DNA from: Prevotella sp. | GTDB lineage: Bacteria > Bacteroidota > Bacteroidia > Bacteroidales > Bacteroidaceae | DNA: 64,000 bases | Direction of reading: 5' to 3' | NCBI GenBank assembly: GCA_017548275.1 | Contig: JAFZAH010000051.1 | Span: forward strand, 1 to 64,000 | Part shown: positions 1 to 64,000 of the stretch, piece after piece | Layout of the letters: each line of letters starts with the position of its first letter | How positions within the stretch are numbered: the stretch's first letter is position 1 | Program-made: the position numbers and the translations under genes | Notes under the pieces: generated by a model | The model's database searches: none | Told to the model about the DNA's origin: nothing | The model's input: only the letters and a program-made list of their open reading frames with translations

Positions 1-149
1 GATGCTTTGACAACTTCGTCGTTAACATTCTGGGAGCATTGGCCGCTTATTGTTGTTTCCCAAAAAAGCCGTGCATCAATGTTCAAAGAACATTAGACAC
101 ACAGCTTTCCTTATTTTGAATTCGTCGAACTCACGTTAAAATAGCCGAT
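1..149. other. Window edge upstream of the AAA+ gene, no intact gene
   Basis: No intact reading frame crosses this stretch. The frame of the following ATPase is open only back to a TGA at 117-119, so 10 codons lie between that stop and ATG 150. Frame 1 holds a short open segment (about 97-141) that would join the ATPase frame if one A were added in the A-run near 138-141. This could be the damaged N-terminal part of the ATPase gene, but that is inference. Confidence 0.4.
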
Positions 150-944
150 ATGATGGAGGGCAGCCAATTTCCAGAAAAGAAACTTTTCTTTTCGGAAAGC
201 ATAGAAAGGCAGGTCCGCGACCTCGCTACATTCCTCCAACCCGATAACTTCAAAAAGGTTCAGCAACGAATGCGCGACAGGGGGTTCCGCAACGGGTTCG
301 CATGTCTCTTCTATGGTAGCCCCGGGACGGGAAAGACCGAGACGGTGTATCAGTTGGCACGCCAAATGGGGCGTAACATCATGGTGGTCGATGTGCCGCA
401 AATCAAAAGCAAATGGGTGGGAGAGTCGGAGAAGAACATCAAGGCGCTTTTCGACCGTTACCGTGAGTTGGTGAAAACGGCTAAGCAGACGCCCATTCTC
501 CTCTTCAACGAGGCAGATGCTATCATCGGGATACGCAAAAACGGGGCACAAAGCGCTGTCGATAAGATGGAAAACTCCATTCAAAACATTATCCTGCAGG
601 AAATGGAATCGCTCGATGGCATCATGATTGCCACCACCAACCTGCAACAGAATCTGGACCGTGCTTTCGAGCGCCGTTTCCTCTACAAAATCAAGTTTGA
701 GAAACCCACCGTGGAGGCACGCGCGCATATTTGGCACGAGATGATTCCTGACCTCAGCTGCCAAGTGGTGCAGACCTTGGCGGATAAATACGATTTCAGC
801 GGCGGACAGATAGAGAATATCGCACGCCATTACAATATCGATTGTATCCTCCACGGAACTGACAGCAATGCTATTGACGCACTCATCGCACATTGTGACA
901 ACGAGTGCCTCGAAAATGCCGAGCAAAAAAGAATCGGGTTCTAA
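150..944 (+). CDS. AAA+ ATPase C-terminal part, probably N-terminally truncated
   Basis: This is a 264-residue AAA+ ATPase module of the Bacteroidetes family annotated as SpoVK/Ycf46-like ATP-binding proteins. Walker A is GSPGTGKTE near residue 57. Walker B is ILLFNEADAI near residue 115, with Asn before the Glu as usual in this family. A sensor-type ATTNL follows near residue 170, then an FERRFLYKI segment with the arginine-finger region. The C-terminal helical domain (FSGGQIENIAR) is complete. From memory, relatives are much longer and have a large N-terminal domain that is missing here. The reading frame is closed by TGA at 117, and homology appears to begin about at the start Met, so the gene may be a remnant or carry a frameshift. 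The substrate is unknown. A hairpin follows the stop codon. Confidence 0.6.
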   Translation: MMEGSQFPEKKLFFSESIERQVRDLATFLQPDNFKKVQQRMRDRGFRNGFACLFYGSPGTGKTETVYQLARQMGRNIMVVDVPQIKSKWVGESEKNIKALFDRYRELVKTAKQTPILLFNEADAIIGIRKNGAQSAVDKMENSIQNIILQEMESLDGIMIATTNLQQNLDRAFERRFLYKIKFEKPTVEARAHIWHEMIPDLSCQVVQTLADKYDFSGGQIENIARHYNIDCILHGTDSNAIDALIAHCDNECLENAEQKRIGF

Positions 945-954
945 TCTTAAACAT

Positions 955-995
955 CAGACCGGCCGGATATCATTTTGATAATCTCGGTCGGTCTG
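955..995. terminator. Hairpin between convergent genes
   Basis: CAGACCGGCCG (955-965) pairs with CGGTCGGTCTG (985-995) over 11 bp with one G-T wobble. An inner TATCA/TGATA stem lies around 68-80 of the same line (968-980). It sits between the convergent AAA+ and receptor genes, so it may act as a bidirectional terminator, although no T-run follows. Confidence 0.5.
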
Positions 996-1029
996 GTCGA
1001 TTATTGTAAACTCAGGTCATTCACCTTGC

Positions 1030-3579
1030 TCACAACCTGCTCTTTTCGTCGTTTCCGGCACCTGTGCCTCGGTATTTCGAGCGTGTGGCATTGAAGTTGT
1101 AACTGAGGGTCAGACCCACACACTGCGTATAGGTGTTGAGCTCTTGCGCAGTCTTACCTATGGCATAGTAAGTGGTCATCTTGTTTCTCGATGTGCGGAA
1201 GATATCATTGGCATAGAGTGTTGCGGTCAGTCGTCCGTCGCAGAATGTCTTTTGAATCCTTGCGTTCGTCGTGAAGTCGCTGCCACGATACATGAACCCC
1301 CAATGGTTGCTGCCTGTATAACCGATGTAGAGCATGGCCTTGGTAGTCGGGTTGATGACAAACCAACTCTGCAGGCTGGCAGAAAATTCCGGTTTGTTGA
1401 GTTTCTTGCCCACACCGTATTTCTCTGTGTCAAACATCTGCTGATAGTAGTGCAGCGTGAGCGAGGGTAGCCAGAAACCGAATTTGGGCGAGGCTACAAG
1501 GGTAGCATAGACACGGTCTTGGTGGTCGAAATTGTGATGCTGTAATATGCCAATCTCCTTCTCCTCGTCATACACTTCTCCAATGTGGGTAAAGAAATCG
1601 TTCTCGCGGGTAAAGCCTGCCACAAAGTTCAACCACGAGTAGGTCATGTTGAAGTCGATGCTCTGACGGACGGAAGGGCGCAACAGCGGGTTGCCGCCTT
1701 CATACAGCATACGGCTGTCATATACTATCATAGAAGTCAATATGTTGTATGGCGGACGGGTGATGCGTTTGCTGTAACTGAGTTGAGCGCTCCACAGACC
1801 CTTATGCCAGGTTGCCGACAGGTTTGGAAACCAGTCGTTATAGGTGCGGCTGGGCTCTTCCTGATAGACTCCGAAGGATTTGTAGTTGGTGGAAACATGT
1901 TCGTAGCGAAGTCCGGCATCGAATCGCCAGTCTCCTAATTGCAACTCATATTCGGCAAAACCGGCTATATTCTTTTCCTTCATCTCGGTGTCAGACTCTG
2001 GTATGATGCCTTCTTGGTTCAGGTTGTGACCATGGCTCTGTGTCGATGTAATCTCCGAGCCTGCACTAAGTTCTCCTTTCCAGATGGGGTAAGTCAGCAC
2101 CAACTTGCCTGCAACCATCGTGTTCTTATCCTGGGTTTGAGTGGTGATGACGCGGTCGCCGAGTTCTTCGCTCAGTTCAAATTGACTGTTATTGACATCA
2201 GATTCACGTCGCAAAACGGTGGCGTTCAGGTCGATGCCCAGTTTGCCTGCCTTACCGACATAGTAGGTGTTCAGTTCCCATACAGGTTTGTCTTGTTCGT
2301 GTATATTCGTTTTCAGTAGCACGTCGCCGTAAAACACTCCGTTCTTCAGATAGTGTTGCTGCATATCTGTTTTATAAGAATTACCGAGTATTTTTTGCGA
2401 CGAGAAACTCAGTCCGATAGAATGGTCGGTGTTGAAATCGTAACTCAGACCGGCACGGTACTTCACCTCTGTCCATGAACTCCTTATAGGCAGTACAGCA
2501 TCTGCTTCGAACAAATCCTTGCTGATATGCAGTTCTTGTTCGAGGTCTTGGTCGTTGCTAAAGTGCCCGTTGTCAAGTGCTACGTTGGCGAATGCCTCGA
2601 ATCCTCCCGTGCGGTACTTCAGGGTCACATCATCGTAATTATTCCATTTGTTGTTCTTCCACGTCTGGCTGGTAGCCATCACACTGAATCCGTCGCCCTG
2701 TGTCTTGATGGTCTTGATGCGGATCACGGCGTTCACTTCGGCGTTGTATTTGGCACCTGGGGAGGTGATGATGTCCACGTTTTTGATGTCTACCGATTTC
2801 AGTTGTTTCAACTCGCTGGCATCGGTCACCTTTTTGTTGTTGATGTATATCTCAGGCTCGCCTTTGGACATGACCGTGAACTTGCCGTTGTCGTTCTGCA
2901 CCAACGGCAGCATCGGCAATATGTCGGCGGCAGAGCCCACATCATGCAGGATGGAGTGCTCCACATCGACGGTCATACCGCCCTGGGTCATTCTGTATTG
3001 CGGTATCTCGCCTTTAACCACCACGGCTTGCAGCGCATAGGTGTCGGGTTGCATACGGATGGTGCCCATATTCTCTGTCGTGCATGTCTGATAAACGGTT
3101 TTATAACCGACATACGAGATGCGCGCGATAATCTTGTGTTGATTATAAGGCACGACAAATTGTCCGGCCTCGTTCGACACACCGCCGCCGATTGAGAGCG
3201 AGTCGGCAGGGTTAAGCACGGAGATGTTGGCGAAGGGTAGGGGCTGACCGTTCTCGTCGATGACGGTTCCTGTCAGGTGGCGCTCAGTCTTCTGGGTACA
3301 CTCCACAAAGATTTTCTCACCGTCCTTGATGATACGCACGGGGTAGAACCCGACGACTCTTTTGAGGGCGTCGTCGAGGCTCACCCGTGTGAAACTGCAT
3401 GTGACTGTGAAATATTCAAGTTCGTTATAGACGAAAGCAATCTCGTAATTACCAGTGGCGGTATTCAGGTCTTCTAACACGTGCGAAAGCGATTCGCCAC
3501 GATAATTGCGGGTCAGTAATTGGGCATGAGCGGTGCAAACCATAGTGCACAGCAACAGCATGATATACATTTTTCTCAT
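1030..3579 (-). CDS. TonB-dependent outer-membrane receptor with STN domain
   Basis: This 849-residue outer-membrane beta-barrel protein starts with a signal peptide (residues 1-19, cleaved after AHA). A STN signalling domain (about 20-95) shows the typical LSHVLEDLN and SLDDALKRVV pieces. A carboxypeptidase-regulatory-like Ig domain (about 100-185, LTGTVIDENGQPLPFANI) and a plug-like region (about 210-300, INNKKVTDASELKQL) follow, then an aromatic-rich barrel. The STN domain together with the sigma and anti-sigma genes directly upstream makes this a FecA-type transducing receptor: substrate binding outside would release the ECF sigma factor. The gap to the anti-sigma gene is 19 bp, so the three form one operon. 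The barrel resembles the 'outer membrane beta-barrel family' rather than SusC. The substrate cannot be told from the sequence. Confidence 0.85.
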   Translation of the reverse strand: MRKMYIMLLLCTMVCTAHAQLLTRNYRGESLSHVLEDLNTATGNYEIAFVYNELEYFTVTCSFTRVSLDDALKRVVGFYPVRIIKDGEKIFVECTQKTERHLTGTVIDENGQPLPFANISVLNPADSLSIGGGVSNEAGQFVVPYNQHKIIARISYVGYKTVYQTCTTENMGTIRMQPDTYALQAVVVKGEIPQYRMTQGGMTVDVEHSILHDVGSAADILPMLPLVQNDNGKFTVMSKGEPEIYINNKKVTDASELKQLKSVDIKNVDIITSPGAKYNAEVNAVIRIKTIKTQGDGFSVMATSQTWKNNKWNNYDDVTLKYRTGGFEAFANVALDNGHFSNDQDLEQELHISKDLFEADAVLPIRSSWTEVKYRAGLSYDFNTDHSIGLSFSSQKILGNSYKTDMQQHYLKNGVFYGDVLLKTNIHEQDKPVWELNTYYVGKAGKLGIDLNATVLRRESDVNNSQFELSEELGDRVITTQTQDKNTMVAGKLVLTYPIWKGELSAGSEITSTQSHGHNLNQEGIIPESDTEMKEKNIAGFAEYELQLGDWRFDAGLRYEHVSTNYKSFGVYQEEPSRTYNDWFPNLSATWHKGLWSAQLSYSKRITRPPYNILTSMIVYDSRMLYEGGNPLLRPSVRQSIDFNMTYSWLNFVAGFTRENDFFTHIGEVYDEEKEIGILQHHNFDHQDRVYATLVASPKFGFWLPSLTLHYYQQMFDTEKYGVGKKLNKPEFSASLQSWFVINPTTKAMLYIGYTGSNHWGFMYRGSDFTTNARIQKTFCDGRLTATLYANDIFRTSRNKMTTYYAIGKTAQELNTYTQCVGLTLSYNFNATRSKYRGTGAGNDEKSRL

Positions 3580-3598
3580 GATGTGATACTTGTACGGG

Positions 3599-4249
3599 TT
3601 ATGGTTTGACTATCAGTTTCATTCCCTCTATGACGAGGTTCACACGGTCGAAGTGGTTCAGGTCACTGACCACGCTTTCCAGACTGTCCTCTCGGTCCCA
3701 CTTGTAAAACAGGCGGATATCATGGACCTGATGGCTGCGGATGTCTGCCTCTTTATGATAAAAAGAGGCTATTTCTGTGGCCATCTCGTCAAGGGGCGTG
3801 TTCTCGAAGATGCGGACGCCCGTTGCTTGCTCCTCCACGGGTGCAACCGTCTTGAGACTGTCGATAATAGTGTCTGTCACCATTGTCTGTTGCTCTGTGG
3901 GAGTGTTCTTTTCTGTCGGGTTTTGGGGCGTGGCTGTCCAATGGTGGATAGCGGCGTAAGCGATACCTGCGAGCATCATCACTCCCACAATAGTGGCGGC
4001 TGCCTGCATGGGACTCCAAGAGCGGCGCTTGGGGGCGAATTGACGTGCCTCAAACTTCTTCCACTCCTCTTCCTTCAGTCCGTCGGCAGTCTTCTCCTGG
4101 GCGTCTGCCGCCTCGAAAGCCGAGGTGCTCAGGCTCATGGCTTCATAGAGGGCGAGGCACTCCTCGTCAGCGAGAATCTCCTGCCATTCCTCCTCGCTGT
4201 ATTGTTCAGGATGCTCTGTCATCCGTAATAGTTTCTCCGTCTTGTCCAT
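3599..4249 (-). CDS. FecR-like anti-sigma factor, reduced form
   Basis: This 216-residue protein has a cytoplasmic N-terminal part (about 1-88), one membrane span (about 90-112, AAATIVGVMMLAGIAYAAI), a short Pro/Thr-rich linker and a C-terminal domain (about 145-216). That domain resembles the DUF4974 domain found at the end of FecR proteins (VRIFENTPLDEMATEIASFY, then VSDLNHFDRVNLVIEGMKL). The central periplasmic FecR domain of standard family members is missing, making it about 100 residues shorter. It starts 5 bp after the sigma gene and ends 19 bp before the receptor, as expected for an anti-sigma that links the two. Assignment rests on the C-terminal domain and gene order. Confidence 0.75.
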   Translation of the reverse strand: MDKTEKLLRMTEHPEQYSEEEWQEILADEECLALYEAMSLSTSAFEAADAQEKTADGLKEEEWKKFEARQFAPKRRSWSPMQAAATIVGVMMLAGIAYAAIHHWTATPQNPTEKNTPTEQQTMVTDTIIDSLKTVAPVEEQATGVRIFENTPLDEMATEIASFYHKEADIRSHQVHDIRLFYKWDREDSLESVVSDLNHFDRVNLVIEGMKLIVKP

Positions 4250-4254
4250 AGTTG

Positions 4255-4743
4255 TCAGGGATTAAAATGGTTTTTGATTTTTTTGAGTGCCTGGGCCAGA
4301 TGCTTATAGACTGCCGCTTCGCTGATGCCAAGTGTCGATGCTATCTCGGCATAGGTCTTCCGTTGCTGGTGCCGCAACTGAAACACGCGGAGCGTCTGCG
4401 GTGTCAGTTCGCGTTCGCAAAAGTCGAGCACCGCTGTTAAACGGTCTGTCTGTGCGTCAATGGGTGTCATCTCGATGCTGTCATCCATTTGCAGGAATCG
4501 GCTGGCACGCTGCCTTACCAGCTTGGCACGAATCATCTTCAGGCATTTGTTGCGTACACATGTCAGTAGGAAAGCAGAGGCGGTGTCCTCGCGCACGTCG
4601 ATGCTGCCGTCGGCTATGCGGGCGAACACGTCGCTCACTGCGTCGCGGCTCTCCTCGTCGTCATGCAACATGATTCGTGCCGCTACATACATTTTGTCGT
4701 AATAGCGTTCGAACAGTGTCCTGAGGTCTTGCTTGCTTGTCAT
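4255..4743 (-). CDS. ECF RNA polymerase sigma factor
   Basis: This is a 162-residue sigma-70 family ECF factor. Region 2 is seen near residues 7-70 (LFERYYDKMYVAARIM, EESRDAVSDVFARIA). Region 4 is seen near 105-160 (LTPQTLRVFQLRHQQRKTYA, EIASTLGISEAAVYKHLAQA), with the helix-turn-helix in the latter. The start is set at ATG 4743; a longer frame to 4815 adds 24 residues outside the family. It is first in a sigma / FecR-like / TonB-receptor operon and probably drives that operon in response to the receptor's ligand. A -7 element for the minus strand lies at 4916-4923. Confidence 0.85.
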   Translation of the reverse strand: MTSKQDLRTLFERYYDKMYVAARIMLHDDEESRDAVSDVFARIADGSIDVREDTASAFLLTCVRNKCLKMIRAKLVRQRASRFLQMDDSIEMTPIDAQTDRLTAVLDFCERELTPQTLRVFQLRHQQRKTYAEIASTLGISEAAVYKHLAQALKKIKNHFNP

Positions 4744-5178
4744 TCTTTTGTACGTTTTTATCCCTAATACCCCTATGAAGTCGATTTCCCAACCCCGAAA
4801 AAAGGTTTTTTTCAAATTCGTTCAAAATCCATGATAATTCAGTTTGTTGTCGTGCTTGAGGTGGGAATAACGGGTGTTCATCCCAATAATGACCGAACGG
4901 GGATGATTGAACGTGCAAATATAAAGAAAATTTCACAAACAGTATCATCATCCATAGGTTATTTCCAATTCATGCGCATTCGGCAGAATGAACGGCTTGA
5001 AAGAACAGCCAGATTCGGCAGTTTTCTCCATTTTTCCTCCCGTTTTTTCACTTTTTCTTTCATAAAACTCTATGAAATGGTGGTTTTTGCTTACCTTTGC
5101 AAATGAAAAAACAAACACCTACAACCTAACTGTATGAAACCGAATCAAATCCTTCACTTGATTGTGGGCTTCCGCTTC
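4744..5178. promoter_or_regulatory. Divergent promoter region between ECF operon and GH2
   Basis: This gap holds no convincing gene. On the minus strand a -7 element TATATTTG (complement of 4916-4923) faces the sigma gene. On the plus strand TACCTTTG at 5092-5099 faces the GH2 gene, with no clear TTTG at the -33 position. The region around 5021-5065 is T-rich on the plus strand. Confidence 0.5.
5092..5099 (+). promoter_or_regulatory. Bacteroidetes -7 promoter element for GH2
   Basis: TACCTTTG matches TAnnTTTG. Transcription would begin near 5105, upstream of both possible GH2 starts (5134 and 5179). The -33 TTTG is not recognisable. Confidence 0.5.
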
Positions 5179-7632
5179 ATGAAATCATGTTTTTTACTGT
5201 TGTCAGCATTCTTCTTGTCTGCCTTATGTGCTGAGGCCCAACCCGGCGACTCCCAGCGTTCACGTGAAGTGACCAGGCTTGACGGAGGATGGAGATTCGC
5301 CTTTGGCAATGCTTCCGACCCGGCCAAGGATTTCGGTTGTGGTACGGAGTATTTCAATTATCTGACAAAAGCCAACTCGATTCACAACGAAGGACCCTAT
5401 GCGATGAAGTTTGACGATTCGGCATGGCAAGACATTCACCTGCCGCATGACTGGGTCGCGTCACTCCCTTACGGCGCTACGGCAAGCCATTCCCACGGCT
5501 ATAAGACAGTGGGCTATAAGTATCCCGAGACAAGTGTGGGTTGGTATCGTAAGGTCATCAATATCCCTGAAACCGATTATGGAAAACATATAGCACTGCA
5601 GTTCGACGGCATTTTCCGTCATGCGCAGGTATGGTTCAACGGTTTTTACATGGGCACCGAACCGAGCGGTTATGCCACTCAGGTGTACGATGTGACGGAA
5701 TACGTCAACTACGGAGGCGACAATATCATTTGTGTGAGGGCCGATGCATCGTTAGAAGAGGGGTGGTTTTATGAAGGCGCCGGTATTTACCGCGACGCCT
5801 GGTTGGTGAAGTCGGCGGCGGTCAGTGTGGCTCACTTCGGCACATTTGTCTATGCCAATCTTCATGAACCTTACGACAATGCCGTCATATATGTCGAAAC
5901 GGAGGTCAACAACCATTCCTTGGAGCCACACACATGTACTGTCGAACAACGGCTGTTGGATGCCGACGGCAACGAGGTGGCACGCACATCTCCATCTCAA
6001 ACCATCGCACTAACCCCCAAACAGACCTCAGGTTGTAAGCAGTCTATGGCACTTGGCCATCCTCATTTGTGGAGCACATCCGACCCTTATTTATATAAGG
6101 TAGTGACAACGGTCAAGGTCGATGGACATGTCACTGATGAGTATGAGACGACAACGGGAATCCGTGACATCGATTTCGACAGCGAGCACGGTTTTGTTCT
6201 CAACGGAAAGCCCGTGAAATTGAAAGGCGTGAATATGCATCAAGACCATGCCGGTGTGGGGGCGGCTATACCCGATGCCTTGCAGGCATGGCGCATTAAG
6301 AGGCTGAAGGAGTTCGGTTGTAATGCTTACCGTGCTTCACACAATCCGATGACACCCGCTCTGCTCGACATCTGCGACCGCGAGGGCATTCTTGTGATTG
6401 ACGAGAACCGCCTGTCAGGTGTCAATCAGGAACATCTGCGACTGTTGGAGAATATGATCAAGCGCGACCGCAATCACCCCAGCGTCATCCTTTGGAGCAA
6501 CGGAAATGAGGAGTGGGGCATAGAGAATACCGTGCAGGGCACACGCATTGCCGCTGCCATGAGAGAGCACACGCGGTTGCTTGACCCCACACGTCACTCC
6601 ACCATTGCCAATGCCGGCGGTTCAGAGATGATTAAAGGTCTCGATGTGGTTGGATTCAATTATATTGTGCAAAATGATGTGGACAACCGTAAGAATCAGA
6701 ATCCCACATGGAAGATTGTCGGTACGGAAGAGACGACGGGATGCGGCACACGCGGGTGGTATTTCCAGGTTCCTGGCGATTCCGGACACATGGTCAGCCA
6801 AAACCGGACGATGGCGCAGAATTATGAGAATATCATCGAGCGCGGATGGCAGTTCTATGCCGAGCGCCCGTGGGCAGCCGGATTGTTTTACTGGACGGGT
6901 TTCGACTATCGGGGTGAGCCTAACCCGCTCAGTTATCCCGCCCATGACTCGGAGTTCGGCATTCTCGACTATTGCGGATTCCCCAAAGATGAGGCATGGT
7001 ATCTGAAATCATGGTGGACCGATGAGCCTGCGCTGCACATCTTCCCCCACTGGAATCTGCAGGGACATGAGGGCGAAGAGATTGAAATCTGGGCTTACAG
7101 CAATTGCGACGAGGTGGAACTCACGGTTAACGGCAAGAAACTGGGCCGCCAAAAGATGCCGCACAACGGACACCTGAAATGGAAGGCTGTCTATCAGCCG
7201 GGTAAGGTGGTGGCCACGGGATACAAAAACGGAAAGCGTATAATGACTCAAACGGTCGAAACGACGAAAGCCGCCGCCAAGGTAGTGCTCAAGGCTGACC
7301 GCCAGTCCATCGCCGCCGACGGGTGCGACGTCAGCGTGGTGACCGTGGAAGTGCAGGACGACAAGGGACGTGTCGTTCCAGATGCTTGCCCGCGGCTGAC
7401 ATTGATGTTGGAGGGTGACGGGCGCATCCTCGGCGTGGGCAATGGCGACCCTGCCTATTTAGGCGAGGACCACTCTAAGGATAAAGATTGCCGCGTGTTC
7501 AGCATCCCCGCTTTTAACGGATTGGCACAAGTGCTGATACAGAGCGGTAGCGCTCCCTCGACGCTCCGGCTGAGCGGCAGTGCTGACGGACTGAAGGAAG
7601 GAAGCGTCATTATCAATACAGGCGGATTTTGA
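5179..7632 (+). CDS. GH2 beta-galactosidase-like glycoside hydrolase, secreted
   Basis: This is an exported GH2 enzyme of 817 residues from ATG 5179, which places a classical signal peptide (MKSCFLLLSAFFLSALCAEA) at the N-terminus; ATG 5134 would add 15 residues. In order it has the sugar-binding jelly-roll domain (LPHDWV, GWYRK), the Ig-like domain, the TIM barrel, a DUF4982-like domain (ALHIFPHWN, VELTVNGKKLG) and a C-terminal Ig-like domain. The likely acid/base is Glu444 in SNGNEEW and the likely nucleophile Glu517 in VGTEETT. The exact specificity (beta-galactosidase or another GH2 activity) cannot be fixed. It precedes a GH27 alpha-galactosidase, suggesting a role on galactose-containing glycans. 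Confidence 0.85.
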   Translation: MKSCFLLLSAFFLSALCAEAQPGDSQRSREVTRLDGGWRFAFGNASDPAKDFGCGTEYFNYLTKANSIHNEGPYAMKFDDSAWQDIHLPHDWVASLPYGATASHSHGYKTVGYKYPETSVGWYRKVINIPETDYGKHIALQFDGIFRHAQVWFNGFYMGTEPSGYATQVYDVTEYVNYGGDNIICVRADASLEEGWFYEGAGIYRDAWLVKSAAVSVAHFGTFVYANLHEPYDNAVIYVETEVNNHSLEPHTCTVEQRLLDADGNEVARTSPSQTIALTPKQTSGCKQSMALGHPHLWSTSDPYLYKVVTTVKVDGHVTDEYETTTGIRDIDFDSEHGFVLNGKPVKLKGVNMHQDHAGVGAAIPDALQAWRIKRLKEFGCNAYRASHNPMTPALLDICDREGILVIDENRLSGVNQEHLRLLENMIKRDRNHPSVILWSNGNEEWGIENTVQGTRIAAAMREHTRLLDPTRHSTIANAGGSEMIKGLDVVGFNYIVQNDVDNRKNQNPTWKIVGTEETTGCGTRGWYFQVPGDSGHMVSQNRTMAQNYENIIERGWQFYAERPWAAGLFYWTGFDYRGEPNPLSYPAHDSEFGILDYCGFPKDEAWYLKSWWTDEPALHIFPHWNLQGHEGEEIEIWAYSNCDEVELTVNGKKLGRQKMPHNGHLKWKAVYQPGKVVATGYKNGKRIMTQTVETTKAAAKVVLKADRQSIAADGCDVSVVTVEVQDDKGRVVPDACPRLTLMLEGDGRILGVGNGDPAYLGEDHSKDKDCRVFSIPAFNGLAQVLIQSGSAPSTLRLSGSADGLKEGSVIINTGGF

Positions 7633-7717
7633 AAACCACCCGATAGGCTGAGCAGCCGGAAACAATCTGGTTTCTTCACCAAATGAAAAATACATATTCT
7701 GAAGTTTCGCATTTGCT

Positions 7718-7836
7718 CAACTTCTTTGTAGTAAGTAGTTATCGCTTCCCCCGTCCTGTCGGACTGCAGTTAAGACACGACTCCTTCAGGCAGTATTCTG
7801 CCACCAGAAAATTGGCTTAACTACTTCAGAAAGTTG
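7718..7836. repeat. Imperfect inverted repeat in the GH2-GH27 gap
   Basis: CAACTTC at 7718-7724 and AAGTAGTTA at 7733-7741 face TAACTACTT at 7818-7826 and AAAGTTG at 7830-7836, enclosing about 76 bp. Inside is a small perfect hairpin GGCAG-TATT-CTGCC (7789-7802). It could be a folded 5' leader of the GH27 mRNA or a decayed small mobile element; no transposase is nearby. Confidence 0.45.
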
Positions 7837-7871
7837 AATACATATTTTAGAACGTATCTACAATATAAGTC

Positions 7872-9107
7872 ATGAATAATCTTTGCAAATGGGTCATCGT
7901 GGGCAGCATGCTGGCTGTGATGGCAGTGCCGGGGAAGGCGCAAAAATGGGAGCATCTGGCTGATACTCCACAAATGGGATGGAGCACATGGAATAAATTT
8001 CAGGGCAATATCTCAGAGGACATAATCAAGGGCATAGCCGATGTGATGGCGGAAAGCGGATTGCGTGATGCCGGATACACATACATCAATATCGACGATT
8101 GCTGGCACGGCAAGCGCGACGCCGACGGTTTTATTCAGGTTGACCCTGTAAAATTTCCCAATGGGATGAAGGCCGTGGCCGACTATGTGCACAGCAAAGG
8201 GTTGAAACTCGGTATCTACAGCGATGCCGGCACGGCTACATGCGGCGGAATGCCCGGTTCATTAGGTCATGAGTATCAGGATGCTATACAGTATGCGCGA
8301 TGGGGTGTTGACTATCTGAAATATGACTGGTGCAACACTACCAACATCAATGCGCAGGGGGCTTACCAACTCATCAGCGATGCGTTGCGGTCAGCGGGCA
8401 GACCTATCTTACTCAGCATGTGCGAGTGGGGGAATAACCGTCCGTGGAAATGGGCCAGAGAAGTGGGGCATTCATGGCGTACCACTCCCGACATCTGGTG
8501 CGACTTCGATTCGTTACGGGTGTTCGAGGCTGGCTACACCCAGTTTGGCGTGATGCAGTGCATACAGTTCAATGACACGCTCCGCCAGTATGCCGGCAAG
8601 GGTCATTGGAATGACCCTGATATGTTGGAAGTAGGAAATGGTATGACCGAGAACGAAGACCGTGCCCACTTCACCATGTGGTGCATGATGGCAAGTCCGC
8701 TCATCCTCGGCAATGACTTGCGTTCCATGAGCGAGGCCACGCGCAATATTATCATGAACAAAGAAATGATTGCTATCGACCAAGACGCGCTCGGAATTCA
8801 GGGACTGCACTATTGCGACCGCTATGGTCTCCAATTTTGGTTCAAACCCTTAGTCGATGGCGATTGGGCCTTCACCATCCTCAATCCTACCCGTAAGGAC
8901 ATCACCTTCGAATTGAACTGGCAGGATTTTAATCTCACAGATTCTCAAGTCAGCAACCGCAGTACTGATTTCCACACAATGGTATATAAGGTTTATAACC
9001 TCTGGACACATAAGATGGAAGGAAAGACCAACCTGAAAAACAAGACCGACCGCAAACTGACCGTCAAGGCGCGCGATGTCGTCTCTTACAGGTTGATGGC
9101 CAAATAG
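7872..9107 (+). CDS. GH27 alpha-galactosidase, secreted
   Basis: This 411-residue GH27 enzyme has a signal peptide (residues 1-23, ending PGKAQ). The family start motif TPQMGWSTWNKFQ appears near residue 33 and INIDDCWHG near 73. The nucleophile is Asp152 in YLKYDWC. The acid/base is Asp207 in WRTTPDIW, which fits the RxxxD pattern of the family. GHWNDPDML follows near residue 244, and the C-terminal beta domain runs from about 315. Length and domain order match small exported bacterial alpha-galactosidases. It hydrolyses terminal alpha-galactosyl residues and probably works with the GH2 enzyme upstream, 239 bp away on the same strand. Confidence 0.92.
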   Translation: MNNLCKWVIVGSMLAVMAVPGKAQKWEHLADTPQMGWSTWNKFQGNISEDIIKGIADVMAESGLRDAGYTYINIDDCWHGKRDADGFIQVDPVKFPNGMKAVADYVHSKGLKLGIYSDAGTATCGGMPGSLGHEYQDAIQYARWGVDYLKYDWCNTTNINAQGAYQLISDALRSAGRPILLSMCEWGNNRPWKWAREVGHSWRTTPDIWCDFDSLRVFEAGYTQFGVMQCIQFNDTLRQYAGKGHWNDPDMLEVGNGMTENEDRAHFTMWCMMASPLILGNDLRSMSEATRNIIMNKEMIAIDQDALGIQGLHYCDRYGLQFWFKPLVDGDWAFTILNPTRKDITFELNWQDFNLTDSQVSNRSTDFHTMVYKVYNLWTHKMEGKTNLKNKTDRKLTVKARDVVSYRLMAK

Positions 9108-9155
9108 TGCGTCTGGTGATTGGTAGGGGTCGTTTTTGTTTTTTCCTATCGTCTT

Positions 9156-9187
9156 TTTGGGCAATTTATCAAAATGTCGTATCTTTG
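9156..9187 (+). promoter_or_regulatory. Bacteroidetes promoter for the lipoprotein gene
   Basis: TTTG (9156-9159), a 20-bp spacer and TATCTTTG (9180-9187) match the phylum consensus exactly. It lies about 170 bp upstream of the lipoprotein start at 9358, so the mRNA has a long pyrimidine-rich leader. Confidence 0.75.
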
Positions 9188-9357
9188 TCGGACAAACAAG
9201 ACTGCCTTGAAGAAGACAATACTCTGTTTGCGGCATTTCTGTAGTAAAACTAATGTCTTTTATCTCCTTATATCTTCATCTAACTCCCTCTATCTACGGA
9301 CAAGCGTAGAGAAAGTTGAAATATCATGTAAGTATTAACCAAATAATCCATAGAAGA

Positions 9358-10344
9358 ATGAAAAAGATTTGTTATTTAGTGGTTTGGGTAGCCATGGCGG
9401 TTTGCTTTAGCGCTTGCAATAAGACTCCTGCCCAACAGGCAGAACAGAGACAAACCGCTGATGCGACAGATGACAGCAACACACCAAAGCAGACGGAAGA
9501 AGCGGAGTTGCCACCGGTGCTCGCTGTCTGTGTCAAAGGACTGCCGCTGTTCGCTCCTTTCAACGAGGGTGACATCATCAATGGTGGGCGTGATTTGAAG
9601 CAGACTCCCGAGAAATACACGAAACTCATTCTCGACGATACGGTGTATGATGTGACCTATCAAGGTGAGAAAAACAAAGAACTGAAGAACGACGAGAGTG
9701 CCATCAATGAGTATTATTATAAAAACAACGATGCCATGAAAGGGCAACTCTATGATTATGCCGACCCTAAAGCCATTGAGAATCACTTGAAGACACACGG
9801 TGACATGACGGCTGAGGGTGAGATTATCCCCCAAGAGTATGCAGACGGCATTCTTGTACCGGCTGATTACCTCAAAGGGCGCACCGTGATGAAGGTCATG
9901 GCCACGACCACAGAAGCACCGGGCGAACCGCAGTTCAACACGGATATCGTGGCGAAAGTAGAGAAAATGTTAGGGCAGAAAGTGGAACAAAACCGCATCG
10001 CATACGTCTTCGGGAAGGATGAATGCCTCTTCGGCGTGATGAGAACCAAACCCAACGACAAATATGGTGTGGCGGCATGGGTGTTGGCCGAAGGGAAAGA
10101 CGTCAGCATCTGGACCGACACCTGTGAAGTGGTGAAAGAGGAAAACCGTATTTACTGGTCGAGCATCGACCCCGACGAATACATGGAACCCATAGTTAAA
10201 GCCGTGGTCAAAGGCGACAAAGGTTATGAAATCTTTACCATACACATGAATACCGACGAGATGGCACACTATTTCCTTATGAGACAAAAAGGGGATAAAA
10301 TGACGCAAACCTCCATGGGCAGTTTCTACCAGAGATACGAATAG
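9358..10344 (+). CDS. Lipoprotein of unknown function
   Basis: This is a 328-residue lipoprotein; start ATG 9358 places a lipobox (CFSAC) with Cys20 at the end of a short signal peptide. After a Gln/Thr/Glu-rich linker (about 21-55) comes a mixed alpha/beta region with no motif I recognise: LAVCVKGLPLFAP near 58, YADPKAIENHLKTHGDM near 135, IPQEYADGILVPADYLKG near 160, then repeated acidic loops. No catalytic signature is visible. It has its own promoter and is convergent with the membrane-protein operon, so neighbours give no clear clue. I do not recognise the family. Confidence 0.7.
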   Translation: MKKICYLVVWVAMAVCFSACNKTPAQQAEQRQTADATDDSNTPKQTEEAELPPVLAVCVKGLPLFAPFNEGDIINGGRDLKQTPEKYTKLILDDTVYDVTYQGEKNKELKNDESAINEYYYKNNDAMKGQLYDYADPKAIENHLKTHGDMTAEGEIIPQEYADGILVPADYLKGRTVMKVMATTTEAPGEPQFNTDIVAKVEKMLGQKVEQNRIAYVFGKDECLFGVMRTKPNDKYGVAAWVLAEGKDVSIWTDTCEVVKEENRIYWSSIDPDEYMEPIVKAVVKGDKGYEIFTIHMNTDEMAHYFLMRQKGDKMTQTSMGSFYQRYE

Positions 10345-10378
10345 ATAATCCCTGTCTCTTCAGCGTTTCGATTTTGGA

Positions 10379-10831
10379 TTAGAAAAACGTTGCACCCAGA
10401 CATATCACCAGCACATAGCGAAGACATTTGCCGAGAAATGTGCTGATGGCGGTGATATAAAGATTGGCGCGCATCAGACCCAAGGCGATGGACAGTGCAG
10501 TGCCTAAAATCGGAAGAAAGGCGAAGAAGCCGACCCATGCGCCTTTGTCGCCCATAAACCGCAGTGCCTTGTCCAGACTCTCTTTTTTCACATGCAGATA
10601 GCGTTCTATCCATTCCGTCTTGCCCTGACGTCCCACCCAATAGTTGAACATCGAACCGCCCCAATTGCCGATGGTGCCGTAGATGGCCAACGGCACAGGT
10701 TCAAGTCCTGCGGCCATCAGACCCAACATCACGGCTTCACTGCTGAATGGCAGAAAACTGCCGGCGATAAAGGCGGCGGCAAACATGCCCCAATAACCGT
10801 AGTTTATAAGAAAATCGATGAGGGCATCCAT
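10379..10831 (-). CDS. YqaA/DedA-like membrane protein
   Basis: This is a 150-residue integral membrane protein of the SNARE-associated/VTT (DedA, YqaA) type. The start is taken at ATG 10831, giving MDALIDFLINYGYWGMF; a longer frame adds 22 atypical residues. The family region SFLPFSSEAVMLGLM appears near residue 24, GNWGGSMFNYWVGRQG near 52, and a conserved glycine/proline loop FFAFLPILGTALSIALGLMR near 100. DedA-family proteins are implicated in lipid transport across membranes. It overlaps the upstream membrane-protein gene by 28 bp, so the two are translationally coupled. Confidence 0.8.
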   Translation of the reverse strand: MDALIDFLINYGYWGMFAAAFIAGSFLPFSSEAVMLGLMAAGLEPVPLAIYGTIGNWGGSMFNYWVGRQGKTEWIERYLHVKKESLDKALRFMGDKGAWVGFFAFLPILGTALSIALGLMRANLYITAISTFLGKCLRYVLVICLGATFF

Positions 10832-11748
10832 AAATGATAGGCAATGATGGCAAAGGCCAATAGTAAAATAAGATAGAACGCGATATTGGTGATCCACGTG
10901 TGGGTCAGCGTGATGAAATGGGCTATCAGCGGACTGGTGTTCACGATGATAACCGCCAGCAACAAGTTGTAATGCTGTGGTTGTAAGATGATGAATACCA
11001 GTGCGGCGACATCCATCACCACGAAAATCTGGAAAAACATACGGGTACGGATCTTGTCGGCATACCCGTTGCGCAGGTAGTGGATAATCCCCATAAGTGC
11101 CAACAGTGCGATAAATGCGAAGGTGACCAGTTGGTGCTCGTTGAGGATGGTATAATCACATACGGGGCCATAATCAGCCAACTTCATGAAATGTTGCGGT
11201 ATCCATTCATATTGCCCCGTATATAACAGATAAATGGCGGCAAACCAATAGGGAGTGATAATGCCTAAAAGAGAGGCGGAAAACGAACGCCCGCGCATCG
11301 TTCGAAGATTGAATATCATCACTGCCCAGATAAACGGCACGAAATACAAATACTGTACGAACACCAGCGATGCCAGCCCCACACAAAGAAATCCGTAATA
11401 CACCCAACCCGCCGACAAACGCAACTGATAACAGTGAAATAACGACACATATAGCGCGGCAGTACATAGTGTGATGATACTTACTAAAAGGTCAGGGTAC
11501 AAAAAGCATGACACCGATGTGAGCAACAGAAAAGAGGCTGACACCATGCGGCTGTAGATACGCAACAACTGATTGACATTGTTCAACTCTATCATCAGAT
11601 AGGTTGACAATGCCAAACAGGCTGTCTGCACCCATAGGCGCTGTTCCACCATCCCTGATTTCACACATACCGCAATGGCTAAGAGTGCAAAAAAAGGAAA
11701 AGTGAAACGGCTTTCAGCCACTACATTCTGAAATCGCTTAAATGCCAT
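10804..11748 (-). CDS. Polytopic membrane protein of unknown function
   Basis: This 314-residue protein has about nine to ten predicted hydrophobic segments spread along its length (for example FPFFALLAIAVCVKS near 17 and AFYLILLLAFAIIAYHLWM at the C-terminus). Charged loops are short, and I see no transporter or enzyme signature. It resembles an uncharacterised Bacteroidetes family that often accompanies purine or housekeeping genes. It follows purD on the same strand after 101 bp containing a CCCTTGC-type repeat and overlaps the YqaA-like gene downstream. The function is unknown. Confidence 0.7.
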   Translation of the reverse strand: MAFKRFQNVVAESRFTFPFFALLAIAVCVKSGMVEQRLWVQTACLALSTYLMIELNNVNQLLRIYSRMVSASFLLLTSVSCFLYPDLLVSIITLCTAALYVSLFHCYQLRLSAGWVYYGFLCVGLASLVFVQYLYFVPFIWAVMIFNLRTMRGRSFSASLLGIITPYWFAAIYLLYTGQYEWIPQHFMKLADYGPVCDYTILNEHQLVTFAFIALLALMGIIHYLRNGYADKIRTRMFFQIFVVMDVAALVFIILQPQHYNLLLAVIIVNTSPLIAHFITLTHTWITNIAFYLILLLAFAIIAYHLWMPSSIFL

Positions 11749-11818
11749 TTTTCAGGAGTTTACCGCTCACAGTGTTCGCTCGGATGTTGTAGGGGCAATA
11801 CTTTGCTAATAGAGGGGG

Positions 11819-11850
11819 CTCTTGCCCCTTGCCCCCTGCTCCTCTCCCCT
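11819..11850. repeat. CCCTTGC-type short tandem repeat at purD 3' end
   Basis: Degenerate copies of a 7-nt unit (cttgccc / cttgccc / cctgctc) reach the purD stop codon. The same unit recurs at 17024-17060 and 44222-44276, again directly after minus-strand genes. Confidence 0.6.
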
Positions 11851-13118
11851 TAAAGGTCTTTCCCGATGTCGCGGCGGAAATATTTTCCTTCAAACTGTAT
11901 CTTTTGTGCCTCGGCAAAACTCTTCTTGAGTGCTTCTTCCTTGTCGGCTCCGTAACTGCTCACGGCTATCACACGGCCGCCGGCGGTCACGATGTCGTCT
12001 TCCTTGAAGGCTGTGCCACTATGGAAAACGATGGAACCATCCACTTGGTCGATGCCGCTGATGGGATAACCTTTCTTGTAGGCTTGTGGATAACCACCGC
12101 TCACAAGCATTACACACACGGCCGAACGCGGGTCAAATTCAATGTTACGGCTGCCAAGATTGCCCTCTGCCACACCCTCGAGCAAATCCACAAGGTCGCT
12201 CTTCAAACGCAACATCACACTTTCTGTCTCGGGGTCGCCCATGCGGCAGTTGTATTCTATTACCATCGGTTCTCCTTTCACGTTGATTAGTCCGAAGAAG
12301 ATAAATCCTTTATAATCAATGCCTTCTGATGCCAATCCTTCAACTGTGGGACGGATGATGCGGTCTTCCACTTTCTTCATCCAATCTGACGTTGCAAAGG
12401 GAACGGGGGTCACGCTGCCCATGCCGCCGGTGTTCAGACCGGTGTCGCCCTCGCCGATGCGTTTGTAGTCTTTCGCTTCGGGCAATATCTTGTAGTCCTT
12501 GCCGTCTGTCAGCACAAAGACGGAACACTCGATACCGCTTAAAAATTCCTCAATGACCACCTGAGCGGACGCCTCGCCAAACATACCGCCGAGCATCTCT
12601 TCCAGTTCTTTCTTGGCCTCTTCCAAAGTGGGCAATATCAGCACACCTTTGCCGGCGCACAGACCGTCGGCTTTCAGTACGTAGGGGGGCTGCAGAGTCT
12701 CTAAAAACGCTAACCCTTCTTTTAGTGTGGTGCCGTCAAATGTCTGATAACGGGCGGTGGGGATGCCATGACGCTGCATGAATCCCTTGGCGAAGTCTTT
12801 GGAACCTTCCAAAACCGCACCGGCTTTCGACGGACCGATAACGGGCACGTGTGACGTGCGGCTGTCATTCTTGAATTCGTCGTAGATGCCTTTCACTAGC
12901 GGGTCTTCAGGCCCTACCACCACCATGTCGATACCTTTTTCTACAGTAAATTGTTTCAAGGTTTCGAAATCATCTGCTTTGATGGCTACATTCTCGCCGC
13001 AACTCGCCGTACCCGCATTTCCAGGTGCGATATACAGTTTCTCTACTTTCTCGCTCTGTGCTATTTTCCAGGCCAAGGCGTGCTCGCGCCCTCCGCTGCC
13101 TAATAGTAATATCTTCAT
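11850..13118 (-). CDS. purD: Phosphoribosylamine-glycine ligase
   Basis: This 422-residue protein is GARS, which joins 5-phosphoribosylamine and glycine with ATP to give GAR, the second step of purine synthesis. The N-terminus has the PurD signature [15 protein letters not shown] and the nearby APGNAGTA. The ATP-grasp domain runs from about residue 105 ([30 protein letters not shown]). The metal-binding region holds [14 protein letters not shown] near 290, and the C-terminal domain closes the protein. The length is normal. It is followed by the polytopic membrane protein; the upstream gene on the same strand is the DPP-IV-like peptidase, 69 bp away. Confidence 0.97.
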
Positions 13119-13156
13119 AGTAAATTATGATGAATAAATATGTTCAATGATATTAA

Positions 13157-13189
13157 AACCTCAAATATCAAATCTCAAACCTCAAACCT
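13157..13189. repeat. TCAAAYC heptamer array at peptidase 3' end
   Basis: Degenerate copies of TCAAACC/TCAAATA/TCAAATC run from 13157 into the stop codon of the peptidase at 13188-13190. The same unit appears before the RND permease at 58628-58663. Confidence 0.6.
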
Positions 13190-15359
13190 ACTTAAGGTAA
13201 TCCTCAAAATACTGCGTGATACGTTCATGCAGGTGGGTGCTCTGGTGTCCGCGCATGTTATGCGGCTCCCCGGGATATACGAAGAAATCGGGTTGTGTAC
13301 CTGCTAAGATGCATGCCTCTAAGAACGACAGGCAATGTTGCGGCACCACCGTTTGGTCATTATAACCCGAAATGATTTGCAGTTTGCCTTTCAGGTCTTT
13401 GGCCCGCGGAATGAGCGAGGTTTTCTCATAACCTTCAGGGTTGGTCTGCGGCGTGTCCATATAGCGCTCGCCATACATCACCTCATACCATTTCCAGTCG
13501 ATGACAGGACCGCCTGCCACTCCTACTTTGAACACATCGGGGTAATTGGTCATCAGCGAGATGGTCATGAATCCGCCGAAACTCCATCCGTGTACGCCGA
13601 TACGGTCGGCATCCACATAGGGGAGCGATTTCAGATATTCCACACCGCGCATCTGGTCTTGCATCTCTATCTGACCCAACTGGCGAAATGTGGCCTGTTC
13701 AAAGTCACGACCACGGTTTTCAGAACCCCGGTTGTCGAGAATAAACAGCACGTAGCCTTTTTGTGCCATGTATGTCTCCCAACCACGGCTGGCGTAGTGC
13801 CAACGGGCATCAACATTGTGAGCATGCGGACCGCCATAGACGTAAATCACAGTGGGGTATTTCTTTGTAGGGTCAAATCCGGTGGGTTTCACCATCCTGT
13901 AATAGAGGTTGGTGATACCGTCGGCTGCCTTGATTGTGCCGCAACTGTATTCGGGCACGTCATAACCGGCCCACGGGTCGGCGGCGGTCAGATAGTTTTT
14001 CGTTTTTGTTTTGCCGTCTGTGGCTACGATGTCAATCTTGCGTGGTACGTCAGGAGAAGAATAGGTGTCGCAAATATATGCGCCGCCGCTACTGAGTTCA
14101 CCATTGTGATAACCCTCGCCGTTGTCGAGCAGGGTGCGTTTGCCGTTGCTCACATTCACGGAATAAAGATTGGCCTGGATAGGACTCTTCTCGTTCGAGA
14201 GGATAATCACGCTTTTTTTCTTCTCGTTGAATCCCGCCACATCCATCACTACCCATTCACCGGAAGTGAGTTGTTTTATCTGTTTTCCCTTCGTGTCGAA
14301 GAGGTACAGATGGTTATAACCGTCTTTCTGGCTTTGCAAGATGAATTTCTCCTTGTCCCACGGCAGGAACTGGATAGGATGCAGCGGTTCCACATATTTG
14401 TCGCTCTGTTCGTGGTACAACTCGCCGGTCTTTTTGCCTGTCACAGCATCATAACTCACCAGACGACAGTCGTTCTGGTCGCGGTTCAGTTCTTGTATAT
14501 AGATGGTCTTGTTGTCAGGACTCCACGCGATGTTGGTGAAATAGCGGTCAGTGGGGTCACCGGCATCCAAATAGATGGTCTTGCCGCTGGTCAGGTCATA
14601 CACGCCCACAGTCACCTTGTGGCTCGTCTCGCCGGCCATGGGATATTTGTCGGGTTCATAGGCGGCGATACGGTTGTCGATGTTCACCTGAGGATAGTCG
14701 GTCACCATGCTCTGGTCCATGCGATAGAAGGCTAACCGTTGACCGTCTGGACTCCAGAAGGTGCCTTTCTCGATACCGAACTCATCACGGTGTACGGACT
14801 GCCCATACACCATCTCGCGCGAACCGTCGGTGCTCAATTGGCGTAAATGTCCCTCCGCGTCGGTCACGTAGAGGTTATGGTCAGCCACGAAAGCCACGGC
14901 GCGTGAAGCGCTGTTCCAGTCTTTTGCCGTCTCAGACAGACCGTTTACCTGACGGCTCTGGCGCCACACGACTTTCTTCTCTTCCCAGTTCACCAACATT
15001 CTCTCTTGTTTGCTGCTCAACAGCACAAGCGGTTCATTGGGGTAGGGGAAGGTGGCATAGTAGAAATGGCGGATGCGTGTGCTGTCGGTCGTTTCGGCCC
15101 AACGGTTCAACTCATCGATGGCGAAAAGGGTCTTCTCTTCGCCTGTCTGCTTGTTCACCAGTGCGCAATAGTGAGCCTCGGTATGAATTAGTTCATCGCC
15201 CCACCAAGCGGTGTAGCGGTTCTCGGGAATCATGCTGTAATAGTTGTTCCCGCCATGATTCAGGTCTTCCAGTGTAAACTGTTTCTTTTGTGCTGTCATG
15301 CCCAATGGTATGAGTAGAGTGACGCAAGCCGTTACGATTTGTCGGATATTAATCTTCAT
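13188..15359 (-). CDS. S9 family peptidase, dipeptidyl peptidase IV-like
   Basis: This 723-residue exported serine peptidase (signal peptide 1-23, MTAQ) has an N-terminal beta-propeller and a C-terminal alpha/beta-hydrolase domain. The family's propeller signature is seen in DEFGIEKGTFWSPDGQRLAF near residue 195. The catalytic triad is Ser593 in HGWSFGGFM, Asp668 in GYNDQTV and His700 in EPHNMRG. It removes N-terminal dipeptides, typically X-Pro, in the periplasm and supports peptide use. Its start overlaps the end of the methyltransferase gene by 11 bp, so the two are probably cotranscribed. A heptamer repeat reaches its stop codon. Confidence 0.92.
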   Translation of the reverse strand: MKINIRQIVTACVTLLIPLGMTAQKKQFTLEDLNHGGNNYYSMIPENRYTAWWGDELIHTEAHYCALVNKQTGEEKTLFAIDELNRWAETTDSTRIRHFYYATFPYPNEPLVLLSSKQERMLVNWEEKKVVWRQSRQVNGLSETAKDWNSASRAVAFVADHNLYVTDAEGHLRQLSTDGSREMVYGQSVHRDEFGIEKGTFWSPDGQRLAFYRMDQSMVTDYPQVNIDNRIAAYEPDKYPMAGETSHKVTVGVYDLTSGKTIYLDAGDPTDRYFTNIAWSPDNKTIYIQELNRDQNDCRLVSYDAVTGKKTGELYHEQSDKYVEPLHPIQFLPWDKEKFILQSQKDGYNHLYLFDTKGKQIKQLTSGEWVVMDVAGFNEKKKSVIILSNEKSPIQANLYSVNVSNGKRTLLDNGEGYHNGELSSGGAYICDTYSSPDVPRKIDIVATDGKTKTKNYLTAADPWAGYDVPEYSCGTIKAADGITNLYYRMVKPTGFDPTKKYPTVIYVYGGPHAHNVDARWHYASRGWETYMAQKGYVLFILDNRGSENRGRDFEQATFRQLGQIEMQDQMRGVEYLKSLPYVDADRIGVHGWSFGGFMTISLMTNYPDVFKVGVAGGPVIDWKWYEVMYGERYMDTPQTNPEGYEKTSLIPRAKDLKGKLQIISGYNDQTVVPQHCLSFLEACILAGTQPDFFVYPGEPHNMRGHQSTHLHERITQYFEDYLK

Positions 15360-16932
15360 CTTCTATGTCTATTCTGCTGTTGTCTATTCTGCGGTTGGAG
15401 TTCTTCCTGCCTCTGAAGGAATTGCGGTTGTCACGCTGTTCTTTGCGTTTGCGTTTGGAGTCGCGTTGAGCGAATCCGCGCTCGGCATTGCGTCTGTCGC
15501 GGTCCGATGGCTTTCCGCCGCGTGTGCCACGACCGGGACGACTGTCGCGCTCGCCATGCTCGTCAAAACGGTCTCGCGAGGAGCGTGCGTCGCGTCGGGG
15601 TTTTGCGGTGCGGGATTCGAATGGATCATGGTCTAACGAACGGAATTTGAACGACCGGATGTCACCCCCCTCATTCTCCGCCATCTCTTCCAGACGTTTC
15701 TTAAATTCACGATTTTTCTTGAAACGGTGTTTCTCTGCCATGGCGCGGCGCTCTTCATCGGTCTTGACCACGCCGCCTTCTTCGCGGAATTCACGCAAAC
15801 GACCGCTGAAAATAGTGTATTTGCGGAATTCGCACTCCAATGAACCATTGAATACGGGTATCTTGATAGAGGGTTTCAGGCCAATCTGCTCGAAACACTC
15901 CTCGCGGTAACTGAGTATCCATGCGTCATTGTCGGTGAAGGCGTGTTTCAGACGCTCGCCAATCATCTTGTAGGTACCCAGCAGGTCGGGGGTCGAGATG
16001 CGCTCCCCATAGGGCGGGTTCGTCACCATGATACTCTTGTTGGCGGGTTGCGTGAAGTCTTTGAAGTCTGCTTCTTCCACAGTGATGTCTTTGCTCAGAC
16101 CGGCGGCACGTACATTCAAACGGGCGGTATTCACTGCCTTTATATCAATATCGTATCCGTATATATGATGCTCAAATTCACGCTCTTGCGAATCGTCGTT
16201 AAAGACTTCCTCAAACAAATCCGGGTCGAAATCATTCCATTTCTCAAAAGCAAATTCCTTTCGGAATACGCCGGGAGAGATGTTGCGGGCGATGAGGGCG
16301 GCTTCGATGAGCAAGGTGCCCGAACCGCACATCGGGTCGATGAAGTCAGTGTCGCCTTTCCAGCCGGTCATCAGAATCATGCCGGCGGCAAGCACCTCGT
16401 TCAGCGGTGCCTCGACTGACTCCTGGCGGTAACCGCGGCGGTGAAGTGATTCGCCCGATGAGTCGAGGCTCAGGGTGCAGTCTTCGTCGGCGATATGGAT
16501 ATGCAAGCGCAGGTCGGGGTTGCTCACCGAGATGTTCGGGCGTGACCCCGTGTTCTCGCGAAACTGGTCCACAATGGCGTCCTTCACTTTATAGGACACG
16601 AATTTCGAATGGCGGAACTCGTCGGAAAACACGACCGAATCCACGGCAAAGGTCTTGCCGTTATCGATGTATTTAGCCCAATCGACACCTTTCACCGCGT
16701 CATATACATCATCGGCGCTGCGGGCCTTGAAATGGATGATGGGCTTCAATACACGGATGGCCGTATGAAGTTGGAAATTAGCGCGGTACATCAGTTCCTT
16801 GTCGCCGCTGAAAGAGACCATACGGCGGCCTATCTGGATGTTATTGGCACCTAATTCGGTCAATTCTTTTGCCAAGACGGGCTCTAAACCCATGAAGGTC
16901 TTGGCTATCATCTCAAATTCCATTGTTGTCAA
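15349..16932 (-). CDS. THUMP-domain class I rRNA (guanine-N2) methyltransferase, RlmL-like
   Basis: This 527-residue enzyme carries an N-terminal THUMP RNA-binding domain (about 55-160), then a Rossmann methyltransferase domain with the SAM-binding motif DFIDPMCGSGTLLIEAA near 190 and the catalytic NPPYGER near 305. This is the arrangement of RlmL/YcbY-type 23S rRNA N2-guanine methyltransferases. From about residue 400 the protein ends in a very basic, Arg/Asp/Glu-rich, low-complexity tail absent from the compact E. coli enzyme's methylase half. The start may be ATG 16932 or 16923. It overlaps the peptidase start by 11 bp. Confidence 0.88.
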   Translation of the reverse strand: MTTMEFEMIAKTFMGLEPVLAKELTELGANNIQIGRRMVSFSGDKELMYRANFQLHTAIRVLKPIIHFKARSADDVYDAVKGVDWAKYIDNGKTFAVDSVVFSDEFRHSKFVSYKVKDAIVDQFRENTGSRPNISVSNPDLRLHIHIADEDCTLSLDSSGESLHRRGYRQESVEAPLNEVLAAGMILMTGWKGDTDFIDPMCGSGTLLIEAALIARNISPGVFRKEFAFEKWNDFDPDLFEEVFNDDSQEREFEHHIYGYDIDIKAVNTARLNVRAAGLSKDITVEEADFKDFTQPANKSIMVTNPPYGERISTPDLLGTYKMIGERLKHAFTDNDAWILSYREECFEQIGLKPSIKIPVFNGSLECEFRKYTIFSGRLREFREEGGVVKTDEERRAMAEKHRFKKNREFKKRLEEMAENEGGDIRSFKFRSLDHDPFESRTAKPRRDARSSRDRFDEHGERDSRPGRGTRGGKPSDRDRRNAERGFAQRDSKRKRKEQRDNRNSFRGRKNSNRRIDNSRIDIEDED

Positions 16933-17023
16933 TATTTGTTGGTTCTTTATTGTCTTGTCTTTTAGACCTCATTATCCTCATTGGCCTTATTAGCCATATT
17001 GGGCAAAACTACCAGTGCATTTC

Positions 17024-17060
17024 TCTTGCCCCTTGCTCCTTGCCCCTTGCCCCTTGCTCC
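17024..17060. repeat. CCCTTGC heptamer array at cysE 3' end
   Basis: About five copies of a 7-nt unit (cttgccc, cttgctc, cttgccc, cttgccc, cttgctc) end exactly at the cysE stop codon (17060-17062). Confidence 0.7.
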
Positions 17061-17950
17061 TATGACAGAGTCTTCACTTTCTTCGTATTCGGTTCCATGT
17101 CTTCTGTCACCCAGATGTTGGCTCCTACCACGCAACCCTCACCAATGGTGATTCGGCCAAGTATGGTGGCGTTGGAATAGACGATGACGTTGTCTTCCAA
17201 AATAGGATGGCGGGGAATGCCTTTGATGGGGTTGCCGTCAGCGTCGAGCGGGAAACTCTTGGCACCGAGCGTTACTCCCTGATAGAGTTTCACATGCGAA
17301 CCGATGATGCAGGTGGCACCGATGACCACACCCGTTCCGTGGTCGATGGTGAAGTGCGAGCCTATCTGTGCCGCTGGGTGTATGTCGATACCCGTCTCGG
17401 AATGTGCCATCTCGGTCAGCATACGCGGTATCAAAGGCACGCCCAGCAGGTATAACTCATGGGCTAAACGGTAGTTGCTCAGCGCTTTGATGACCGGATA
17501 ACACGAGATGACCTCGCCGTAACTCTCTGCCGCGGGGTCACCGTTATATGCTGCCACCACGTCTGTGGCCAACATTTTGCGGATGTAGGGCAAACGGGCT
17601 ATCATCTCGGTGGCCAGCGATTCTGATTTCTCCCTTCTCAAACGGGTGTCATCGCACGCCTCGGCTGCGCCAAAACACAAACCAGCCTCTATTTGGTCGG
17701 CAAGCAGTTGGTACAGACGTTGTACATAAACGCCTATCTGATATTTCACGGAATGGATGTTGACGGTAGGATTGCCGTAATAGCCGGGGAATAAAATAGC
17801 GCGGGAAATCTCGACAATTTCCTCCAAGGTCTTGCCCGAAGGCAAAGGGTTGCCTTCGTGGTGCTCGTGGTAAAGGCCACGAAGCGACTCGGGTTCCGAC
17901 AGTGCCTCCACTGTCTGGGTCAGCGTATGAGATGTGTCAGAATTACTCAT
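17060..17950 (-). CDS. cysE: Serine O-acetyltransferase
   Basis: This 296-residue left-handed beta-helix acetyltransferase of the CysE/EpsC type makes O-acetylserine from serine and acetyl-CoA for cysteine synthesis. The start is set at ATG 17950; an in-frame ATG at 18016 adds 22 residues. The N-terminal helical part runs to about 185. The hexapeptide domain follows, with IDIHPAAQIGSHFTIDHGTG (catalytic His region) near 205 and GVTLGAKSF near 245. PRHPILEDNVIVYSNATILG near 265 closes the active-site loop. A -7 element for this gene lies at 18034-18041 on the minus strand. It is divergent from the inositol cluster. Confidence 0.93.
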   Translation of the reverse strand: MSNSDTSHTLTQTVEALSEPESLRGLYHEHHEGNPLPSGKTLEEIVEISRAILFPGYYGNPTVNIHSVKYQIGVYVQRLYQLLADQIEAGLCFGAAEACDDTRLRREKSESLATEMIARLPYIRKMLATDVVAAYNGDPAAESYGEVISCYPVIKALSNYRLAHELYLLGVPLIPRMLTEMAHSETGIDIHPAAQIGSHFTIDHGTGVVIGATCIIGSHVKLYQGVTLGAKSFPLDADGNPIKGIPRHPILEDNVIVYSNATILGRITIGEGCVVGANIWVTEDMEPNTKKVKTLS

Positions 17951-18033
17951 CACTTTCTTTGTGTCAATATGTTCTGGCGAAAGACATTTTGCAAAAAAAA
18001 CAGCCATTAAACGCAAAAGTCACTATGCCGCTG

Positions 18034-18041
18034 CAAAGGTA
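18034..18041 (-). promoter_or_regulatory. -7 promoter element for cysE
   Basis: Minus-strand TACCTTTG matches TAnnTTTG. The hexamer-spaced upstream element is ATTG (complement of 18062-18065, spacer 20), one base off TTTG. Confidence 0.55.
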
Positions 18042-18144
18042 CACAAAAAAATGGAAAAAGCCAATCGAAAGCCCAAAAATACACTACAAATGCGCAGAAA
18101 AATAAAAAAGCGCCAAAATGTTTTCACATGTCAATAAGAATGAT

Positions 18145-18152
18145 TACTTTTG
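18145..18152 (+). promoter_or_regulatory. -7 promoter element for the inositol cluster
   Basis: TACTTTTG matches TAnnTTTG, 41 bp before the first cluster gene. At the -33 position with a 20-bp spacer stands TTTT (18121-18124), one base off TTTG. Confidence 0.6.
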
Positions 18153-18192
18153 CATGGAATAATGGCGACAAAGTCGCTGGACGACATTCAGC

Positions 18193-18963
18193 ATGAAATA
18201 CGCGATTATCGCCGCCGGAGAAGGCTCCAGACTCGCACATGAGGGAGTACAGATGCCTAAGCCGTTAGTCACCATACATGGAGAGACGCTCCTGCAGAGG
18301 CTCATACGTATCTTCATGGACAATCAGGCAGAGGAAATCTGCGTGATTTGCAACGGACAGACGGAGTCGGTGGCGCAGCATCTTGAGGAAATAATGCACA
18401 AAGGCTTGGGAGGTATTCCTGTGCCCTTGAAAATGTTGGTCAAAACCACGCCCAGTTCCATGCACAGCCTGTATGAACTGAGTAGGTTCTTCGATGACGA
18501 TGTCTTCTGTGCTACCACAGTTGACACCTTGTTCCGCGAGCGCGAGTTCGCGGAGTATATCTTTATGCTCGACAAGGCGGTGCGCAACGGTGAGGCCGAC
18601 GGGCTGATGGGCGTCACGTCATACATCGACGATGAGAAGCCGCTCTATGTCAATACCGCTGATGACCTCTCGGTCACGGGATTCTACGACGAACCGATGC
18701 CCGGTGTGAGATATGTCTCTGCAGGCATCTACGGACTCCATCGGCGCGCCATCGACACGCTGAAGGCATGTGTTGCCCGGGGTGAGATGAGAATGCGTAA
18801 TTTCCAACGGGCACTGCTGACCGTCGGGTTGAGCCTTAAGGCCTTCCCGTTCAGCAAAGTGATTGATATCGATCATGCCTCAGACATTGTCAAGGCTGAG
18901 ACGTTCCTGGACCGGCAGGTAGATGACAAACAGTCCCAAACGGTCAATTCCTCAAACGACTAA
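18193..18963 (+). CDS. NTP transferase, candidate CTP:inositol-phosphate cytidylyltransferase
   Basis: This 256-residue nucleotidyltransferase of the NDP-sugar pyrophosphorylase fold has the G-x-G-x-R signature AAGEGSRLAHEG (Gly9, Gly11, Arg13), followed by Lys23 in MPKPLV. Acidic VDTLF near residue 114 is a likely metal site. The family transfers NMP onto a phosphorylated substrate. As the first gene of a run that ends in inositol-phosphate synthase and contains a CDP-alcohol phosphatidyltransferase, the best guess is CTP:inositol-1-phosphate cytidylyltransferase giving CDP-inositol. That is inference from context, since ordinary sugar-1-phosphates cannot be excluded. The C-terminal residues and the TAA stop are encoded by an octamer repeat. 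Confidence 0.75.
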   Translation: MKYAIIAAGEGSRLAHEGVQMPKPLVTIHGETLLQRLIRIFMDNQAEEICVICNGQTESVAQHLEEIMHKGLGGIPVPLKMLVKTTPSSMHSLYELSRFFDDDVFCATTVDTLFREREFAEYIFMLDKAVRNGEADGLMGVTSYIDDEKPLYVNTADDLSVTGFYDEPMPGVRYVSAGIYGLHRRAIDTLKACVARGEMRMRNFQRALLTVGLSLKAFPFSKVIDIDHASDIVKAETFLDRQVDDKQSQTVNSSND

Positions 18964-19019
18964 ACGACCAGTCTCCCAAACGACCAAACGACCAGTCTCC
19001 CAAACGACTAAACGACCAA
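18931..19019. repeat. CCAAACGA octamer repeat between cluster genes 1 and 2
   Basis: Copies of an 8-nt unit (ccaaacga, variants ccagtctc, ctaaacga) cover the last codons and stop of the nucleotidyltransferase and run to the base before ATG 19020. The same array type lies at 25531-25617 and 45405-45461, also ending at start codons. Confidence 0.8.
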
Positions 19020-19862
19020 ATGCGTGAAGTGATTCTCATAGCCCGTGACGAGTGCTTTTCTCCCCATTCCGAGGCGAATGACCAAGCCATACTCCAAGCC
19101 GTGGAGCAGCGTCTTACAGCGCGAGGATACAAAACCACCATGGTGAGGGAGGACTTGAGAAGTGATATCTCCCTCTCTTTGGGGAGGGATGAAGAGGGAG
19201 ACTCTCAAACAGACACCTTGTGGGTGTCGATGGGACGCCACAAAACTACCTTGGATTTCCTCCGTAAAAAAGAGCAGCAGGGCATGGCGGTCGTCAACAG
19301 CGCAGATGGGGTGGGGATATGTGTCAGTCGAAGCCGTCTGGATGAGTTGATGCGACGTGAGCGCATACCCCTGCCGCCTGTAGAGGGAACTCACGGATAT
19401 TGGCTCAAAAGGGGCGACACCTCGGCACAATCGCATGACGACATCGTGTTCGCAGCCGATGAGCAAGAGCGCGACAGTGCCTTGCGACGCTTTCATGACA
19501 GAGGCATCAGTCTGGTGGTTGTCAGCAGCCATGTGACGGGCGATGTGGTGAAATTTTATGGCGTAGAGGGCACCTCGTTCTTTTGGTTTTGCTATCCCAC
19601 GGATGATGGTGTCACTAAATACGGTGATGAGTGGCGTAATGGCTCTGCGCACCATTATCCCTTCGATGTGGAGGGATTGCGCCGTGAGGCAGAACGGTTG
19701 TCGCGTTTGGTCGGTGTCCCGGTGTATGGTGGCGATGCTGTCATCACCGGTCAAGGACAGTTCTTCATCATCGATTTCAATGACTGGCCGTCATTCTCCC
19801 GATGCCGTGAGACTGCCGCTGACGCCATTACCGAATTATTGGTTAACAAGTATTTGAAGTAG
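19020..19862 (+). CDS. ATP-grasp-like protein in the inositol cluster
   Basis: This 280-residue protein has an ATP-grasp appearance. An N-terminal alpha/beta part comes first, then a SRLDELMRREGIPLPP-like lid entry near residue 104. A candidate ATP-binding Lys sits in YWLKRGD near 125, then VTGDVVKFYGV near 172. The C-terminal metal-binding segment GQFFIIDFNDWPSFS near 250 is the most diagnostic. ATP-grasp enzymes couple ATP to ligation or, in the ITPK family, to inositol-phosphate phosphorylation. The position between the nucleotidyltransferase and the CDP-alcohol transferase ties it to inositol-lipid synthesis, perhaps as a head-group kinase or ligase. The exact reaction is unknown. The gap to the downstream gene is 20 bp. 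Confidence 0.7.
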   Translation: MREVILIARDECFSPHSEANDQAILQAVEQRLTARGYKTTMVREDLRSDISLSLGRDEEGDSQTDTLWVSMGRHKTTLDFLRKKEQQGMAVVNSADGVGICVSRSRLDELMRRERIPLPPVEGTHGYWLKRGDTSAQSHDDIVFAADEQERDSALRRFHDRGISLVVVSSHVTGDVVKFYGVEGTSFFWFCYPTDDGVTKYGDEWRNGSAHHYPFDVEGLRREAERLSRLVGVPVYGGDAVITGQGQFFIIDFNDWPSFSRCRETAADAITELLVNKYLK

Positions 19863-19882
19863 CGGTTCTTACCGCGCTATAT

Positions 19883-20953
19883 ATGCAAGAAGAGAAAACT
19901 TTCAAGCAACTGCTTAAAGAATCGTTGAAATCCGATGACACCGAGGAATGGCTCGATGTCCATTTCACGCGGCCTATAGGATTGTGGTTCGCGCTGATTT
20001 GGAAAAGGCTGGGGGTGCATCCCAACACCATCACCATTCTCTCTATGTTCTTGGGGATTGCGGCGGCATTTATGTTCTACCACACCGGATTCTGGTATAA
20101 TGTGGGAGGAATGCTGCTGCTGATGTTCGCCAATTTCTGCGACTCCACCGACGGCCAATTGGCGAGGATGACCGGGCAGAAGACATTTGTGGGTCGTGTG
20201 CTCGACGGATTTGCCGGCGATGTGTGGTTCTTCTCCATCTATGCCGCGCTGTGTCTGAGGATGATGCCCCAACCGCTGTCCACTTCATACTATTTCGACA
20301 GCCCCACATGGGGAATATGGATTTGGGTGCTCGCATTCCTCGCAGGTATTCTCAGCCATTCGCCACAAGCCATGTTGGCGGATTATTACCGACAGATTCA
20401 CCTCTTTTTCCTGAAAGGGAAATCGGAAAGTGAGTTTGATACCTCAGCCCAGCAGCGTGCCATCTATGAGAACCTGCCGAAGAAAGGGGCGTTTTGGCCG
20501 CGGGCATTCCATTACAACTACGCCAACTACTGCAAAAGACAGGAACAGGCCACTCCCCGATTCCAGGAGTTCTTTGCCGCACTCCAAGAACGCTACCCTG
20601 ACATGGACCAGATGCCCGAGGATTTGCGTCAGTGCTTCCTCATCGGCAGCAGACCCCTGATGCCATACGCGAATATTCTCTCGTTCAACACAAGAGCCAT
20701 CTGCCTCTACATCAGCTGTCTGCTCAATTGTCCCTGGGTATATTTCCTCATTGAGATTTCGGTGTTTAATCTGATTTACGTGTTTATGCACAAACATCAT
20801 GAGCGCCTGTCACTCAAGATGATGGAAGCCTTCTTACAATCCTCCGATAATTCCGAAACCCCTGATACTCCAGAAAGTCCAGAATCTGTGGAATCTTCGG
20901 AACCTACGGCTCCTGCGCCATCTTCGACACCCTCCGACAATGATGCAGACTAA
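19883..20953 (+). CDS. CDP-alcohol phosphatidyltransferase, candidate inositol-lipid synthase
   Basis: This 356-residue membrane enzyme carries the family motif at Asp87-x2-Asp90-Gly91-x2-Ala94-Arg95-x8-Gly104-x3-Asp108. The fourth aspartate is expected at 112, but residue 112 is Gly and Asp is at 113. Hydrophobic segments flank the motif (about 50-85 and 110-130), and more follow to about 310. The acidic Ser/Pro/Glu-rich tail from about 312 is low complexity. The family exchanges CMP from a CDP-alcohol for a hydroxyl acceptor. Together with inositol-phosphate synthase and a nucleotidyltransferase, it probably transfers phosphoinositol from CDP-inositol to a diacylglycerol or ceramide. It overlaps the HAD gene by 14 bp. 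Confidence 0.85.
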   Translation: MQEEKTFKQLLKESLKSDDTEEWLDVHFTRPIGLWFALIWKRLGVHPNTITILSMFLGIAAAFMFYHTGFWYNVGGMLLLMFANFCDSTDGQLARMTGQKTFVGRVLDGFAGDVWFFSIYAALCLRMMPQPLSTSYYFDSPTWGIWIWVLAFLAGILSHSPQAMLADYYRQIHLFFLKGKSESEFDTSAQQRAIYENLPKKGAFWPRAFHYNYANYCKRQEQATPRFQEFFAALQERYPDMDQMPEDLRQCFLIGSRPLMPYANILSFNTRAICLYISCLLNCPWVYFLIEISVFNLIYVFMHKHHERLSLKMMEAFLQSSDNSETPDTPESPESVESSEPTAPAPSSTPSDNDAD

Positions 20954-21653
20954 GGGGTATATCTTCGATTACGGCGGCACGCTCGATACGGGGGGCTGCC
21001 ATTGGGGAAAAAAAATATGGCACGCCTATCAACGTGAAAACGTGCCTTTCAGTTGGGAGCGATTCCGTGAGGCATATATCTATGCCGAGCGTTATTTGGG
21101 TGCTCATCGCGTGATACAGCCAGAGCATACTTTCCGCCAACTGCTGCAAATAAAACTCCGTTTGGAGTTGCAGTTCTTGAGGGAGAATGGCTCTTGGACC
21201 ACGACAGATGATTTGTGCGACGGGATATGTGAACGACTGCTACGCACCCTCTACGACGAGGTGATGACCATCACCGCTCATAGCCGCGAGGTGCTCACAC
21301 GACTTGCTACGGAGGCGCCCATGGTGCTCGTCAGCAATTTCTACGGGAATATGCCGGTGGTGATGCGTGAATTCGGACTCGACGGATTGTTTCGGCAAAT
21401 CATCGAGTCGAGTGTGGTCGGTGTCAGAAAACCTGACCCGCGCATCTTCCAGATGGGAGTGGAGGCATTGGGCTTGAACCCTGAAGAGGTGACTGTTGTA
21501 GGCGACAGTATTGAAAAAGACATTATCCCCGCACGCAGTGTCGGATGTTGGACGGTGTGGCTCAAAGGCGAGGGGTGGAACGACGACCTTGCTGATGAAT
21601 CTATACCAGACCGGGTAATCACAGATTTGCGGGAATTGACAGAAACTGAATAA
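20940..21653 (+). CDS. HAD-superfamily hydrolase in the inositol cluster
   Basis: This 237-residue HAD-fold protein has motif I as DYGGTLDTGG with the nucleophile Asp10. The second aspartate (+2), usually the acid/base, is Gly12. Motif II is LVSNF near 130, motif III Lys in VRKPDPRIF near 160, and motif IV VGDSIEKDI near 185. The cap is a helical C1 insert. It could dephosphorylate a phosphoinositol intermediate, but the changed motif I makes a plain phosphatase role uncertain. It starts inside the transferase gene (14-bp overlap) and precedes the inositol-phosphate synthase by 16 bp, so it belongs to the same operon. Confidence 0.8.
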   Translation: MMQTKGYIFDYGGTLDTGGCHWGKKIWHAYQRENVPFSWERFREAYIYAERYLGAHRVIQPEHTFRQLLQIKLRLELQFLRENGSWTTTDDLCDGICERLLRTLYDEVMTITAHSREVLTRLATEAPMVLVSNFYGNMPVVMREFGLDGLFRQIIESSVVGVRKPDPRIFQMGVEALGLNPEEVTVVGDSIEKDIIPARSVGCWTVWLKGEGWNDDLADESIPDRVITDLRELTETE

Positions 21654-21669
21654 AATTAGATATTAAAAC

Positions 21670-22983
21670 ATGGAAAAAGTACATGCAAACGTGAAGAAAG
21701 CCGATGGTGCTTTAGGTGTCATGGTGGTTGGGTGTGGTGCTGTCGCCACAACATTCTTCACGGGTGTGCTGATGGCCCGGAAAGGACTTGCAAAGCCCGT
21801 GGGTGCATTGACACAGTATGACAAAATACGAGTGGGAAAAGGCGACAACAAACAATATCTTCCTTTTTCTTACATTGTGCCACTTGCAAAGTTGGATGAT
21901 TTGGTATTCGCCACATGGGATGTCTATCCTCAAAACGCATACCAGGCGGCCAAATATGCCGAAGTGCTCAGGGAAAAAGACATTGAGCCCGTGCGCGACG
22001 AACTGGAGAAAATCGTGCCCATGAAGGCGGCTTTCGACAAAAATTATGCCAAACGCATCGACGGCGACAACGTGAAAGAAGTGAAAACACGTTGGGAAAT
22101 GGTCGAGGCAATCAGGGAGGACATCAGACGGTTCAAAAAAGAGAGCAACGTGGCGCGTGTTGTCGTCATCTGGGCGGCGTCAACAGAAATTTTCGTGCCG
22201 GTATACGAACCGGTGCACGGGTCGCTCGAAACACTTGAAAAAGCAATGAAAGACAACGATACGGAGCATATTGCGCCGTCGATGTGTTATGCTTATGCCG
22301 CGCTGAGCGAAGGGGCGCCTTTCATCATGGGAGCACCTAATACCACCGTGGACATTCCCGCAATGTGGGAACTGGCTGAGAAAACGAAGATGCCGATTGC
22401 CGGAAAAGATTTCAAAACGGGGCAGACTCTCGTTAAAAGTGGATTCGCTCCTGTCATCGGAACCCGTTGTCTCGGACTGAGCGGATGGTTCTCTACCAAT
22501 ATTCTCGGTAATCGCGATGGACTCGTGCTCGACGAACCCGCCAACTTCCGGACAAAAGAGATGAGCAAACTCTCCACGCTTGAGACCATTCTCAAATCCG
22601 ATGAGCAGCCCGACCTCTATGCCGACTATTATCACAAGGTGCGCATCAATTATTACCCGCCTCGAAATGACAATAAAGAGGGGTGGGACAATATCGACAT
22701 CTTCGGGTGGATGGGTTATCCCATGCAAGTGAAAATCAATTTTCTCTGCCGCGACTCTATTCTTGCCGCACCCCTGCTACTCGACCTCTGTCTGCTCGCC
22801 GACTTGGCGGCGCGTGCCGGACGCTATGGCATACAGCGGTTTTTGAGTTTCTACCTCAAAAGTCCCATGCATGACTATACAAAGGGCGAACAGCCTGTCA
22901 ACAATTTATATCAACAATACACTATGCTGAAAAATGCCATCCGGGAAATGGGTGGGTACGAAGCGGATGAAGAAATCGATTAA
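21670..22983 (+). CDS. myo-inositol-1(3)-phosphate synthase
   Basis: This 437-residue protein is an NAD-dependent synthase that turns glucose 6-phosphate into inositol phosphate. The Rossmann motif VVGCGAVATTFFTGVLMAR is at residues 18-36. The family segments WAASTEIFVPVYEPVHGSLE near 165, GKDFKTGQTLVKSGFAPVIG near 250 and STNILGNRDGLVLDEP near 275 are typical of Bacteroidetes synthases. It is the last gene of the five-gene cluster, which makes it the defining enzyme of the pathway. Its last 17 bases overlap the start of the next gene, a DUF5686 protein. Confidence 0.93.
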   Translation: MEKVHANVKKADGALGVMVVGCGAVATTFFTGVLMARKGLAKPVGALTQYDKIRVGKGDNKQYLPFSYIVPLAKLDDLVFATWDVYPQNAYQAAKYAEVLREKDIEPVRDELEKIVPMKAAFDKNYAKRIDGDNVKEVKTRWEMVEAIREDIRRFKKESNVARVVVIWAASTEIFVPVYEPVHGSLETLEKAMKDNDTEHIAPSMCYAYAALSEGAPFIMGAPNTTVDIPAMWELAEKTKMPIAGKDFKTGQTLVKSGFAPVIGTRCLGLSGWFSTNILGNRDGLVLDEPANFRTKEMSKLSTLETILKSDEQPDLYADYYHKVRINYYPPRNDNKEGWDNIDIFGWMGYPMQVKINFLCRDSILAAPLLLDLCLLADLAARAGRYGIQRFLSFYLKSPMHDYTKGEQPVNNLYQQYTMLKNAIREMGGYEADEEID

Positions 22984-25522
22984 ACATTTTATTACGCTCT
23001 TTTGGGTGTTGATGCTGGCACAGACTGTCGGCGCACAAAACATCACTGGCGTGGTGCTCGATGACGAGAACGGCGACACCATCGCTTTCGCCTCTGCGTT
23101 CTATAAAGGGAATCACATCGGTGTGGCCAGCGATGCAAGCGGAAGATTCTCCATCGAACGGCACAACGGATGGACTCTGACAGTAAGTGCCATTGGCTAT
23201 AAACAGCAACAGTTTCTCATAAATGCCAACACCAAGTCGAACATGGTCGTACGCTTGAAACCTGAGGCGCAGGCGCTCGAAGAGGTGGTGGTGAAGTCCA
23301 AGAAAAGTAAGTACAGCAGGAAAGACAATCCTGCTGTGGAACTCATGAAAAGGGTGGTGGCAGCAAAAAAACGCACGCACCTCGATAATCATGACTTCTA
23401 TCAGTATAACAAATATCAAAGAATCACGCTGGCGGTGAACGATATCTCCCCGCAAGAACTCCTCGAGGCGCAGGAGAAGAAAAAACAATGGTTTGTTGAC
23501 CAAATCGAGTTGTGTCCTATCAATAATAAACTGATTCTCCCTATTTCTGTCGATGAGACCGTCTCACAGCGCATCTACAGGAAAGATCCACGTGCAGAAA
23601 AGGACATCATTAAAGGACAATCGACCAAGGGTATCAACCAGTTGATTGAAACGGGAAATGTGCTCAATGCGGTGCTCAAAGATGTGTTTACTGACGTTGA
23701 TATCTACGACGACAATATCAAACTGTTGCGTAATTCGTTCACCAGTCCTATCGGTAGCGGTGCGGTCGCCTTCTATCGATTCTATATCGTTGATACCGTG
23801 TTCGTGGGGCGCGACAAATGCATACATTTGCAGTTCTATCCCAACAACCAGCAGGACTTCGGATTCAACGGCGAACTTTATGTGCTTAATGACAGTACGC
23901 TGCATGTAAAGAAATGTGACCTCAAGTTGCCCGCACGCACAGGTGTCAATTTCGTCGAGGACATGAAAATCAGTCAGGAATATACACAACTCGACAACGG
24001 AGAATGGGCGCTCTCGGCCGATGATATGTCCGTGGAGATGTCGCTCGCCGAGTTCCTGACGAAGGCCATTGTCATACGCTCCACGAGAATGAGTGATTAC
24101 TCTTTCGACGAATTGCCGAAGAGTATGTTCAAAGGAAAGGCGAACACGCGGTATGACCCAAATGCGAAGTTACGCGACAACCAGTTCTGGGAAAAGCATC
24201 GCTCCGTGGAACTGACCAACAGCGAGTCATCCATGTCGGATTTCATCCATCGTGTCGAAAACATAAAAGGATTCAAATACCTGCTGTTCGCTGCGAAGGC
24301 GCTTATCGAGAACTTTGTCGAGACGGGCTCCGAGAATACCAAGAGCAAATTCGATATAGGACCCGTCAATACCGTCATCTCAAACAACTTTGTTGACGGC
24401 ATACGTTTACGTGCGTCAGGTCAGACGACTGCGGCACTCAATCCGCATCTCTTTTGGAAAGGGTATTATGCATACGGAACCAAGAGCCACAGAAGTTATT
24501 ACAGTTCGCTCCTCACATATTCGTTCAACAGAAAAGAATATCAGCCGGGCGAGTTCCCCATACGCACCATTTCCTTTGAGACGTCACGTGACGTGATGTC
24601 TCCTTCCGATAAGTTCCTCGGTACAGACAAGGATAACGTCTTTACGGCGTTCAGATGGAGCAAAGTCAATCAGATGTATTTCTACAACCGCCAGCAGTTG
24701 AAGTTTGACTGGGAGACGCAGTGGGGATTCCGCACCACGTTTGATGTCAAGGCTGAGAGTAATGAACCGACAGGCGAGTTGGAGTTTATACGCCTCTCCG
24801 ACGGACAGCCGGTCAACAAGATTCGCACCACGCAGATGACACTTGCGCTCGACTATTGTCCTGGACGCAGTTATGTCAATACAAAACAGCACCGTATAGC
24901 GGTCAACCTGGATGGACCGGAGTTCACTGCCAGCCATACCATGGGCTTTGACGGATTCCTCGGCGGGCAATACAAGTATAACTACACCGAACTGGGTCTA
25001 TATGCGCGCCTGTGGCTGAAGACTTGGGGTAAGATGGAATGTCATTTCAAGGCGGGTGCGCAATGGAACAAGGTGCCCTTCCCGCTGCTCAACATGCCGC
25101 CGACCAACCTCTCTTATGTCATCAGTAAAAGTTCGTTCTCGTTGATGAAAAACATGGAGTTCCTCAACGACCGTTTCTTCTCGGCGAATATCACTTGGGA
25201 CCTCAAAGGTAAAATTTTCAACCGAATACCTCTCATCAAAAAACTCAAATGGCGTGAAGTGGTCGGCATCAAAGGCATCATAGGAAGACTCACCGACAAA
25301 AACAATCCCACTTTGCCACAAAACGCTGACGACAACATGCTCTTTGCTTTCCCCGAAGGTACTCACTTCTTCAATCATGCCGAGCCTTATTGGGAACTGG
25401 TCCTCGGTGTGAGGAATATCTTCCGTTTCTTCCAGGTCGATTACGTACGTCGCCTCAGTTATACCGGACTGCCTGGCATCAAAAAACACGGCATCCGTTT
25501 CGGCTTCGAATTTAGTTTCTGA
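22967..25522 (+). CDS. DUF5686-type outer-membrane protein with carboxypeptidase-like domain
   Basis: This is an 851-residue exported protein. The start ATG 22967 gives a signal peptide (MKKSIKHFITLFWVLMLAQT, cleaved near GAQ), 17 bp inside the inositol-phosphate synthase gene. After a CarboxypepD_reg-like Ig domain (about 25-100, ITGVVLDDENGDTIAF) comes a long region with alternating hydrophobic/polar strands ending FGFEFSF, typical of outer-membrane barrels. The family is widespread in Bacteroidetes and poorly understood. The overlap with the preceding gene suggests cotranscription with the inositol cluster; whether it has a role in lipid display is not shown. Confidence 0.8.
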   Translation: MKKSIKHFITLFWVLMLAQTVGAQNITGVVLDDENGDTIAFASAFYKGNHIGVASDASGRFSIERHNGWTLTVSAIGYKQQQFLINANTKSNMVVRLKPEAQALEEVVVKSKKSKYSRKDNPAVELMKRVVAAKKRTHLDNHDFYQYNKYQRITLAVNDISPQELLEAQEKKKQWFVDQIELCPINNKLILPISVDETVSQRIYRKDPRAEKDIIKGQSTKGINQLIETGNVLNAVLKDVFTDVDIYDDNIKLLRNSFTSPIGSGAVAFYRFYIVDTVFVGRDKCIHLQFYPNNQQDFGFNGELYVLNDSTLHVKKCDLKLPARTGVNFVEDMKISQEYTQLDNGEWALSADDMSVEMSLAEFLTKAIVIRSTRMSDYSFDELPKSMFKGKANTRYDPNAKLRDNQFWEKHRSVELTNSESSMSDFIHRVENIKGFKYLLFAAKALIENFVETGSENTKSKFDIGPVNTVISNNFVDGIRLRASGQTTAALNPHLFWKGYYAYGTKSHRSYYSSLLTYSFNRKEYQPGEFPIRTISFETSRDVMSPSDKFLGTDKDNVFTAFRWSKVNQMYFYNRQQLKFDWETQWGFRTTFDVKAESNEPTGELEFIRLSDGQPVNKIRTTQMTLALDYCPGRSYVNTKQHRIAVNLDGPEFTASHTMGFDGFLGGQYKYNYTELGLYARLWLKTWGKMECHFKAGAQWNKVPFPLLNMPPTNLSYVISKSSFSLMKNMEFLNDRFFSANITWDLKGKIFNRIPLIKKLKWREVVGIKGIIGRLTDKNNPTLPQNADDNMLFAFPEGTHFFNHAEPYWELVLGVRNIFRFFQVDYVRRLSYTGLPGIKKHGIRFGFEFSF

Positions 25523-25530
25523 CAATCACT

Positions 25531-25617
25531 CCCAATCCCCCAAACGACCAAACGACCAATTTCCCAAACGACCAAACGACCAATTTCCCAAACGACCAAT
25601 CTCCCAAACGACCAAAT
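25531..25617. repeat. CCAAACGA octamer repeat before the thioesterase start
   Basis: About ten 8-nt units alternate between ccaaacga and ccaatttc/ccaatctc and end in CCAAAT just before ATG 25618. It is the longest of three such arrays in the window. Confidence 0.85.
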
Positions 25618-26103
25618 ATGAGAAAAATCAAAAACCCCTGGCTCAAAAAAGAAGGTTACAACTGTTTCGGATGTGCACCCGACAATCCCATAGGACTCCA
25701 CATGGAGTTCTTTGAGGAAGAGGATGCCGTGCTCAGTTTCTGGTGTCCTCAAGACCATTATCAAGGATGGGTAGGTACGCTCCACGGTGGCATCATCAGC
25801 ACGCTCATTGACGAGACGGCGGGCTGGGTCATCACACGAAAACTGCAAACGGCTGGGGTGACGGCTCAGTTGCATGTCAATTTCTGCAAACCCGTTTCGT
25901 CATCTGACCCTCAACTCTCTATCCGGGCATGGATTACCGAGAGGAAACGCAATTTCATCACCATCAAGGTCATCGTCAAAAATGCCAAGGAGGAGACGTG
26001 TGCCGAGGGCGAGGCCGTCTATTTCGCCATGAACGAGGAGAAGGCGCGAGAGATGGGATTTACAGAATGCGAGTTGGAAAATGAAGAGATGTTCTCTTTC
26101 TGA
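25618..26103 (+). CDS. PaaI-family hotdog thioesterase
   Basis: This 161-residue protein has a single hotdog fold of the 4HBT/PaaI type. The signature HGGIISTLIDETAGWV near residue 58 contains the conserved His and Asp/Glu used to bind and hydrolyse acyl-CoA or acyl-ACP. The N-terminal NCFGCAPDNPIGLHMEF segment is typical of PaaI-like members. Length and arrangement are normal. The substrate is unknown. Context between a membrane protein and a LuxR regulator gives no pathway, though being downstream of a lipid cluster allows a fatty-acyl role. The start codon sits at the end of the octamer repeat. Confidence 0.85.
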   Translation: MRKIKNPWLKKEGYNCFGCAPDNPIGLHMEFFEEEDAVLSFWCPQDHYQGWVGTLHGGIISTLIDETAGWVITRKLQTAGVTAQLHVNFCKPVSSSDPQLSIRAWITERKRNFITIKVIVKNAKEETCAEGEAVYFAMNEEKAREMGFTECELENEEMFSF

Positions 26104-26147
26104 TTCTCGATGATTATAGTTTGGTACACATCTATTGAAATTGATAT

Positions 26148-26783
26148 ATGTTTTTCCTGTTGGCAGACAATCAAGACATCACCCGCGCTGGTTTGGCGTA
26201 CGTCCTGGGGGGAATGAACGCCTCCTTCCAGCCCGTCACTGACAAGGCAGGACTCATCGAGCAGTTAAAAAACAATGCGCAGGCTGCTGTCTTCATCGAC
26301 TATACGCTCTTTGACATCAATGATGCTGACGAACTGATTATCCTCTCGCTCAGATTCCCCGAAGTGAGGTGGATCCTTTTCTCCGACGAACTGAGTTCCG
26401 ATTTCATACGTCGGGTGGTCGTCTCTTCTAGTATGGTGAGTGTCGTGATGAAAGATTCGCCCATGAACGAGATACGCGACTGCATAAAAGCCGTCATCGC
26501 ACAACAACGCTATATATGCCAGCAAGCCACGGAGCAGTTGATAGCACCGGCGGCCATCCCGACGGAACGGTTCAATCTGACCAAAACCGAAACCGAGATT
26601 TTGAAAGACATCGCCTTGGGTCTGACTACAAAGGAAATCGCAGAGCGCCGCTTCTCCAGTTTCCACACCGTCAACACGCACCGAAAGAACATCTTTCGAA
26701 AACTCAATGTCAACAATGCCCACGAGGCCACAAAATATGCCCTCAGGGCTGGACTCGTCGATGCGGCAGAATATTATATCTAA
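26148..26783 (+). CDS. LuxR-type response regulator
   Basis: This 211-residue regulator has a receiver-like N-terminal domain and a LuxR/GerE helix-turn-helix. The receiver has LADNQDITR with acidic Asp7 and Asp10 and a likely phosphoacceptor Asp in VFIDYTLFD near residue 48. The HTH is LTKTETEILKDIALGLTTKE near 142, followed by IAERRFSSFHTVNTHRKNIF. This family is common in Bacteroidales and binds DNA as a dimer. No histidine kinase gene is next to it, so its partner is elsewhere or it responds to other signals. Targets are unknown. Confidence 0.85.
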   Translation: MFFLLADNQDITRAGLAYVLGGMNASFQPVTDKAGLIEQLKNNAQAAVFIDYTLFDINDADELIILSLRFPEVRWILFSDELSSDFIRRVVVSSSMVSVVMKDSPMNEIRDCIKAVIAQQRYICQQATEQLIAPAAIPTERFNLTKTETEILKDIALGLTTKEIAERRFSSFHTVNTHRKNIFRKLNVNNAHEATKYALRAGLVDAAEYYI

Positions 26784-26860
26784 CCCCATACATCCCATTC
26801 TTCCCATTCTTTCGCATAACTCCCATCCCCATAAACAATCTAACCAACCTAATAACAATT

Positions 26861-27997
26861 ATGAAAAAAAACATTATCCTTTCAGCCATCTTCCTGATGG
26901 CGCTTGTCATTTCATCGTGTGGAGGCAAGTCCGACACGAACGCAGGTTTCCGCATCAAGCGTGGAACGAACCTCAGCCATTGGCTCTCTCAGTCTGAACA
27001 AAGAGGTGAAGCACGCCGCTTGCACATCCAAGAGGATGATTTCGAGCGTCTCGAGAAACTCGGTTTCGACTTCGTGCGCATTCCCATTGACGAGGTGCAG
27101 TTCTGGGACGAAGACGGAAAACAGTTGCCCGAGGCATGGGGACTGCTGAAAAATGCCCTCGACCTGGCACGCAAACACAATCTCCGCGCCATCGTCGATC
27201 TCCACATCATCCGCTCGCATTATTTCAATGCCGTGAATGAAAGCGACAAGGCGGCTAACACTCTCTTCACTTCAGAGAAATCACAGCAAGACCTCATCAA
27301 CCTATGGTATCAACTCTCCGACTCGCTGAAAAACTACAGCACCGACTGGGTGGCTTACGAGTTCATGAACGAACCCGTGGCAGAAGAACATGAACAGTGG
27401 AATCAACTGGTGGCTAAGGTTCACAAGGCACTCCGTGAGCGTGAGCCAGACCGCACACTCGTCATCGGCTCTAACATGTGGCAGAGTTATGGCACCATGA
27501 AATACCTGAAGGTGCCCGAAGGTGACAAAAACATCATCCTTTCCTTCCACTACTACAACCCGATGATTCTTACTCATTACGGTGCATGGTGGACGCCCAT
27601 CGGCCAGTATAAGGGAAAGGTTCACTATCCCGGCGTTCTCGTTTCACAAGAAGACTTTGAGGCTGCTCCCGATTCTATCAAGAAGGATTTGGAGCCTTAT
27701 ACCAAGGAAGAGTGGAACATCGACAGAATCCGTGCCGACTTCAAAGATGCCATCGAGGCGGCTAAGAAATACGACCTCCAACTGTTCTGCGGCGAGTGGG
27801 GCGTTTATGAGCCCGTTGACCGCGAGTTGGCTTACAGTTGGACAAGAGACATGCTCACCGTCTTCGACGAGTTCAACATCGCATGGACCACATGGTGCTA
27901 CGATGCCGACTTCGGCTTCTGGGACCAACAACGCCATGCCTACAAAGACTATCCCCTCGTCGAACTCCTTATGTCGGGTAAGAAACTCGAGAAGTAA
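26861..27997 (+). CDS. GH5 glycoside hydrolase, lipoprotein
   Basis: This 378-residue lipoprotein has a lipobox with Cys20 (ISSC) after a short signal peptide. The start ATG 26861 is chosen because the frame before it runs through the LuxR gene in another register. The TIM-barrel GH5 domain shows RGTNLSHWLSQSEQRG near 32, the acid/base Glu171 in EFMNEPV and the nucleophile Glu312 in FCGEWGVY. The family acts as endo-beta-1,4-glucanase, mannanase, xyloglucanase or exo-beta-1,3-glucanase. The particular subfamily cannot be assigned here. It may act on the same beta-glucan as the GH31/GH2 genes further on. Confidence 0.85.
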   Translation: MKKNIILSAIFLMALVISSCGGKSDTNAGFRIKRGTNLSHWLSQSEQRGEARRLHIQEDDFERLEKLGFDFVRIPIDEVQFWDEDGKQLPEAWGLLKNALDLARKHNLRAIVDLHIIRSHYFNAVNESDKAANTLFTSEKSQQDLINLWYQLSDSLKNYSTDWVAYEFMNEPVAEEHEQWNQLVAKVHKALREREPDRTLVIGSNMWQSYGTMKYLKVPEGDKNIILSFHYYNPMILTHYGAWWTPIGQYKGKVHYPGVLVSQEDFEAAPDSIKKDLEPYTKEEWNIDRIRADFKDAIEAAKKYDLQLFCGEWGVYEPVDRELAYSWTRDMLTVFDEFNIAWTTWCYDADFGFWDQQRHAYKDYPLVELLMSGKKLEK

Positions 27998-28027
27998 TAA
28001 GCACGCAGTTTAAGTATTAAGTGAAAC

Positions 28028-28064
28028 ATAAGCCAGACGAACAATAAAAGTTCGTCTGGCTTAT
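28028..28064. terminator. 15-bp hairpin between convergent operons
   Basis: The arms 28028-28042 and 28050-28064 pair perfectly over 15 bp (core AGCCAGACGAAC) around a 7-nt A-rich loop. It separates the GH5 gene and the convergent TonB operon, so a bidirectional terminator is likely even without a strong T-run. Confidence 0.7.
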
Positions 28065-28121
28065 ATCATATTGTTTATATTGTCCACTCCAGCCTTTTAT
28101 GGGAGAGACCATGCCCCGATT

Positions 28122-29396
28122 TCAAGGAAATTCATACACTAAATATTGTGCGTTGGGCTCTGTAGGATAGTTAGTGAGTCGCCCGGAGCGTGTTACAAAC
28201 GACAGTATGCCGTTATATAAGCCATTACCGAAGGTGTATTGACCATCGTAGATGTTGATATAATTGATACGGCGGGCATCATAATTGAGAAGACGTTCTA
28301 TGTCGAAGACGGGCATGCCGTCAATGAGTACCAATGTTGGCAAAGAAGTATTGTAGTCAGCCTGCTCATTATGGACAAACAGTTGCGGTACGCCTTTGAT
28401 TTTCTTGTTGCTTACATAGGCCACATATTCAATAAGTACTTCCCTGATAGTGAGAAACTGACGGTACTCGTCAAGATTATAGGTTAGATATGGTTTTGTG
28501 CCCAACACGGTTTCGTCATAGTCCAACGGTATTCCTTCTTCTGCCGTGTCATCAGCGTGGTCGCCCATCCGAGGCTCACGTTTGACGGGTGCGATGGCTA
28601 TCTGATGCCGCTGCATGTCAATGGAGCGGGCTTCCACCTCGCTGCGATTGTAATGGAATACGAGATGCGGGAGTCTTTTCGGGAGCAAATTGGCAAAAGG
28701 ACTTCTCATCTCGACAGGCAGACTGACGCCTGTGGATGACCTGGCAGAAAGCACCAATGGCCGCTTGCCATGAATGCCATAGGTGTAGAAGATTGCAGTG
28801 GAGTCATTGACCATCTTTCCCTCAAAATAATGAATCTGCTTCCCTACTATACTTAGCGAAGGGGTAATCTGACTGCCATGATAAGTGTTGCCATCATAGA
28901 CATTCTTAACACGTGCCTTGATGATGTGGCCTTCCGTCTCACACACATCGACATCTTTCTGGCTAACTAAATCCGCAAAGGAAAAACGCGTCTCGCGACC
29001 TGTCAGCGAATAACTCAACGAGTCGGGATGCGTGATCTTCACCCACTCGATATCGTCGTCCGCACTCTTTCGAAGAGGATTCACAACAGCGATAAGCCGG
29101 TGGGCCACATTGGCGTCGCAGCGAGTATAGACTGACAATACATAGAACCCGCTATGGAGGTGGGAAGGCAGTTCGATAATGCCGGTTCCTTCTCCCCCTT
29201 TCAGACCTACCACGACACCGGCCGCCAATCCGTGTGTGTCACAAAGTTCAGCGTATGCTATTAAGGCATTGTCGGCAGTCACGCTGACTTTCATCGTTTC
29301 ACCGGCAAGATACCATGTCCGGTCAGTCTCTATATTCGCGGCAAAACTGCTCAGGGCGAGCGACATCGCCGCTATCAGTGAAAATACTTTATTCAT
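28122..29396 (-). CDS. Secreted protein with macroglobulin-like and plug-like domains
   Basis: This 424-residue exported protein has a signal peptide (1-19, ending SSFA). The N-terminal part (about 20-110) reads like an alpha-2-macroglobulin MG2 domain: TDRTWYLAGETMKVSVTADN and SGFYVLSVYTR. The C-terminal part (about 350-424) resembles a TonB-receptor plug: PTLVLIDGMPVFDIERL and NGLYNGILSFVTRSG. No barrel follows. It is third in an operon after a TonB receptor and a DUF4249 lipoprotein; the gap to the latter is 1 nt. It may bind a partner of the receptor, but the function is unknown. Confidence 0.75.
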   Translation of the reverse strand: MNKVFSLIAAMSLALSSFAANIETDRTWYLAGETMKVSVTADNALIAYAELCDTHGLAAGVVVGLKGGEGTGIIELPSHLHSGFYVLSVYTRCDANVAHRLIAVVNPLRKSADDDIEWVKITHPDSLSYSLTGRETRFSFADLVSQKDVDVCETEGHIIKARVKNVYDGNTYHGSQITPSLSIVGKQIHYFEGKMVNDSTAIFYTYGIHGKRPLVLSARSSTGVSLPVEMRSPFANLLPKRLPHLVFHYNRSEVEARSIDMQRHQIAIAPVKREPRMGDHADDTAEEGIPLDYDETVLGTKPYLTYNLDEYRQFLTIREVLIEYVAYVSNKKIKGVPQLFVHNEQADYNTSLPTLVLIDGMPVFDIERLLNYDARRINYINIYDGQYTFGNGLYNGILSFVTRSGRLTNYPTEPNAQYLVYEFP

Positions 29397-29397
29397 C

Positions 29398-30585
29398 TTA
29401 ATAACTTACATTTTCTTCCAATGACCAAAAATCAGGTTCTTCAGCAACCGCACCAAATAATCTGACATCGAGTTGAAAATCGTATGCCCATGCCGTTTGC
29501 AACTTACCCTGAGGCCGATCTCGCTCATCTTTCCATACGCACAAATACATGCCACGTTCTACCATTTGACAGCATTTCCCTTCGTCGCAGTCTTCGAACC
29601 ATAAACGGGCGTCTTTTTTTATAGGACGGTTGACGGAGTAATCCATAGCATTGATGAAAAATCTGTACCCGCTCGTGTTCAGCGCGCATCCCACAAATCC
29701 TATCACACGCTTTTTTGACGTGAGGCAATGGATATTGGTAGGGAGTGCTGACGGTAACGGCGTAAACAGACCGCCCATTTCCGAGTTTGCTTGGCGACGT
29801 GCAAGTTCATACTCGTACTCTGCCTTTGTAATGGAACGTTGATGCACAAGACCACTATATCTGTAATAAACACGCTCATCGCCACGGTCAATATCATATA
29901 GTTTGACACTTCGGATGTGCTGTCCTTCGTAATTTTGGCTTGCGCTTACCATATCTGCCGTTCCAATCGCATTCTTCCATCCACGAGTAGGAAACTGGTT
30001 GGGGTCATAAACCGGTGCCATTTTTCCTGTGTCGAAATAGATGTCGGTAGTGTAGTCGGGACGCACCTCCCATGTCTCTTCATATGTCCAAGAATAGTAA
30101 TTCACCTTATCAGGGGCAAAAGGAGCATCAGGTGTGATGTACAAGTCGAAATTACTTTCAGGAGTCTCCTGCACCACGCTCACATCCGCTATCTTCTCAG
30201 TAGGAAGAGGTTTTAATGGCTCAGATTCATAAACCTCGCCATCTGTCTCGATATGTAGATAATATTCCACTTCAGGAGAGAGGTCGCCAATCTGGCAGGA
30301 GTAATATCCGTCGTTTTCCTGCGCCAAAAATTCAGAGCCGTCACTTCCGCGTACGGATACCCTTGCACCCGTTACCATCTGGGGGGTATTTGCAGAGTTG
30401 ATGGCCTGCGTACGCGACAGGTAGAACTTGTTCAATTGGGATGAACATATCGTGCCCTCAACAACAAGCAGGTTGGTATCGTTTGCAGAAATGTCTGCTT
30501 CGTATTCGTCAATGCAGCCCGACAGAGTAAAAACGCTTAACATCAGGCAAAGCACAAAATATAGCGATTTTATCAATTTCATCAT
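29398..30585 (-). CDS. DUF4249 lipoprotein
   Basis: This 395-residue lipoprotein has a lipobox LSGC with Cys24. The N-terminal Ig-like part (LLVVEGTICSSQLNKFYLSR) and the remaining length match DUF4249 proteins, which are usually encoded next to TonB-dependent receptors in Bacteroidetes. The gap to the receptor gene upstream is 3 nt, and to the MG2-like gene downstream 1 nt, so all three are cotranscribed. DUF4249 proteins are thought to be surface partners of the receptor; the ligand is not known. It is not a SusD homologue, since I see no TPR-like helical fold. Confidence 0.85.
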   Translation of the reverse strand: MMKLIKSLYFVLCLMLSVFTLSGCIDEYEADISANDTNLLVVEGTICSSQLNKFYLSRTQAINSANTPQMVTGARVSVRGSDGSEFLAQENDGYYSCQIGDLSPEVEYYLHIETDGEVYESEPLKPLPTEKIADVSVVQETPESNFDLYITPDAPFAPDKVNYYSWTYEETWEVRPDYTTDIYFDTGKMAPVYDPNQFPTRGWKNAIGTADMVSASQNYEGQHIRSVKLYDIDRGDERVYYRYSGLVHQRSITKAEYEYELARRQANSEMGGLFTPLPSALPTNIHCLTSKKRVIGFVGCALNTSGYRFFINAMDYSVNRPIKKDARLWFEDCDEGKCCQMVERGMYLCVWKDERDRPQGKLQTAWAYDFQLDVRLFGAVAEEPDFWSLEENVSY

Positions 30586-30588
30586 ATT

Positions 30589-33582
30589 TTAGTTGAACCG
30601 TATATTAAGTGAGACATAAGGAATGGCGGTGCCAAATACTGATAACTTATAACCTTTTACTCTTCCGTTTTCGGAAACATAGTAAATTGAATAGGCATTT
30701 CTGCGCGCCAGGGCATTATACACACCAATGGAGAACGACGTGTGAAGAAAACTTGTAAGTTTATGAGTCGGTTCTATATTAAACGCAAGGTCTAAACGCA
30801 TATAGTCCGGTATGCGGTAGGTGTTGCGGTCTGTATAGTATGGCGTGTATTCCTGATGATAAGTGTCGTAATACTTGCCCGCAGGCAAAGTAATCGGACG
30901 GCCTGTGGCATAGTTGAAATTGCTCGAAAGACTGTATCTCTCGGTAAACTTAAAGTTGAGCACTGCTTTCACCTCATGTGGCCTGTCGTATTCTGAGGGG
31001 TACCAATCGCCATCGTTCACGGGCATGGTCACATTTTTGCCGTATTGACGGAGCAGAGAACGTGAGAATGTATAACTCAACCATCCGTTCAATTTACCGA
31101 TAGGCTTCTTTGCCTGTAGTTCTATGCCATAGGCTTGACCTTTGGTGGAGATGACGTCGGTTTCTAGGTGGGGGTTCATCAGCAGAACGGCAGAACTGCG
31201 ATAATTGAGATAATCGCTGATATGTTTGTAGTATACCTCTGCAGAGAACTCATATTCTTTGTCGGTGGTCTCATGGTAGATGCCGGCTGCGACCTGCCAG
31301 CCCGTCTGGGGCTTGATGTTGAGGTCGGAGAGTTTCCAGATGTCAGTAGGCGACATGATGGCTGTATTCGATACCTTATGAATATACTGGCTCATCGTGT
31401 TGAAACCTGCCTTCAGAGAAAGGTTTTCCTGTAGGGCATATCGGGCAGAAAAGCGGAACTCAGGAGCATGATAGGTCTTGATGACACCTGTTTCATGACG
31501 TGTCTCCAACAATGTTTCCTCAGATGGGAGTCCATCGTCAGAATAATAATTCACGTCACGAGGACCAAGCGCATTGAACAAGGAATAACGTATACCGGCA
31601 GAAACAGACAACTTTTCTGTAAGCGAACGCTCATAGTCAATGTATGCGGCACTCTCCAAGGCTTTTTCTCTCTGAAGTTGATTGGTCTTGATGAGCGATT
31701 TCTCACCGACCGGCTCATATTTACCTGCCTGCACATCGTAATGCTGTACGGAGAGGCCATAAGTGAGTACCTGATTGTCAAAAAGACGATGACGTATATG
31801 CAGTTTACCCCATAACTGGTCAATGCCGAAACTCAATCGGGCTGCCATGGAAGGTGTGTTCCTGTCCTCATTGAAATAGTCATAATGGTCAAGTCCGGCA
31901 GAAAATGTTGCTGTCATTCTTTCATTCAGGATAGAGCGCCACTCCGCTGAGATGTTTCGGTTCTGATAGCCATAATTGTCTTCAGAACTGAAAGAGAACT
32001 TATCGTTACTCCAATAACCGTATAACTTCAGGCGATGCATGTCATTGAACTTCCATGTCAGTACGCCACCGAAATCATAGAAGTTCGCTGTGCCGTTCTT
32101 GTAGCCGCTTTTCTCGGGCAATTTCTTGAGTATCCAGTCGCTGTAAGTCGTACGGCCGTTCAACAGCAGCGACACATGTTCCTTGACTATCGGTATCTCA
32201 ATATTCGCCTTACTGGTAAGCGCGCCAATACTAGCCGAACCTGTAAGTTTCTGCATGTTAGCCTCCTTTGAGGTCACTTTCAACACACTGCTGATTCTGC
32301 CTCCATACTCTACGGGAATACTTGACTTGAACAACTCCACATCCTCTACCGCATCAGAATTGAATGATGTGAACAAACCGAACAGGTGTGACGGATTATA
32401 TACCGTACCTCCGTTGAAAAGTATCAGATTCTGGTCGGTTGAACCTCCTCGTACATTATATCCGCTGGAGGCCTCTCCAACGGTGGTGACACCCGGCATG
32501 GTGAGCACTATCTTCATAATATCCGACTCGCCAAAGGCTGATGGGATGTTCTTCAATATCTGGGGTTTGAACTTCTCAGAACCTATCATTATGTTTTTCA
32601 CCGCCGACTGACGACCGCCGACAACAACTATCTCGGCAAGTTCCTGGACGCCGTCAACGCTTGCCCTTGCCTTCTTCACACCAGGCACGATATAGACTCT
32701 TGTCGTTGTTGAAGCGTCTGCCAAGGCAATTGTGTCACTGTCAAGAACAGGTATGCCGGAAACAATCGTTTTGTCGTCAATGGTTGCGGCAGAGACTGCT
32801 GGCACCACCGGAAGGCTTTCTTCTGCTTCTGGTTCACGGTTGGCTGCCGCGGACAGGAGATACGGGTCATGTGTCGGAGAACCAGAAATGCTTTCTGCAA
32901 GTTTCACAAGGTTTTCTTCACGTTTGCTTCTTGAGAAAGATAGACGGTTCTTCTTCGCAAACTGCTTGATCTGTTTCTTCTGTTCGGGAAAGAGTTTGGC
33001 TACATCCGACGCACGTTTCACGTGATGCTTTTCTCCGTCAGGAGTTATGAGCGTATAATTCTCTTTGGTGACGAGAATCTTTTTAACTTTATTCCCTCCA
33101 TAAGAGTTGTCTCCGCTATAAACCTTCCACACACTATGATAAAGACGAATGCCATTGGTGCTTCCGTCACAAAGCAGAGACGTATAACGTGATTCGTCCT
33201 CAGGGTCATGCACAAAAAGGTGTCCATCCATTTCAAACCAGTCAATGTGTTCTTGCTCTGGCAGACAAAGAGCACTCCCAGTAGGAGAAAGAACAATGAC
33301 TCTTTGCTCCAATTGGTCAAAACGGAGATTGACATGGTCATAGACCACACCATAATAACTGATGCGACCTGGATACATGTCTGTATTGCCCTTATAATAT
33401 GGGACATCATGCCACAACGTTTTTTTGTACTGCGGCTCAACAGGTCCCACATACAAACGGGCAAAGTCAGAAGCAGAGGGGAAATACTCCTGAGCACTGA
33501 CATGCTGCACGATGACCATCATACAGACAAATACCAATAAATACTTTAGTAATTCTTTATAGTCACTCGCTTTTCTTTTCAT
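30589..33582 (-). CDS. TonB-dependent receptor with unusual N-terminal region
   Basis: This is a 997-residue outer-membrane receptor from ATG 33582 (a longer frame to 33660 adds 26 residues before the signal peptide). After the signal peptide (to about residue 31, VSAQ) come about 270 residues not typical of receptors, including PGRISYYGVVYDHVNLRF and RVIVLSPTG. The plug follows (about 300-410, IPSAFGESDIMKIVLTMPGV, NVRGGSTDQNLILFNGG), then the barrel to a final aromatic residue. The DUF4249 neighbour marks it as that class rather than SusC. The substrate is unknown. A promoter-like TATATTTG lies at 33658-33665 on the minus strand. Confidence 0.85.
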   Translation of the reverse strand: MKRKASDYKELLKYLLVFVCMMVIVQHVSAQEYFPSASDFARLYVGPVEPQYKKTLWHDVPYYKGNTDMYPGRISYYGVVYDHVNLRFDQLEQRVIVLSPTGSALCLPEQEHIDWFEMDGHLFVHDPEDESRYTSLLCDGSTNGIRLYHSVWKVYSGDNSYGGNKVKKILVTKENYTLITPDGEKHHVKRASDVAKLFPEQKKQIKQFAKKNRLSFSRSKREENLVKLAESISGSPTHDPYLLSAAANREPEAEESLPVVPAVSAATIDDKTIVSGIPVLDSDTIALADASTTTRVYIVPGVKKARASVDGVQELAEIVVVGGRQSAVKNIMIGSEKFKPQILKNIPSAFGESDIMKIVLTMPGVTTVGEASSGYNVRGGSTDQNLILFNGGTVYNPSHLFGLFTSFNSDAVEDVELFKSSIPVEYGGRISSVLKVTSKEANMQKLTGSASIGALTSKANIEIPIVKEHVSLLLNGRTTYSDWILKKLPEKSGYKNGTANFYDFGGVLTWKFNDMHRLKLYGYWSNDKFSFSSEDNYGYQNRNISAEWRSILNERMTATFSAGLDHYDYFNEDRNTPSMAARLSFGIDQLWGKLHIRHRLFDNQVLTYGLSVQHYDVQAGKYEPVGEKSLIKTNQLQREKALESAAYIDYERSLTEKLSVSAGIRYSLFNALGPRDVNYYSDDGLPSEETLLETRHETGVIKTYHAPEFRFSARYALQENLSLKAGFNTMSQYIHKVSNTAIMSPTDIWKLSDLNIKPQTGWQVAAGIYHETTDKEYEFSAEVYYKHISDYLNYRSSAVLLMNPHLETDVISTKGQAYGIELQAKKPIGKLNGWLSYTFSRSLLRQYGKNVTMPVNDGDWYPSEYDRPHEVKAVLNFKFTERYSLSSNFNYATGRPITLPAGKYYDTYHQEYTPYYTDRNTYRIPDYMRLDLAFNIEPTHKLTSFLHTSFSIGVYNALARRNAYSIYYVSENGRVKGYKLSVFGTAIPYVSLNIRFN

Positions 33583-33657
33583 AAGCGTTTTATTTGTCTT
33601 ACTAATAAATAACCACAAAAGGGGTGATGCTACAATGTTATTGCAGTTATTTTTGTG

Positions 33658-33665
33658 CAAATATA
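33658..33665 (-). promoter_or_regulatory. -7 element for the TonB-receptor operon
   Basis: Minus-strand TATATTTG matches TAnnTTTG and lies 76 bp upstream of the start at 33582. No TTTG at the -33 distance is visible. Confidence 0.45.
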
Positions 33666-33820
33666 CAAATATTTTGTCAAAAAAAATGAAACATGAAAGG
33701 GTTTAACGTTTATTTGTTGTTGTTATTATAACGGCCCGACTTCACCAACCGGCTAAATCCGCTGAGCCGAAAAACAGCCAAACCACCATATGGGTTGATG
33801 GGATAATAATCTTTTGACAC

Positions 33821-33853
33821 AAAAAAACCGAAGTTGTTTCACAACAACCTCGG
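33821..33853 (-). terminator. Intrinsic terminator on the minus strand in the LacI-receptor gap
   Basis: On the minus strand CCGAGGTTGTT pairs with AACAACTTCGG across a GTGA (GNRA) tetraloop, an 11-bp stem with one G-U pair, followed by seven T. This is a canonical intrinsic terminator, but no minus-strand gene ends here. It may end a small RNA or attenuate a leader of the receptor operon. Confidence 0.75.
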
Positions 33854-33919
33854 CATAGAATTTCTAACTAACTTATTATCAACTATTCATTACTCATTCA
33901 TGTTTCGGCTGCAAAAGTA
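33826..33919 (-). ncRNA. Candidate small RNA or attenuated leader
   Basis: A minus-strand -7 element TACTTTTG (33912-33919) is followed by about 85 bp and then the intrinsic terminator at 33821-33853. This would give a short transcript without a real open reading frame. It lies upstream of the TonB-receptor operon, so it may be either an independent small RNA or an attenuated 5' leader. The start site is inferred. Confidence 0.35.
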
Positions 33920-33975
33920 CATACAATTTCAGTATCTACCTAATAATTGTGCAATTTTTGTGAGAAAAAAAACGT

Positions 33976-34012
33976 AAACGTTTGCGGATTTGATCGATTT
34001 TGACTATTTTTG
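33976..34012 (+). promoter_or_regulatory. LacI-gene promoter with overlapping operator palindrome
   Basis: TTTG (33981-33984), a 20-bp spacer and TATTTTTG (34005-34012) match the consensus exactly. AAACGTTT (33976-33983), with a CG centre as in LacI-family operators, overlaps the -33 element, which suggests autoregulation. The predicted start near 34019 lies before ATG 34032 and after the alternative start at 33990. Confidence 0.7.
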
Positions 34013-34031
34013 TCCCAAATTATCGCTATTC

Positions 34032-35054
34032 ATGAAAAAACGACGCACTTCATTAAAAGATTTGGCGGAAGAGTTGGGCGTTTCCATCGCTACCGTTTCA
34101 AGGGCTTTGCGCAATAGCCACGAGGTGGGCGAGGAATTGCGCGAGAAAGTTAAAGCGCTTGCGAAAGAGCGTAATTACAGACCAAACCCTTTTGCGCAGA
34201 GTTTGCGCAAGGAGGCCCCGAAGATGATAGGTGTCGTCGTGCCAAATCTTGTCACTCATTATTTTGCCGGGGTGCTCGATGGTATCGAGGATTATGCTCG
34301 GAGCAAGGGATATTCTGTGTTCTCATCCAATAGTCATGAGGATCATACACGCGAGGAACAGGCCATCGATACGTTCATCTCGCTCCACGTAGAGGGCATC
34401 ATTGCTTGTCTGGCGCAAGACACGACTGATTATGCTCATTTTCGTGAGATTCATGAGATGGGTATTCCGCTGGTGTTCTTTGCAAGGACCTGTTTGCCCG
34501 AATTGTTCTCGCAAGTCGTCGCAAACGGCGATGAGGCAGCCCAAATGGCCACACAGCATCTCATTGAGACCGGCAGCAGGCGTATTGCCTTTATTGGAGG
34601 CCCCAACCACCTCGATATGGTGAGACGGCGCAAACACGGATATCTCGAGGCATTGCGCGACAACCGTATTCCCATCGAGCGTGAATTGGTCATGTGTGGG
34701 AAAATTGATTTTGATGAGGCGCGCGAGGCTGCGCTGAAACTGTTGAAGTCTGACAATCCCCCTGACGCCATCCTCGCATTCAATGACATTTTCACTTATG
34801 CCGCATTCGAAGCCATCAACTCGCTGAATTTGCGCATACCGCAGGATGTGGCGCTCATCGGGTTCACTGATGGGGATGCGGCGGAGTTCGTCTCGCCAAA
34901 AATCTCCGCCATCATGGATCAGGCCTATGAGCAGGGCGCAAAAGCATGCGAATTGCTTCTCCGTACCATTAATGGTGACAACCGCATCTACCGCGAAGTC
35001 GTTCCCATGATTCTCAAAATACGCGAAAGCAGCGACAAAGGAAAGAAAGGGTAG
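34032..35054 (+). CDS. LacI-family transcriptional regulator
   Basis: This 340-residue regulator has the N-terminal helix-turn-helix TSLKDLAEELGVSIATVSRA at residues 5-24, then ALRNSHEVGEELREKV as hinge entry. A periplasmic-binding-type effector domain follows, with IGVVVPNLVTHYFAGVLDGI near 62, AFIGGP near 180 and a Pro/Asp-rich DVALIGFTDGD near 270. ATG 34032 is chosen because the promoter's start site lies at about 34019; an upstream in-frame ATG at 33990 would precede it. The effector is probably a sugar. It stands beside GH31 and GH2 genes and is the likely local carbohydrate regulator. Confidence 0.93.
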   Translation: MKKRRTSLKDLAEELGVSIATVSRALRNSHEVGEELREKVKALAKERNYRPNPFAQSLRKEAPKMIGVVVPNLVTHYFAGVLDGIEDYARSKGYSVFSSNSHEDHTREEQAIDTFISLHVEGIIACLAQDTTDYAHFREIHEMGIPLVFFARTCLPELFSQVVANGDEAAQMATQHLIETGSRRIAFIGGPNHLDMVRRRKHGYLEALRDNRIPIERELVMCGKIDFDEAREAALKLLKSDNPPDAILAFNDIFTYAAFEAINSLNLRIPQDVALIGFTDGDAAEFVSPKISAIMDQAYEQGAKACELLLRTINGDNRIYREVVPMILKIRESSDKGKKG

Positions 35055-35134
35055 GAGTGGGATTAGGGAGTGGTGGTTCCCATTGTCCCGGATTGCCCGG
35101 AAAGATGCGAAAAAAACAAAAAAAGTGGTATTTT

Positions 35135-35166
35135 TTTGGTTTTGTTAGATAGATGGTTTATTTTTG
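35135..35166 (+). promoter_or_regulatory. Bacteroidetes promoter for the beta-helix protein
   Basis: TTTG (35135-35138), a 20-bp spacer and TATTTTTG (35159-35166) fit the consensus. A leader of about 100 nt runs to ATG 35274. Confidence 0.7.
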
Positions 35167-35273
35167 CAGCGATTTTTTTAAACCGTTTTTCTCCAATGAT
35201 ATCGTATGCCCCTATCTCTATGGGGGTGATGATGGAGATTCTCGAACAAACGCAAACATAAACCTCAACGCTT

Positions 35274-36194
35274 ATGAAAAAAGTATTTTTACTTCTTATG
35301 TTTATGATGGGAGCAATGCCCATGATGGCAACAAACACTGTAACTGTGGTGTATAATGGTTCTGAAGCATCTGTTACGGTCGACGACGACATTGCCAGTT
35401 ACATCACTGTCAATTCAGGAACCTCATCACATGTTGACATCACATCGGCTGCAGAGGACGTGGAAATTATCTACTCCTTGAGTGGTTCGTCTGACGACGG
35501 AGAGTTCTGTCTGAATGGCAAATACAAGTGTGAAATCGACCTGAACGGCCTGGAACTGACTAACCCTGCCGGGCCTGCGTTGAACATCCAGAACGGTAAA
35601 CGCATTGACGTCAGTGCCAAGAAGAACACGGTAAACACCCTTACCGATGGCAAGAACGATGACTTTAACGGTTGTATCCACTGCACGGGCCATCTTGAAT
35701 TCAAGGGCAAGGGCGAACTGAATGTTATTGGCAACGCGAAGCATGCCATCTATAGCAAGGAGTATGTGGAAATCAAGAATCTGACACTCAACATCACCAA
35801 GGCAAAGAAGGATGGCATCCATTGCAAGGAGTATTTCCTTATGGAGAGCGGAACTGTTACTATCAGCAACGTAGGCGACGACGGTATCCAGTGTGAATTG
35901 GCTGGAGAGACCTCGACAGGTGAACTCGTTGGCCATGAAGATGAAGATTCTGGAAATGTCTATCAGTTGGACGGAACACTGACCATTGAGAATTATGGTG
36001 GAAAGCCCATCAAAGCCGACGGCACCATTTCCTATCTCGGTGGAACACAAAACTTCGAAACCGCAGGACTCTCAGTCATCACAACACCTGATCCCAATAG
36101 CAATGCACCTGTCTATGACCTCAGTGGCCGCCGTGTTACGGAGCCGGCCCATGGAGTCTATATCCAAAACGGCAAGAAGGTCGTGATAAAGTAA
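35274..36194 (+). CDS. Secreted carbohydrate-binding (DUF4353-like) beta-helix protein
   Basis: This 306-residue exported protein has a signal peptide (1-19, MMATN). The middle part is made of repeated short strands of the type LEFKGKGELNVIGNAKHAIY and SGTVTISNVGDDGIQCE, as in right-handed beta-helices of the carbohydrate-binding DUF4353 kind. The last 25 residues (YDLSGRRVTEPAHGVYIQNG and KKVVIK) look like a C-terminal sorting signal of the type IX secretion kind found in Prevotella. No catalytic residues are evident. It lies between the LacI regulator and the GH31/GH2 operon, separated from the latter by an intrinsic terminator. Confidence 0.75.
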   Translation: MKKVFLLLMFMMGAMPMMATNTVTVVYNGSEASVTVDDDIASYITVNSGTSSHVDITSAAEDVEIIYSLSGSSDDGEFCLNGKYKCEIDLNGLELTNPAGPALNIQNGKRIDVSAKKNTVNTLTDGKNDDFNGCIHCTGHLEFKGKGELNVIGNAKHAIYSKEYVEIKNLTLNITKAKKDGIHCKEYFLMESGTVTISNVGDDGIQCELAGETSTGELVGHEDEDSGNVYQLDGTLTIENYGGKPIKADGTISYLGGTQNFETAGLSVITTPDPNSNAPVYDLSGRRVTEPAHGVYIQNGKKVVIK

Positions 36195-36214
36195 GATGCG
36201 AACTGAACCAATTT

Positions 36215-36248
36215 AAAAAAGGAGCAAAATACATTTTGCTCCTTTTTT
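36215..36248. terminator. Bidirectional intrinsic terminator
   Basis: Arms 36215-36230 and 36233-36248 (core GGAGCAAAAT / ATTTTGCTCC) form a long hairpin with A-run and T-run on either side, so it can stop transcription from both convergent genes. Confidence 0.9.
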
Positions 36249-36254
36249 ATGCCT

Positions 36255-38594
36255 CTATTTTCTCACCTCTTCCACATCTTTATCTCCCGGACGGAACAGC
36301 AGACCGGTGCATTCGGTGGCGTCGGCGCGGTAGGGCGTCCATTCCAGTTTGTCCCATTCTATCCTGTCTGTGCTTTGCTCCACGGGCACATGAGGTATCA
36401 GTGAACCGTCGCGAACGAGGATAACGCAGGGTATCTTACCGACTTCGATGGTATGATAACCCGAGGAATAGACTTTTCCTGTCTGGTAGTCAATCCATTT
36501 CATCGGCACACCTTCCTCTGAGGAGGGCAGATACACTGTGCGTTCGTTGCCCGATTCCATAAGCGGGGCCACGAGCAGTTGCGCTCCGTACATATACTGG
36601 TCTTCGCAATACCATGCGCCTGGGTCTTTAGGAAATTCCACAAACATCGCCCTGACCATGGGCAGTCCGCGGTTGCTGCAATCCTTCGCCTGAGCATAGA
36701 CATAAGGCATCAGACTGTATTTCAACTCTGCGCAGTCGCGGAAGGCATCGGTAAATGACTCGCTGATAAGCCACGGTTCGGTGGGAGGTGCGCCATGGGC
36801 TCGCGTATGTGAGGAGAGGAATCCGAACGGCAGCCAACGACGGTAGATGTCTTCGGGAGAGGCTGTTACAAATCCGCCCATGTCATGGCTCCAGAATGAG
36901 AAGCCGCTCAGGCCGAAACTCAGGCCGCCGCGCAGGTCACCGAGCATTCCTGTGTTATTCGTTGCAGCATCGCCTCCCCAATGCAGCGGATAACGTTGCG
37001 ATCCTGCCCATGCCGAGCGTGCCCAGATGACACCCTCGCCATTGTTGGTCTTTTCGATAATCTCCCACAACGCCTTGTTATAACGTAACGGATAAAGGTT
37101 ATGCTCGTAGAATCCCGTCTTGCCTGATGCATACACACCGTTGAAAGGTGCAGCCTCGCCGAAGTCGCATTTGATGGTGCCCACGCCCTGACGCAGCAGA
37201 TCGGCTATTTTGTCTTGATACCAACTCACGGTTGTCGGGTTAGAGAGGTCGAGCACGGCGTCCTCGTAGGGCATGCCGCCCATCGCGTTTTTCACGTGCA
37301 TACCGCCATCGACTATCTCGTGGAAATAGCGGTTCTTAGGCGTAAAGTAGGGTAGTTGCCACAGACACACATGGAATCCGTCCTTTTTCATCTGCGATAG
37401 CATGCCGCGCGGGTCGGCGAAACGGTCCTTGGCAAACTCATAGTCGCATTGCCAGTCCACGCCAAACCAGCCCGTGTCGAAATGGATGACGTCACAGGGA
37501 ATCTTGTGCGAGCGAATCTGACGTGCCACCTCCAATCCCTCCTGTTGCGAAAAATAGGTGATGCGGCTCATCCACGTGCCAAAGGTCCAGAGGGGCAACA
37601 TCGGGCTCTTGCCCGTCACCTCAGTGTATTCGTCGAGGATTTCTTTCGGCTCGCCGAAGAATATGAAGAAATCCATCGTCTCATCGCCCATGAACAGACG
37701 ATCGGCTCCTATGTATGACGCACCGAAATCTGCCGTCACAGGTGCGCTCGTGTGCATGAAAATACCGTAGCCGCGATTGCTGAAGAAGAAAGGCACGGGC
37801 TTGTACATGCCGTCGGTCTCAGGACCTTGCGGGTCGGTCACAAACAGGTGCACCTTTTGTCCTACTTTGTTTAACGAGGTGAACGATTCCCCGCAACCGT
37901 AAATGCGCTCGCCCGGTGAGAGAAGGAACACAGGATTGATGCTGCGTGAGTTGTCGCTGCCGCGCTTGATGAAACTGAAGGGAATCAGTTTCACCTGTGT
38001 GGAGTCGTTGTCGATAAGTGCCCGTGTCTGTGTCAGTAACCTTCCTTTCTCGTCGCGGAGGATGATGCGCCACGGGTATTTCTGTATCTCCACCGTGCCG
38101 TAATCGCTCTTGTAGGTCACTGACGCTCCATTATCAGTTGTGTGCCACGAGTGGTCGGTTTTAGGTGCGCCATTGAGCATCGGGTCGGTGGCATCCTCGT
38201 TTTTCGGCTCGATAGGTGTGGTCAGCATGGTGATGCGGATTGTGCGGGGTGACACCTGACGGATTTGTATCTTCAGGTTCGGATCGTTGTCGTAGGCGGC
38301 ATCGGGGAAGTCGAGCATCTGCAACCGTTGCGGCCAGTAGCCGTTGAGGTTGAACGCTTGCCGTGGTGCCAGCCGGTAGCGTTTCCAGTTGACCAGTCCC
38401 TCGCCTTTGGCAGTGTCAAACGACACCAGACTGTCGGCAAAGAAATAGGCGTTCGACAAATCGTTGAAATCCGCCGACATATCTTTCGGCTGTGCCTGCA
38501 AATACTGTATTCCGCCATTCGTTTGTATCTGAGCGGTGGCGGTGAGTGATGTCAGGAAGAGGGTCATGACAACCCCAATCGTCTTTTTGGTCAT
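36255..38594 (-). CDS. GH31 alpha-xylosidase-like hydrolase, secreted
   Basis: This 779-residue GH31 enzyme has a signal peptide (1-21, TATA). An N-terminal beta-sandwich precedes the TIM barrel. The nucleophile is Asp477 in KCDFGEAAP; the KxDFGE form is typical of YicI-type alpha-xylosidases. The acid/base is Asp542 in WGGDAATN. WGTWMSR-like and FDTGWFG segments near 345-375 are also family features. Substrates are probably alpha-xylosyl residues of xyloglucan fragments. It is the last gene of a minus-strand operon with a GH2 and a PA14-GH31 enzyme (gaps 40 and 51 bp). Confidence 0.9.
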   Translation of the reverse strand: MTKKTIGVVMTLFLTSLTATAQIQTNGGIQYLQAQPKDMSADFNDLSNAYFFADSLVSFDTAKGEGLVNWKRYRLAPRQAFNLNGYWPQRLQMLDFPDAAYDNDPNLKIQIRQVSPRTIRITMLTTPIEPKNEDATDPMLNGAPKTDHSWHTTDNGASVTYKSDYGTVEIQKYPWRIILRDEKGRLLTQTRALIDNDSTQVKLIPFSFIKRGSDNSRSINPVFLLSPGERIYGCGESFTSLNKVGQKVHLFVTDPQGPETDGMYKPVPFFFSNRGYGIFMHTSAPVTADFGASYIGADRLFMGDETMDFFIFFGEPKEILDEYTEVTGKSPMLPLWTFGTWMSRITYFSQQEGLEVARQIRSHKIPCDVIHFDTGWFGVDWQCDYEFAKDRFADPRGMLSQMKKDGFHVCLWQLPYFTPKNRYFHEIVDGGMHVKNAMGGMPYEDAVLDLSNPTTVSWYQDKIADLLRQGVGTIKCDFGEAAPFNGVYASGKTGFYEHNLYPLRYNKALWEIIEKTNNGEGVIWARSAWAGSQRYPLHWGGDAATNNTGMLGDLRGGLSFGLSGFSFWSHDMGGFVTASPEDIYRRWLPFGFLSSHTRAHGAPPTEPWLISESFTDAFRDCAELKYSLMPYVYAQAKDCSNRGLPMVRAMFVEFPKDPGAWYCEDQYMYGAQLLVAPLMESGNERTVYLPSSEEGVPMKWIDYQTGKVYSSGYHTIEVGKIPCVILVRDGSLIPHVPVEQSTDRIEWDKLEWTPYRADATECTGLLFRPGDKDVEEVRK

Positions 38595-38634
38595 TGTCTG
38601 AAAGATATTAGATAGCAGTTGTTTATTCCTTGGA

Positions 38635-41130
38635 TTATTCTATGCTTAGAGAGATGGCGGCCTCCTTCAGGTCGGCGGCACGTGCGGTGAGGGTAATGTT
38701 TCCGGTCTTCGTTCGGTCATGCTGCAAGACGACGAGGCATTTGCCGAAGAACGCCTTGCGGCGGTCAGCCTTGAACCGCTCCATCGAGGTTTGGCAACCG
38801 TTATCCACACCGGCTATTTTTGCGGCTCCCTTCACGTCAAAAAAAATCTGGTTTTCAGCCAACGGACAGCGGTTGCCGTCTTTGTCCACCACCTCGACTG
38901 TGACGAATGCCAAACTTCTGCCGTCTGCCATGAGTGATGTGCGGTCGGCTGTCAGGCGGATATGGTCGGGTGCTCCGGCAGTGCGGATGACTTGCTCTCC
39001 GACTTTCTTCCCGTCTTTACGTGCCACGGCCTTCACTTCACCTGGCTCATATACCACGCGCCACGCCACATGATATTCTGTGGTGAGTGATGAGCGGTCA
39101 AAGGAGGGCGTTTTCCTGCGGATGCCTTGGCTGCGGCCGTTGATGAACAGTTCCACCTCGTCTGCATGGTTGTAATAACACCACATGTCGATGGTATCGC
39201 CGGGGATATGGTTCCAGTGCGGGAACAAATGGAGCACATCCTTGTCAGTCCACTCGCTCTGATACATGTAATAGATATCCTTCGGGAATCCCGCAAGGTC
39301 GATGATGCCGAAATAACTGCTGCGAGCGGGGAAAGAGTAGGGGGTGGGTTCGCCAATATAGTCGAAGCCCGTCCAGATAAACTGTCCGCCCACAAAGTCA
39401 TTATGCTTCACCACGTCCCATGTCTGCTCGTGCGTGCTGCTCCATGAAGCGTGCATGTTGTCGTATGCGCTGCACATATAGGAAGGGTGGGTGTAGGGTA
39501 GCCACCATTCTTCGGGTGCCTTGTAGATACTGTCTGATGGCATCCAGTAGTTGTCTCGTGTCTGCAGTGCCGAAACGCTCTCGCTAAAGATGAACGGTTT
39601 GCCAGGGAAGTTCTTCGGCACGTCCTTCACCCATTCATGATGATAGTTGAATCCAATGATGTCGATGGCTCCGCTTTTGAACAAATGGTTGTTGGGCGAC
39701 GGCTCGTTGCATCCGGAGGTGATGGGACGTGTCGTGTCATAGCGTTTCACAATTTCTGCCAAATGCTGCGTAAGCAGTGAGTTGACACTCAACTCGCCCT
39801 CTTTGGCCAGTGTCGAAGCGTCATGCCCGGCATTGAGGATGAGGTTCGCCTGTTCCAATGTCAGGGTGTCAGCCTCTGCCGACGACCATTGCTCCAGCAC
39901 CTCATTACCGATGCTCCACATGATGACGGACGGGTGGTTACGGTCGCGTAATACAAGGTCGCTCAAGTCGCGTTCGTGCCATTCGTCAAAGAAACGCGCA
40001 TAGTCGTTTTGTGTTTTCTTGCGGCGCCACATGTCAAACGATTCGTCCATCACCACAAATCCCATCGAGTCGCACATGTCGAGCAGTTCAGGGGCTGGTG
40101 GGTTGTGTGAGCAACGGATGGCATTCACGCCCATCTCCCGCAGAATGACCAGTTTGCGGCGCATGGCATCTTCATGAAACGCCGCACCCAAACACCCCAA
40201 ATCGTGATGCTCGCACACACCGTTGAGTTTCATACGCTCACCGTTGAGCGAAAATCCCTTTTCAGGGTCAAAACAGAACGAACGGAAACCTGTGATTGTT
40301 GTCACTTCGTCGAAAATCTCCTTCCCGTTGAGCACTTGTGTCTTGACGGTATAAATATACGGGTTGCGTATCGACCACAGTTGCGGACGGCTCACCTTGA
40401 GCCTTGTCAGTGCTGTCTTCGCCTTCTTAGGTGTCACCTGAACCGTTTTCGAAGCCAGTGCCTTTCCATTGGTGTCGCAGATGGTGTTGCGGATGTTGTA
40501 GGTGCCACTGTCGGTGGCGGGAGCGTCAAGTGTGACTTCCACCGTGACCTGTCCGTCTGGGGTCGCCACGATATGCGTACCCCAGTGCGCCACATGCACG
40601 GGATGCATTTTGGTGAGCCACACATGACGGTAGATGCCGCAACCGCTATACCAGCGCGAATTGGGCTGGTCGCTGTTATCCACCCTCACGGCGATGACAT
40701 TGTCGCCGGTTTTCAGGTATGGGGAGATGTCATATTCGAAAGAACTGTATCCGTAAGGGCGATATCCTACTTTCTCACCGTTCACAAAAACGGTGGAGTT
40801 CATATACACACCGTCGAACTCCAATTTGTATAGAACGTCCTCTATAACATCAGCCTCAGAGAGATAGAAATGTTTCCTGTACCATCCGACGCCGCCGGGC
40901 AGCGCACCGCCGCCCGCTCCTGAGGGGTTACTTGCCAGAAAATCGCCCTCGATGGCCCAGTCATGGGGCAGGTCAAGCAACCGCCACGATGAGTCGTCAT
41001 ATCCGGGCTGAGCCATCTCCTCAGAGTCGGCCAGGATAAAACGCCAGTCGAAATCGATATTCATCCGCTCACGGGCAGTCATACTGCCCGACATCCATAT
41101 CATCAGAGATAAAAAGAATATTTTTTTCAT
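38635..41130 (-). CDS. GH2 beta-galactosidase-like hydrolase, secreted
   Basis: This 831-residue GH2 enzyme has a signal peptide (1-18). In order it has the jelly-roll sugar-binding domain (LPHDWAIEGDF, PGGVGWYRKHF), an Ig-like domain, the TIM barrel, a DUF4982-like domain (LHLFPHWNHI, VELFINGRSQG) and a C-terminal Ig-like domain. The acid/base is Glu410 in WSIGNEV and the nucleophile Glu517 in IFSESVS. It probably releases terminal beta-galactose. Placed between two GH31 genes, it fits xyloglucan side chains that carry galactose on xylose. Other GH2 specificities are possible. Confidence 0.87.
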   Translation of the reverse strand: MKKIFFLSLMIWMSGSMTARERMNIDFDWRFILADSEEMAQPGYDDSSWRLLDLPHDWAIEGDFLASNPSGAGGGALPGGVGWYRKHFYLSEADVIEDVLYKLEFDGVYMNSTVFVNGEKVGYRPYGYSSFEYDISPYLKTGDNVIAVRVDNSDQPNSRWYSGCGIYRHVWLTKMHPVHVAHWGTHIVATPDGQVTVEVTLDAPATDSGTYNIRNTICDTNGKALASKTVQVTPKKAKTALTRLKVSRPQLWSIRNPYIYTVKTQVLNGKEIFDEVTTITGFRSFCFDPEKGFSLNGERMKLNGVCEHHDLGCLGAAFHEDAMRRKLVILREMGVNAIRCSHNPPAPELLDMCDSMGFVVMDESFDMWRRKKTQNDYARFFDEWHERDLSDLVLRDRNHPSVIMWSIGNEVLEQWSSAEADTLTLEQANLILNAGHDASTLAKEGELSVNSLLTQHLAEIVKRYDTTRPITSGCNEPSPNNHLFKSGAIDIIGFNYHHEWVKDVPKNFPGKPFIFSESVSALQTRDNYWMPSDSIYKAPEEWWLPYTHPSYMCSAYDNMHASWSSTHEQTWDVVKHNDFVGGQFIWTGFDYIGEPTPYSFPARSSYFGIIDLAGFPKDIYYMYQSEWTDKDVLHLFPHWNHIPGDTIDMWCYYNHADEVELFINGRSQGIRRKTPSFDRSSLTTEYHVAWRVVYEPGEVKAVARKDGKKVGEQVIRTAGAPDHIRLTADRTSLMADGRSLAFVTVEVVDKDGNRCPLAENQIFFDVKGAAKIAGVDNGCQTSMERFKADRRKAFFGKCLVVLQHDRTKTGNITLTARAADLKEAAISLSIE

Positions 41131-41140
41131 AGGATAGAGG

Positions 41141-41176
41141 CTATAGAGACTATAGAATCTATAGAGACTATAGATA
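41141..41176. repeat. Four-copy nonamer CTATAGAGA array
   Basis: Four tandem 9-nt units (ctatagaga, ctatagaat, ctatagaga, ctatagata) fill the gap between the GH2 and PA14-GH31 genes. Confidence 0.85.
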
Positions 41177-41181
41177 ATTAT

Positions 41182-44115
41182 TCAAAACTTCACCGTCACT
41201 TTCTTCCCGCCGTATTTCACCATCTTACCTTTCGGCGAATCCAAATCGAGCGGTTGCGCTTTCGATGGCGATACGAGTATCACATTGAACCGGCGGTTCT
41301 GCAACATGCCGTCAAACGAACCGTTGCGTTTGTCGATGGTAAGCGTCTTCTTTGCGTCATTCCATTGAATGTCGATGGTGGCGTATTGGCCCTTCTCGTA
41401 GTTGTAGTTGGTACCCTCGTCTTCATACAGGCAGAACGATGCGTCGCGACCTGCATAGACATACAAGTTAATGAGTTCGGCGGGTTTCTCGTCGCTCCAT
41501 TCCATAGCAGGACCTAAAGGCAGAATAGAACCCTCTGGCACGAACACGGGTATCTTCTCATAAGGCGCATCGGCGGTGATGGTCTGACCGCCGGCATAGT
41601 GACGACCTGTGTAAAGGTCGTACCATCCGCGCTGACGGGGCAGATACACCTCGCGGCTGTATTTTTGGTAATAACCCACGGGGCAAGCCATCAGCGACGG
41701 ACCGAACATCCATTGATCTTTGATGTCATACACACGTTCGTCGCCGTTGAAATCCATCACCAGCGCGCGCATTAAGGTATAATCGTCGAAATGAGCCCAA
41801 CCAGCCATTGAGTAGAGATAGGGCATCATGTGATAGCGCAGACGGTCGTACCACACGATGGTCTTGTAGGCGGGATGGTTGTCGGGGGCAATGTTCCACA
41901 CCTCGCGCAGTGGCCACTGGCCGTGAGCACGGTACAAGGGGATGAAACAGCCGAATTGGTTCCAACGGGTCTGTAACTCGCGCCATTCCTTCAGGTCAGC
42001 ATTCTCTGTGCCCGTGCGGTCAAACTCCTGCTGGGCCGCCACATAGCGGTTCTCTACGCAGAATCCGCCCTGATCCATGCCCCAGAAAGGCAGACCGCTG
42101 ATGCAATAGTTCAGACCGGCGGTCATCTGCGCGCGCATGTCTTCCCAACGGGTGCCGATGTCACCGCTCCATGTGGCGGTAGAATAACGCTGCTCGCCAG
42201 CGAATCCGCTGCGGGTAAGCAGGAATACGCGTTGGTTGGGTCTGACAGACCGTTGTCCGTTGTATATGGCGTCGGCGTTGACTACGGAGTAGGCGTTGAA
42301 ATATTCGGTCGAGGATCCTAATGCCGTCGGACCGCACAATGCCTTGCGATACCACATCGGGGTGCAGTCGCGCACATTGGGCTCTGAAGCGTCCATCCAC
42401 CACGCGTCGATGCCGTAGTTGTATTTCGTGTATAGGTTCTCATCCATCTGCCGCCAGAACATCTTACGCGCTCCGGCTGAATAAGCATCATAGAAAGAGC
42501 CCAAGAAACCAAGCCAGTCATAGATGGAGTCTTTCACGGCCTGACCATAAATCCAACCGTTGGCATCCAATTCTTTGTAGTTCTTCACCGTGCAATAGAA
42601 TTTCGGCCAGACGGAAATCATGAAACGTCCGTGCAAGGCATGTACACTGTCGAGCATGGCTTGAGGATTGGGGAATCTTGCCGCCTCGAAGGTATGGTCG
42701 CCCCAAGAGTCAAGTTTCCAGTAATTCCAGTCCTGCACGATGTTATCGACAGGTATATGACGGCTACGGAACTCCGCCAGTGTCTCTTCTATCTGTTGTG
42801 ACGAAGTGTAGCGCTCGCGGCTCTGCCAGAAGCCAAGCACCCATTTCGGATAGACAGATGCCTTGCCTGTCAAGGTGCGGTAACCGCTGATAACCTCGTC
42901 AAGATTTTGTCCCGCAATGAAATAATAGTCCATATCACGCGACATTTCGCTCCAGATGCTCAAGCGGCCTTGCTCCTCGTCGCTGGCTGGAGCGGCGGCA
43001 CGCAGACCGCAATATGACACGTCGCCGTCGGGCAACCACTCGATGCGGATGGGCGTGAGGGCGTCTTTCTGCAACTGGCAGGTGAATTTATAGGTGTTGG
43101 GATTCCAAGCCGTGCGCCATCGCTCCTCGACCACTTCCTTACCGCCGATATACACTTTCATGTATCCGGCATAATAGAGAATAAAGTGGTAATTGTTGGT
43201 TACGGGTGCCTGTAGATAACCCTCATACACCACCTTCGCTCCATTGAGTTTAAATCCTTTTGGAAGGTTGGCAACACCGAGGTCACGGCTGTCACCCCAT
43301 GCCAACTCTGGCAAGGCAAACTCGTAATAGATGCTGTCTTCTGCCCGCTCGATGGTCTGACCGTCGCGGTCAGTGTAGGTGCCGGTGAGCGACCCGCGCT
43401 GTTTGTTCTTATCATAGAGTGTGAAGGCACGGTTCAGTTGCAGATAGTCATTGGGATTGCCCCAACGGCAGTAACTGTAACTGTCCCACAAAATGCCGTA
43501 GTTCTTGTTACTGACCACAAACGGCACACTTACTTTCGTGTTATACTGAAACAGGTCTTCGTTCTTGCCCTTCATGTTCAGTTCCTCGGCCTGATGCTGT
43601 CCCAGACCGTAGAAAGCCTCGTCGGCGGGACTGTCAAACACGGCGTTCCATGTCCAGCCGTGCCGCTCTTTCTCGGTCAGTGTACCTACACCTACCTCGC
43701 GGTCAGGCACAGTAAACGGCTCGAACGTCTTTCCGCCTTGAGCCTGTTCTTGCAACAAACGCTTGCCATTCTTGTCATAAAACATCACGCGGCCGCTTAC
43801 TGCATCGACTGTGGCGCGCACATTCTTCGTCTTCACTTCAATAGTGTTGCCGTTTTGACCGACGGTGAAATCATGGAAGTCTGCCTGATTCACAATGATG
43901 AGGCTCTCCTTCTTCGGCAATGTGCTCTCGGGAGTGGCTTGCACACGGATAATGTTGTCGTTGACCACTTGCAGCCGCACAGTCTTGGCACCGTCGGCGC
44001 TTGCATTCTTCACAGAAATGGTGACATAATTGCCACTGACGGAATAATCATCCGCAAAAACAGCCGTCGCACACAGCAGAAAGAGTGCGGCAATCATAAA
44101 TTTCAGGTTTTTCAT
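41182..44115 (-). CDS. GH31 hydrolase with inserted PA14 domain, secreted
   Basis: This 977-residue GH31 enzyme has a signal peptide (1-21, AVFA). A PA14-like domain is inserted between the N-terminal sandwich and the barrel (about 235-385: KGFKLNGAKVVYEGYLQAP, HFILYYAGYMKVYIGG). The nucleophile is Asp575 in WWMDASEPN and the acid/base Asp652 in WSGDIGTRW. The PA14-GH31 arrangement is known in xyloglucan-active alpha-xylosidases, where the insert helps bind longer oligosaccharides. It leads a three-gene minus-strand operon; a -7 element lies at 44149-44156. No SusC/SusD genes accompany it here. Confidence 0.9.
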   Translation of the reverse strand: MKNLKFMIAALFLLCATAVFADDYSVSGNYVTISVKNASADGAKTVRLQVVNDNIIRVQATPESTLPKKESLIIVNQADFHDFTVGQNGNTIEVKTKNVRATVDAVSGRVMFYDKNGKRLLQEQAQGGKTFEPFTVPDREVGVGTLTEKERHGWTWNAVFDSPADEAFYGLGQHQAEELNMKGKNEDLFQYNTKVSVPFVVSNKNYGILWDSYSYCRWGNPNDYLQLNRAFTLYDKNKQRGSLTGTYTDRDGQTIERAEDSIYYEFALPELAWGDSRDLGVANLPKGFKLNGAKVVYEGYLQAPVTNNYHFILYYAGYMKVYIGGKEVVEERWRTAWNPNTYKFTCQLQKDALTPIRIEWLPDGDVSYCGLRAAAPASDEEQGRLSIWSEMSRDMDYYFIAGQNLDEVISGYRTLTGKASVYPKWVLGFWQSRERYTSSQQIEETLAEFRSRHIPVDNIVQDWNYWKLDSWGDHTFEAARFPNPQAMLDSVHALHGRFMISVWPKFYCTVKNYKELDANGWIYGQAVKDSIYDWLGFLGSFYDAYSAGARKMFWRQMDENLYTKYNYGIDAWWMDASEPNVRDCTPMWYRKALCGPTALGSSTEYFNAYSVVNADAIYNGQRSVRPNQRVFLLTRSGFAGEQRYSTATWSGDIGTRWEDMRAQMTAGLNYCISGLPFWGMDQGGFCVENRYVAAQQEFDRTGTENADLKEWRELQTRWNQFGCFIPLYRAHGQWPLREVWNIAPDNHPAYKTIVWYDRLRYHMMPYLYSMAGWAHFDDYTLMRALVMDFNGDERVYDIKDQWMFGPSLMACPVGYYQKYSREVYLPRQRGWYDLYTGRHYAGGQTITADAPYEKIPVFVPEGSILPLGPAMEWSDEKPAELINLYVYAGRDASFCLYEDEGTNYNYEKGQYATIDIQWNDAKKTLTIDKRNGSFDGMLQNRRFNVILVSPSKAQPLDLDSPKGKMVKYGGKKVTVKF

Positions 44116-44148
44116 CTCGGAGTTTTATAGTTTTCAGTTTGTTGAGTG

Positions 44149-44156
44149 CAAAGATA
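44149..44156 (-). promoter_or_regulatory. -7 element for the GH31-GH2-GH31 operon
   Basis: Minus-strand TATCTTTG matches TAnnTTTG, 34 bp upstream of the PA14-GH31 start. No clear -33 TTTG. Confidence 0.5.
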
Positions 44157-44221
44157 ATTAAAAAAAGTAATAGATAAGTGCCGTTGGTGAAAAAAGTCAA
44201 TGATTAGACAAAATAGTATTA

Positions 44222-44276
44222 TCCCCCTTGCCACTAATACTAATCTCTTGCCCCCTGCCCCCTGCTCCTTGCCCCT
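44222..44276. repeat. CCCTTGC-type repeat after the CDF gene
   Basis: Degenerate 7-nt units (cttgccc, cctgccc, cctgctc, cttgccc) lie just after the stop of the CDF gene, like those at 11819-11850 and 17024-17060. Confidence 0.6.
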
Positions 44277-44286
44277 AAATAAGCAG

Positions 44287-45171
44287 TTACTCCTTCGGTT
44301 CCACATGCACTGCCACGTGGGTCTCTTTACCGTAGCGTTGTTTCAACAGGTCTTCTACTTCTGAGGCTTTGTCATGGGCTTCCCGCAGGGTCATGTCACC
44401 GTTCATCAGGATATGCAGTTCAATGGCATAGTGATTGCCCAGACGGCGTGTGCGCAAATCATGCGGTTCGGCAACTCCCTCCACAGTGCCCGCTAATGTC
44501 AGTATCTCGTCTTCAACGGCTTCAGGCAATGACCGTTCCATCAGGTCGCCGATGCCGTCACGCAGCAGACCGACTGCCACCTTCCCGATAAACAATCCCA
44601 CCACGACCGATGCCAACGGATCGAGCACCGTCCAGCGTTGGCCTAAGAAGATGGCGCCACCAATGCCTACGGCTGTGCCTATCGACGACAACGCGTCGCT
44701 GCGGTGATGCCATGCGTTCGCCTCCACGGCCTGTGAATTCAATTGGCGTGCCTTTACCATCGAATAGCGATATACCGCCTCTTTCAATACTACTGAAAAC
44801 AGTGCGGCCCACAACGCCAACATTCCAGGAGCAGCCAAATCTTCGCCACGGAACCATGCCGCAATCTTTGTCACACCGCTATACAGAATGCCGAACGCCA
44901 CCACCAACAAAGCCATTCCGATGGTTGTCATCGCCAGTGTCTCGAATTTGGCGTGACCATAATCATGCGACTTGTCTTTCGGTTTGCCGCTGATGTGTAC
45001 GAACACCAATACAATAACATCGGTCACAAAATCCGACAAAGAATGGACGGCGTCGGCTATCATTGCGGCACTGTGTCCTACGATGCCCGCCACAAACTTG
45101 AAGAGCAGCAGTATCACGTTGACTGCGCTCCCCACCAGCGTCACTTTATATATCTCTTTCTGTCTGTCCAT
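44287..45171 (-). CDS. Cation diffusion facilitator transporter
   Basis: This 294-residue CDF-family protein exports divalent metals such as Zn, Fe or Mn by proton antiport. Six membrane segments are predicted. The metal-binding residues appear in MIADAVHSLSDFVTD near 36 and NAWHHRSDALSSIG near 150. KSHDYGHAKFETLA near 68 is a family marker in bacterial CDFs. The C-terminal cytoplasmic metal-sensing domain runs from about 215. It is next to the GH genes but on its own promoter (-7 element TATTTTTG, complement of 45270-45277), so the link is probably only positional. Confidence 0.93.
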   Translation of the reverse strand: MDRQKEIYKVTLVGSAVNVILLLFKFVAGIVGHSAAMIADAVHSLSDFVTDVIVLVFVHISGKPKDKSHDYGHAKFETLAMTTIGMALLVVAFGILYSGVTKIAAWFRGEDLAAPGMLALWAALFSVVLKEAVYRYSMVKARQLNSQAVEANAWHHRSDALSSIGTAVGIGGAIFLGQRWTVLDPLASVVVGLFIGKVAVGLLRDGIGDLMERSLPEAVEDEILTLAGTVEGVAEPHDLRTRRLGNHYAIELHILMNGDMTLREAHDKASEVEDLLKQRYGKETHVAVHVEPKE

Positions 45172-45269
45172 CAGATTTGTTCAGTTGGGATAGATATAAC
45201 CTTTCTTCCCGGCTTTTACTCCCTCCTTTGAGTGCGTTTGTCTTATCGTATGACTCGATATATCTGCTA

Positions 45270-45277
45270 CAAAAATA
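45270..45277 (-). promoter_or_regulatory. -7 element for the CDF gene
   Basis: Minus-strand TATTTTTG matches TAnnTTTG; the upstream element is ATTG (complement of 45297-45300, spacer 19), one base off consensus. Confidence 0.5.
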
Positions 45278-45317
45278 CATAATTACTATGACAAACCAAT
45301 AAGTTCGTCATATATTT

Positions 45318-45349
45318 TTTGCAAGAATGCGAGATTATGTATATATTTG
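45318..45349 (+). promoter_or_regulatory. Bacteroidetes promoter for the second GH31
   Basis: TTTG (45318-45321), a 20-bp spacer and TATATTTG (45342-45349) match the consensus exactly. The leader then runs through the octamer repeat to ATG 45462. Confidence 0.8.
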
Positions 45350-45404
45350 CACCAATACTTCTCATTATCTCCCTTCTCTCCCATTCATCCCAGTACTCCC
45401 ATAG

Positions 45405-45461
45405 TTCCCAAACGGCCAATCTCCCAAACGACCAAACGACTAATTTCCCAAACAACCAAAT
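45405..45461. repeat. CCAAACGA octamer repeat before the GH31 start
   Basis: Degenerate 8-nt units (ccaaacgg, ccaatctc, ccaaacga, ccaaacga, ctaatttc, ccaaacaa) run to the base before ATG 45462, as at 18931-19019 and 25531-25617. Confidence 0.8.
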
Positions 45462-47843
45462 ATGAAAAAAATAGTATGGCTGCTCGTGGCCTTTTTGACA
45501 AGTCTGACTACCCAGGCACAGAATGTGAAAATCGAGTTTTTCACCCCCTCAATCGTGCATGTAGTGAAACTGCCCGATGGTTCAACCTCCGTGGAGAAAA
45601 GCATGGTCGTGACGGCTAAACCCGAAAATGTAGCGGTAAAGGAGAACGGTAACTCGCTGTCGAGCGAAGAGTTGACTGTCCGTCAGGATTCAAAGACGGG
45701 AGCCCTCACTTTCCTCGACAAGAAAGGTCGTGTGCTGCTCCGCGAGAAAGACTGCTCGTTTGAACAGCGCACCACCGGCAACGATGCTGGCAAATGGACT
45801 ATCCGTCAGACTTTTACCCTCGACAAGGATGAGCCTGTGTATGGACTGGGCACCATCCAAAACGGGAAAATGAACCGCCGCGGCGAACATAAACGTATGG
45901 AACAGTCTAACCTTGAGGATTTCCAAAACGTGCTGCAAAGTATCAAGGGATGGGGCCTCTATTGGGACAATTATTCGCCAACGATGTTCGACGATGATGC
46001 CTCGGGCATGTCGTTCACCTCGGAGGTAGGACGTGCCATCGACTATTATTTCATGTATGGCGGCTCGGCCGACGGTGTCATCGCACAGGTGCGCCATCTG
46101 ACGGGTGATGTGCCTCTCTTCCCTTTGTGGACCTTTGGTTATTGGCAGTCGAAAGAGCGCTATAAGACCAGCCGCGAGTTGCTCGGCATCGTTGATAAAT
46201 ATCGCGAGTTGCAGGTGCCGCTCGACGGCATCATTCAGGACTGGCAGTATTGGGGCTCAAACTACTTGTGGAATGCGATGGATTTCTTGGCTGAGGAATA
46301 TGCTGACGGTAAGCGTATGATTGACCAGGTGCACCAGAAAAATGCTCATTTCATGATTTCCATCTGGGCTAGTTTCGGCCCGATGACGCAAGCCTATCGT
46401 CAGTTAAAGGAAGACAATCTGCTTTATGACTTCGAGACATGGCCGCAGAGCGGATTGTCACACATCTGGCCGCCGAGGAAAGATTATCCATCGGGCGTGC
46501 GTGTGTATGATGCTTTCAGCCCCAAAGCGCGCGATATCTATTGGCAAAACCTGAAAAGACTGTTCGACTATGGTACCGACGCATGGTGGATGGATTCTAC
46601 CGACCCCGATTTCTTCGACCCGAGAGAATCGGATTATGACCATAAGGCTGGGCAGGAGGGCGGCACATGGCGCTCGTTGCGCAATGCTTTCCCCTTGGCT
46701 ACTGTGCGCGGTGTGTATGAGGCCCAGCGCAAGGCGTCAACCGACAAACGTGTCTTCATCATGACGCGCTCGGCTTTCGCAGGACAGCAACACTACGGGT
46801 CGAACATGTGGAGCGGTGATGTGGCTTCGTCATGGGACATGCTGCGCAAGCAGATACCTGCCGGATTGAGCTTCTCACTCACGGGCGACCCCAATTTCAA
46901 TACTGACATCGGCGGATTCTTCTGCAGTTCATACAACACGCGCGGACCTGCCTCGGCGCCGCGCAACCCCCAGTATCAGGAGTTGTATGTCCGTTGGATG
47001 CAATATGGACTGTTTTGCCCGGTATTCCGCAGTCACGGTGCCGATGCGCCTCGCGAGATTTGGCAGTTCGGTCAGAAGGGTGAACCCGTGTACGATGCCA
47101 TCGAGAAGATGATACGTCTGCGTTACCGTCTCATCCCTTATCTCTACAGCACGGCATGGCAGGTCACTTCGGCCAATGCCAGTTACTTACGTCCGTTGTT
47201 CAGCGATTTCGCCAATGACCGCAATGTATGGGAGATGACAGATGAGTTTATGTTTGGGCAGAGCATCCTCGCGGCGCCCATAGTCGATCCTCAATATACC
47301 GAAGAAAAGGTTATCCGAGAAAATGCTATGACGGGATGGGACCGCAAAGACCGCGCTGAGAAAGGTGAGACTCAGAACGTGGCATGGAACGAGGAAAAAA
47401 CGGTTCAAAAATACTTGCCTAAGGGTGCCGACTGGTATGACTTCTGGACCAATCAACGGATGAAGGGCGGACAGAAGGCCACAGTGCAGACGGCTCTCGA
47501 CCGTGTGCCGATGTTCGTCCGTGCGGGCAGCATCCTTCCACTTGCTCCTGAGATGCAATATGTGGGCGAGAAATCGTGGGATAACCTCGAGATACGTGTC
47601 TATCCAGGTGCTGATGGCTCCTTCTTGTTCTATGAGGATGAGGGCGACAATTATAATTACGAGCATGGTCAATATGCCACCATCCTCTTCCAGTGGAACG
47701 ACAAAGGTCGCACGCTGAACATCGGCAAACGCGAGGGGCAATATCCTGGTATGTTGCAGACTCGTTCGTTCACCATCGTCACTCCCGACGGCAAACAACA
47801 AACCGTCAACTACAACGGCACCGAACAGAGAGTGAAACTCTAA
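45462..47843 (+). CDS. GH31 alpha-glucosidase/xylosidase-like hydrolase, secreted
   Basis: This 793-residue GH31 enzyme has a signal peptide (1-19, TTQA). After an N-terminal beta-sandwich the barrel shows WTFGYWQSKERYKT near 220 and DGIIQDWQYWG near 255. The nucleophile is Asp378 in WWMDSTDPD and the acid/base Asp453 in WSGDVASSW. It has no PA14 insert, unlike the other large GH31 here. The C-terminal domains (about 640-793) are the usual beta-sandwiches. Specificity (alpha-glucosidase, alpha-xylosidase) is open. It is transcribed alone from a strong promoter, divergent from the CDF gene, with an octamer repeat in its leader. Confidence 0.9.
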   Translation: MKKIVWLLVAFLTSLTTQAQNVKIEFFTPSIVHVVKLPDGSTSVEKSMVVTAKPENVAVKENGNSLSSEELTVRQDSKTGALTFLDKKGRVLLREKDCSFEQRTTGNDAGKWTIRQTFTLDKDEPVYGLGTIQNGKMNRRGEHKRMEQSNLEDFQNVLQSIKGWGLYWDNYSPTMFDDDASGMSFTSEVGRAIDYYFMYGGSADGVIAQVRHLTGDVPLFPLWTFGYWQSKERYKTSRELLGIVDKYRELQVPLDGIIQDWQYWGSNYLWNAMDFLAEEYADGKRMIDQVHQKNAHFMISIWASFGPMTQAYRQLKEDNLLYDFETWPQSGLSHIWPPRKDYPSGVRVYDAFSPKARDIYWQNLKRLFDYGTDAWWMDSTDPDFFDPRESDYDHKAGQEGGTWRSLRNAFPLATVRGVYEAQRKASTDKRVFIMTRSAFAGQQHYGSNMWSGDVASSWDMLRKQIPAGLSFSLTGDPNFNTDIGGFFCSSYNTRGPASAPRNPQYQELYVRWMQYGLFCPVFRSHGADAPREIWQFGQKGEPVYDAIEKMIRLRYRLIPYLYSTAWQVTSANASYLRPLFSDFANDRNVWEMTDEFMFGQSILAAPIVDPQYTEEKVIRENAMTGWDRKDRAEKGETQNVAWNEEKTVQKYLPKGADWYDFWTNQRMKGGQKATVQTALDRVPMFVRAGSILPLAPEMQYVGEKSWDNLEIRVYPGADGSFLFYEDEGDNYNYEHGQYATILFQWNDKGRTLNIGKREGQYPGMLQTRSFTIVTPDGKQQTVNYNGTEQRVKL

Positions 47844-47920
47844 AGCCTCGTATTTTTTTCAGTAGGTTCTGGCTTTGTCGGAGCATAATTGTTGATAATA
47901 ACCCCAAAACCGACACGACT

Positions 47921-48421
47921 ATGAAGAAATTGATTCTTTATTTATTGCCTCTCGTGATGCTCTTTGTGGCATGTGCCACGACAGAGGAGGCAAGGCAACG
48001 GAAAGCCGTGCAACGTGCACTTGTGGCACAGCGCATCGACCAGCAAATCAAAGACATGCGTTTCCGTATTTATGTCGATATGATGCATCCCACGGGTTAT
48101 CCCGTTCGACATCTTACTTCGAATTATTATTTCGAGGTAAAAGGCGATACCGTCATCTCGTATTTACCCTATATGGGGCGTGCTTATAATGTACCTTACG
48201 GAGGAGGAAAAGCACTCAACTTCGAAGGGAAACTCCTCGGCAGCGAAGTGCGGAAGGAACGCGATGACCGCTATTTGATGGTTCTTGATGTGAGCAGTGA
48301 AGAGGACCAATATCGCTATGTAATCGATACGTTCGATAATGGCTCTTCTACTATTTATGTCTATGCCCGTGAGCGCGAAAGCATCAGTTTCTCGGGAAAG
48401 ATGGAAACGGAAGATAAATGA
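47921..48421 (+). CDS. DUF4251 lipoprotein
   Basis: This 166-residue lipoprotein has a lipobox FVAC with Cys18. The start is ATG 47921; the frame before it belongs to nothing. The remainder shows DMRFRIYVDMMHPTGYPVRH and YLPYMGRAYNVPYGGGKALN, which fit the DUF4251 family common in Bacteroidetes and of unknown function. It is followed after 9 bp by a TonB-C-domain protein, so the two are probably cotranscribed. No catalytic signature is visible. Confidence 0.8.
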   Translation: MKKLILYLLPLVMLFVACATTEEARQRKAVQRALVAQRIDQQIKDMRFRIYVDMMHPTGYPVRHLTSNYYFEVKGDTVISYLPYMGRAYNVPYGGGKALNFEGKLLGSEVRKERDDRYLMVLDVSSEEDQYRYVIDTFDNGSSTIYVYARERESISFSGKMETEDK

Positions 48422-48430
48422 CTTGTGATT

Positions 48431-49570
48431 ATGATTAAACGCATTGCTTTATTCATGTTTTTGGCATTGTGCACGGTTGTTGCAAGCGCACAAGAACCCT
48501 ACGTGCCGAAGGCTGACAAATATCGTGTGGAATATCGTGAGGGTAATTACCTCAGACAGAAAGGGCAAAAACTGTATTTCGTGAAATTGACTACAGAATG
48601 GCCCGAATGTCTGAATTACTCCAATCTGGAACCGCTGCACCGATATATGACCAAAACGGTGTTCGGACGTGAGGATAATTCGTTCGACAACGCCCTCAAC
48701 CACTATCTCGACAGCCTGGGCTCACCAATAGAGCAAGTGCCTGATGGCGACAATTACAAATCATATTATATCACTATCGATGTCTCAGAACTGGATTATG
48801 ATGCTGACCGGTATATGTCGATGCGGCTCTTACATTGTTATTGGCCCAAAGACACCACCGAACTCATCAATACTACGCAACGACTTATCACATATGACAT
48901 TATTCATGACAATGTATTGACAATCAAAGAATTGCTGAAAGATGTGTCACCAGGGCAATTCAATGACCGACGGGGAAATCTGTTGAGAGATATTATCAAT
49001 TACACGTCTAACGATTTGACAATGGAGAATGTGGCTCTTCTGCCAAGCGAGGCTTGCCTCATGCGCGTGGGAGGTTTCTTCGACCTGCCTGGTACCGCCA
49101 ATTGGGATGAGTTTAACGCATTGACCATCTTACCTGAGAAATCCTTGAAGGGTTATCTTTCGAAAGCCGCTAAAAAACTCCTCGAGGATCCTGTGCCCGT
49201 GCGAACTGCTCCTGAGCATCCCAATGTTATGAATTTTGGTGAGGAACCGATTTATACCCTCGTCGAGACCATGCCCACGACTATGGGTTTCGCACCCGCC
49301 TCGCATGAAATGTTGCGTTATCTGGTCAATAATGTGCGTTATCCTCTGGTGGAAAAGTTGTTACAGATAGACGGTAGGGTAGTGGTGCGGTTTATCGTTG
49401 AGAAAGATGGTAGCATATCTTCCCCGGTGATTGTCATGCCCGTCAGCCCGGGGCTCGACCGTGAGGCCATAAGGGTTATCAAGCAGATGCCCACATGGAA
49501 ACCAGGACAAATCAACGGCCAACCTGTCCGTGTCCTCGTCAATATGCCGATTACATTCAAGATACAGTGA
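48431..49570 (+). CDS. TonB C-terminal-domain protein with signal peptide
   Basis: This is a 379-residue protein. The N-terminus is a cleavable-looking signal peptide (MIKRIALFMFLALCTVVASA, then Q) rather than the usual uncleaved TonB membrane anchor. The middle part is unique. The last 80 residues are a TonB C-terminal domain: YPLVEKLLQIDGRVVVRFIV and EKDGSISSPV, ending VRVLVNMPITFKIQ. TonB domains of this kind normally bind receptor TonB boxes. Without an anchor it cannot transmit energy in the usual way, so it may be a periplasmic or surface form. ATG 48431 is preferred to GTG 48425. Confidence 0.8.
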   Translation: MIKRIALFMFLALCTVVASAQEPYVPKADKYRVEYREGNYLRQKGQKLYFVKLTTEWPECLNYSNLEPLHRYMTKTVFGREDNSFDNALNHYLDSLGSPIEQVPDGDNYKSYYITIDVSELDYDADRYMSMRLLHCYWPKDTTELINTTQRLITYDIIHDNVLTIKELLKDVSPGQFNDRRGNLLRDIINYTSNDLTMENVALLPSEACLMRVGGFFDLPGTANWDEFNALTILPEKSLKGYLSKAAKKLLEDPVPVRTAPEHPNVMNFGEEPIYTLVETMPTTMGFAPASHEMLRYLVNNVRYPLVEKLLQIDGRVVVRFIVEKDGSISSPVIVMPVSPGLDREAIRVIKQMPTWKPGQINGQPVRVLVNMPITFKIQ

Positions 49571-49606
49571 TTGTTTGAGAAATCAGTTTAAGGAAGATAA
49601 GAAATA

Positions 49607-49660
49607 AAGGAAGTTAAGCCGTTGCCACCATAATTAGTGGACTATCGACTTAACTTCCTT
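49607..49660. terminator. Hairpin between TonB-domain gene and xthA
   Basis: AAGGAAGTTAAG (49607-49618) is the perfect complement of CTTAACTTCCTT (49649-49660) over 12 bp, with an inner CCAC/GTGG stem. It lies between convergent genes and probably ends both transcripts. Confidence 0.6.
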
Positions 49661-49683
49661 ATTCATTATTAATCTGGTAATGG

Positions 49684-49719
49684 CTTAACTTCTCTAACTT
49701 CCTTAACTTCTTTAACTTC
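49684..49719. repeat. CTTAACTTC nonamer array at xthA 3' end
   Basis: Four 9-nt units (cttaacttc, tctaacttc, cttaacttc, tttaacttc) run up to the xthA stop codon at 49721. The unit is the same sequence as one arm of the hairpin at 49607-49660. Confidence 0.8.
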
Positions 49720-49720
49720 C

Positions 49721-50473
49721 TCAAAAATCCACACAAACCTCCACCGGACAATGGTCGCTGCCCATGATGTCGGTGTAGATGGAGGCGCTTTGCAGATTGT
49801 CGCGAAGACGATCGGAGACGACAAAATAGTCAATGCGCCACCCTGCGTTCTTCTCGCGGGCATGGAAACGGTATGACCACCACGAATAGGTTACCTCGTC
49901 AGGATGCAGGAAACGGAACGTATCGGTGAATCCCTCACTGAGCAGTATGGTAAATTTCTCGCGTTCCTCGTCGGTGAAACCGGCATTTCGGCGGTTACTC
50001 TTCGGGTTCTTCAGGTCTATCTCCTCATGCGCCACGTTCATGTCGCCACAAACGATGACCGGTTTCTTTGCGTCGAGTGCCTTGAGGTATGCACGGAAAG
50101 CGTCTTCCCACGTCATGCGGTAATCCAGACGCTTCAACCCGTCTTGTGAGTTGGGCGTATAGACGGTGACCAGATAGAACTTCTCCATCTCAAGGGTGAT
50201 GACACGTCCCTCATGGTCGTGCTCCTCGATGCCCATGCCGTAACTCACGCTCAGCGGGGTGTGGCGAGTGAATATGGCTGTGCCGGAATAGCCTTTCTTC
50301 TCCGCAAAGTTCCAATACGACTGATAGCCATCGAAGGCCATGTCCAACTGTCCTTCCTGCATTTTCGTTTCTTGCAGGCAGAAGAAATCGGCGTCTAATT
50401 GTTTGAAACTGTCTTCAAAACCTTTTCCTGCACAGGCGCGAAGGCCGTTCACATTCCACGAGATGAATTTCAT
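49721..50473 (-). CDS. xthA: Exodeoxyribonuclease III
   Basis: This 250-residue endonuclease/exonuclease/phosphatase-fold enzyme repairs abasic sites and removes 3' blocks. The N-terminus is the family start [23 protein letters not shown] near 33 contains the metal-binding Glu. [20 protein letters not shown] near 150 and [10 protein letters not shown] at the C-terminus hold the catalytic Asp and His. The length is normal. It is the last gene of a minus-strand run that starts with a DUF1599 gene, following a DUF4840 gene after 22 bp. Confidence 0.96.
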
Positions 50474-50495
50474 GATGTTCCTCCTTCTGTCTTAT

Positions 50496-51152
50496 TTATA
50501 GTTTTTTTCCGTTGAATCCGAGCACGGTGTTCACATTGGCTTGTACTCCATCTACGGTCACACTCTTTATGATGATGTTGCCCTGCATCAATTTCGAGTA
50601 ATACTCGACAAAGTTGTAGTAGCGGAGAGTCTCATACGTATAAATGAAATCGACATATTGTGTCATCGTGATGATGATGGAGTGGTCTTTCTCTCCGTCA
50701 TTGTAAATGAAAGAAAGGGGGGTGTCGTAGGAGTAATTAAAGGTGTAGTCACCTGCTGTCAGGTACTCGTTGTAATAGGGGTGTAACACCAGTTTGAAAG
50801 CAGCCTGTCCGGCCGATCCGACAGTTTGGCTCGGTTCTTCACCCCAAGTCAGGGTGACTCGTTGCAAAGTCTTGAAGTCGAAATCATTGATACACAGCAC
50901 TGAGTCTGAGGCAGTGATGGTGTAATGGATGTCGATGGAGTCTTCCTTCTGCTCCATATTGATATAATAAAGTTTGCCCTCGTAGTCTCCGGCAACGTTC
51001 GACATGATGATGGACTTCTCCGAATCTGTCAAAGAACGGGAAGGGGTTGTGTTGCTGTTGTCGTCATTGTCATTGTCCAGACAAGACGTGACAGTGGGCA
51101 GGATGATGGTTGCCATCAGGGCGGCCATCAAGTAAAATCTGATAGTTTTCAT
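50496..51152 (-). CDS. DUF4840 lipoprotein
   Basis: This 218-residue lipoprotein has a lipobox VTSC with Cys24, followed by an Asp/Asn-rich linker (SCLDNDNDDNSNT). The rest reads as alternating beta-strands in the manner of DUF4840 proteins (VAGDYEGKLYYINMEQ near 53, TAGDYTFNYSYDTPLSFIYN near 130). Many such proteins are produced by gut Bacteroidales; function unknown. It is located between folE and xthA on the same strand with gaps of 56 and 22 bp. Confidence 0.8.
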   Translation of the reverse strand: MKTIRFYLMAALMATIILPTVTSCLDNDNDDNSNTTPSRSLTDSEKSIIMSNVAGDYEGKLYYINMEQKEDSIDIHYTITASDSVLCINDFDFKTLQRVTLTWGEEPSQTVGSAGQAAFKLVLHPYYNEYLTAGDYTFNYSYDTPLSFIYNDGEKDHSIIITMTQYVDFIYTYETLRYYNFVEYYSKLMQGNIIIKSVTVDGVQANVNTVLGFNGKKL

Positions 51153-51208
51153 TTCTCTTTTTTAATTGGTTCTTTCACTTATAACTCCACGACGGGAAAA
51201 AACTTGCA

Positions 51209-51787
51209 TCATTCTCCCAAAAGATTCATAAATTCTTGGCGGGTCTTGGCTTGGTTGAAGGCGCCGCTAAAGGCGCTGGTTGTTGTTACCGAGTTCTGTT
51301 TCTCCACGCCTCGCATCTGCATGCACATGTGTTGCGCCTCGACCACCACCATCACGCCCAACGGGTGGAGTGTGTCTTCGATGCAGTCTTTGATCTGTTG
51401 CGTCAAGCGTTCCTGCACCTGCAGACGATGACTGAAGATGTCCACAACGCGTGCTATCTTGCTCAGGCCTGTGATATATCCGTTGGGGATATATGCCACA
51501 TGGGCTTTGCCGAAGAAAGGCAGCATGTGATGCTCACACATGGAGTAGAAATCAATATCCTTGACAATGACCATCTGGTCGTATTCCTCGGCAAACAATG
51601 CGTCGGTCAGTACCTTGTGCGCATCTTGTGTATATCCGCGGGTGAGCACTTGCATGGCTTTGGCCACGCGCATGGGGGTTTTGAGCAAACCGTCGCGCGA
51701 GGGGTCTTCGCCCAACAGTTCCAACACATGGTGACACGTGGAGGCCAGTTCTTCCAGCCCTTCACGGAATTCTGTTTCGGGATTCAT
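51209..51787 (-). CDS. folE: GTP cyclohydrolase I
   Basis: This 192-residue enzyme turns GTP into 7,8-dihydroneopterin triphosphate, the first step of folate synthesis. The zinc and catalytic region [18 protein letters not shown] is near residue 85, followed by [15 protein letters not shown], and [10 protein letters not shown] near 130 is the conserved RLQVQERL segment. Length and order match the family. It follows the SPOR-domain gene by 4 bp, so it is in the same operon. Confidence 0.97.
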
Positions 51788-51791
51788 GTTT

Positions 51792-52439
51792 TTATCTGCG
51801 TTTGATGGTGACGGTGCCCTTGACGATGCAGGCTTGCCGATACCCGAATTTCTTCATGGTTTTCAGCAGCGACGTGGCATGTTCCTGTTTGCGGAAATTG
51901 CCTACGCGCACAGTCCACCGTGGAGAGATGAAGTGTACATATACAGGTTGGCTTGGCAGTCGCTTCTTCAATTCATGGCCTATCTGCTCAGCCTTCTCAC
52001 GGTCAGCACGGGTGTTGCCGCCCGAGAAGATCTGCACCCTGTAACCCATCATTTTACGGCCGCCGCGCATCACCTTCTTGGTCATGTCAACGGGGTCGCC
52101 TTGGTTCTCCTTATACTCTATCTCTTTTATTTTCTTTTCTTTCTCTTTTTCTGTCGTCCGCCGTTCTTTAGGCTGCTCTTTATGCTCTGACGACTCACCG
52201 CCCTCGTGGTGCTCGACCGATGACTCCTTGCTTTCCGTGGTTACGGGCGACTCCGTGTGGGTGACAGGGGGCTCAGGTGTCGTCACCGGCTCTTGTTTCT
52301 TCGGGCCGTTGACGATGTTGCTGATGTCGTCGCTTTGAGTCACACGGACATTACCTTGAGGCGGGTCGTTGTTGGTCTGGGCACTCAGTGTGAGAGCACC
52401 GAAGCAGGCTAACGCCATCGCTGCAATGATTCTTTTCAT
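51792..52439 (-). CDS. SPOR-domain protein
   Basis: This is a 215-residue exported protein. It has a signal peptide (1-20, TLSAQ), a long Pro/Thr/Glu/Lys-rich low-complexity part (about 40-125), then a SPOR domain at the end (about 140-215: [36 protein letters not shown]). SPOR domains bind peptidoglycan denuded of stem peptides, usually at division sites. The charged middle region is probably unstructured. It is next to folE (gap 4 bp) in the tpiA-folE operon. Confidence 0.88.
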
Positions 52440-52482
52440 AACTTGAGCGTTGTAGGTTATTACGGCTAAGTGGGGTGTTTTT

Positions 52483-52565
52483 CTGCCAGGGCAGGATTTT
52501 GCGTATTTTCCGGGCTCTCCAGATATCTGGTCTTCCAGATCTTCCGGCTATTCCTGCCCTGACAG
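52483..52565. repeat. Nested inverted repeat before the SPOR gene
   Basis: CAGGGCAGGA (52487-52496) pairs with TCCTGCCCTG (52552-52561), with flanking CTG/CAG (52483-52485, 52563-52565). Inside, a 12-bp palindrome CCAGATATCTGG is at 52519-52530, plus CCGG pairs. It lies between tpiA and the SPOR gene and would fold into a branched hairpin in the operon mRNA. Confidence 0.7.
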
Positions 52566-52592
52566 TTAAATAATGAATGAACTAATCACAAT

Positions 52593-52648
52593 GTTCAACG
52601 TTCCATGTTCAACATTCAACGTTCCATGTTCAACGTTAAACGTTCCAA
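52593..52648. repeat. Eight-copy heptamer array over the tpiA stop
   Basis: Eight 7-nt units (gttcaac, gttccat, gttcaac, attcaac, gttccat, gttcaac, gttaaac, gttccaa) contain the tpiA stop codon at 52636-52638. Confidence 0.85.
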
Positions 52649-53397
52649 GCGTCGATGATACCTTTGAAGTCGGCTGCTTTGAGCGATGCTCCGCCGATGA
52701 GGCCACCGTCGATGTCGGGTTTTGCAAAGAGTTCGGGTGCGTTGCTGGCTTTGCAACTGCCGCCATAGAGAATGGTGGTGTCGTCGGCCACTGCTGCGCC
52801 ATAACGCTCAGCGATGATGCTGCGGATGTAGGCGTGAATCTCTTCTGCCTGGTCGCTTGTGGCGGTCTTGCCTGTGCCGATGGCCCAGATAGGCTCGTAA
52901 GCGATAATAATGTTGCGGAAATCAGCCTCCTCAAGATTGAACACGCTGCCTTCCAACTCTGCCTTCACCACCTCGTTCTGCTTCTCAGCCTCACGCTCTT
53001 CAAGGCTCTCGCCGATGCAGAAGATGACTTTCAGACCGTTCTTCAGTGCCAACAGCACCTTCTCTTTCAGTATCTCGGGAGTCTCAGCATAGTAACCGCG
53101 ACGCTCTGAGTGACCCAGAATCACATATTGTGCGCCTGTGCTCTTCACCATCTCAGCCGACACCTCGCCAGTGTAGGCGCCCTTTTCTTTGTCGGCGCAG
53201 TTCTCAGCGCCCAGACCGATAACTTCCTGGTTGAGGAATTGTGCGATGCTTGCCAGATGGATAAACGGGGTGCAAATTACTACGTCGCAGTTGGGCTTCT
53301 CTGCGGTCAGAGTGTCATTCAGTTCTTTTGCCAGTGCGATACCGTCTTGCAGGTTCATGTTCATTTTCCAGTTACCTGCTACAATTTTCTTTCTCAT
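52636..53397 (-). CDS. tpiA: Triosephosphate isomerase
   Basis: This 253-residue TIM-barrel glycolytic enzyme interconverts dihydroxyacetone phosphate and glyceraldehyde 3-phosphate. The N-terminus is VAGNWKMNM (Lys of the active site). The catalytic His is in LGHSERRGY near 97, and the catalytic Glu is in [14 protein letters not shown] near 168, followed by flexible loop 6. [14 protein letters not shown] near 210 binds phosphate. Length is normal. The stop codon lies inside a heptamer array. It follows the DoxX-like gene by 45 bp. Confidence 0.97.
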
Positions 53398-53442
53398 AGT
53401 TCTTTTTTATTTTTGATTGATTAAAATATTATCTTTGGGTAT

Positions 53443-54768
53443 TTACTCCTCTCCCACCTCTGGGAGGGGTTGAGGTTGGGTCTTCTCTTTTTTCCTGCTC
53501 TTACGCCTGATCCATTTTGTCCATGCCCACAGACGGTCGGCAATGGTCAGGATAATCAGCGGCAGGGCAAACCACAGCAGGATGGCCAATAGTTTACGTG
53601 GAACGGAATCCTCGGGCATGTGACCCTCGGGCAGTTGGTCAAGCGGCTTGGTCAATGTGTCGGGGTCAGGCAGCGAATTGTGGCTCCATTTGCGGATAAT
53701 AGTCCCGCCGCCGTGGAGCAGTACCAGACCGGGATTGCTGCGTATGACCGTTTTCAACGTGGTGGCGTCGGCCTGGCAGAACGGATATTCTGCACCGGTC
53801 AGGTCGCGCCAACGTTCGATAGCCACTTCGTCGCTCGATGTTACACCATAAAAGGCATAGCCTTGTTGTTCGGCATATTCGTAAATCTGGTCGATGGCTC
53901 CGAAACTGCTGTCATCGGCATGCTCCAAAAACGGTGCGATGAGCAGGAATGTGTAACTGCTGTCGCTCAGCACGATGTCGGTGATGTCGTCGCCCGTGTC
54001 GGTGAGCACCAGCGAGAAATCGTGTATCGGCGGCACATATCCCTCAGACACCTGCACGGTCTTGCTGTCGATGAAGGTCCATGTTGAGTCTGGATAATTC
54101 TCGAGTGTGAACTCACGCTGCTCGCCGTCTTTCTCCATGATGAAGGTGGTCTCCAACTTTGGCAGTTCTTCACCCTCAGGTATCTCCATGCCTTTGGGAA
54201 TGTTTGCTCCCACGTGATAGGGACGGAAGTCGAACCGTGGCAGATCCCAAAGGCTCCACAAACTGGTGGCCACGATATAGATAATCGTGAAACTCCTCAC
54301 TATCCATTGGTTGGGCTTGGAAATGAAACGCACCATTGACAAGGGTGAACGCATGATGATAATCGACAAGGCGAGTAGCACCACGTTTTTCCAGAATGTC
54401 TGCCAGTTGGTCAGGTGGATGGCGTCGCCGAAGCATCCGCAGTCTTGCACGGGATTGGCGATGGCCAACCATAGGGTGATGAGGGTCATTACTGACATGA
54501 ACGCCACAATCAGCCGTGAGACGACGCGTCGGTTGATGGCAAACAACAACAGTACGCCGAGTGTGAATTCCAACGCACACAATGCCACAGATGTGCCCAA
54601 TGTTATCCAGTCGGGCACAACGTCCACCACACCCAGGGCCTGAAGATAGTCTTGTATCTTATATTGTGTGCCCAGCGGGTCAACTGCCTTCACGTAACCC
54701 GAGAATATCAGCACGGGTGCCACGATGAACCGGCAGATGTTCACCAAGATGGTTTTAACCTTGCTCAT
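53443..54768 (-). CDS. DoxX/MauE-like membrane protein with thioredoxin-like part
   Basis: This 441-residue membrane protein matches the Bacteroidetes family I know as BT_3928-like. The N-terminal four-helix membrane part (about 1-175: APVLIFSGYVKAVDPLGTQY, CGCFGDAIHLTNWQTF) is of the DoxX/MauE kind. A periplasmic part (about 195-385) resembles a thioredoxin-like fold without a CxxC. A last membrane segment is near 395-415, and the C-terminal tail is basic. In Bacteroidetes this gene often stands with DUF1599, tpiA, a SPOR gene and folE, as here. It overlaps the DUF1599 gene by 14 bp. The function is unknown. Confidence 0.85.
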   Translation of the reverse strand: MSKVKTILVNICRFIVAPVLIFSGYVKAVDPLGTQYKIQDYLQALGVVDVVPDWITLGTSVALCALEFTLGVLLLFAINRRVVSRLIVAFMSVMTLITLWLAIANPVQDCGCFGDAIHLTNWQTFWKNVVLLALSIIIMRSPLSMVRFISKPNQWIVRSFTIIYIVATSLWSLWDLPRFDFRPYHVGANIPKGMEIPEGEELPKLETTFIMEKDGEQREFTLENYPDSTWTFIDSKTVQVSEGYVPPIHDFSLVLTDTGDDITDIVLSDSSYTFLLIAPFLEHADDSSFGAIDQIYEYAEQQGYAFYGVTSSDEVAIERWRDLTGAEYPFCQADATTLKTVIRSNPGLVLLHGGGTIIRKWSHNSLPDPDTLTKPLDQLPEGHMPEDSVPRKLLAILLWFALPLIILTIADRLWAWTKWIRRKSRKKEKTQPQPLPEVGEE

Positions 54769-55309
54769 TCAGTTTGATGACACCAAAAACAGAATAGTTG
54801 ATGATGTCCATATAGTTCGAACCGATGCCCTCGCTTACCAGCGTGGCACCGTCGTTGTCTTCTATTTCCTTTACACGTTGTATCTTCGTCAGAATGAAAT
54901 CTGTGTAACTGGTGATGCGCATCGATCGCCAAGCCTCGTCATAGTCGTGGTTCTTTTTCTTCATCAGTTCCAAAGCCTCCGTGGCATAGCGGTCGTAATA
55001 GGCCATCGCCTCCTCGGTGGTGATGTCGGTCTCGTCGGCGCAACCTAATTCTATCTGTATCAGACCCACGATGCCGTAGTTAATCAAGGCGATATACTCT
55101 CCGCGGATGCCGTCGCCAACGAGCGACTCTTTCTTGATTTCAAGCGAACGGATGCGTTTAGCCTTGATAAACAACTGGTCGGTCACTGAAGGGGTGCGCA
55201 AAATACGCCACGATGCGCTATAGTCACGCAATTTATTTTCAAACAGCGAACGGCATTCTGCCAGCACTTGTTTGAACTCTTCATTCGTCCGTAAATAATC
55301 TTTCGACAT
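54755..55309 (-). CDS. DUF1599 protein
   Basis: This 184-residue protein starts at ATG 55309 (MSKDYLRTNEEF); an extended frame adds 18 residues. The family, in which two copies of a helical motif recur (KLRDYSASWRILR and KKNHDYDEAWRSMRITSYTD), is known as DUF1599, a nucleotide-modification-associated domain. It is the first gene of a minus-strand run (DUF1599, DoxX-like, tpiA, SPOR, folE, DUF4840, xthA). A -7 element TAAATTTG lies at 55330-55337 on the minus strand. The function is unknown. Confidence 0.85.
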   Translation of the reverse strand: MSKDYLRTNEEFKQVLAECRSLFENKLRDYSASWRILRTPSVTDQLFIKAKRIRSLEIKKESLVGDGIRGEYIALINYGIVGLIQIELGCADETDITTEEAMAYYDRYATEALELMKKKNHDYDEAWRSMRITSYTDFILTKIQRVKEIEDNDGATLVSEGIGSNYMDIINYSVFGVIKLNEQG

Positions 55310-55556
55310 AATATGAATTAATTCGGGTGCAAATTTACACAATAATCCCGAATAAACTGCCACATCGAAAAATAAATTGTGTTAAACCTATTATTAGAAT
55401 GTGGAATAATAAATGTAACTCAACATTTTTTAGTGATAATGAAGTTTTATGATATGGATTAAAATAGTATGTTAAGAAGGACAGCGTGTCTCCTCTCCTT
55501 AGCACGAATCAGTGTCATTTAAGTATTGGCTCTTTTTAACTCCCCACCATAACTCC

Positions 55557-55616
55557 CTAATATATTATTACAGGTTATCAACATGCTAATATATTATTTA
55601 ACAGGTTATCAACATG
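55557..55616. repeat. Tandem duplication with TTATCAACA boxes
   Basis: Two near-identical copies (29 and 31 bp) of an AT-rich segment ending GGTTATCAACATG lie in the gap before the CCA gene. TTATCAACA is one base off the DnaA-box core TTATCCACA. No origin-type genes are nearby. Confidence 0.7.
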
Positions 55617-55698
55617 CAAAAATAGCGTTTTTCTGTGAAAAGTGGATGAAAGAGAGTTGTAAATCTTCAAAAATCTTCGTTTCTTCGGCTGTTTTTTG

Positions 55699-55706
55699 TA
55701 ATTTTG
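55699..55706 (+). promoter_or_regulatory. -7 element for the CCA-adding gene
   Basis: TAATTTTG matches TAnnTTTG, 20 bp upstream of the start codon. The -33 position is not TTTG. Confidence 0.5.
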
Positions 55707-55726
55707 CACCCTGAAAACAACCATTC

Positions 55727-57163
55727 ATGAGAGATTATACAGATGCGGAGTTGGCCGGGATACTTGACCAACCCATATTTCATCATATTTCAGCGGTAGC
55801 CGACAACCTGCACATGGAATGTTATGTGGTGGGTGGTTATGTGCGCGATATCTTCCTCGAACGCCCGTCAAACGACATTGATGTGGTGGTCGTGGGAAGC
55901 GGCATCATCATGGCGACAGAACTGCAAAAACGCCTTGGTCCGAAGGCTCATCTGTCCGTGTTCCGCAATTTTGGCACCGCACAAGTAAAATATAAGGATA
56001 TTGAGGTGGAGTTTGTGGGGGCGCGGCGCGAGAGTTATCACCGCGAGTCGCGTAAACCCATCGTCGAAGACGGAACACTCGAGGATGATCAGAACCGCCG
56101 CGACTTTACGATCAATGCCATGGCTGTCTGCCTCAACAGCGAGCGTTTTGGCGAGTTGGTTGACCCGTTCGGAGGCATCGACGACCTCTTCGACGGCATC
56201 ATCCGCACCCCGCTCGACCCCGATATCACGTTCAGCGACGACCCCTTGCGCATGTTGCGTTGTATCCGATTTGCCACTCAGTTGCGTTTCGACATTGACC
56301 CCGAGACTTTCGATGCCTTGGAGCGTAACGCCGAACGCATTAAAATTATCAGCGGAGAGCGTATTGTTGACGAGTTGAACAAGATGCTCCGCACTTCAGC
56401 ACCCAGCATCGGTTTCATTGACTTGCAGCGGTGTGGCTTACTATCGCTTATCATCCCGGAACTGCAGGAACTTGACAACGTGGAGACACGCAATGGTCGG
56501 GCGCATAAGAACAATTTCTACCACACGCTCGAGGTGCTCGACAATGTGGCACAGCATTCCGATTCGCTGTGGCTCAGATGGGCAGCGCTCTTCCACGACA
56601 TCGGCAAACCTAAGAGCAAGCGCTGGGATCCTCTTGTGGGATGGACCTTCCACAACCACAACACCATCGGGGCAAGAATGATTCCCGATATCTTCCGCCG
56701 TATGAAACTGCCGCTCGACATGAAGATGAAATACGTGCAGAAGATGGTGGAACTGCACATGCGTCCCATCGCCATTGCTGATGACGAGGTGACCGACAGT
56801 GCGGTGAGGCGGTTGCTCAGCGATGCGGGCGATGATATCGACGACCTGATGCTGCTCTGCGAGGCCGATATTACCAGCAAAAATCAAGTACGGAAACAGC
56901 GGTTCCTCGATAATTTCCGCATCGTGCGCGAGAAACTTGAGGACCTGAAAGTCAAAGACTATAAACGGCTGCTGCAACCATGTATTGACGGAAATGAGAT
57001 TATGTCGCTTTTCGGGCTGAGCCAGTCGCCCGTAATAGGTGTGCTCAAACAGCATCTCAAGGACGCCGTGCTCGACAATCGTGTTCCCAATGAGCGCGAA
57101 CCACTGATGCTCCTCTTGATGGAAAAAGCAAAAGAGATGGGCATCGAACCTGTTGGAAAATAA
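55727..57163 (+). CDS. CCA tRNA nucleotidyltransferase (HD domain)
   Basis: This 478-residue class II nucleotidyltransferase joins CCA to tRNA 3' ends or acts as a poly(A)-polymerase-like enzyme. The N-terminal domain has GGYVRDIFLERPSNDIDVVV near residue 35, with the catalytic Asp pair in DID. DFTINAMAV near 125 and the RRD-containing segment follow. LFHDIGKPKSK near 280 is an HD phosphohydrolase motif as in the HDIG-domain members. Length is near that of Bacteroidetes CCA enzymes. It is transcribed alone; the RND operon follows on its own promoter. Confidence 0.92.
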   Translation: MRDYTDAELAGILDQPIFHHISAVADNLHMECYVVGGYVRDIFLERPSNDIDVVVVGSGIIMATELQKRLGPKAHLSVFRNFGTAQVKYKDIEVEFVGARRESYHRESRKPIVEDGTLEDDQNRRDFTINAMAVCLNSERFGELVDPFGGIDDLFDGIIRTPLDPDITFSDDPLRMLRCIRFATQLRFDIDPETFDALERNAERIKIISGERIVDELNKMLRTSAPSIGFIDLQRCGLLSLIIPELQELDNVETRNGRAHKNNFYHTLEVLDNVAQHSDSLWLRWAALFHDIGKPKSKRWDPLVGWTFHNHNTIGARMIPDIFRRMKLPLDMKMKYVQKMVELHMRPIAIADDEVTDSAVRRLLSDAGDDIDDLMLLCEADITSKNQVRKQRFLDNFRIVREKLEDLKVKDYKRLLQPCIDGNEIMSLFGLSQSPVIGVLKQHLKDAVLDNRVPNEREPLMLLLMEKAKEMGIEPVGK

Positions 57164-57186
57164 TCTTTGAACACATTGTTCCCGCC

Positions 57187-57207
57187 AACATTACCTTAAG
57201 TAATGTT
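57187..57207. promoter_or_regulatory. Inverted repeat upstream of the RND operon
   Basis: AACATTAC (57187-57194) and GTAATGTT (57200-57207) are perfect 8-bp arms around CTTAA, a form expected of a dimeric repressor's site. It lies about 40 bp upstream of the -7 element at 57249-57256. Confidence 0.5.
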
Positions 57208-57248
57208 AAATAATACAAGGTAGTTGGCGGAGTCACAAAATTAAGAGT

Positions 57249-57256
57249 TAACTTTG
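57249..57256 (+). promoter_or_regulatory. -7 element for the RND operon
   Basis: TAACTTTG matches TAnnTTTG. The leader of about 115 nt runs to the adaptor start at 57377. Confidence 0.6.
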
Positions 57257-57376
57257 CATTTTGAAAACTCGATTTGGCTATTTAGTTTTTTAATAGGGGT
57301 TGTTTTTCATTTGAATGGCATGTGCCCTCCGCTATATTGAGGATAAAAAGATAATTAAATATAAACAAATTCAGGT

Positions 57377-58609
57377 ATGAAAAAGAACAGATTTTTGATG
57401 ATTGCCGCTGCGGCAGCCATGTTGGTTTCCTGTGGCGGCGGTGGTAGCATGAATTTTGGCGATAATGAGTACCCGGTTCAGACCGTGGGCACTCAGAACG
57501 CTGCCAGCCAAACTACTTACCCGGCGGCCATCAAGGGTATTCAGGACGTGGAAATACGTCCGAAGGCTTCCGGTTTCATCACTCGTGTGTGCGTGCAAGA
57601 GGGACAGAGCGTTTCGGCAGGACAGTTGCTTTTTGTCATTGACAACGAGACCTATCAGGCTGCCGTCCGTCAGGCGCAGGCTGCCGTCAATCAGGCTCAG
57701 GCTGCTGTCAACACTGCCACTTCGCAGATGAACACCGCCAAACTGACTTATGAGAACAGCCAGCAACTGCACAACAACAAAGTGATTGGCGACTACGAGT
57801 TGCAATCGTCAAAAAACACATACGAGAGCGCACAGGCTCAGGTCAATCAGGCTAAAGCTGCACTCGCTCAGGCTCAGGCTGGATTGGCATCGGCTCGAGA
57901 AACGTTGAGTTTCTGCTATGTCAAGAGTCCCGCCAGTGGTGTGGTGGGTAATCTGCCCTATAAGGTGGGTGCACTGGTGAGCGCTTCATCAGCACAGCCG
58001 CTGACCACCGTGTCAAACATCAGCACCATGGAGGTTTATTTCTCCATGTCTGAGAAAGACCTGCTCGAGATGACTAAGGCTTCCGGAGGTGCTAATGCTG
58101 CCATCCAGAACCTTCCGGCAGTGAAACTGATGTTGGCCGACGGTTCCATCTACAACCATGAGGGCAGGGTAACCAAGGTGAGCGGTGTGATTGACCAGAG
58201 CACCGGCTCCGTGTCGATGATTGCACAGTTCCCCAACCCCGAGCGTCTGCTCAAGAGCGGCGGTTCAGGTTCTATCGTCATTCCGCGCAACAATGCCAAC
58301 GCCATTGTCATACCGCAAAATTGTGTCATGGAGGTGCAAGACAAGCATTTCGTTTATGTGCTTCAGGACAGCATCGTCAATTACACAGAAATCATGGTCG
58401 AGCCCCAGAACGACGGTCGCAACTATGTGGTGACCTCAGGTCTGAAGATTGGTGACAAATATGTGACCAACGGTATCACCAAGTTGCAGGACAAGATGGT
58501 CATCAAACCCATCACTCCCGAACAATATGAGAAGAAAATGAAGGATGCTGAAAAATTGGGCGAAGCCCAGGGCGACGCATCTAAACTGAAGGAAGTGTTC
58601 AGCAAATAA
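57377..58609 (+). CDS. RND efflux periplasmic adaptor, AcrA/MexA-type
   Basis: This 410-residue lipoprotein (lipobox VSC, Cys19) is the membrane-fusion subunit of an RND pump. It shows the lipoyl-type segment (GFITRVCVQEGQSVSAGQLL near 73), then an Ala/Gln-rich coiled-coil hairpin (about 100-175, repeated QAQAAVNQAQAAV and AQAQVNQAKAALAQAQAGL). The beta-barrel and membrane-proximal domains follow from about 190. It docks the pump to the outer-membrane channel. The operon order adaptor, pump, channel is as usual for HAE1 systems. Confidence 0.95.
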   Translation: MKKNRFLMIAAAAAMLVSCGGGGSMNFGDNEYPVQTVGTQNAASQTTYPAAIKGIQDVEIRPKASGFITRVCVQEGQSVSAGQLLFVIDNETYQAAVRQAQAAVNQAQAAVNTATSQMNTAKLTYENSQQLHNNKVIGDYELQSSKNTYESAQAQVNQAKAALAQAQAGLASARETLSFCYVKSPASGVVGNLPYKVGALVSASSAQPLTTVSNISTMEVYFSMSEKDLLEMTKASGGANAAIQNLPAVKLMLADGSIYNHEGRVTKVSGVIDQSTGSVSMIAQFPNPERLLKSGGSGSIVIPRNNANAIVIPQNCVMEVQDKHFVYVLQDSIVNYTEIMVEPQNDGRNYVVTSGLKIGDKYVTNGITKLQDKMVIKPITPEQYEKKMKDAEKLGEAQGDASKLKEVFSK

Positions 58610-58627
58610 CACCGGAAAACTTCCTTT

Positions 58628-58663
58628 CTCAAATCTCAAACCTCAAATCTCAAATCTCAAACC
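58628..58663. repeat. TCAAAYC heptamer array before the RND pump
   Basis: Five 7-nt units (tcaaatc, tcaaacc, tcaaatc, tcaaatc, tcaaacc) fill most of the gap to ATG 58672. The same unit occurs at 13157-13189. Confidence 0.85.
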
Positions 58664-58671
58664 AATAAATT

Positions 58672-61600
58672 ATGACTTTTACGAGATTTATCAAACGGCC
58701 GGTGCTCTCAACGGTGATTTCCGTGGTGATTGTCATCCTCGGTTTCATCGGATTGCTGACACTGCCTATAGAACAATATCCTGACATCGCACCGCCTACC
58801 GTGGTAGTGCATACTTCCTATCAGGGTGCTGATGCCGAGACGGTGAAAAACTCCGTGCTCGCACCCCTTGAGGAGAGTATCAATGGTGTGGAGAACATGA
58901 CATATATGACCTCGTCGGCCACCAACAACGGTTCGGCGAGCATCACCATTCAGTTCCGACAGGGTGTCAATGCTGATATGTGTGCCGTCAACGTGCAGAA
59001 CCGTGTGTCGCAGGCACAAGCCCTGTTGCCTGCTGAGGTTACCCGCGTCGGTGTCACTGTGATGAAACGTCAGACCTCACAGGTGATGATGTACACGCTG
59101 ACGTCGCCCGACGGACGCTATGACGATGCGTTCATCACCAACTACGCCAACATCAACGTGGTGCCCGCCATCAAGCGTATTCAGGGCGTGGGTGATGTGC
59201 AAAGCCCGGGTATGAAAAACTACTCCATGCGTATCTGGCTCAAACCGGAGGTCATGAAGCAGTACAACCTCATGCCCTCTGACATCACGCAGGCGCTGTC
59301 TGAGCAGAACATCGAGGCTGCCCCCGGTTCATTCGGCGAACAGAGCGATGTGGCTTACGAATACACGATGCGTTATCGCGGACGTCTGAAAACTCCCGAG
59401 GAATACGAGAACATCATCATCCGAAGCAATGTCGATGGACAGACACTTAAACTCAAGGATGTGGCTCGTGTGGAACTCGGCGGATTGCAGTACTCTGTGT
59501 CGATGCGCAACAACAACATGCCCTCATGTATGGGTATGGTGCAGCAGATTGCCGGCTCCAACGCCAATGAGATTGCCAAGCAGGTGAAGGAAGTGCTCGA
59601 GGAACAGGCGAAAAACTTCCCCCCGGGATTGGAATACCGTATCAACTACGATGTGACCGAGTTCCTTTACGCCTCTATCGAAGAGGTGGTCAAGACGCTC
59701 TTCATCACATTGGTGCTTGTCTTCCTTGTGGTGTATGTCTTCTTGCAGGACTTCCGCTCCACGCTCATCCCGTTGATTGCCGTTCCCGTGTCGTTGATTG
59801 GTACATTCTTCTTCCTGAAGATTTTCGGATTCTCCATCAACCTGCTCACACTGTCGGCACTCTTGCTTGCTATCGCTATCGTGGTCGATGATGCCATCGT
59901 GGTGGTCGAGGCGGTGCACGCAAAACTCGACTTGGGTTATAAAAGTGCGCTGAGGGCTTCTATCGACGCCATGAACGAGATTTCGGGCGCCATCATCTCC
60001 ATCACGCTCGTGATGGCCTCGGTGTTCATTCCCGTGTCGTTCATCGGTGGCACTTCAGGTACGTTCTACCGGGAGTTCGGTATCACCATGGCGGTGTCTA
60101 TCTTTATTTCGGCGTTGAACGCTTTGACGCTTTCGCCCGCTCTTTGCGCTATCTTCCTCAAACCCAAAAACGAGGACGGCACAGAGCGTAAGATGGGTCT
60201 GCTCAAACGTTTCCATACTTCCTTCAACACCTCTTACGAGAAAATTCAGGGCAAGTATAAGACGCGCGTCGAGAAACTGGTGCGCAAACCGTTGTTGGCG
60301 GGTGTTTTCGTCATCATTGGTATCGCTGCGCTGATTTATGGCTTGAACTCCACCAAGACGGGTCTCGTACCTGAAGAGGATACTGGTACGCTCTTCTGTA
60401 CCATCTCCATGCCTCCCTCGACATCTGTGGCACGCACGCGTCAGGTCATCGATCAGGTCGATGCCATGTTGGCTTCCAACACAGCCATCCAGAGCCGTGA
60501 GCAGATTCAGGGATACAACTTCATTGCCGGTCAGGGTTCCGACCAGGCCACGTTTATCATCAAACTGAAACCCTTCTCTGAGCGTGGCATCACTGAGGGC
60601 GCCATGGCGGTGCTCGGCATGATTTACAAACAGACTGCCAGCATCAAAGATGCGCAGATTCTCGCATTCTCGCCGCCCATGATTCCCGGCTTCTCGGCCA
60701 ACAGCGGTCTGTCTATCGTAATGCAGGACCGTACCGGTGGCGACCTCAATAAGTTCTTCCAGATTACTAAAGACTATTTGGCCGAACTCAACAAGCGTCC
60801 CGAGATTCAAACGGCCCAGACATCGTACAACCCCTCCTATCCGCAGTATATGATTGATGTGGATGTGGCGAAGTGTAAACAGAGTGGTATCACTCCGCAG
60901 ACGGTGCTCAGCACACTGCAAGGATACTATGGCGGTATGTACGCGTCTAACTTCAATGCTTTCGGTAAACTCTTCCGCGTCATGATTCAGGCTGAGGTCG
61001 AGAGCCGTGAGCGTCCGGAGGGACTGAGCAATATCTATGTGCGCACTCCCTCGGGCATGACCCCTGTCACTGAGTTCTGCACCATGAAGCGTGTCTATGG
61101 ACCGTCCAATATCAACCGCTTCAACATGTTCACTAGTATCAACGTCACCGCTACGGTGGCAGAGGGTTACTCCACTGGTGAGGCCATCAAGGCGGTGGGC
61201 GAAGTGGCTGCTGATAACCTGCCGCAAGGTTATGTGTATGAGTTCTCCGGTCTGACACGTTCCGAGGCCGAGTCGAGCAACTCCACAGCGCTTATCTTCC
61301 TGCTCTGTATCGTGTTCGTTTACCTCATCCTCTCCGCGCAGTATGAGAGTTACCTGTTGCCGTTGGCGGTGATTCTGTCACTTCCCTTCGGTCTTGCTGG
61401 CGCTTTCCTCTTCACGAAGTGGTCTGGACACAACAACGATATTTACATGCAGATTTCGCTCATCATGTTGATTGGTCTGTTGGCGAAGAATGCCATCCTG
61501 ATTGTGCAGTTCGCACTTGAACGCCGTGAGACGGGTATGGCCATCTCATGGGCTGGTGTGCTCGGTGCTACGGCTCGTCTGCGTCCTATCCTCATGACCT

Positions 61601-61872
61601 CGCTCGCCATGATTATCGGTCTGTTGCCGATGCTCTGGCCCTTCGGTGTCGGTGCGCATGGTAACAACACCCTGGGTTATTCTGCCATCGGAGGTATGTT
61701 GGTAGGTACGTTGTGCCAGATTTTCGTTGTGCCGGCGCTCTTCTTCGTCTTCCAATCGCTGCAGGAGAAATTCAAACCCATGCAGTTCGAGGATGAGGGC
61801 AATGACGAGGCTGCTGCCGAGTTGGCCCAGTATGCTCACGGCAAACGCGAAGATTATCAGGTGGAAGAGTAA
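58672..61872 (+). CDS. RND efflux pump, AcrB/MexB-type (HAE1)
   Basis: This 1066-residue inner-membrane pump has the RND duplication: two halves, each with a periplasmic loop, for twelve membrane helices in all. The N-terminus FIKRPVLSTVISVVIVILGF is the first helix. The proton-relay aspartates stand in IVVDDAIVVVEAV near residue 405. The second half starts near 530 (KPLLAGVFVIIGIAALIYGL). The length is normal. It exports hydrophobic drugs, dyes or bile-like compounds by proton antiport with the adaptor and TolC-like partners encoded beside it. The stop codon falls in an octamer repeat. Confidence 0.96.
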   Translation: MTFTRFIKRPVLSTVISVVIVILGFIGLLTLPIEQYPDIAPPTVVVHTSYQGADAETVKNSVLAPLEESINGVENMTYMTSSATNNGSASITIQFRQGVNADMCAVNVQNRVSQAQALLPAEVTRVGVTVMKRQTSQVMMYTLTSPDGRYDDAFITNYANINVVPAIKRIQGVGDVQSPGMKNYSMRIWLKPEVMKQYNLMPSDITQALSEQNIEAAPGSFGEQSDVAYEYTMRYRGRLKTPEEYENIIIRSNVDGQTLKLKDVARVELGGLQYSVSMRNNNMPSCMGMVQQIAGSNANEIAKQVKEVLEEQAKNFPPGLEYRINYDVTEFLYASIEEVVKTLFITLVLVFLVVYVFLQDFRSTLIPLIAVPVSLIGTFFFLKIFGFSINLLTLSALLLAIAIVVDDAIVVVEAVHAKLDLGYKSALRASIDAMNEISGAIISITLVMASVFIPVSFIGGTSGTFYREFGITMAVSIFISALNALTLSPALCAIFLKPKNEDGTERKMGLLKRFHTSFNTSYEKIQGKYKTRVEKLVRKPLLAGVFVIIGIAALIYGLNSTKTGLVPEEDTGTLFCTISMPPSTSVARTRQVIDQVDAMLASNTAIQSREQIQGYNFIAGQGSDQATFIIKLKPFSERGITEGAMAVLGMIYKQTASIKDAQILAFSPPMIPGFSANSGLSIVMQDRTGGDLNKFFQITKDYLAELNKRPEIQTAQTSYNPSYPQYMIDVDVAKCKQSGITPQTVLSTLQGYYGGMYASNFNAFGKLFRVMIQAEVESRERPEGLSNIYVRTPSGMTPVTEFCTMKRVYGPSNINRFNMFTSINVTATVAEGYSTGEAIKAVGEVAADNLPQGYVYEFSGLTRSEAESSNSTALIFLLCIVFVYLILSAQYESYLLPLAVILSLPFGLAGAFLFTKWSGHNNDIYMQISLIMLIGLLAKNAILIVQFALERRETGMAISWAGVLGATARLRPILMTSLAMIIGLLPMLWPFGVGAHGNNTLGYSAIGGMLVGTLCQIFVVPALFFVFQSLQEKFKPMQFEDEGNDEAAAELAQYAHGKREDYQVEE

Positions 61873-61900
61873 ATAGGTAAAGAAGTAAAAAAGTAAAAAG
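61869..61900. repeat. GTAAAGAA octamer array over the RND pump stop
   Basis: Four 8-nt units (gtaaatag, gtaaagaa, gtaaaaaa, gtaaaaag) include the pump's TAA stop (61870-61872) and run to near the TolC gene's start. Confidence 0.8.
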
Positions 61901-61909
61901 AATATAGCG

Positions 61910-63298
61910 ATGATGAAGAAATTTTCAATCGCATGTATGGTTCTCTCAACTGCCCTGTTCGTCAGTTGCGGACTGTACCAGAAATATGAGCGTCCCGAAA
62001 TAAATACCACGGGACTGATACGCGACAATGTGTCGCTCACCGATACGTTGGTGGCACGTGATACCGCATCGTTCGGCAATCTGCCGTGGCGTAGTCTCTT
62101 CACCGACCCATATCTGCAAAACCTCATCGAGAAAGGGTTGGAGAACAACACCGACCTGCTCAATGCCGCACTCAACGTGGAGATGGCTGAGGCGCAACTT
62201 AAAGCCTCGAAATTGGCGTTCCTGCCGCAGTTCACTTTCTCACCGCAGGGAACGATAGCATCGTGGGACGGTAATGCTGCCACAAAGACCTATCAGTTGC
62301 CTATCGCTGCCTCGTGGAGCGTTGACCTCTTTGGTAATCTGCTCTCGCAGAAACGCAGTGCCCAGGTGTCGCTGCTTGCTACAAAGGATTATCAGGTGGT
62401 GGTGCAGTCGAGTGTCATCAGTGCTATCGCTAACATGTACTACACCCTGCTCATGCTCGACCGTCAGGTGGAGGTCCTCAATGACATGACGGGTCTGACC
62501 AAGGATACGTGGGACATGATGCAGATGCAGATGGACCTCGGTCGTGCACGTTCTACCAGTGTGCAGAGTGCTGAGGCCAATTACTACTCTGTGCAGGCGA
62601 AGATGACTGATATGACGCGTCAGATTCGTGAGGTGGAGAATTCTCTCTCTCTGCTTATCGGACAACCCGCACAGACCATTCAGCGTGGCAAACTCGAAGA
62701 CCAGTCTCTGCCATCAGAGTTCAGCACCGGTATCGGCATTCAATTGTTGGCCAACCGTGCCGACGTCCATGCCGCAGAGATGCAACTCGCTTCTTGTTTC
62801 TATAATGTGGAGACAGCACGTAGCCGGTTCTATCCTTCGTTGACCATCAGCCCGTCGGGCACCTTCACCAATAGTGGTGGCGGTGGCATCGTCAACCCTG
62901 GCAAGTGGTTGTTGTCGGCGGTGGGCTCGCTCGTGCAGCCCATCTTCATGAGAGGACAGTTGACCGCAGCACTCCGCGTATCCGAGGCACAGCAACAACA
63001 GGCTTACAACTCCTGGCAGAATGCTGTGTTGAAGGCCGGTAGTGAGGTGAGCAATGCGTTGGTGCAGTACAACTCGTCGGCGGAGAAAGCCGAATTGGAG
63101 CAGAAACAAATCACCGTGCTCGAGCAGAATGTGGAGCACACGCGAATGTTGTTCAAGAGTTCGGGCAGCAGTTATCTCGAGGTAATCAATGCTCAGCAGT
63201 CGCTGCTCAACGCCCAACTGTCAAAAATCACCGACGATTTCTATAAGATGCAAGCCGTGGTCAGTCTCTGGACAGCCCTCGGCGGCGGTGGAAAATAA
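61910..63298 (+). CDS. TolC-family outer-membrane channel lipoprotein
   Basis: This 462-residue lipoprotein (lipobox VSC, Cys20) is of the NodT/OprM type: two TolC repeats with long helical hairpins. The N-terminus after the lipobox (YQKYERPE) and DPYLQNLIEKGLENNTDLLN near 63 are typical. The second repeat begins near 265 (ANRADVHAAEMQLASC). It forms the outer-membrane exit duct of the RND pump. The start can be ATG 61910 or 61913. It is the last gene of the three-gene operon, 37 bp after the pump. Confidence 0.94.
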   Translation: MMKKFSIACMVLSTALFVSCGLYQKYERPEINTTGLIRDNVSLTDTLVARDTASFGNLPWRSLFTDPYLQNLIEKGLENNTDLLNAALNVEMAEAQLKASKLAFLPQFTFSPQGTIASWDGNAATKTYQLPIAASWSVDLFGNLLSQKRSAQVSLLATKDYQVVVQSSVISAIANMYYTLLMLDRQVEVLNDMTGLTKDTWDMMQMQMDLGRARSTSVQSAEANYYSVQAKMTDMTRQIREVENSLSLLIGQPAQTIQRGKLEDQSLPSEFSTGIGIQLLANRADVHAAEMQLASCFYNVETARSRFYPSLTISPSGTFTNSGGGGIVNPGKWLLSAVGSLVQPIFMRGQLTAALRVSEAQQQQAYNSWQNAVLKAGSEVSNALVQYNSSAEKAELEQKQITVLEQNVEHTRMLFKSSGSSYLEVINAQQSLLNAQLSKITDDFYKMQAVVSLWTALGGGGK

Positions 63299-63302
63299 TT
63301 CG

Positions 63303-63394
63303 GTAGAGGGTTGGGTCCCTTATCCCTCAACCCTCCTCCCTCAACCTTCTCTTAGTTAGAACACTAAACCCTCAACCCTCATCCCTAAACCCTA
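63303..63394. repeat. CCCTCAA-type repeats before the LpxA-like gene
   Basis: Degenerate 7-nt units (ccctcaa, ccctcct, ccctcaa and later ccctcaa, ccctcat) fill the gap between the TolC gene and ATG 63396. Confidence 0.7.
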
Positions 63395-63395
63395 T

Positions 63396-64000
63396 ATGAG
63401 CGACATCAGTCCAAAAGCCGAAATCGACCCCAGAGCGAAAATCGGCCAAAATTGCAAAATATTCCCCTTCGTCTATATCGAAGGCGATGTGGAGATTGGC
63501 GACAACTGTATCATCTTCCCCTTCGTCAGCATACTCAATGGCACACGAATGGGAAAAGGTAATAAAGTGCACCAAGGCTCAGTCATCGGCGCACTGCCGC
63601 AAGACTTTGAATTCAAAGGTGAGAAAAGTGAACTCATCATCGGCGACAATAACATCATCCGCGAGAATGTGGTCATCAACCGTGCCACACATACCGGCGG
63701 AAAGACCGTCATCGGCGATGACAACTTCCTGATGGAGGGCGCGCATATCTCTCACGACACTGTCGTGGGCAATTCTTGCGTCTTCGGTTACGGAACGAAA
63801 ATTGCCGGCGACTGTGTCATTGGCGACGGCGTCATCTTCTCATCAAGTGTCATCGAAAATGCCGGCACACGTGTGGGCGAAGGTTCGATGGTCATGGCAG
63901 GTACGGCTTTTTCGAAAGATGTGCCCCCTTACATCATCGCCGGTGGCAATCCTACCACTTACCACGGCATCAACTCTACGATGCTCACCTATCATGGTGT
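63396..64000 (+). CDS. LpxA-like acyltransferase, 3' end outside the window
   Basis: This is the first 201 residues of a left-handed beta-helix acyltransferase, open to the window end. Hexapeptide repeats run from residue 5. The LpxA-like segments NNIIRENVVINRATHTGG near 84, EGAHISHDTVVG near 114 and VPPYIIAGGNPTTYHGIN near 175 are present. His120 matches the catalytic His125 of E. coli LpxA. At the place of His144 (AGH) stands Asp139 (AGD). The canonical enzyme acylates UDP-GlcNAc in lipid A synthesis; the change suggests a paralogue with a different sugar or acyl group. The start is fixed by ATG 63396. Confidence 0.8.
   Translation, partial: MSDISPKAEIDPRAKIGQNCKIFPFVYIEGDVEIGDNCIIFPFVSILNGTRMGKGNKVHQGSVIGALPQDFEFKGEKSELIIGDNNIIRENVVINRATHTGGKTVIGDDNFLMEGAHISHDTVVGNSCVFGYGTKIAGDCVIGDGVIFSSSVIENAGTRVGEGSMVMAGTAFSKDVPPYIIAGGNPTTYHGINSTMLTYHG

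Follow-up and report, generated by a model that had tools for sequence, protein, structure and literature searches.

In the window, the whole 64,000-nucleotide stretch of Prevotella sp. DNA analysed here (contig JAFZAH010000051.1), five open reading frames lie in a tight run on the + strand. Gene 1 (18193-18963, 256 aa) encodes a nucleotidyltransferase, probably a CTP:inositol-phosphate cytidylyltransferase, which scores above the cut-offs of PF00483 and PF12804 (NTP_transferase 38.9 bits, gathering cut-off 21.2). Gene 2 (19020-19862, 280 aa) encodes an ATP-grasp protein recognised by profile matches, a proposed inositol or inositol-phosphate kinase (ITPK-like), and gene 3 (19883-20953, 356 aa) a CDP-alcohol phosphotransferase-like membrane protein (PF01066, CDP-OH_P_transf, 44.1 bits, gathering cut-off 22), a proposed phosphoinositol transferase to ceramide or diacylglycerol. 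These are followed by gene 4 (20940-21653, 237 aa) for a HAD-family protein, probably a phosphatase or phosphotransferase (PF00702, 61.3 bits, gathering cut-off 26.4), and gene 5 (21670-22983, 437 aa) for a myo-inositol-1(3)-phosphate synthase. Both synthase domains exceed the Pfam gathering score (PF07994, 340.7 bits; PF01658, 103.9 bits), and gene 5 is the sole match to this enzyme in the 87%-complete genome. Gene 4 starts 14 bp before the end of gene 3, and elsewhere the intergenic gaps are 56, 20 and 16 bp; frame coordinates and Pfam matches alike agree with the tight five-gene run of the original prediction. A probable operon neighbour with DUF5686 and CarbopepD_reg domains (PF18939 and PF13715; 22934-25522, + strand) comes next; its first ATG lies inside the synthase gene and the true start may be further downstream. 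We take this protein to be an outer-membrane barrel, and a homologue is present in the corresponding stretches of most relatives.

The genes found here form what Heaver et al. (2022, PMC9246714) put forward as an alternative inositol-lipid cluster in Prevotella and Bacteroides vulgatus. Hence the Prevotella proposal mentioned in the original prediction is real, and both the cluster and the CDP-inositol idea were already in print. The paper's text describes a nucleotidyltransferase, a CDP-alcohol transferase and a HAD gene near the synthase, and in the window the NTP-transferase, CDP-alcohol transferase and HAD genes likewise adjoin the inositol-phosphate synthase gene. It also names LPG-synthase-like and carboxypeptidase-regulatory neighbours, and the DUF5686/CarbopepD_reg protein may correspond to the BT_1527-type neighbour given there. 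The difference lies in gene 2: the term ATP-grasp occurs 0 times in the main text of PMC9246714, and no role is assigned to such a gene in section 10. The locus tags BVU_RS13095 and BVU_RS13105 leave a number free between them, which points to a candidate extra gene in B. vulgatus too. According to the same source, inositol lipids are rare in bacteria, are common in gut Bacteroidota, and affect capsule, antimicrobial-peptide resistance and fitness; in the literature reached by our search the alternative route has so far only been predicted. The BT-like cluster (BT_1522/23/25/26) shares the synthase start and the PI-dihydroceramide end product but passes through a PIP-DAG intermediate, and the 87%-complete genome gave no match at E 1e-20 to NF052561, the model for the BT_1523-type PIP synthase.

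Co-occurrence of the genes was surveyed in 201 genomes of the family. The nucleotidyltransferase is found in 132 and the ATP-grasp gene in 128, every one of the 128 being among the 132 (Fisher p 1e-49 over 201 genomes, the species not being independent), which leaves 4 nucleotidyltransferase genomes with no ATP-grasp match. Among the 128, the transferase is present in 127 and the synthase in 115. The cluster genes are grouped together in most of 80 named loci and in 12 distant loci, both sets having been found via the ATP-grasp gene. Single open frames join the nucleotidyltransferase to the ATP-grasp protein (L037, L040, L042, L045, L046, L098 and L140), these two to the CDP-alcohol transferase (L055), the ATP-grasp protein to the transferase (L056), and the transferase to the HAD protein (L049, L100, L120 and L132). 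An LPG_synthase_TM membrane protein, encoded in the operons of many relatives, is in some of them fused to the nucleotidyltransferase or to the HAD protein. In 9 of the 80 loci the ATP-grasp gene sits beside the HAD and synthase genes, with the nucleotidyltransferase-transferase pair further on in 5 and outside the stretch in 4.

The HAD gene is missing from the stretch in 2 of 29 synthase-bearing cluster genomes. It is retained in 13 of 13 ATP-grasp genomes that have no inositol-phosphate synthase, and hence the ATP-grasp and HAD genes are not tied to the synthase. The original prediction had left these two proteins unexplained by its route. Both look like core members of the cluster, the ATP-grasp protein because 128 of the 132 nucleotidyltransferase genomes have it, and the HAD protein because it is found in 12 of 12 distant loci as well as in the 13 synthase-less genomes. 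These observations, together with altered catalytic motifs in the transferase and the HAD protein, go beyond what the text of PMC9246714 describes.

Neither Pfam nor NCBIfam yields a match to gene 2 at E 0.001. Its assignment as an ATP-grasp protein rests on profiles that match structures of such proteins (best E 1.7e-6) and on an invariant C-terminal D-x-N, which is followed by D/E, W/F and P in 124 of 129 ATP-grasp ORFs. With profile A7, 7drm was the best PDB match (E 1.7e-6), as it also was with profile A1, and ITPK4 was found at 7.9e-6. With A7, seven PDB sequences fall below E 1e-3; six of them are inositol kinases, and four of these six are the same human enzyme. The E-values of the inositol kinases are 7.9e-6 to 6.4e-4 with A7, 0.0023-0.045 with A1 and 0.036-0.082 with A5, where unrelated proteins begin just beyond them at 0.097. 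Searched singly against Pfam, 3 of 33 A7 members matched Ins134_P3_kin, a frequency equal to that of RimK and TTL, and 5 matched the unrelated family Imm40; the Pfam inositol-kinase scores lie below cut-off. The ATP-grasp protein thus looks distantly like the inositol tris/tetrakisphosphate kinases, a weak similarity, and a kinase role would fit it.

We take 7drm to be an ATP-grasp peptide ligase, and as the top PDB match it points to another function, in which the protein would attach an amino acid, or a group like it, to the headgroup and the end product would be a modified inositol lipid. Four distant operons that were examined carry an aminotransferase and an inositol-dehydrogenase-like gene among the core genes, a pair that could give an amino group for a ligase to couple. 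However, the pair is absent from the cluster in the window, and the core genes of L199, L203, L207 and L210 lie too close together to accommodate it, yet the ATP-grasp gene is present in all of these. Moreover, in alignments the D-x-N agrees with the inositol kinases whereas the 7drm ligase has E-x-N, and we regard a ligase as unlikely. The kinase reading gains from the ITPK literature, where Ins3P, which the synthase produces, is a reported substrate of ITPK1 from Arabidopsis and human (PMC7618535). In the alignments the ATP-grasp protein shares with ITPK the D-x-N followed by P-S/G-F/Y, and ITPK4 has an N-terminal HAD-like domain (PMC7614388). On the other hand the similarity is at the detection limit, ITPK4, the best-matching inositol kinase, reportedly uses neither Ins1P nor Ins3P (PMC7614388), and the present protein is bacterial and encoded in a lipid operon.

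In the nucleotidyltransferase, R13, K23, D111, D225 and D227 are invariant in an alignment of 49 rows, and R13, K23 and D111 match by motif and spacing the active-site Arg, Lys and Asp named for the T. maritima inositol-1-phosphate cytidylyltransferase in the text of PMC12275187. The three active-site residues are kept, but the profile matches mix thymidylyl-, guanylyl-, uridylyl- and cytidylyltransferases with no preference for CTP enzymes, and the first half of NF041135 gives 23.4 bits, where the model of the complete bifunctional enzyme requires 580; the sequence of gene 1 alone does not settle CTP as the nucleotide. The hyperthermophile CDP-inositol route (IMPCT 4jd0, IPCT/DIPPS 4mnd) similarly pairs a cytidylyltransferase with a CDP-alcohol transferase and has the same active-site R, K and D, but the present genes miss the NCBIfam equivalog cut-off by far and the present transferase has no fourth Asp. 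We know of no ATP-grasp or HAD partner in that route. NF041135, which models the Thermococcales di-inositol-phosphate enzyme, gives weak matches to gene 1 (23.4 bits) and gene 3 (25.3 bits; cut-off 580), as might be expected if the product were a soluble di-inositol-phosphate solute, or inositol phosphate destined for capsule. Such a non-lipid product is very improbable given the MlaE/ATPase/MlaD-type lipid-transport set within distant operons, the LPG_synthase_TM protein of many relatives and the PI-DHC made by species carrying the cluster (PMC9246714).

The CDP-alcohol phosphotransferase signature comprises D1, D2, G, A, R, G and D3 and a P(D/N)xx(T/S) motif (PMC4634129). The gene 3 protein keeps seven of eight signature residues, with D87, D90, G91, A94, R95, G104, D108, P47 and T51 invariant over 31 rows, and the P(D/N)xx(T/S) motif is present. 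The fourth Asp, the catalytic base, occurs in 0 of the 121 transferase ORFs that fit the motif (Gly in 104, Ser in 12, Glu in 4, Ala in 1; one further ORF did not fit), whereas it is retained in two other CDP-alcohol transferases of the same genome and in the BT_1523-type enzyme of L071. Gene 3 would appear, then, to work like a CDP-alcohol phosphotransferase member yet fails one defining residue. Five to six hydrophobic segments are seen along the protein, together with a polar insertion. A six-helix layout is tied to soluble acceptors in this family (PMC4634129), and the segment count, close to that layout, counts against a lipid acceptor.

The segment count would suit a route in which the transferase uses CDP-diacylglycerol and inositol 3-phosphate, the HAD protein is a PIP phosphatase, and the nucleotidyltransferase and ATP-grasp protein form a side branch. 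The best NCBIfam relatives of the transferase, archaetidylinositol-phosphate synthases (47.4 of 180 bits) and PI-phosphate synthases (43 of 170), point the same way, although far below cut-off. We consider this route quite unlikely, since 127 of the 128 ATP-grasp genomes have both the nucleotidyltransferase and the transferase, the two share one open frame in L055, a BT_1523-type gene coincides with the present set in only 1 of 19 genomes, and diacyl phosphatidylinositol was not detected in B. vulgatus by 2023 lipidomics (PMC10056535). This species, which Heaver et al. list among the carriers of the alternative cluster, is a producer of ceramide phosphoinositol (PMC9246714, PMC10056535), its PI-DHC having been detected by HPLC-MS (PMC9246714). 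Serine palmitoyltransferase is encoded in the present genome (NF047600, 671 bits, cut-off 640), so ceramide synthesis can start. Of the two acceptors originally put forward, ceramide is the better fit to the published lipidome and diacylglycerol the poorer, and direct transfer to ceramide is favoured.

The motif I nucleophile Asp of the HAD protein fits the pattern in 119 of 120 ORFs, but the second Asp (DxD, +2) of HAD phosphatases is replaced by Gly in those 119, the remaining ORF lying outside the pattern. Shifting a phosphodiester headgroup between lipids would be an unusual reaction for a HAD enzyme. Section 10 of PMC9246714 proposes that the transferase makes PI-DAG from CDP-inositol and diacylglycerol and that the HAD protein then produces PI-dihydroceramide; on that reading the ATP-grasp protein would be incidental. 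The transferase-HAD fusions and the PI-DHC of B. vulgatus are consistent with this scheme. We nonetheless find it improbable in view of the missing second catalytic Asp, the undetected diacyl lipid (PMC10056535) and an ATP-grasp protein that keeps company with the nucleotidyltransferase and shares open frames with core enzymes in several relatives.

Gene families, co-occurrence and the active-site R, K and D agree that a CDP-inositol-type inositol-lipid cluster, as originally predicted, is the best reading, and the products of the gene set are most likely membrane lipids that carry inositol, made by a route akin to one that human cells use for other lipids. Specifically, we propose, with a probability of about one half, an operon for phosphoinositol lipids made from a CDP-activated headgroup, with a Kennedy-type kinase, cytidylyltransferase and phosphotransferase acting for inositol. 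The synthase would supply inositol 3-phosphate, or in some relatives inositol would be imported, perhaps with a sugar-type kinase. The ATP-grasp protein would phosphorylate inositol or inositol monophosphate to the form to be activated, from which the nucleotidyltransferase and CTP would give CDP-inositol (or CDP-inositol phosphate). The CDP-alcohol phosphotransferase-like protein would then move phosphoinositol to the lipid acceptor, most likely dihydroceramide directly, and the HAD protein would strip a phosphate, either the extra one from the kinase or one on the acceptor. Counting against this scheme are the faint resemblance of the ATP-grasp protein to inositol kinases, the four nucleotidyltransferase genomes with no ATP-grasp match, the two cluster genomes with no HAD gene in the stretch, and the aspartates missing from the transferase and the HAD protein.

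A more specific version, a phosphate relay, is tentative and rather doubtful. Here the ITPK-like kinase would turn inositol 3-phosphate into a bisphosphate, the nucleotidyltransferase would activate the new phosphate, the transferase would transfer phosphoinositol phosphate directly to ceramide, and the HAD protein would remove the 3-phosphate. If true, the relay would establish the D-1 linkage that is usual for the inositol ring and place an inositol-phosphate kinase in membrane-lipid synthesis alongside a CDP-alcohol transferase that has no usual catalytic base. Enzymologists would find the altered catalytic motifs of the transferase and the HAD protein of interest, and with a core ATP-grasp protein and no obligatory PI-DAG the alternative route becomes a five-enzyme in vitro question. 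The Caulobacter CpgD route to ceramide diphosphoglycerate also uses a nucleotidyltransferase of this kind to activate a headgroup phosphate for a ceramide lipid (PMC12275187); there, phosphoglycerate forms the headgroup, an earlier step depends on a ceramide kinase, and "CDP-alcohol" occurs 0 times in the text of that source.

An MFS gene, similar to the fucose-permease-type MFS gene of L044, lies at the operon in 5 of the 13 synthase-less ATP-grasp genomes, an enrichment that is not significant (5/13 against 3/29, p 0.08, the genomes being related). In 2 of these 5 it is accompanied by a PfkB-type kinase gene and, if such a kinase makes inositol phosphate in some genomes, the ATP-grasp protein need not act on free inositol.

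The five open reading frames at 18193-22983 on the forward strand (nucleotidyltransferase, ATP-grasp protein, CDP-alcohol transferase, HAD protein and myo-inositol-phosphate synthase) lie where the original prediction had placed them, and the 14-bp overlap that it described between genes 3 and 4 is present. The other intergenic gaps are 56, 20 and 16 bp. Genes 1, 3, 4 and 5 score above the Pfam gathering thresholds; gene 2, encoding the ATP-grasp protein, has no Pfam or NCBIfam match at E 0.001. Gene 5 is the sole inositol-phosphate synthase match in the host genome, a 3.22-Mb draft (87% complete) which also encodes a serine palmitoyltransferase (NF047600, 671 bits; cut-off 640). Between genes 1 and 2 (18936-19018) the gap is taken up by short direct repeats of the CCAAACGACCA type, in five overlapping copies of 35 nt with 60-100% identity.

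The Prevotella proposal mentioned in the original prediction does exist in print: Heaver et al. 2022 (PMC9246714) described clusters of this kind in B. vulgatus and Prevotella. Their scheme leads from CDP-inositol to diacyl phosphatidylinositol (PI-DAG) and then, via the HAD protein, to PI-dihydroceramide (PI-DHC), with every step marked unconfirmed. Its main text nowhere uses the word ATP-grasp. A 2023 review (PMC10191378) restates the proposal as an in silico prediction not yet fully characterized, and a 2025 review (PMC12482443) mentions a variant form in Prevotella. Among the papers listed in searches of the open literature on CDP-inositol since 2021, on inositol lipids of Prevotella, on P. 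vulgatus sphingolipids and on ATP-grasp inositol kinases, none announces a test of the route in its title or the opening lines of its abstract. We regard the cluster in the window as an ordinary member of this predicted pathway in which a core gene had been overlooked and two of the active sites are unusual; any mechanism assigned to it is inferred.

We surveyed 201 genomes drawn evenly from the same family as the window. The ATP-grasp protein was matched in 128, the synthase in 139, the nucleotidyltransferase in 133 (before one weak match was dropped) and the transferase in 158 (before weak matches were dropped). With one weak nucleotidyltransferase match and six weak transferase matches left out, the nucleotidyltransferase was found in all 128 ATP-grasp genomes, the transferase in 127 and the synthase in 115. 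Four genomes (G123, G129, G141 and G159) have the nucleotidyltransferase with no ATP-grasp match. Transferase relatives occur in 24 genomes lacking the remaining genes, hence the transferase family is wider than this pathway. The BT_1523-type PIP synthase, which belongs to the other, BT-like inositol-lipid cluster, was matched in 19 of the 201 genomes at E 1e-20 and overlaps with the window-type set in a single genome.

Gene order was followed in wider stretches from 33 cluster genomes of the family, hand-picked for spread, and in named loci found via the ATP-grasp gene, these being the best 80 of 585 relatives. Among these 80, some on contigs that end early, the same stretch holds the nucleotidyltransferase in 76, the HAD protein in 77, the transferase in 75 and the synthase in 34. 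Nucleotidyltransferase and ATP-grasp share one open frame in L037, L040, L042, L045, L046, L098 and L140, ATP-grasp and transferase in L056, all three in L055, and transferase and HAD in L049, L100, L120 and L132. The membrane protein LPG_synthase_TM, found in many relatives' operons, is joined to HAD in L042 and to the nucleotidyltransferase in L052 (by Pfam) and L053 (by eye, cut by the contig end). Elsewhere the set is split, either with ATP-grasp, HAD and synthase apart from nucleotidyltransferase and transferase (L032/L033), or with nucleotidyltransferase and ATP-grasp apart from transferase, HAD and synthase (L035/L036). Fusions together with varying split points are the pattern expected of a single pathway.

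When 395 genomes of the phylum were searched with the ATP-grasp profile, 36 matched. Strong matches (E 1e-57 or better) number 15, of which four come from the same family, including the host genome; the remaining 21 cover the profile in part, lie in ORFs of 428-563 aa and may represent another ATP-grasp family. Twelve distant stretches from 11 genomes, found via ATP-grasp, all contain the nucleotidyltransferase, transferase and HAD genes, with LPG_synthase_TM in 11 and the synthase in 10. In all five whose gap between nucleotidyltransferase and ATP-grasp was read (L200, L201, L206, L207 and L209), this gap holds a three-gene set; by Pfam that of L201 is MlaE, an ABC ATPase and MlaD, a lipid-transport set, and the other four look alike by eye. 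The corresponding gaps in L202, L204 and L205 are of similar size. Between the core genes of L200, L201, L206 and L208 lie genes for an aminotransferase of class III and an oxidoreductase of the Gfo/Idh family, and the oxidoreductase of L208, the one tested with Pfam, has inositol 2-dehydrogenase as its best NCBIfam relative (107 bits, below the cut-off of 355). This pair could yield an amino-inositol headgroup. Tandem ATP-grasp genes lie inside the operons of L201, L202, L204 and L205.

In order to place the ATP-grasp protein, which no Pfam or NCBIfam profile names, we compared three profiles with PDB sequences. A1 (26 members) matched 7drm, an ATP-grasp peptide ligase, at 6e-4, six inositol kinases at 0.0023-0.045 and two unrelated proteins from 0.5. 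With A5 (51 members, from the window and the named loci) the top five were inositol kinases, at only 0.036-0.082; unrelated proteins began at 0.097, and 7drm came at 0.42. A7 (33 diverse members) gave 7drm at 1.7e-6, ITPK4 at 7.9e-6, five further inositol-kinase sequences at about 6e-4 and RimK at 0.016, four of the inositol-kinase sequences being one human enzyme. In the printed alignments inositol kinases carry D-x-N and 7drm E-x-N; the D-x-N pattern fits 124 of 129 ORFs of the window's ATP-grasp family. Counting against the inositol-kinase likeness, single-member Pfam matches of the 33 diverse members are few and weak (Ins134_P3_kin 3, RimK 3, TTL 3 and an unrelated immunity-protein family 5). 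Arabidopsis ITPK1 phosphorylates Ins3P (PMC7618535); ITPK4, which pairs an ATP-grasp with a HAD-like domain, is described as using neither Ins1P nor Ins3P (PMC7614388).

The synthase is absent from 13 ATP-grasp genomes, also by the Pfam model (0/13; eight at least 90% complete). In the fetched stretches HAD is at the cluster in all 13, compared with 27 of 29 synthase-bearing cluster genomes, which counts against a HAD protein serving the synthase. An MFS gene with 54-100% identity to that of L044, which NCBIfam classes as fucose permease (302 bits; cut-off 280), lies at the operon in five of the 13, accompanied in two by a PfkB-family kinase gene. The MFS gene also occurs in 3 of the 29 synthase-bearing genomes (p 0.08, with differing flanks and several genomes sharing a genus). 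Beside the operon, MFS and divergent PfkB-family kinase genes are found in L044/L224, L048 and L212, the fucose-permease-type MFS gene only in L039, L069, L211, L213 and L220, and the kinase gene only in L199; neither was seen in the best 80 of 585 loci. It is possible that these genes serve inositol salvage; this would speak for inositol as the substrate yet make ATP-grasp action on free inositol less likely. The absence of the synthase from 13 genomes had suggested an ATP-grasp kinase for free inositol, an idea weakened by the presence of PfkB and MFS genes in a part of these genomes. A phytase-type phosphatase (PF00328) proved too widespread to discriminate, with matches in 12 of 14 genomes.

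CDP-alcohol transferases have eight absolutely conserved residues, the fourth Asp being the likely base, and its change to Asn nearly abolishes activity (PMC4634129). The window transferase family keeps the first seven signature residues and lacks the fourth Asp in all 121 motif-bearing ORFs (104 Gly, 12 Ser, 4 Glu and 1 Ala), a count that includes paralogues and loci not de-duplicated, one further ORF having no motif fit. The following residue is Asp in 97 ORFs. The fourth Asp is present in two other CDP-alcohol transferases of the host genome and in the BT_1523 type of L071. Four transferase paralogues in stretches with no nucleotidyltransferase or ATP-grasp (L066, L067, L068 and L070) have Gly-Asp (three) or Ser-Glu (one) at this place. 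In HAD, the second Asp of motif I is replaced by Gly in 119 of 120 ORFs.

By hydropathy the transferase has five to six membrane segments, the fourth and fifth being separated by a polar insertion of about 100 residues. Extra C-terminal membrane helices, which would point to a lipid acceptor, were looked for and not seen. By the rule in PMC4634129 five to six segments would suggest a soluble acceptor, which counts against a lipid acceptor. Heaver et al. detected PI-DHC in both B. vulgatus and P. veroralis (PMC9246714). In 2023 lipidomics, ceramide phosphoinositol made up 1% of B. vulgatus sphingolipids; diacyl PI, present in B. thetaiotaomicron and B. ovatus, was not detected in B. vulgatus (PMC10056535). 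This last result favours direct transfer of phosphoinositol to ceramide, although non-detection in that dataset does not equal absence.

Two further loci of the host genome are of note. A joined nucleotidyltransferase and CobD/HisC-like aminotransferase (L195 583-2376, contig C14) is possibly another NDP-headgroup activator. The other locus (L156 1474-2556, contig C40) encodes an LPG_synthase_TM protein similar to that in the operons of many relatives; its neighbours, judged by eye, are a PdxA-like gene and a sigma-54-type regulator.
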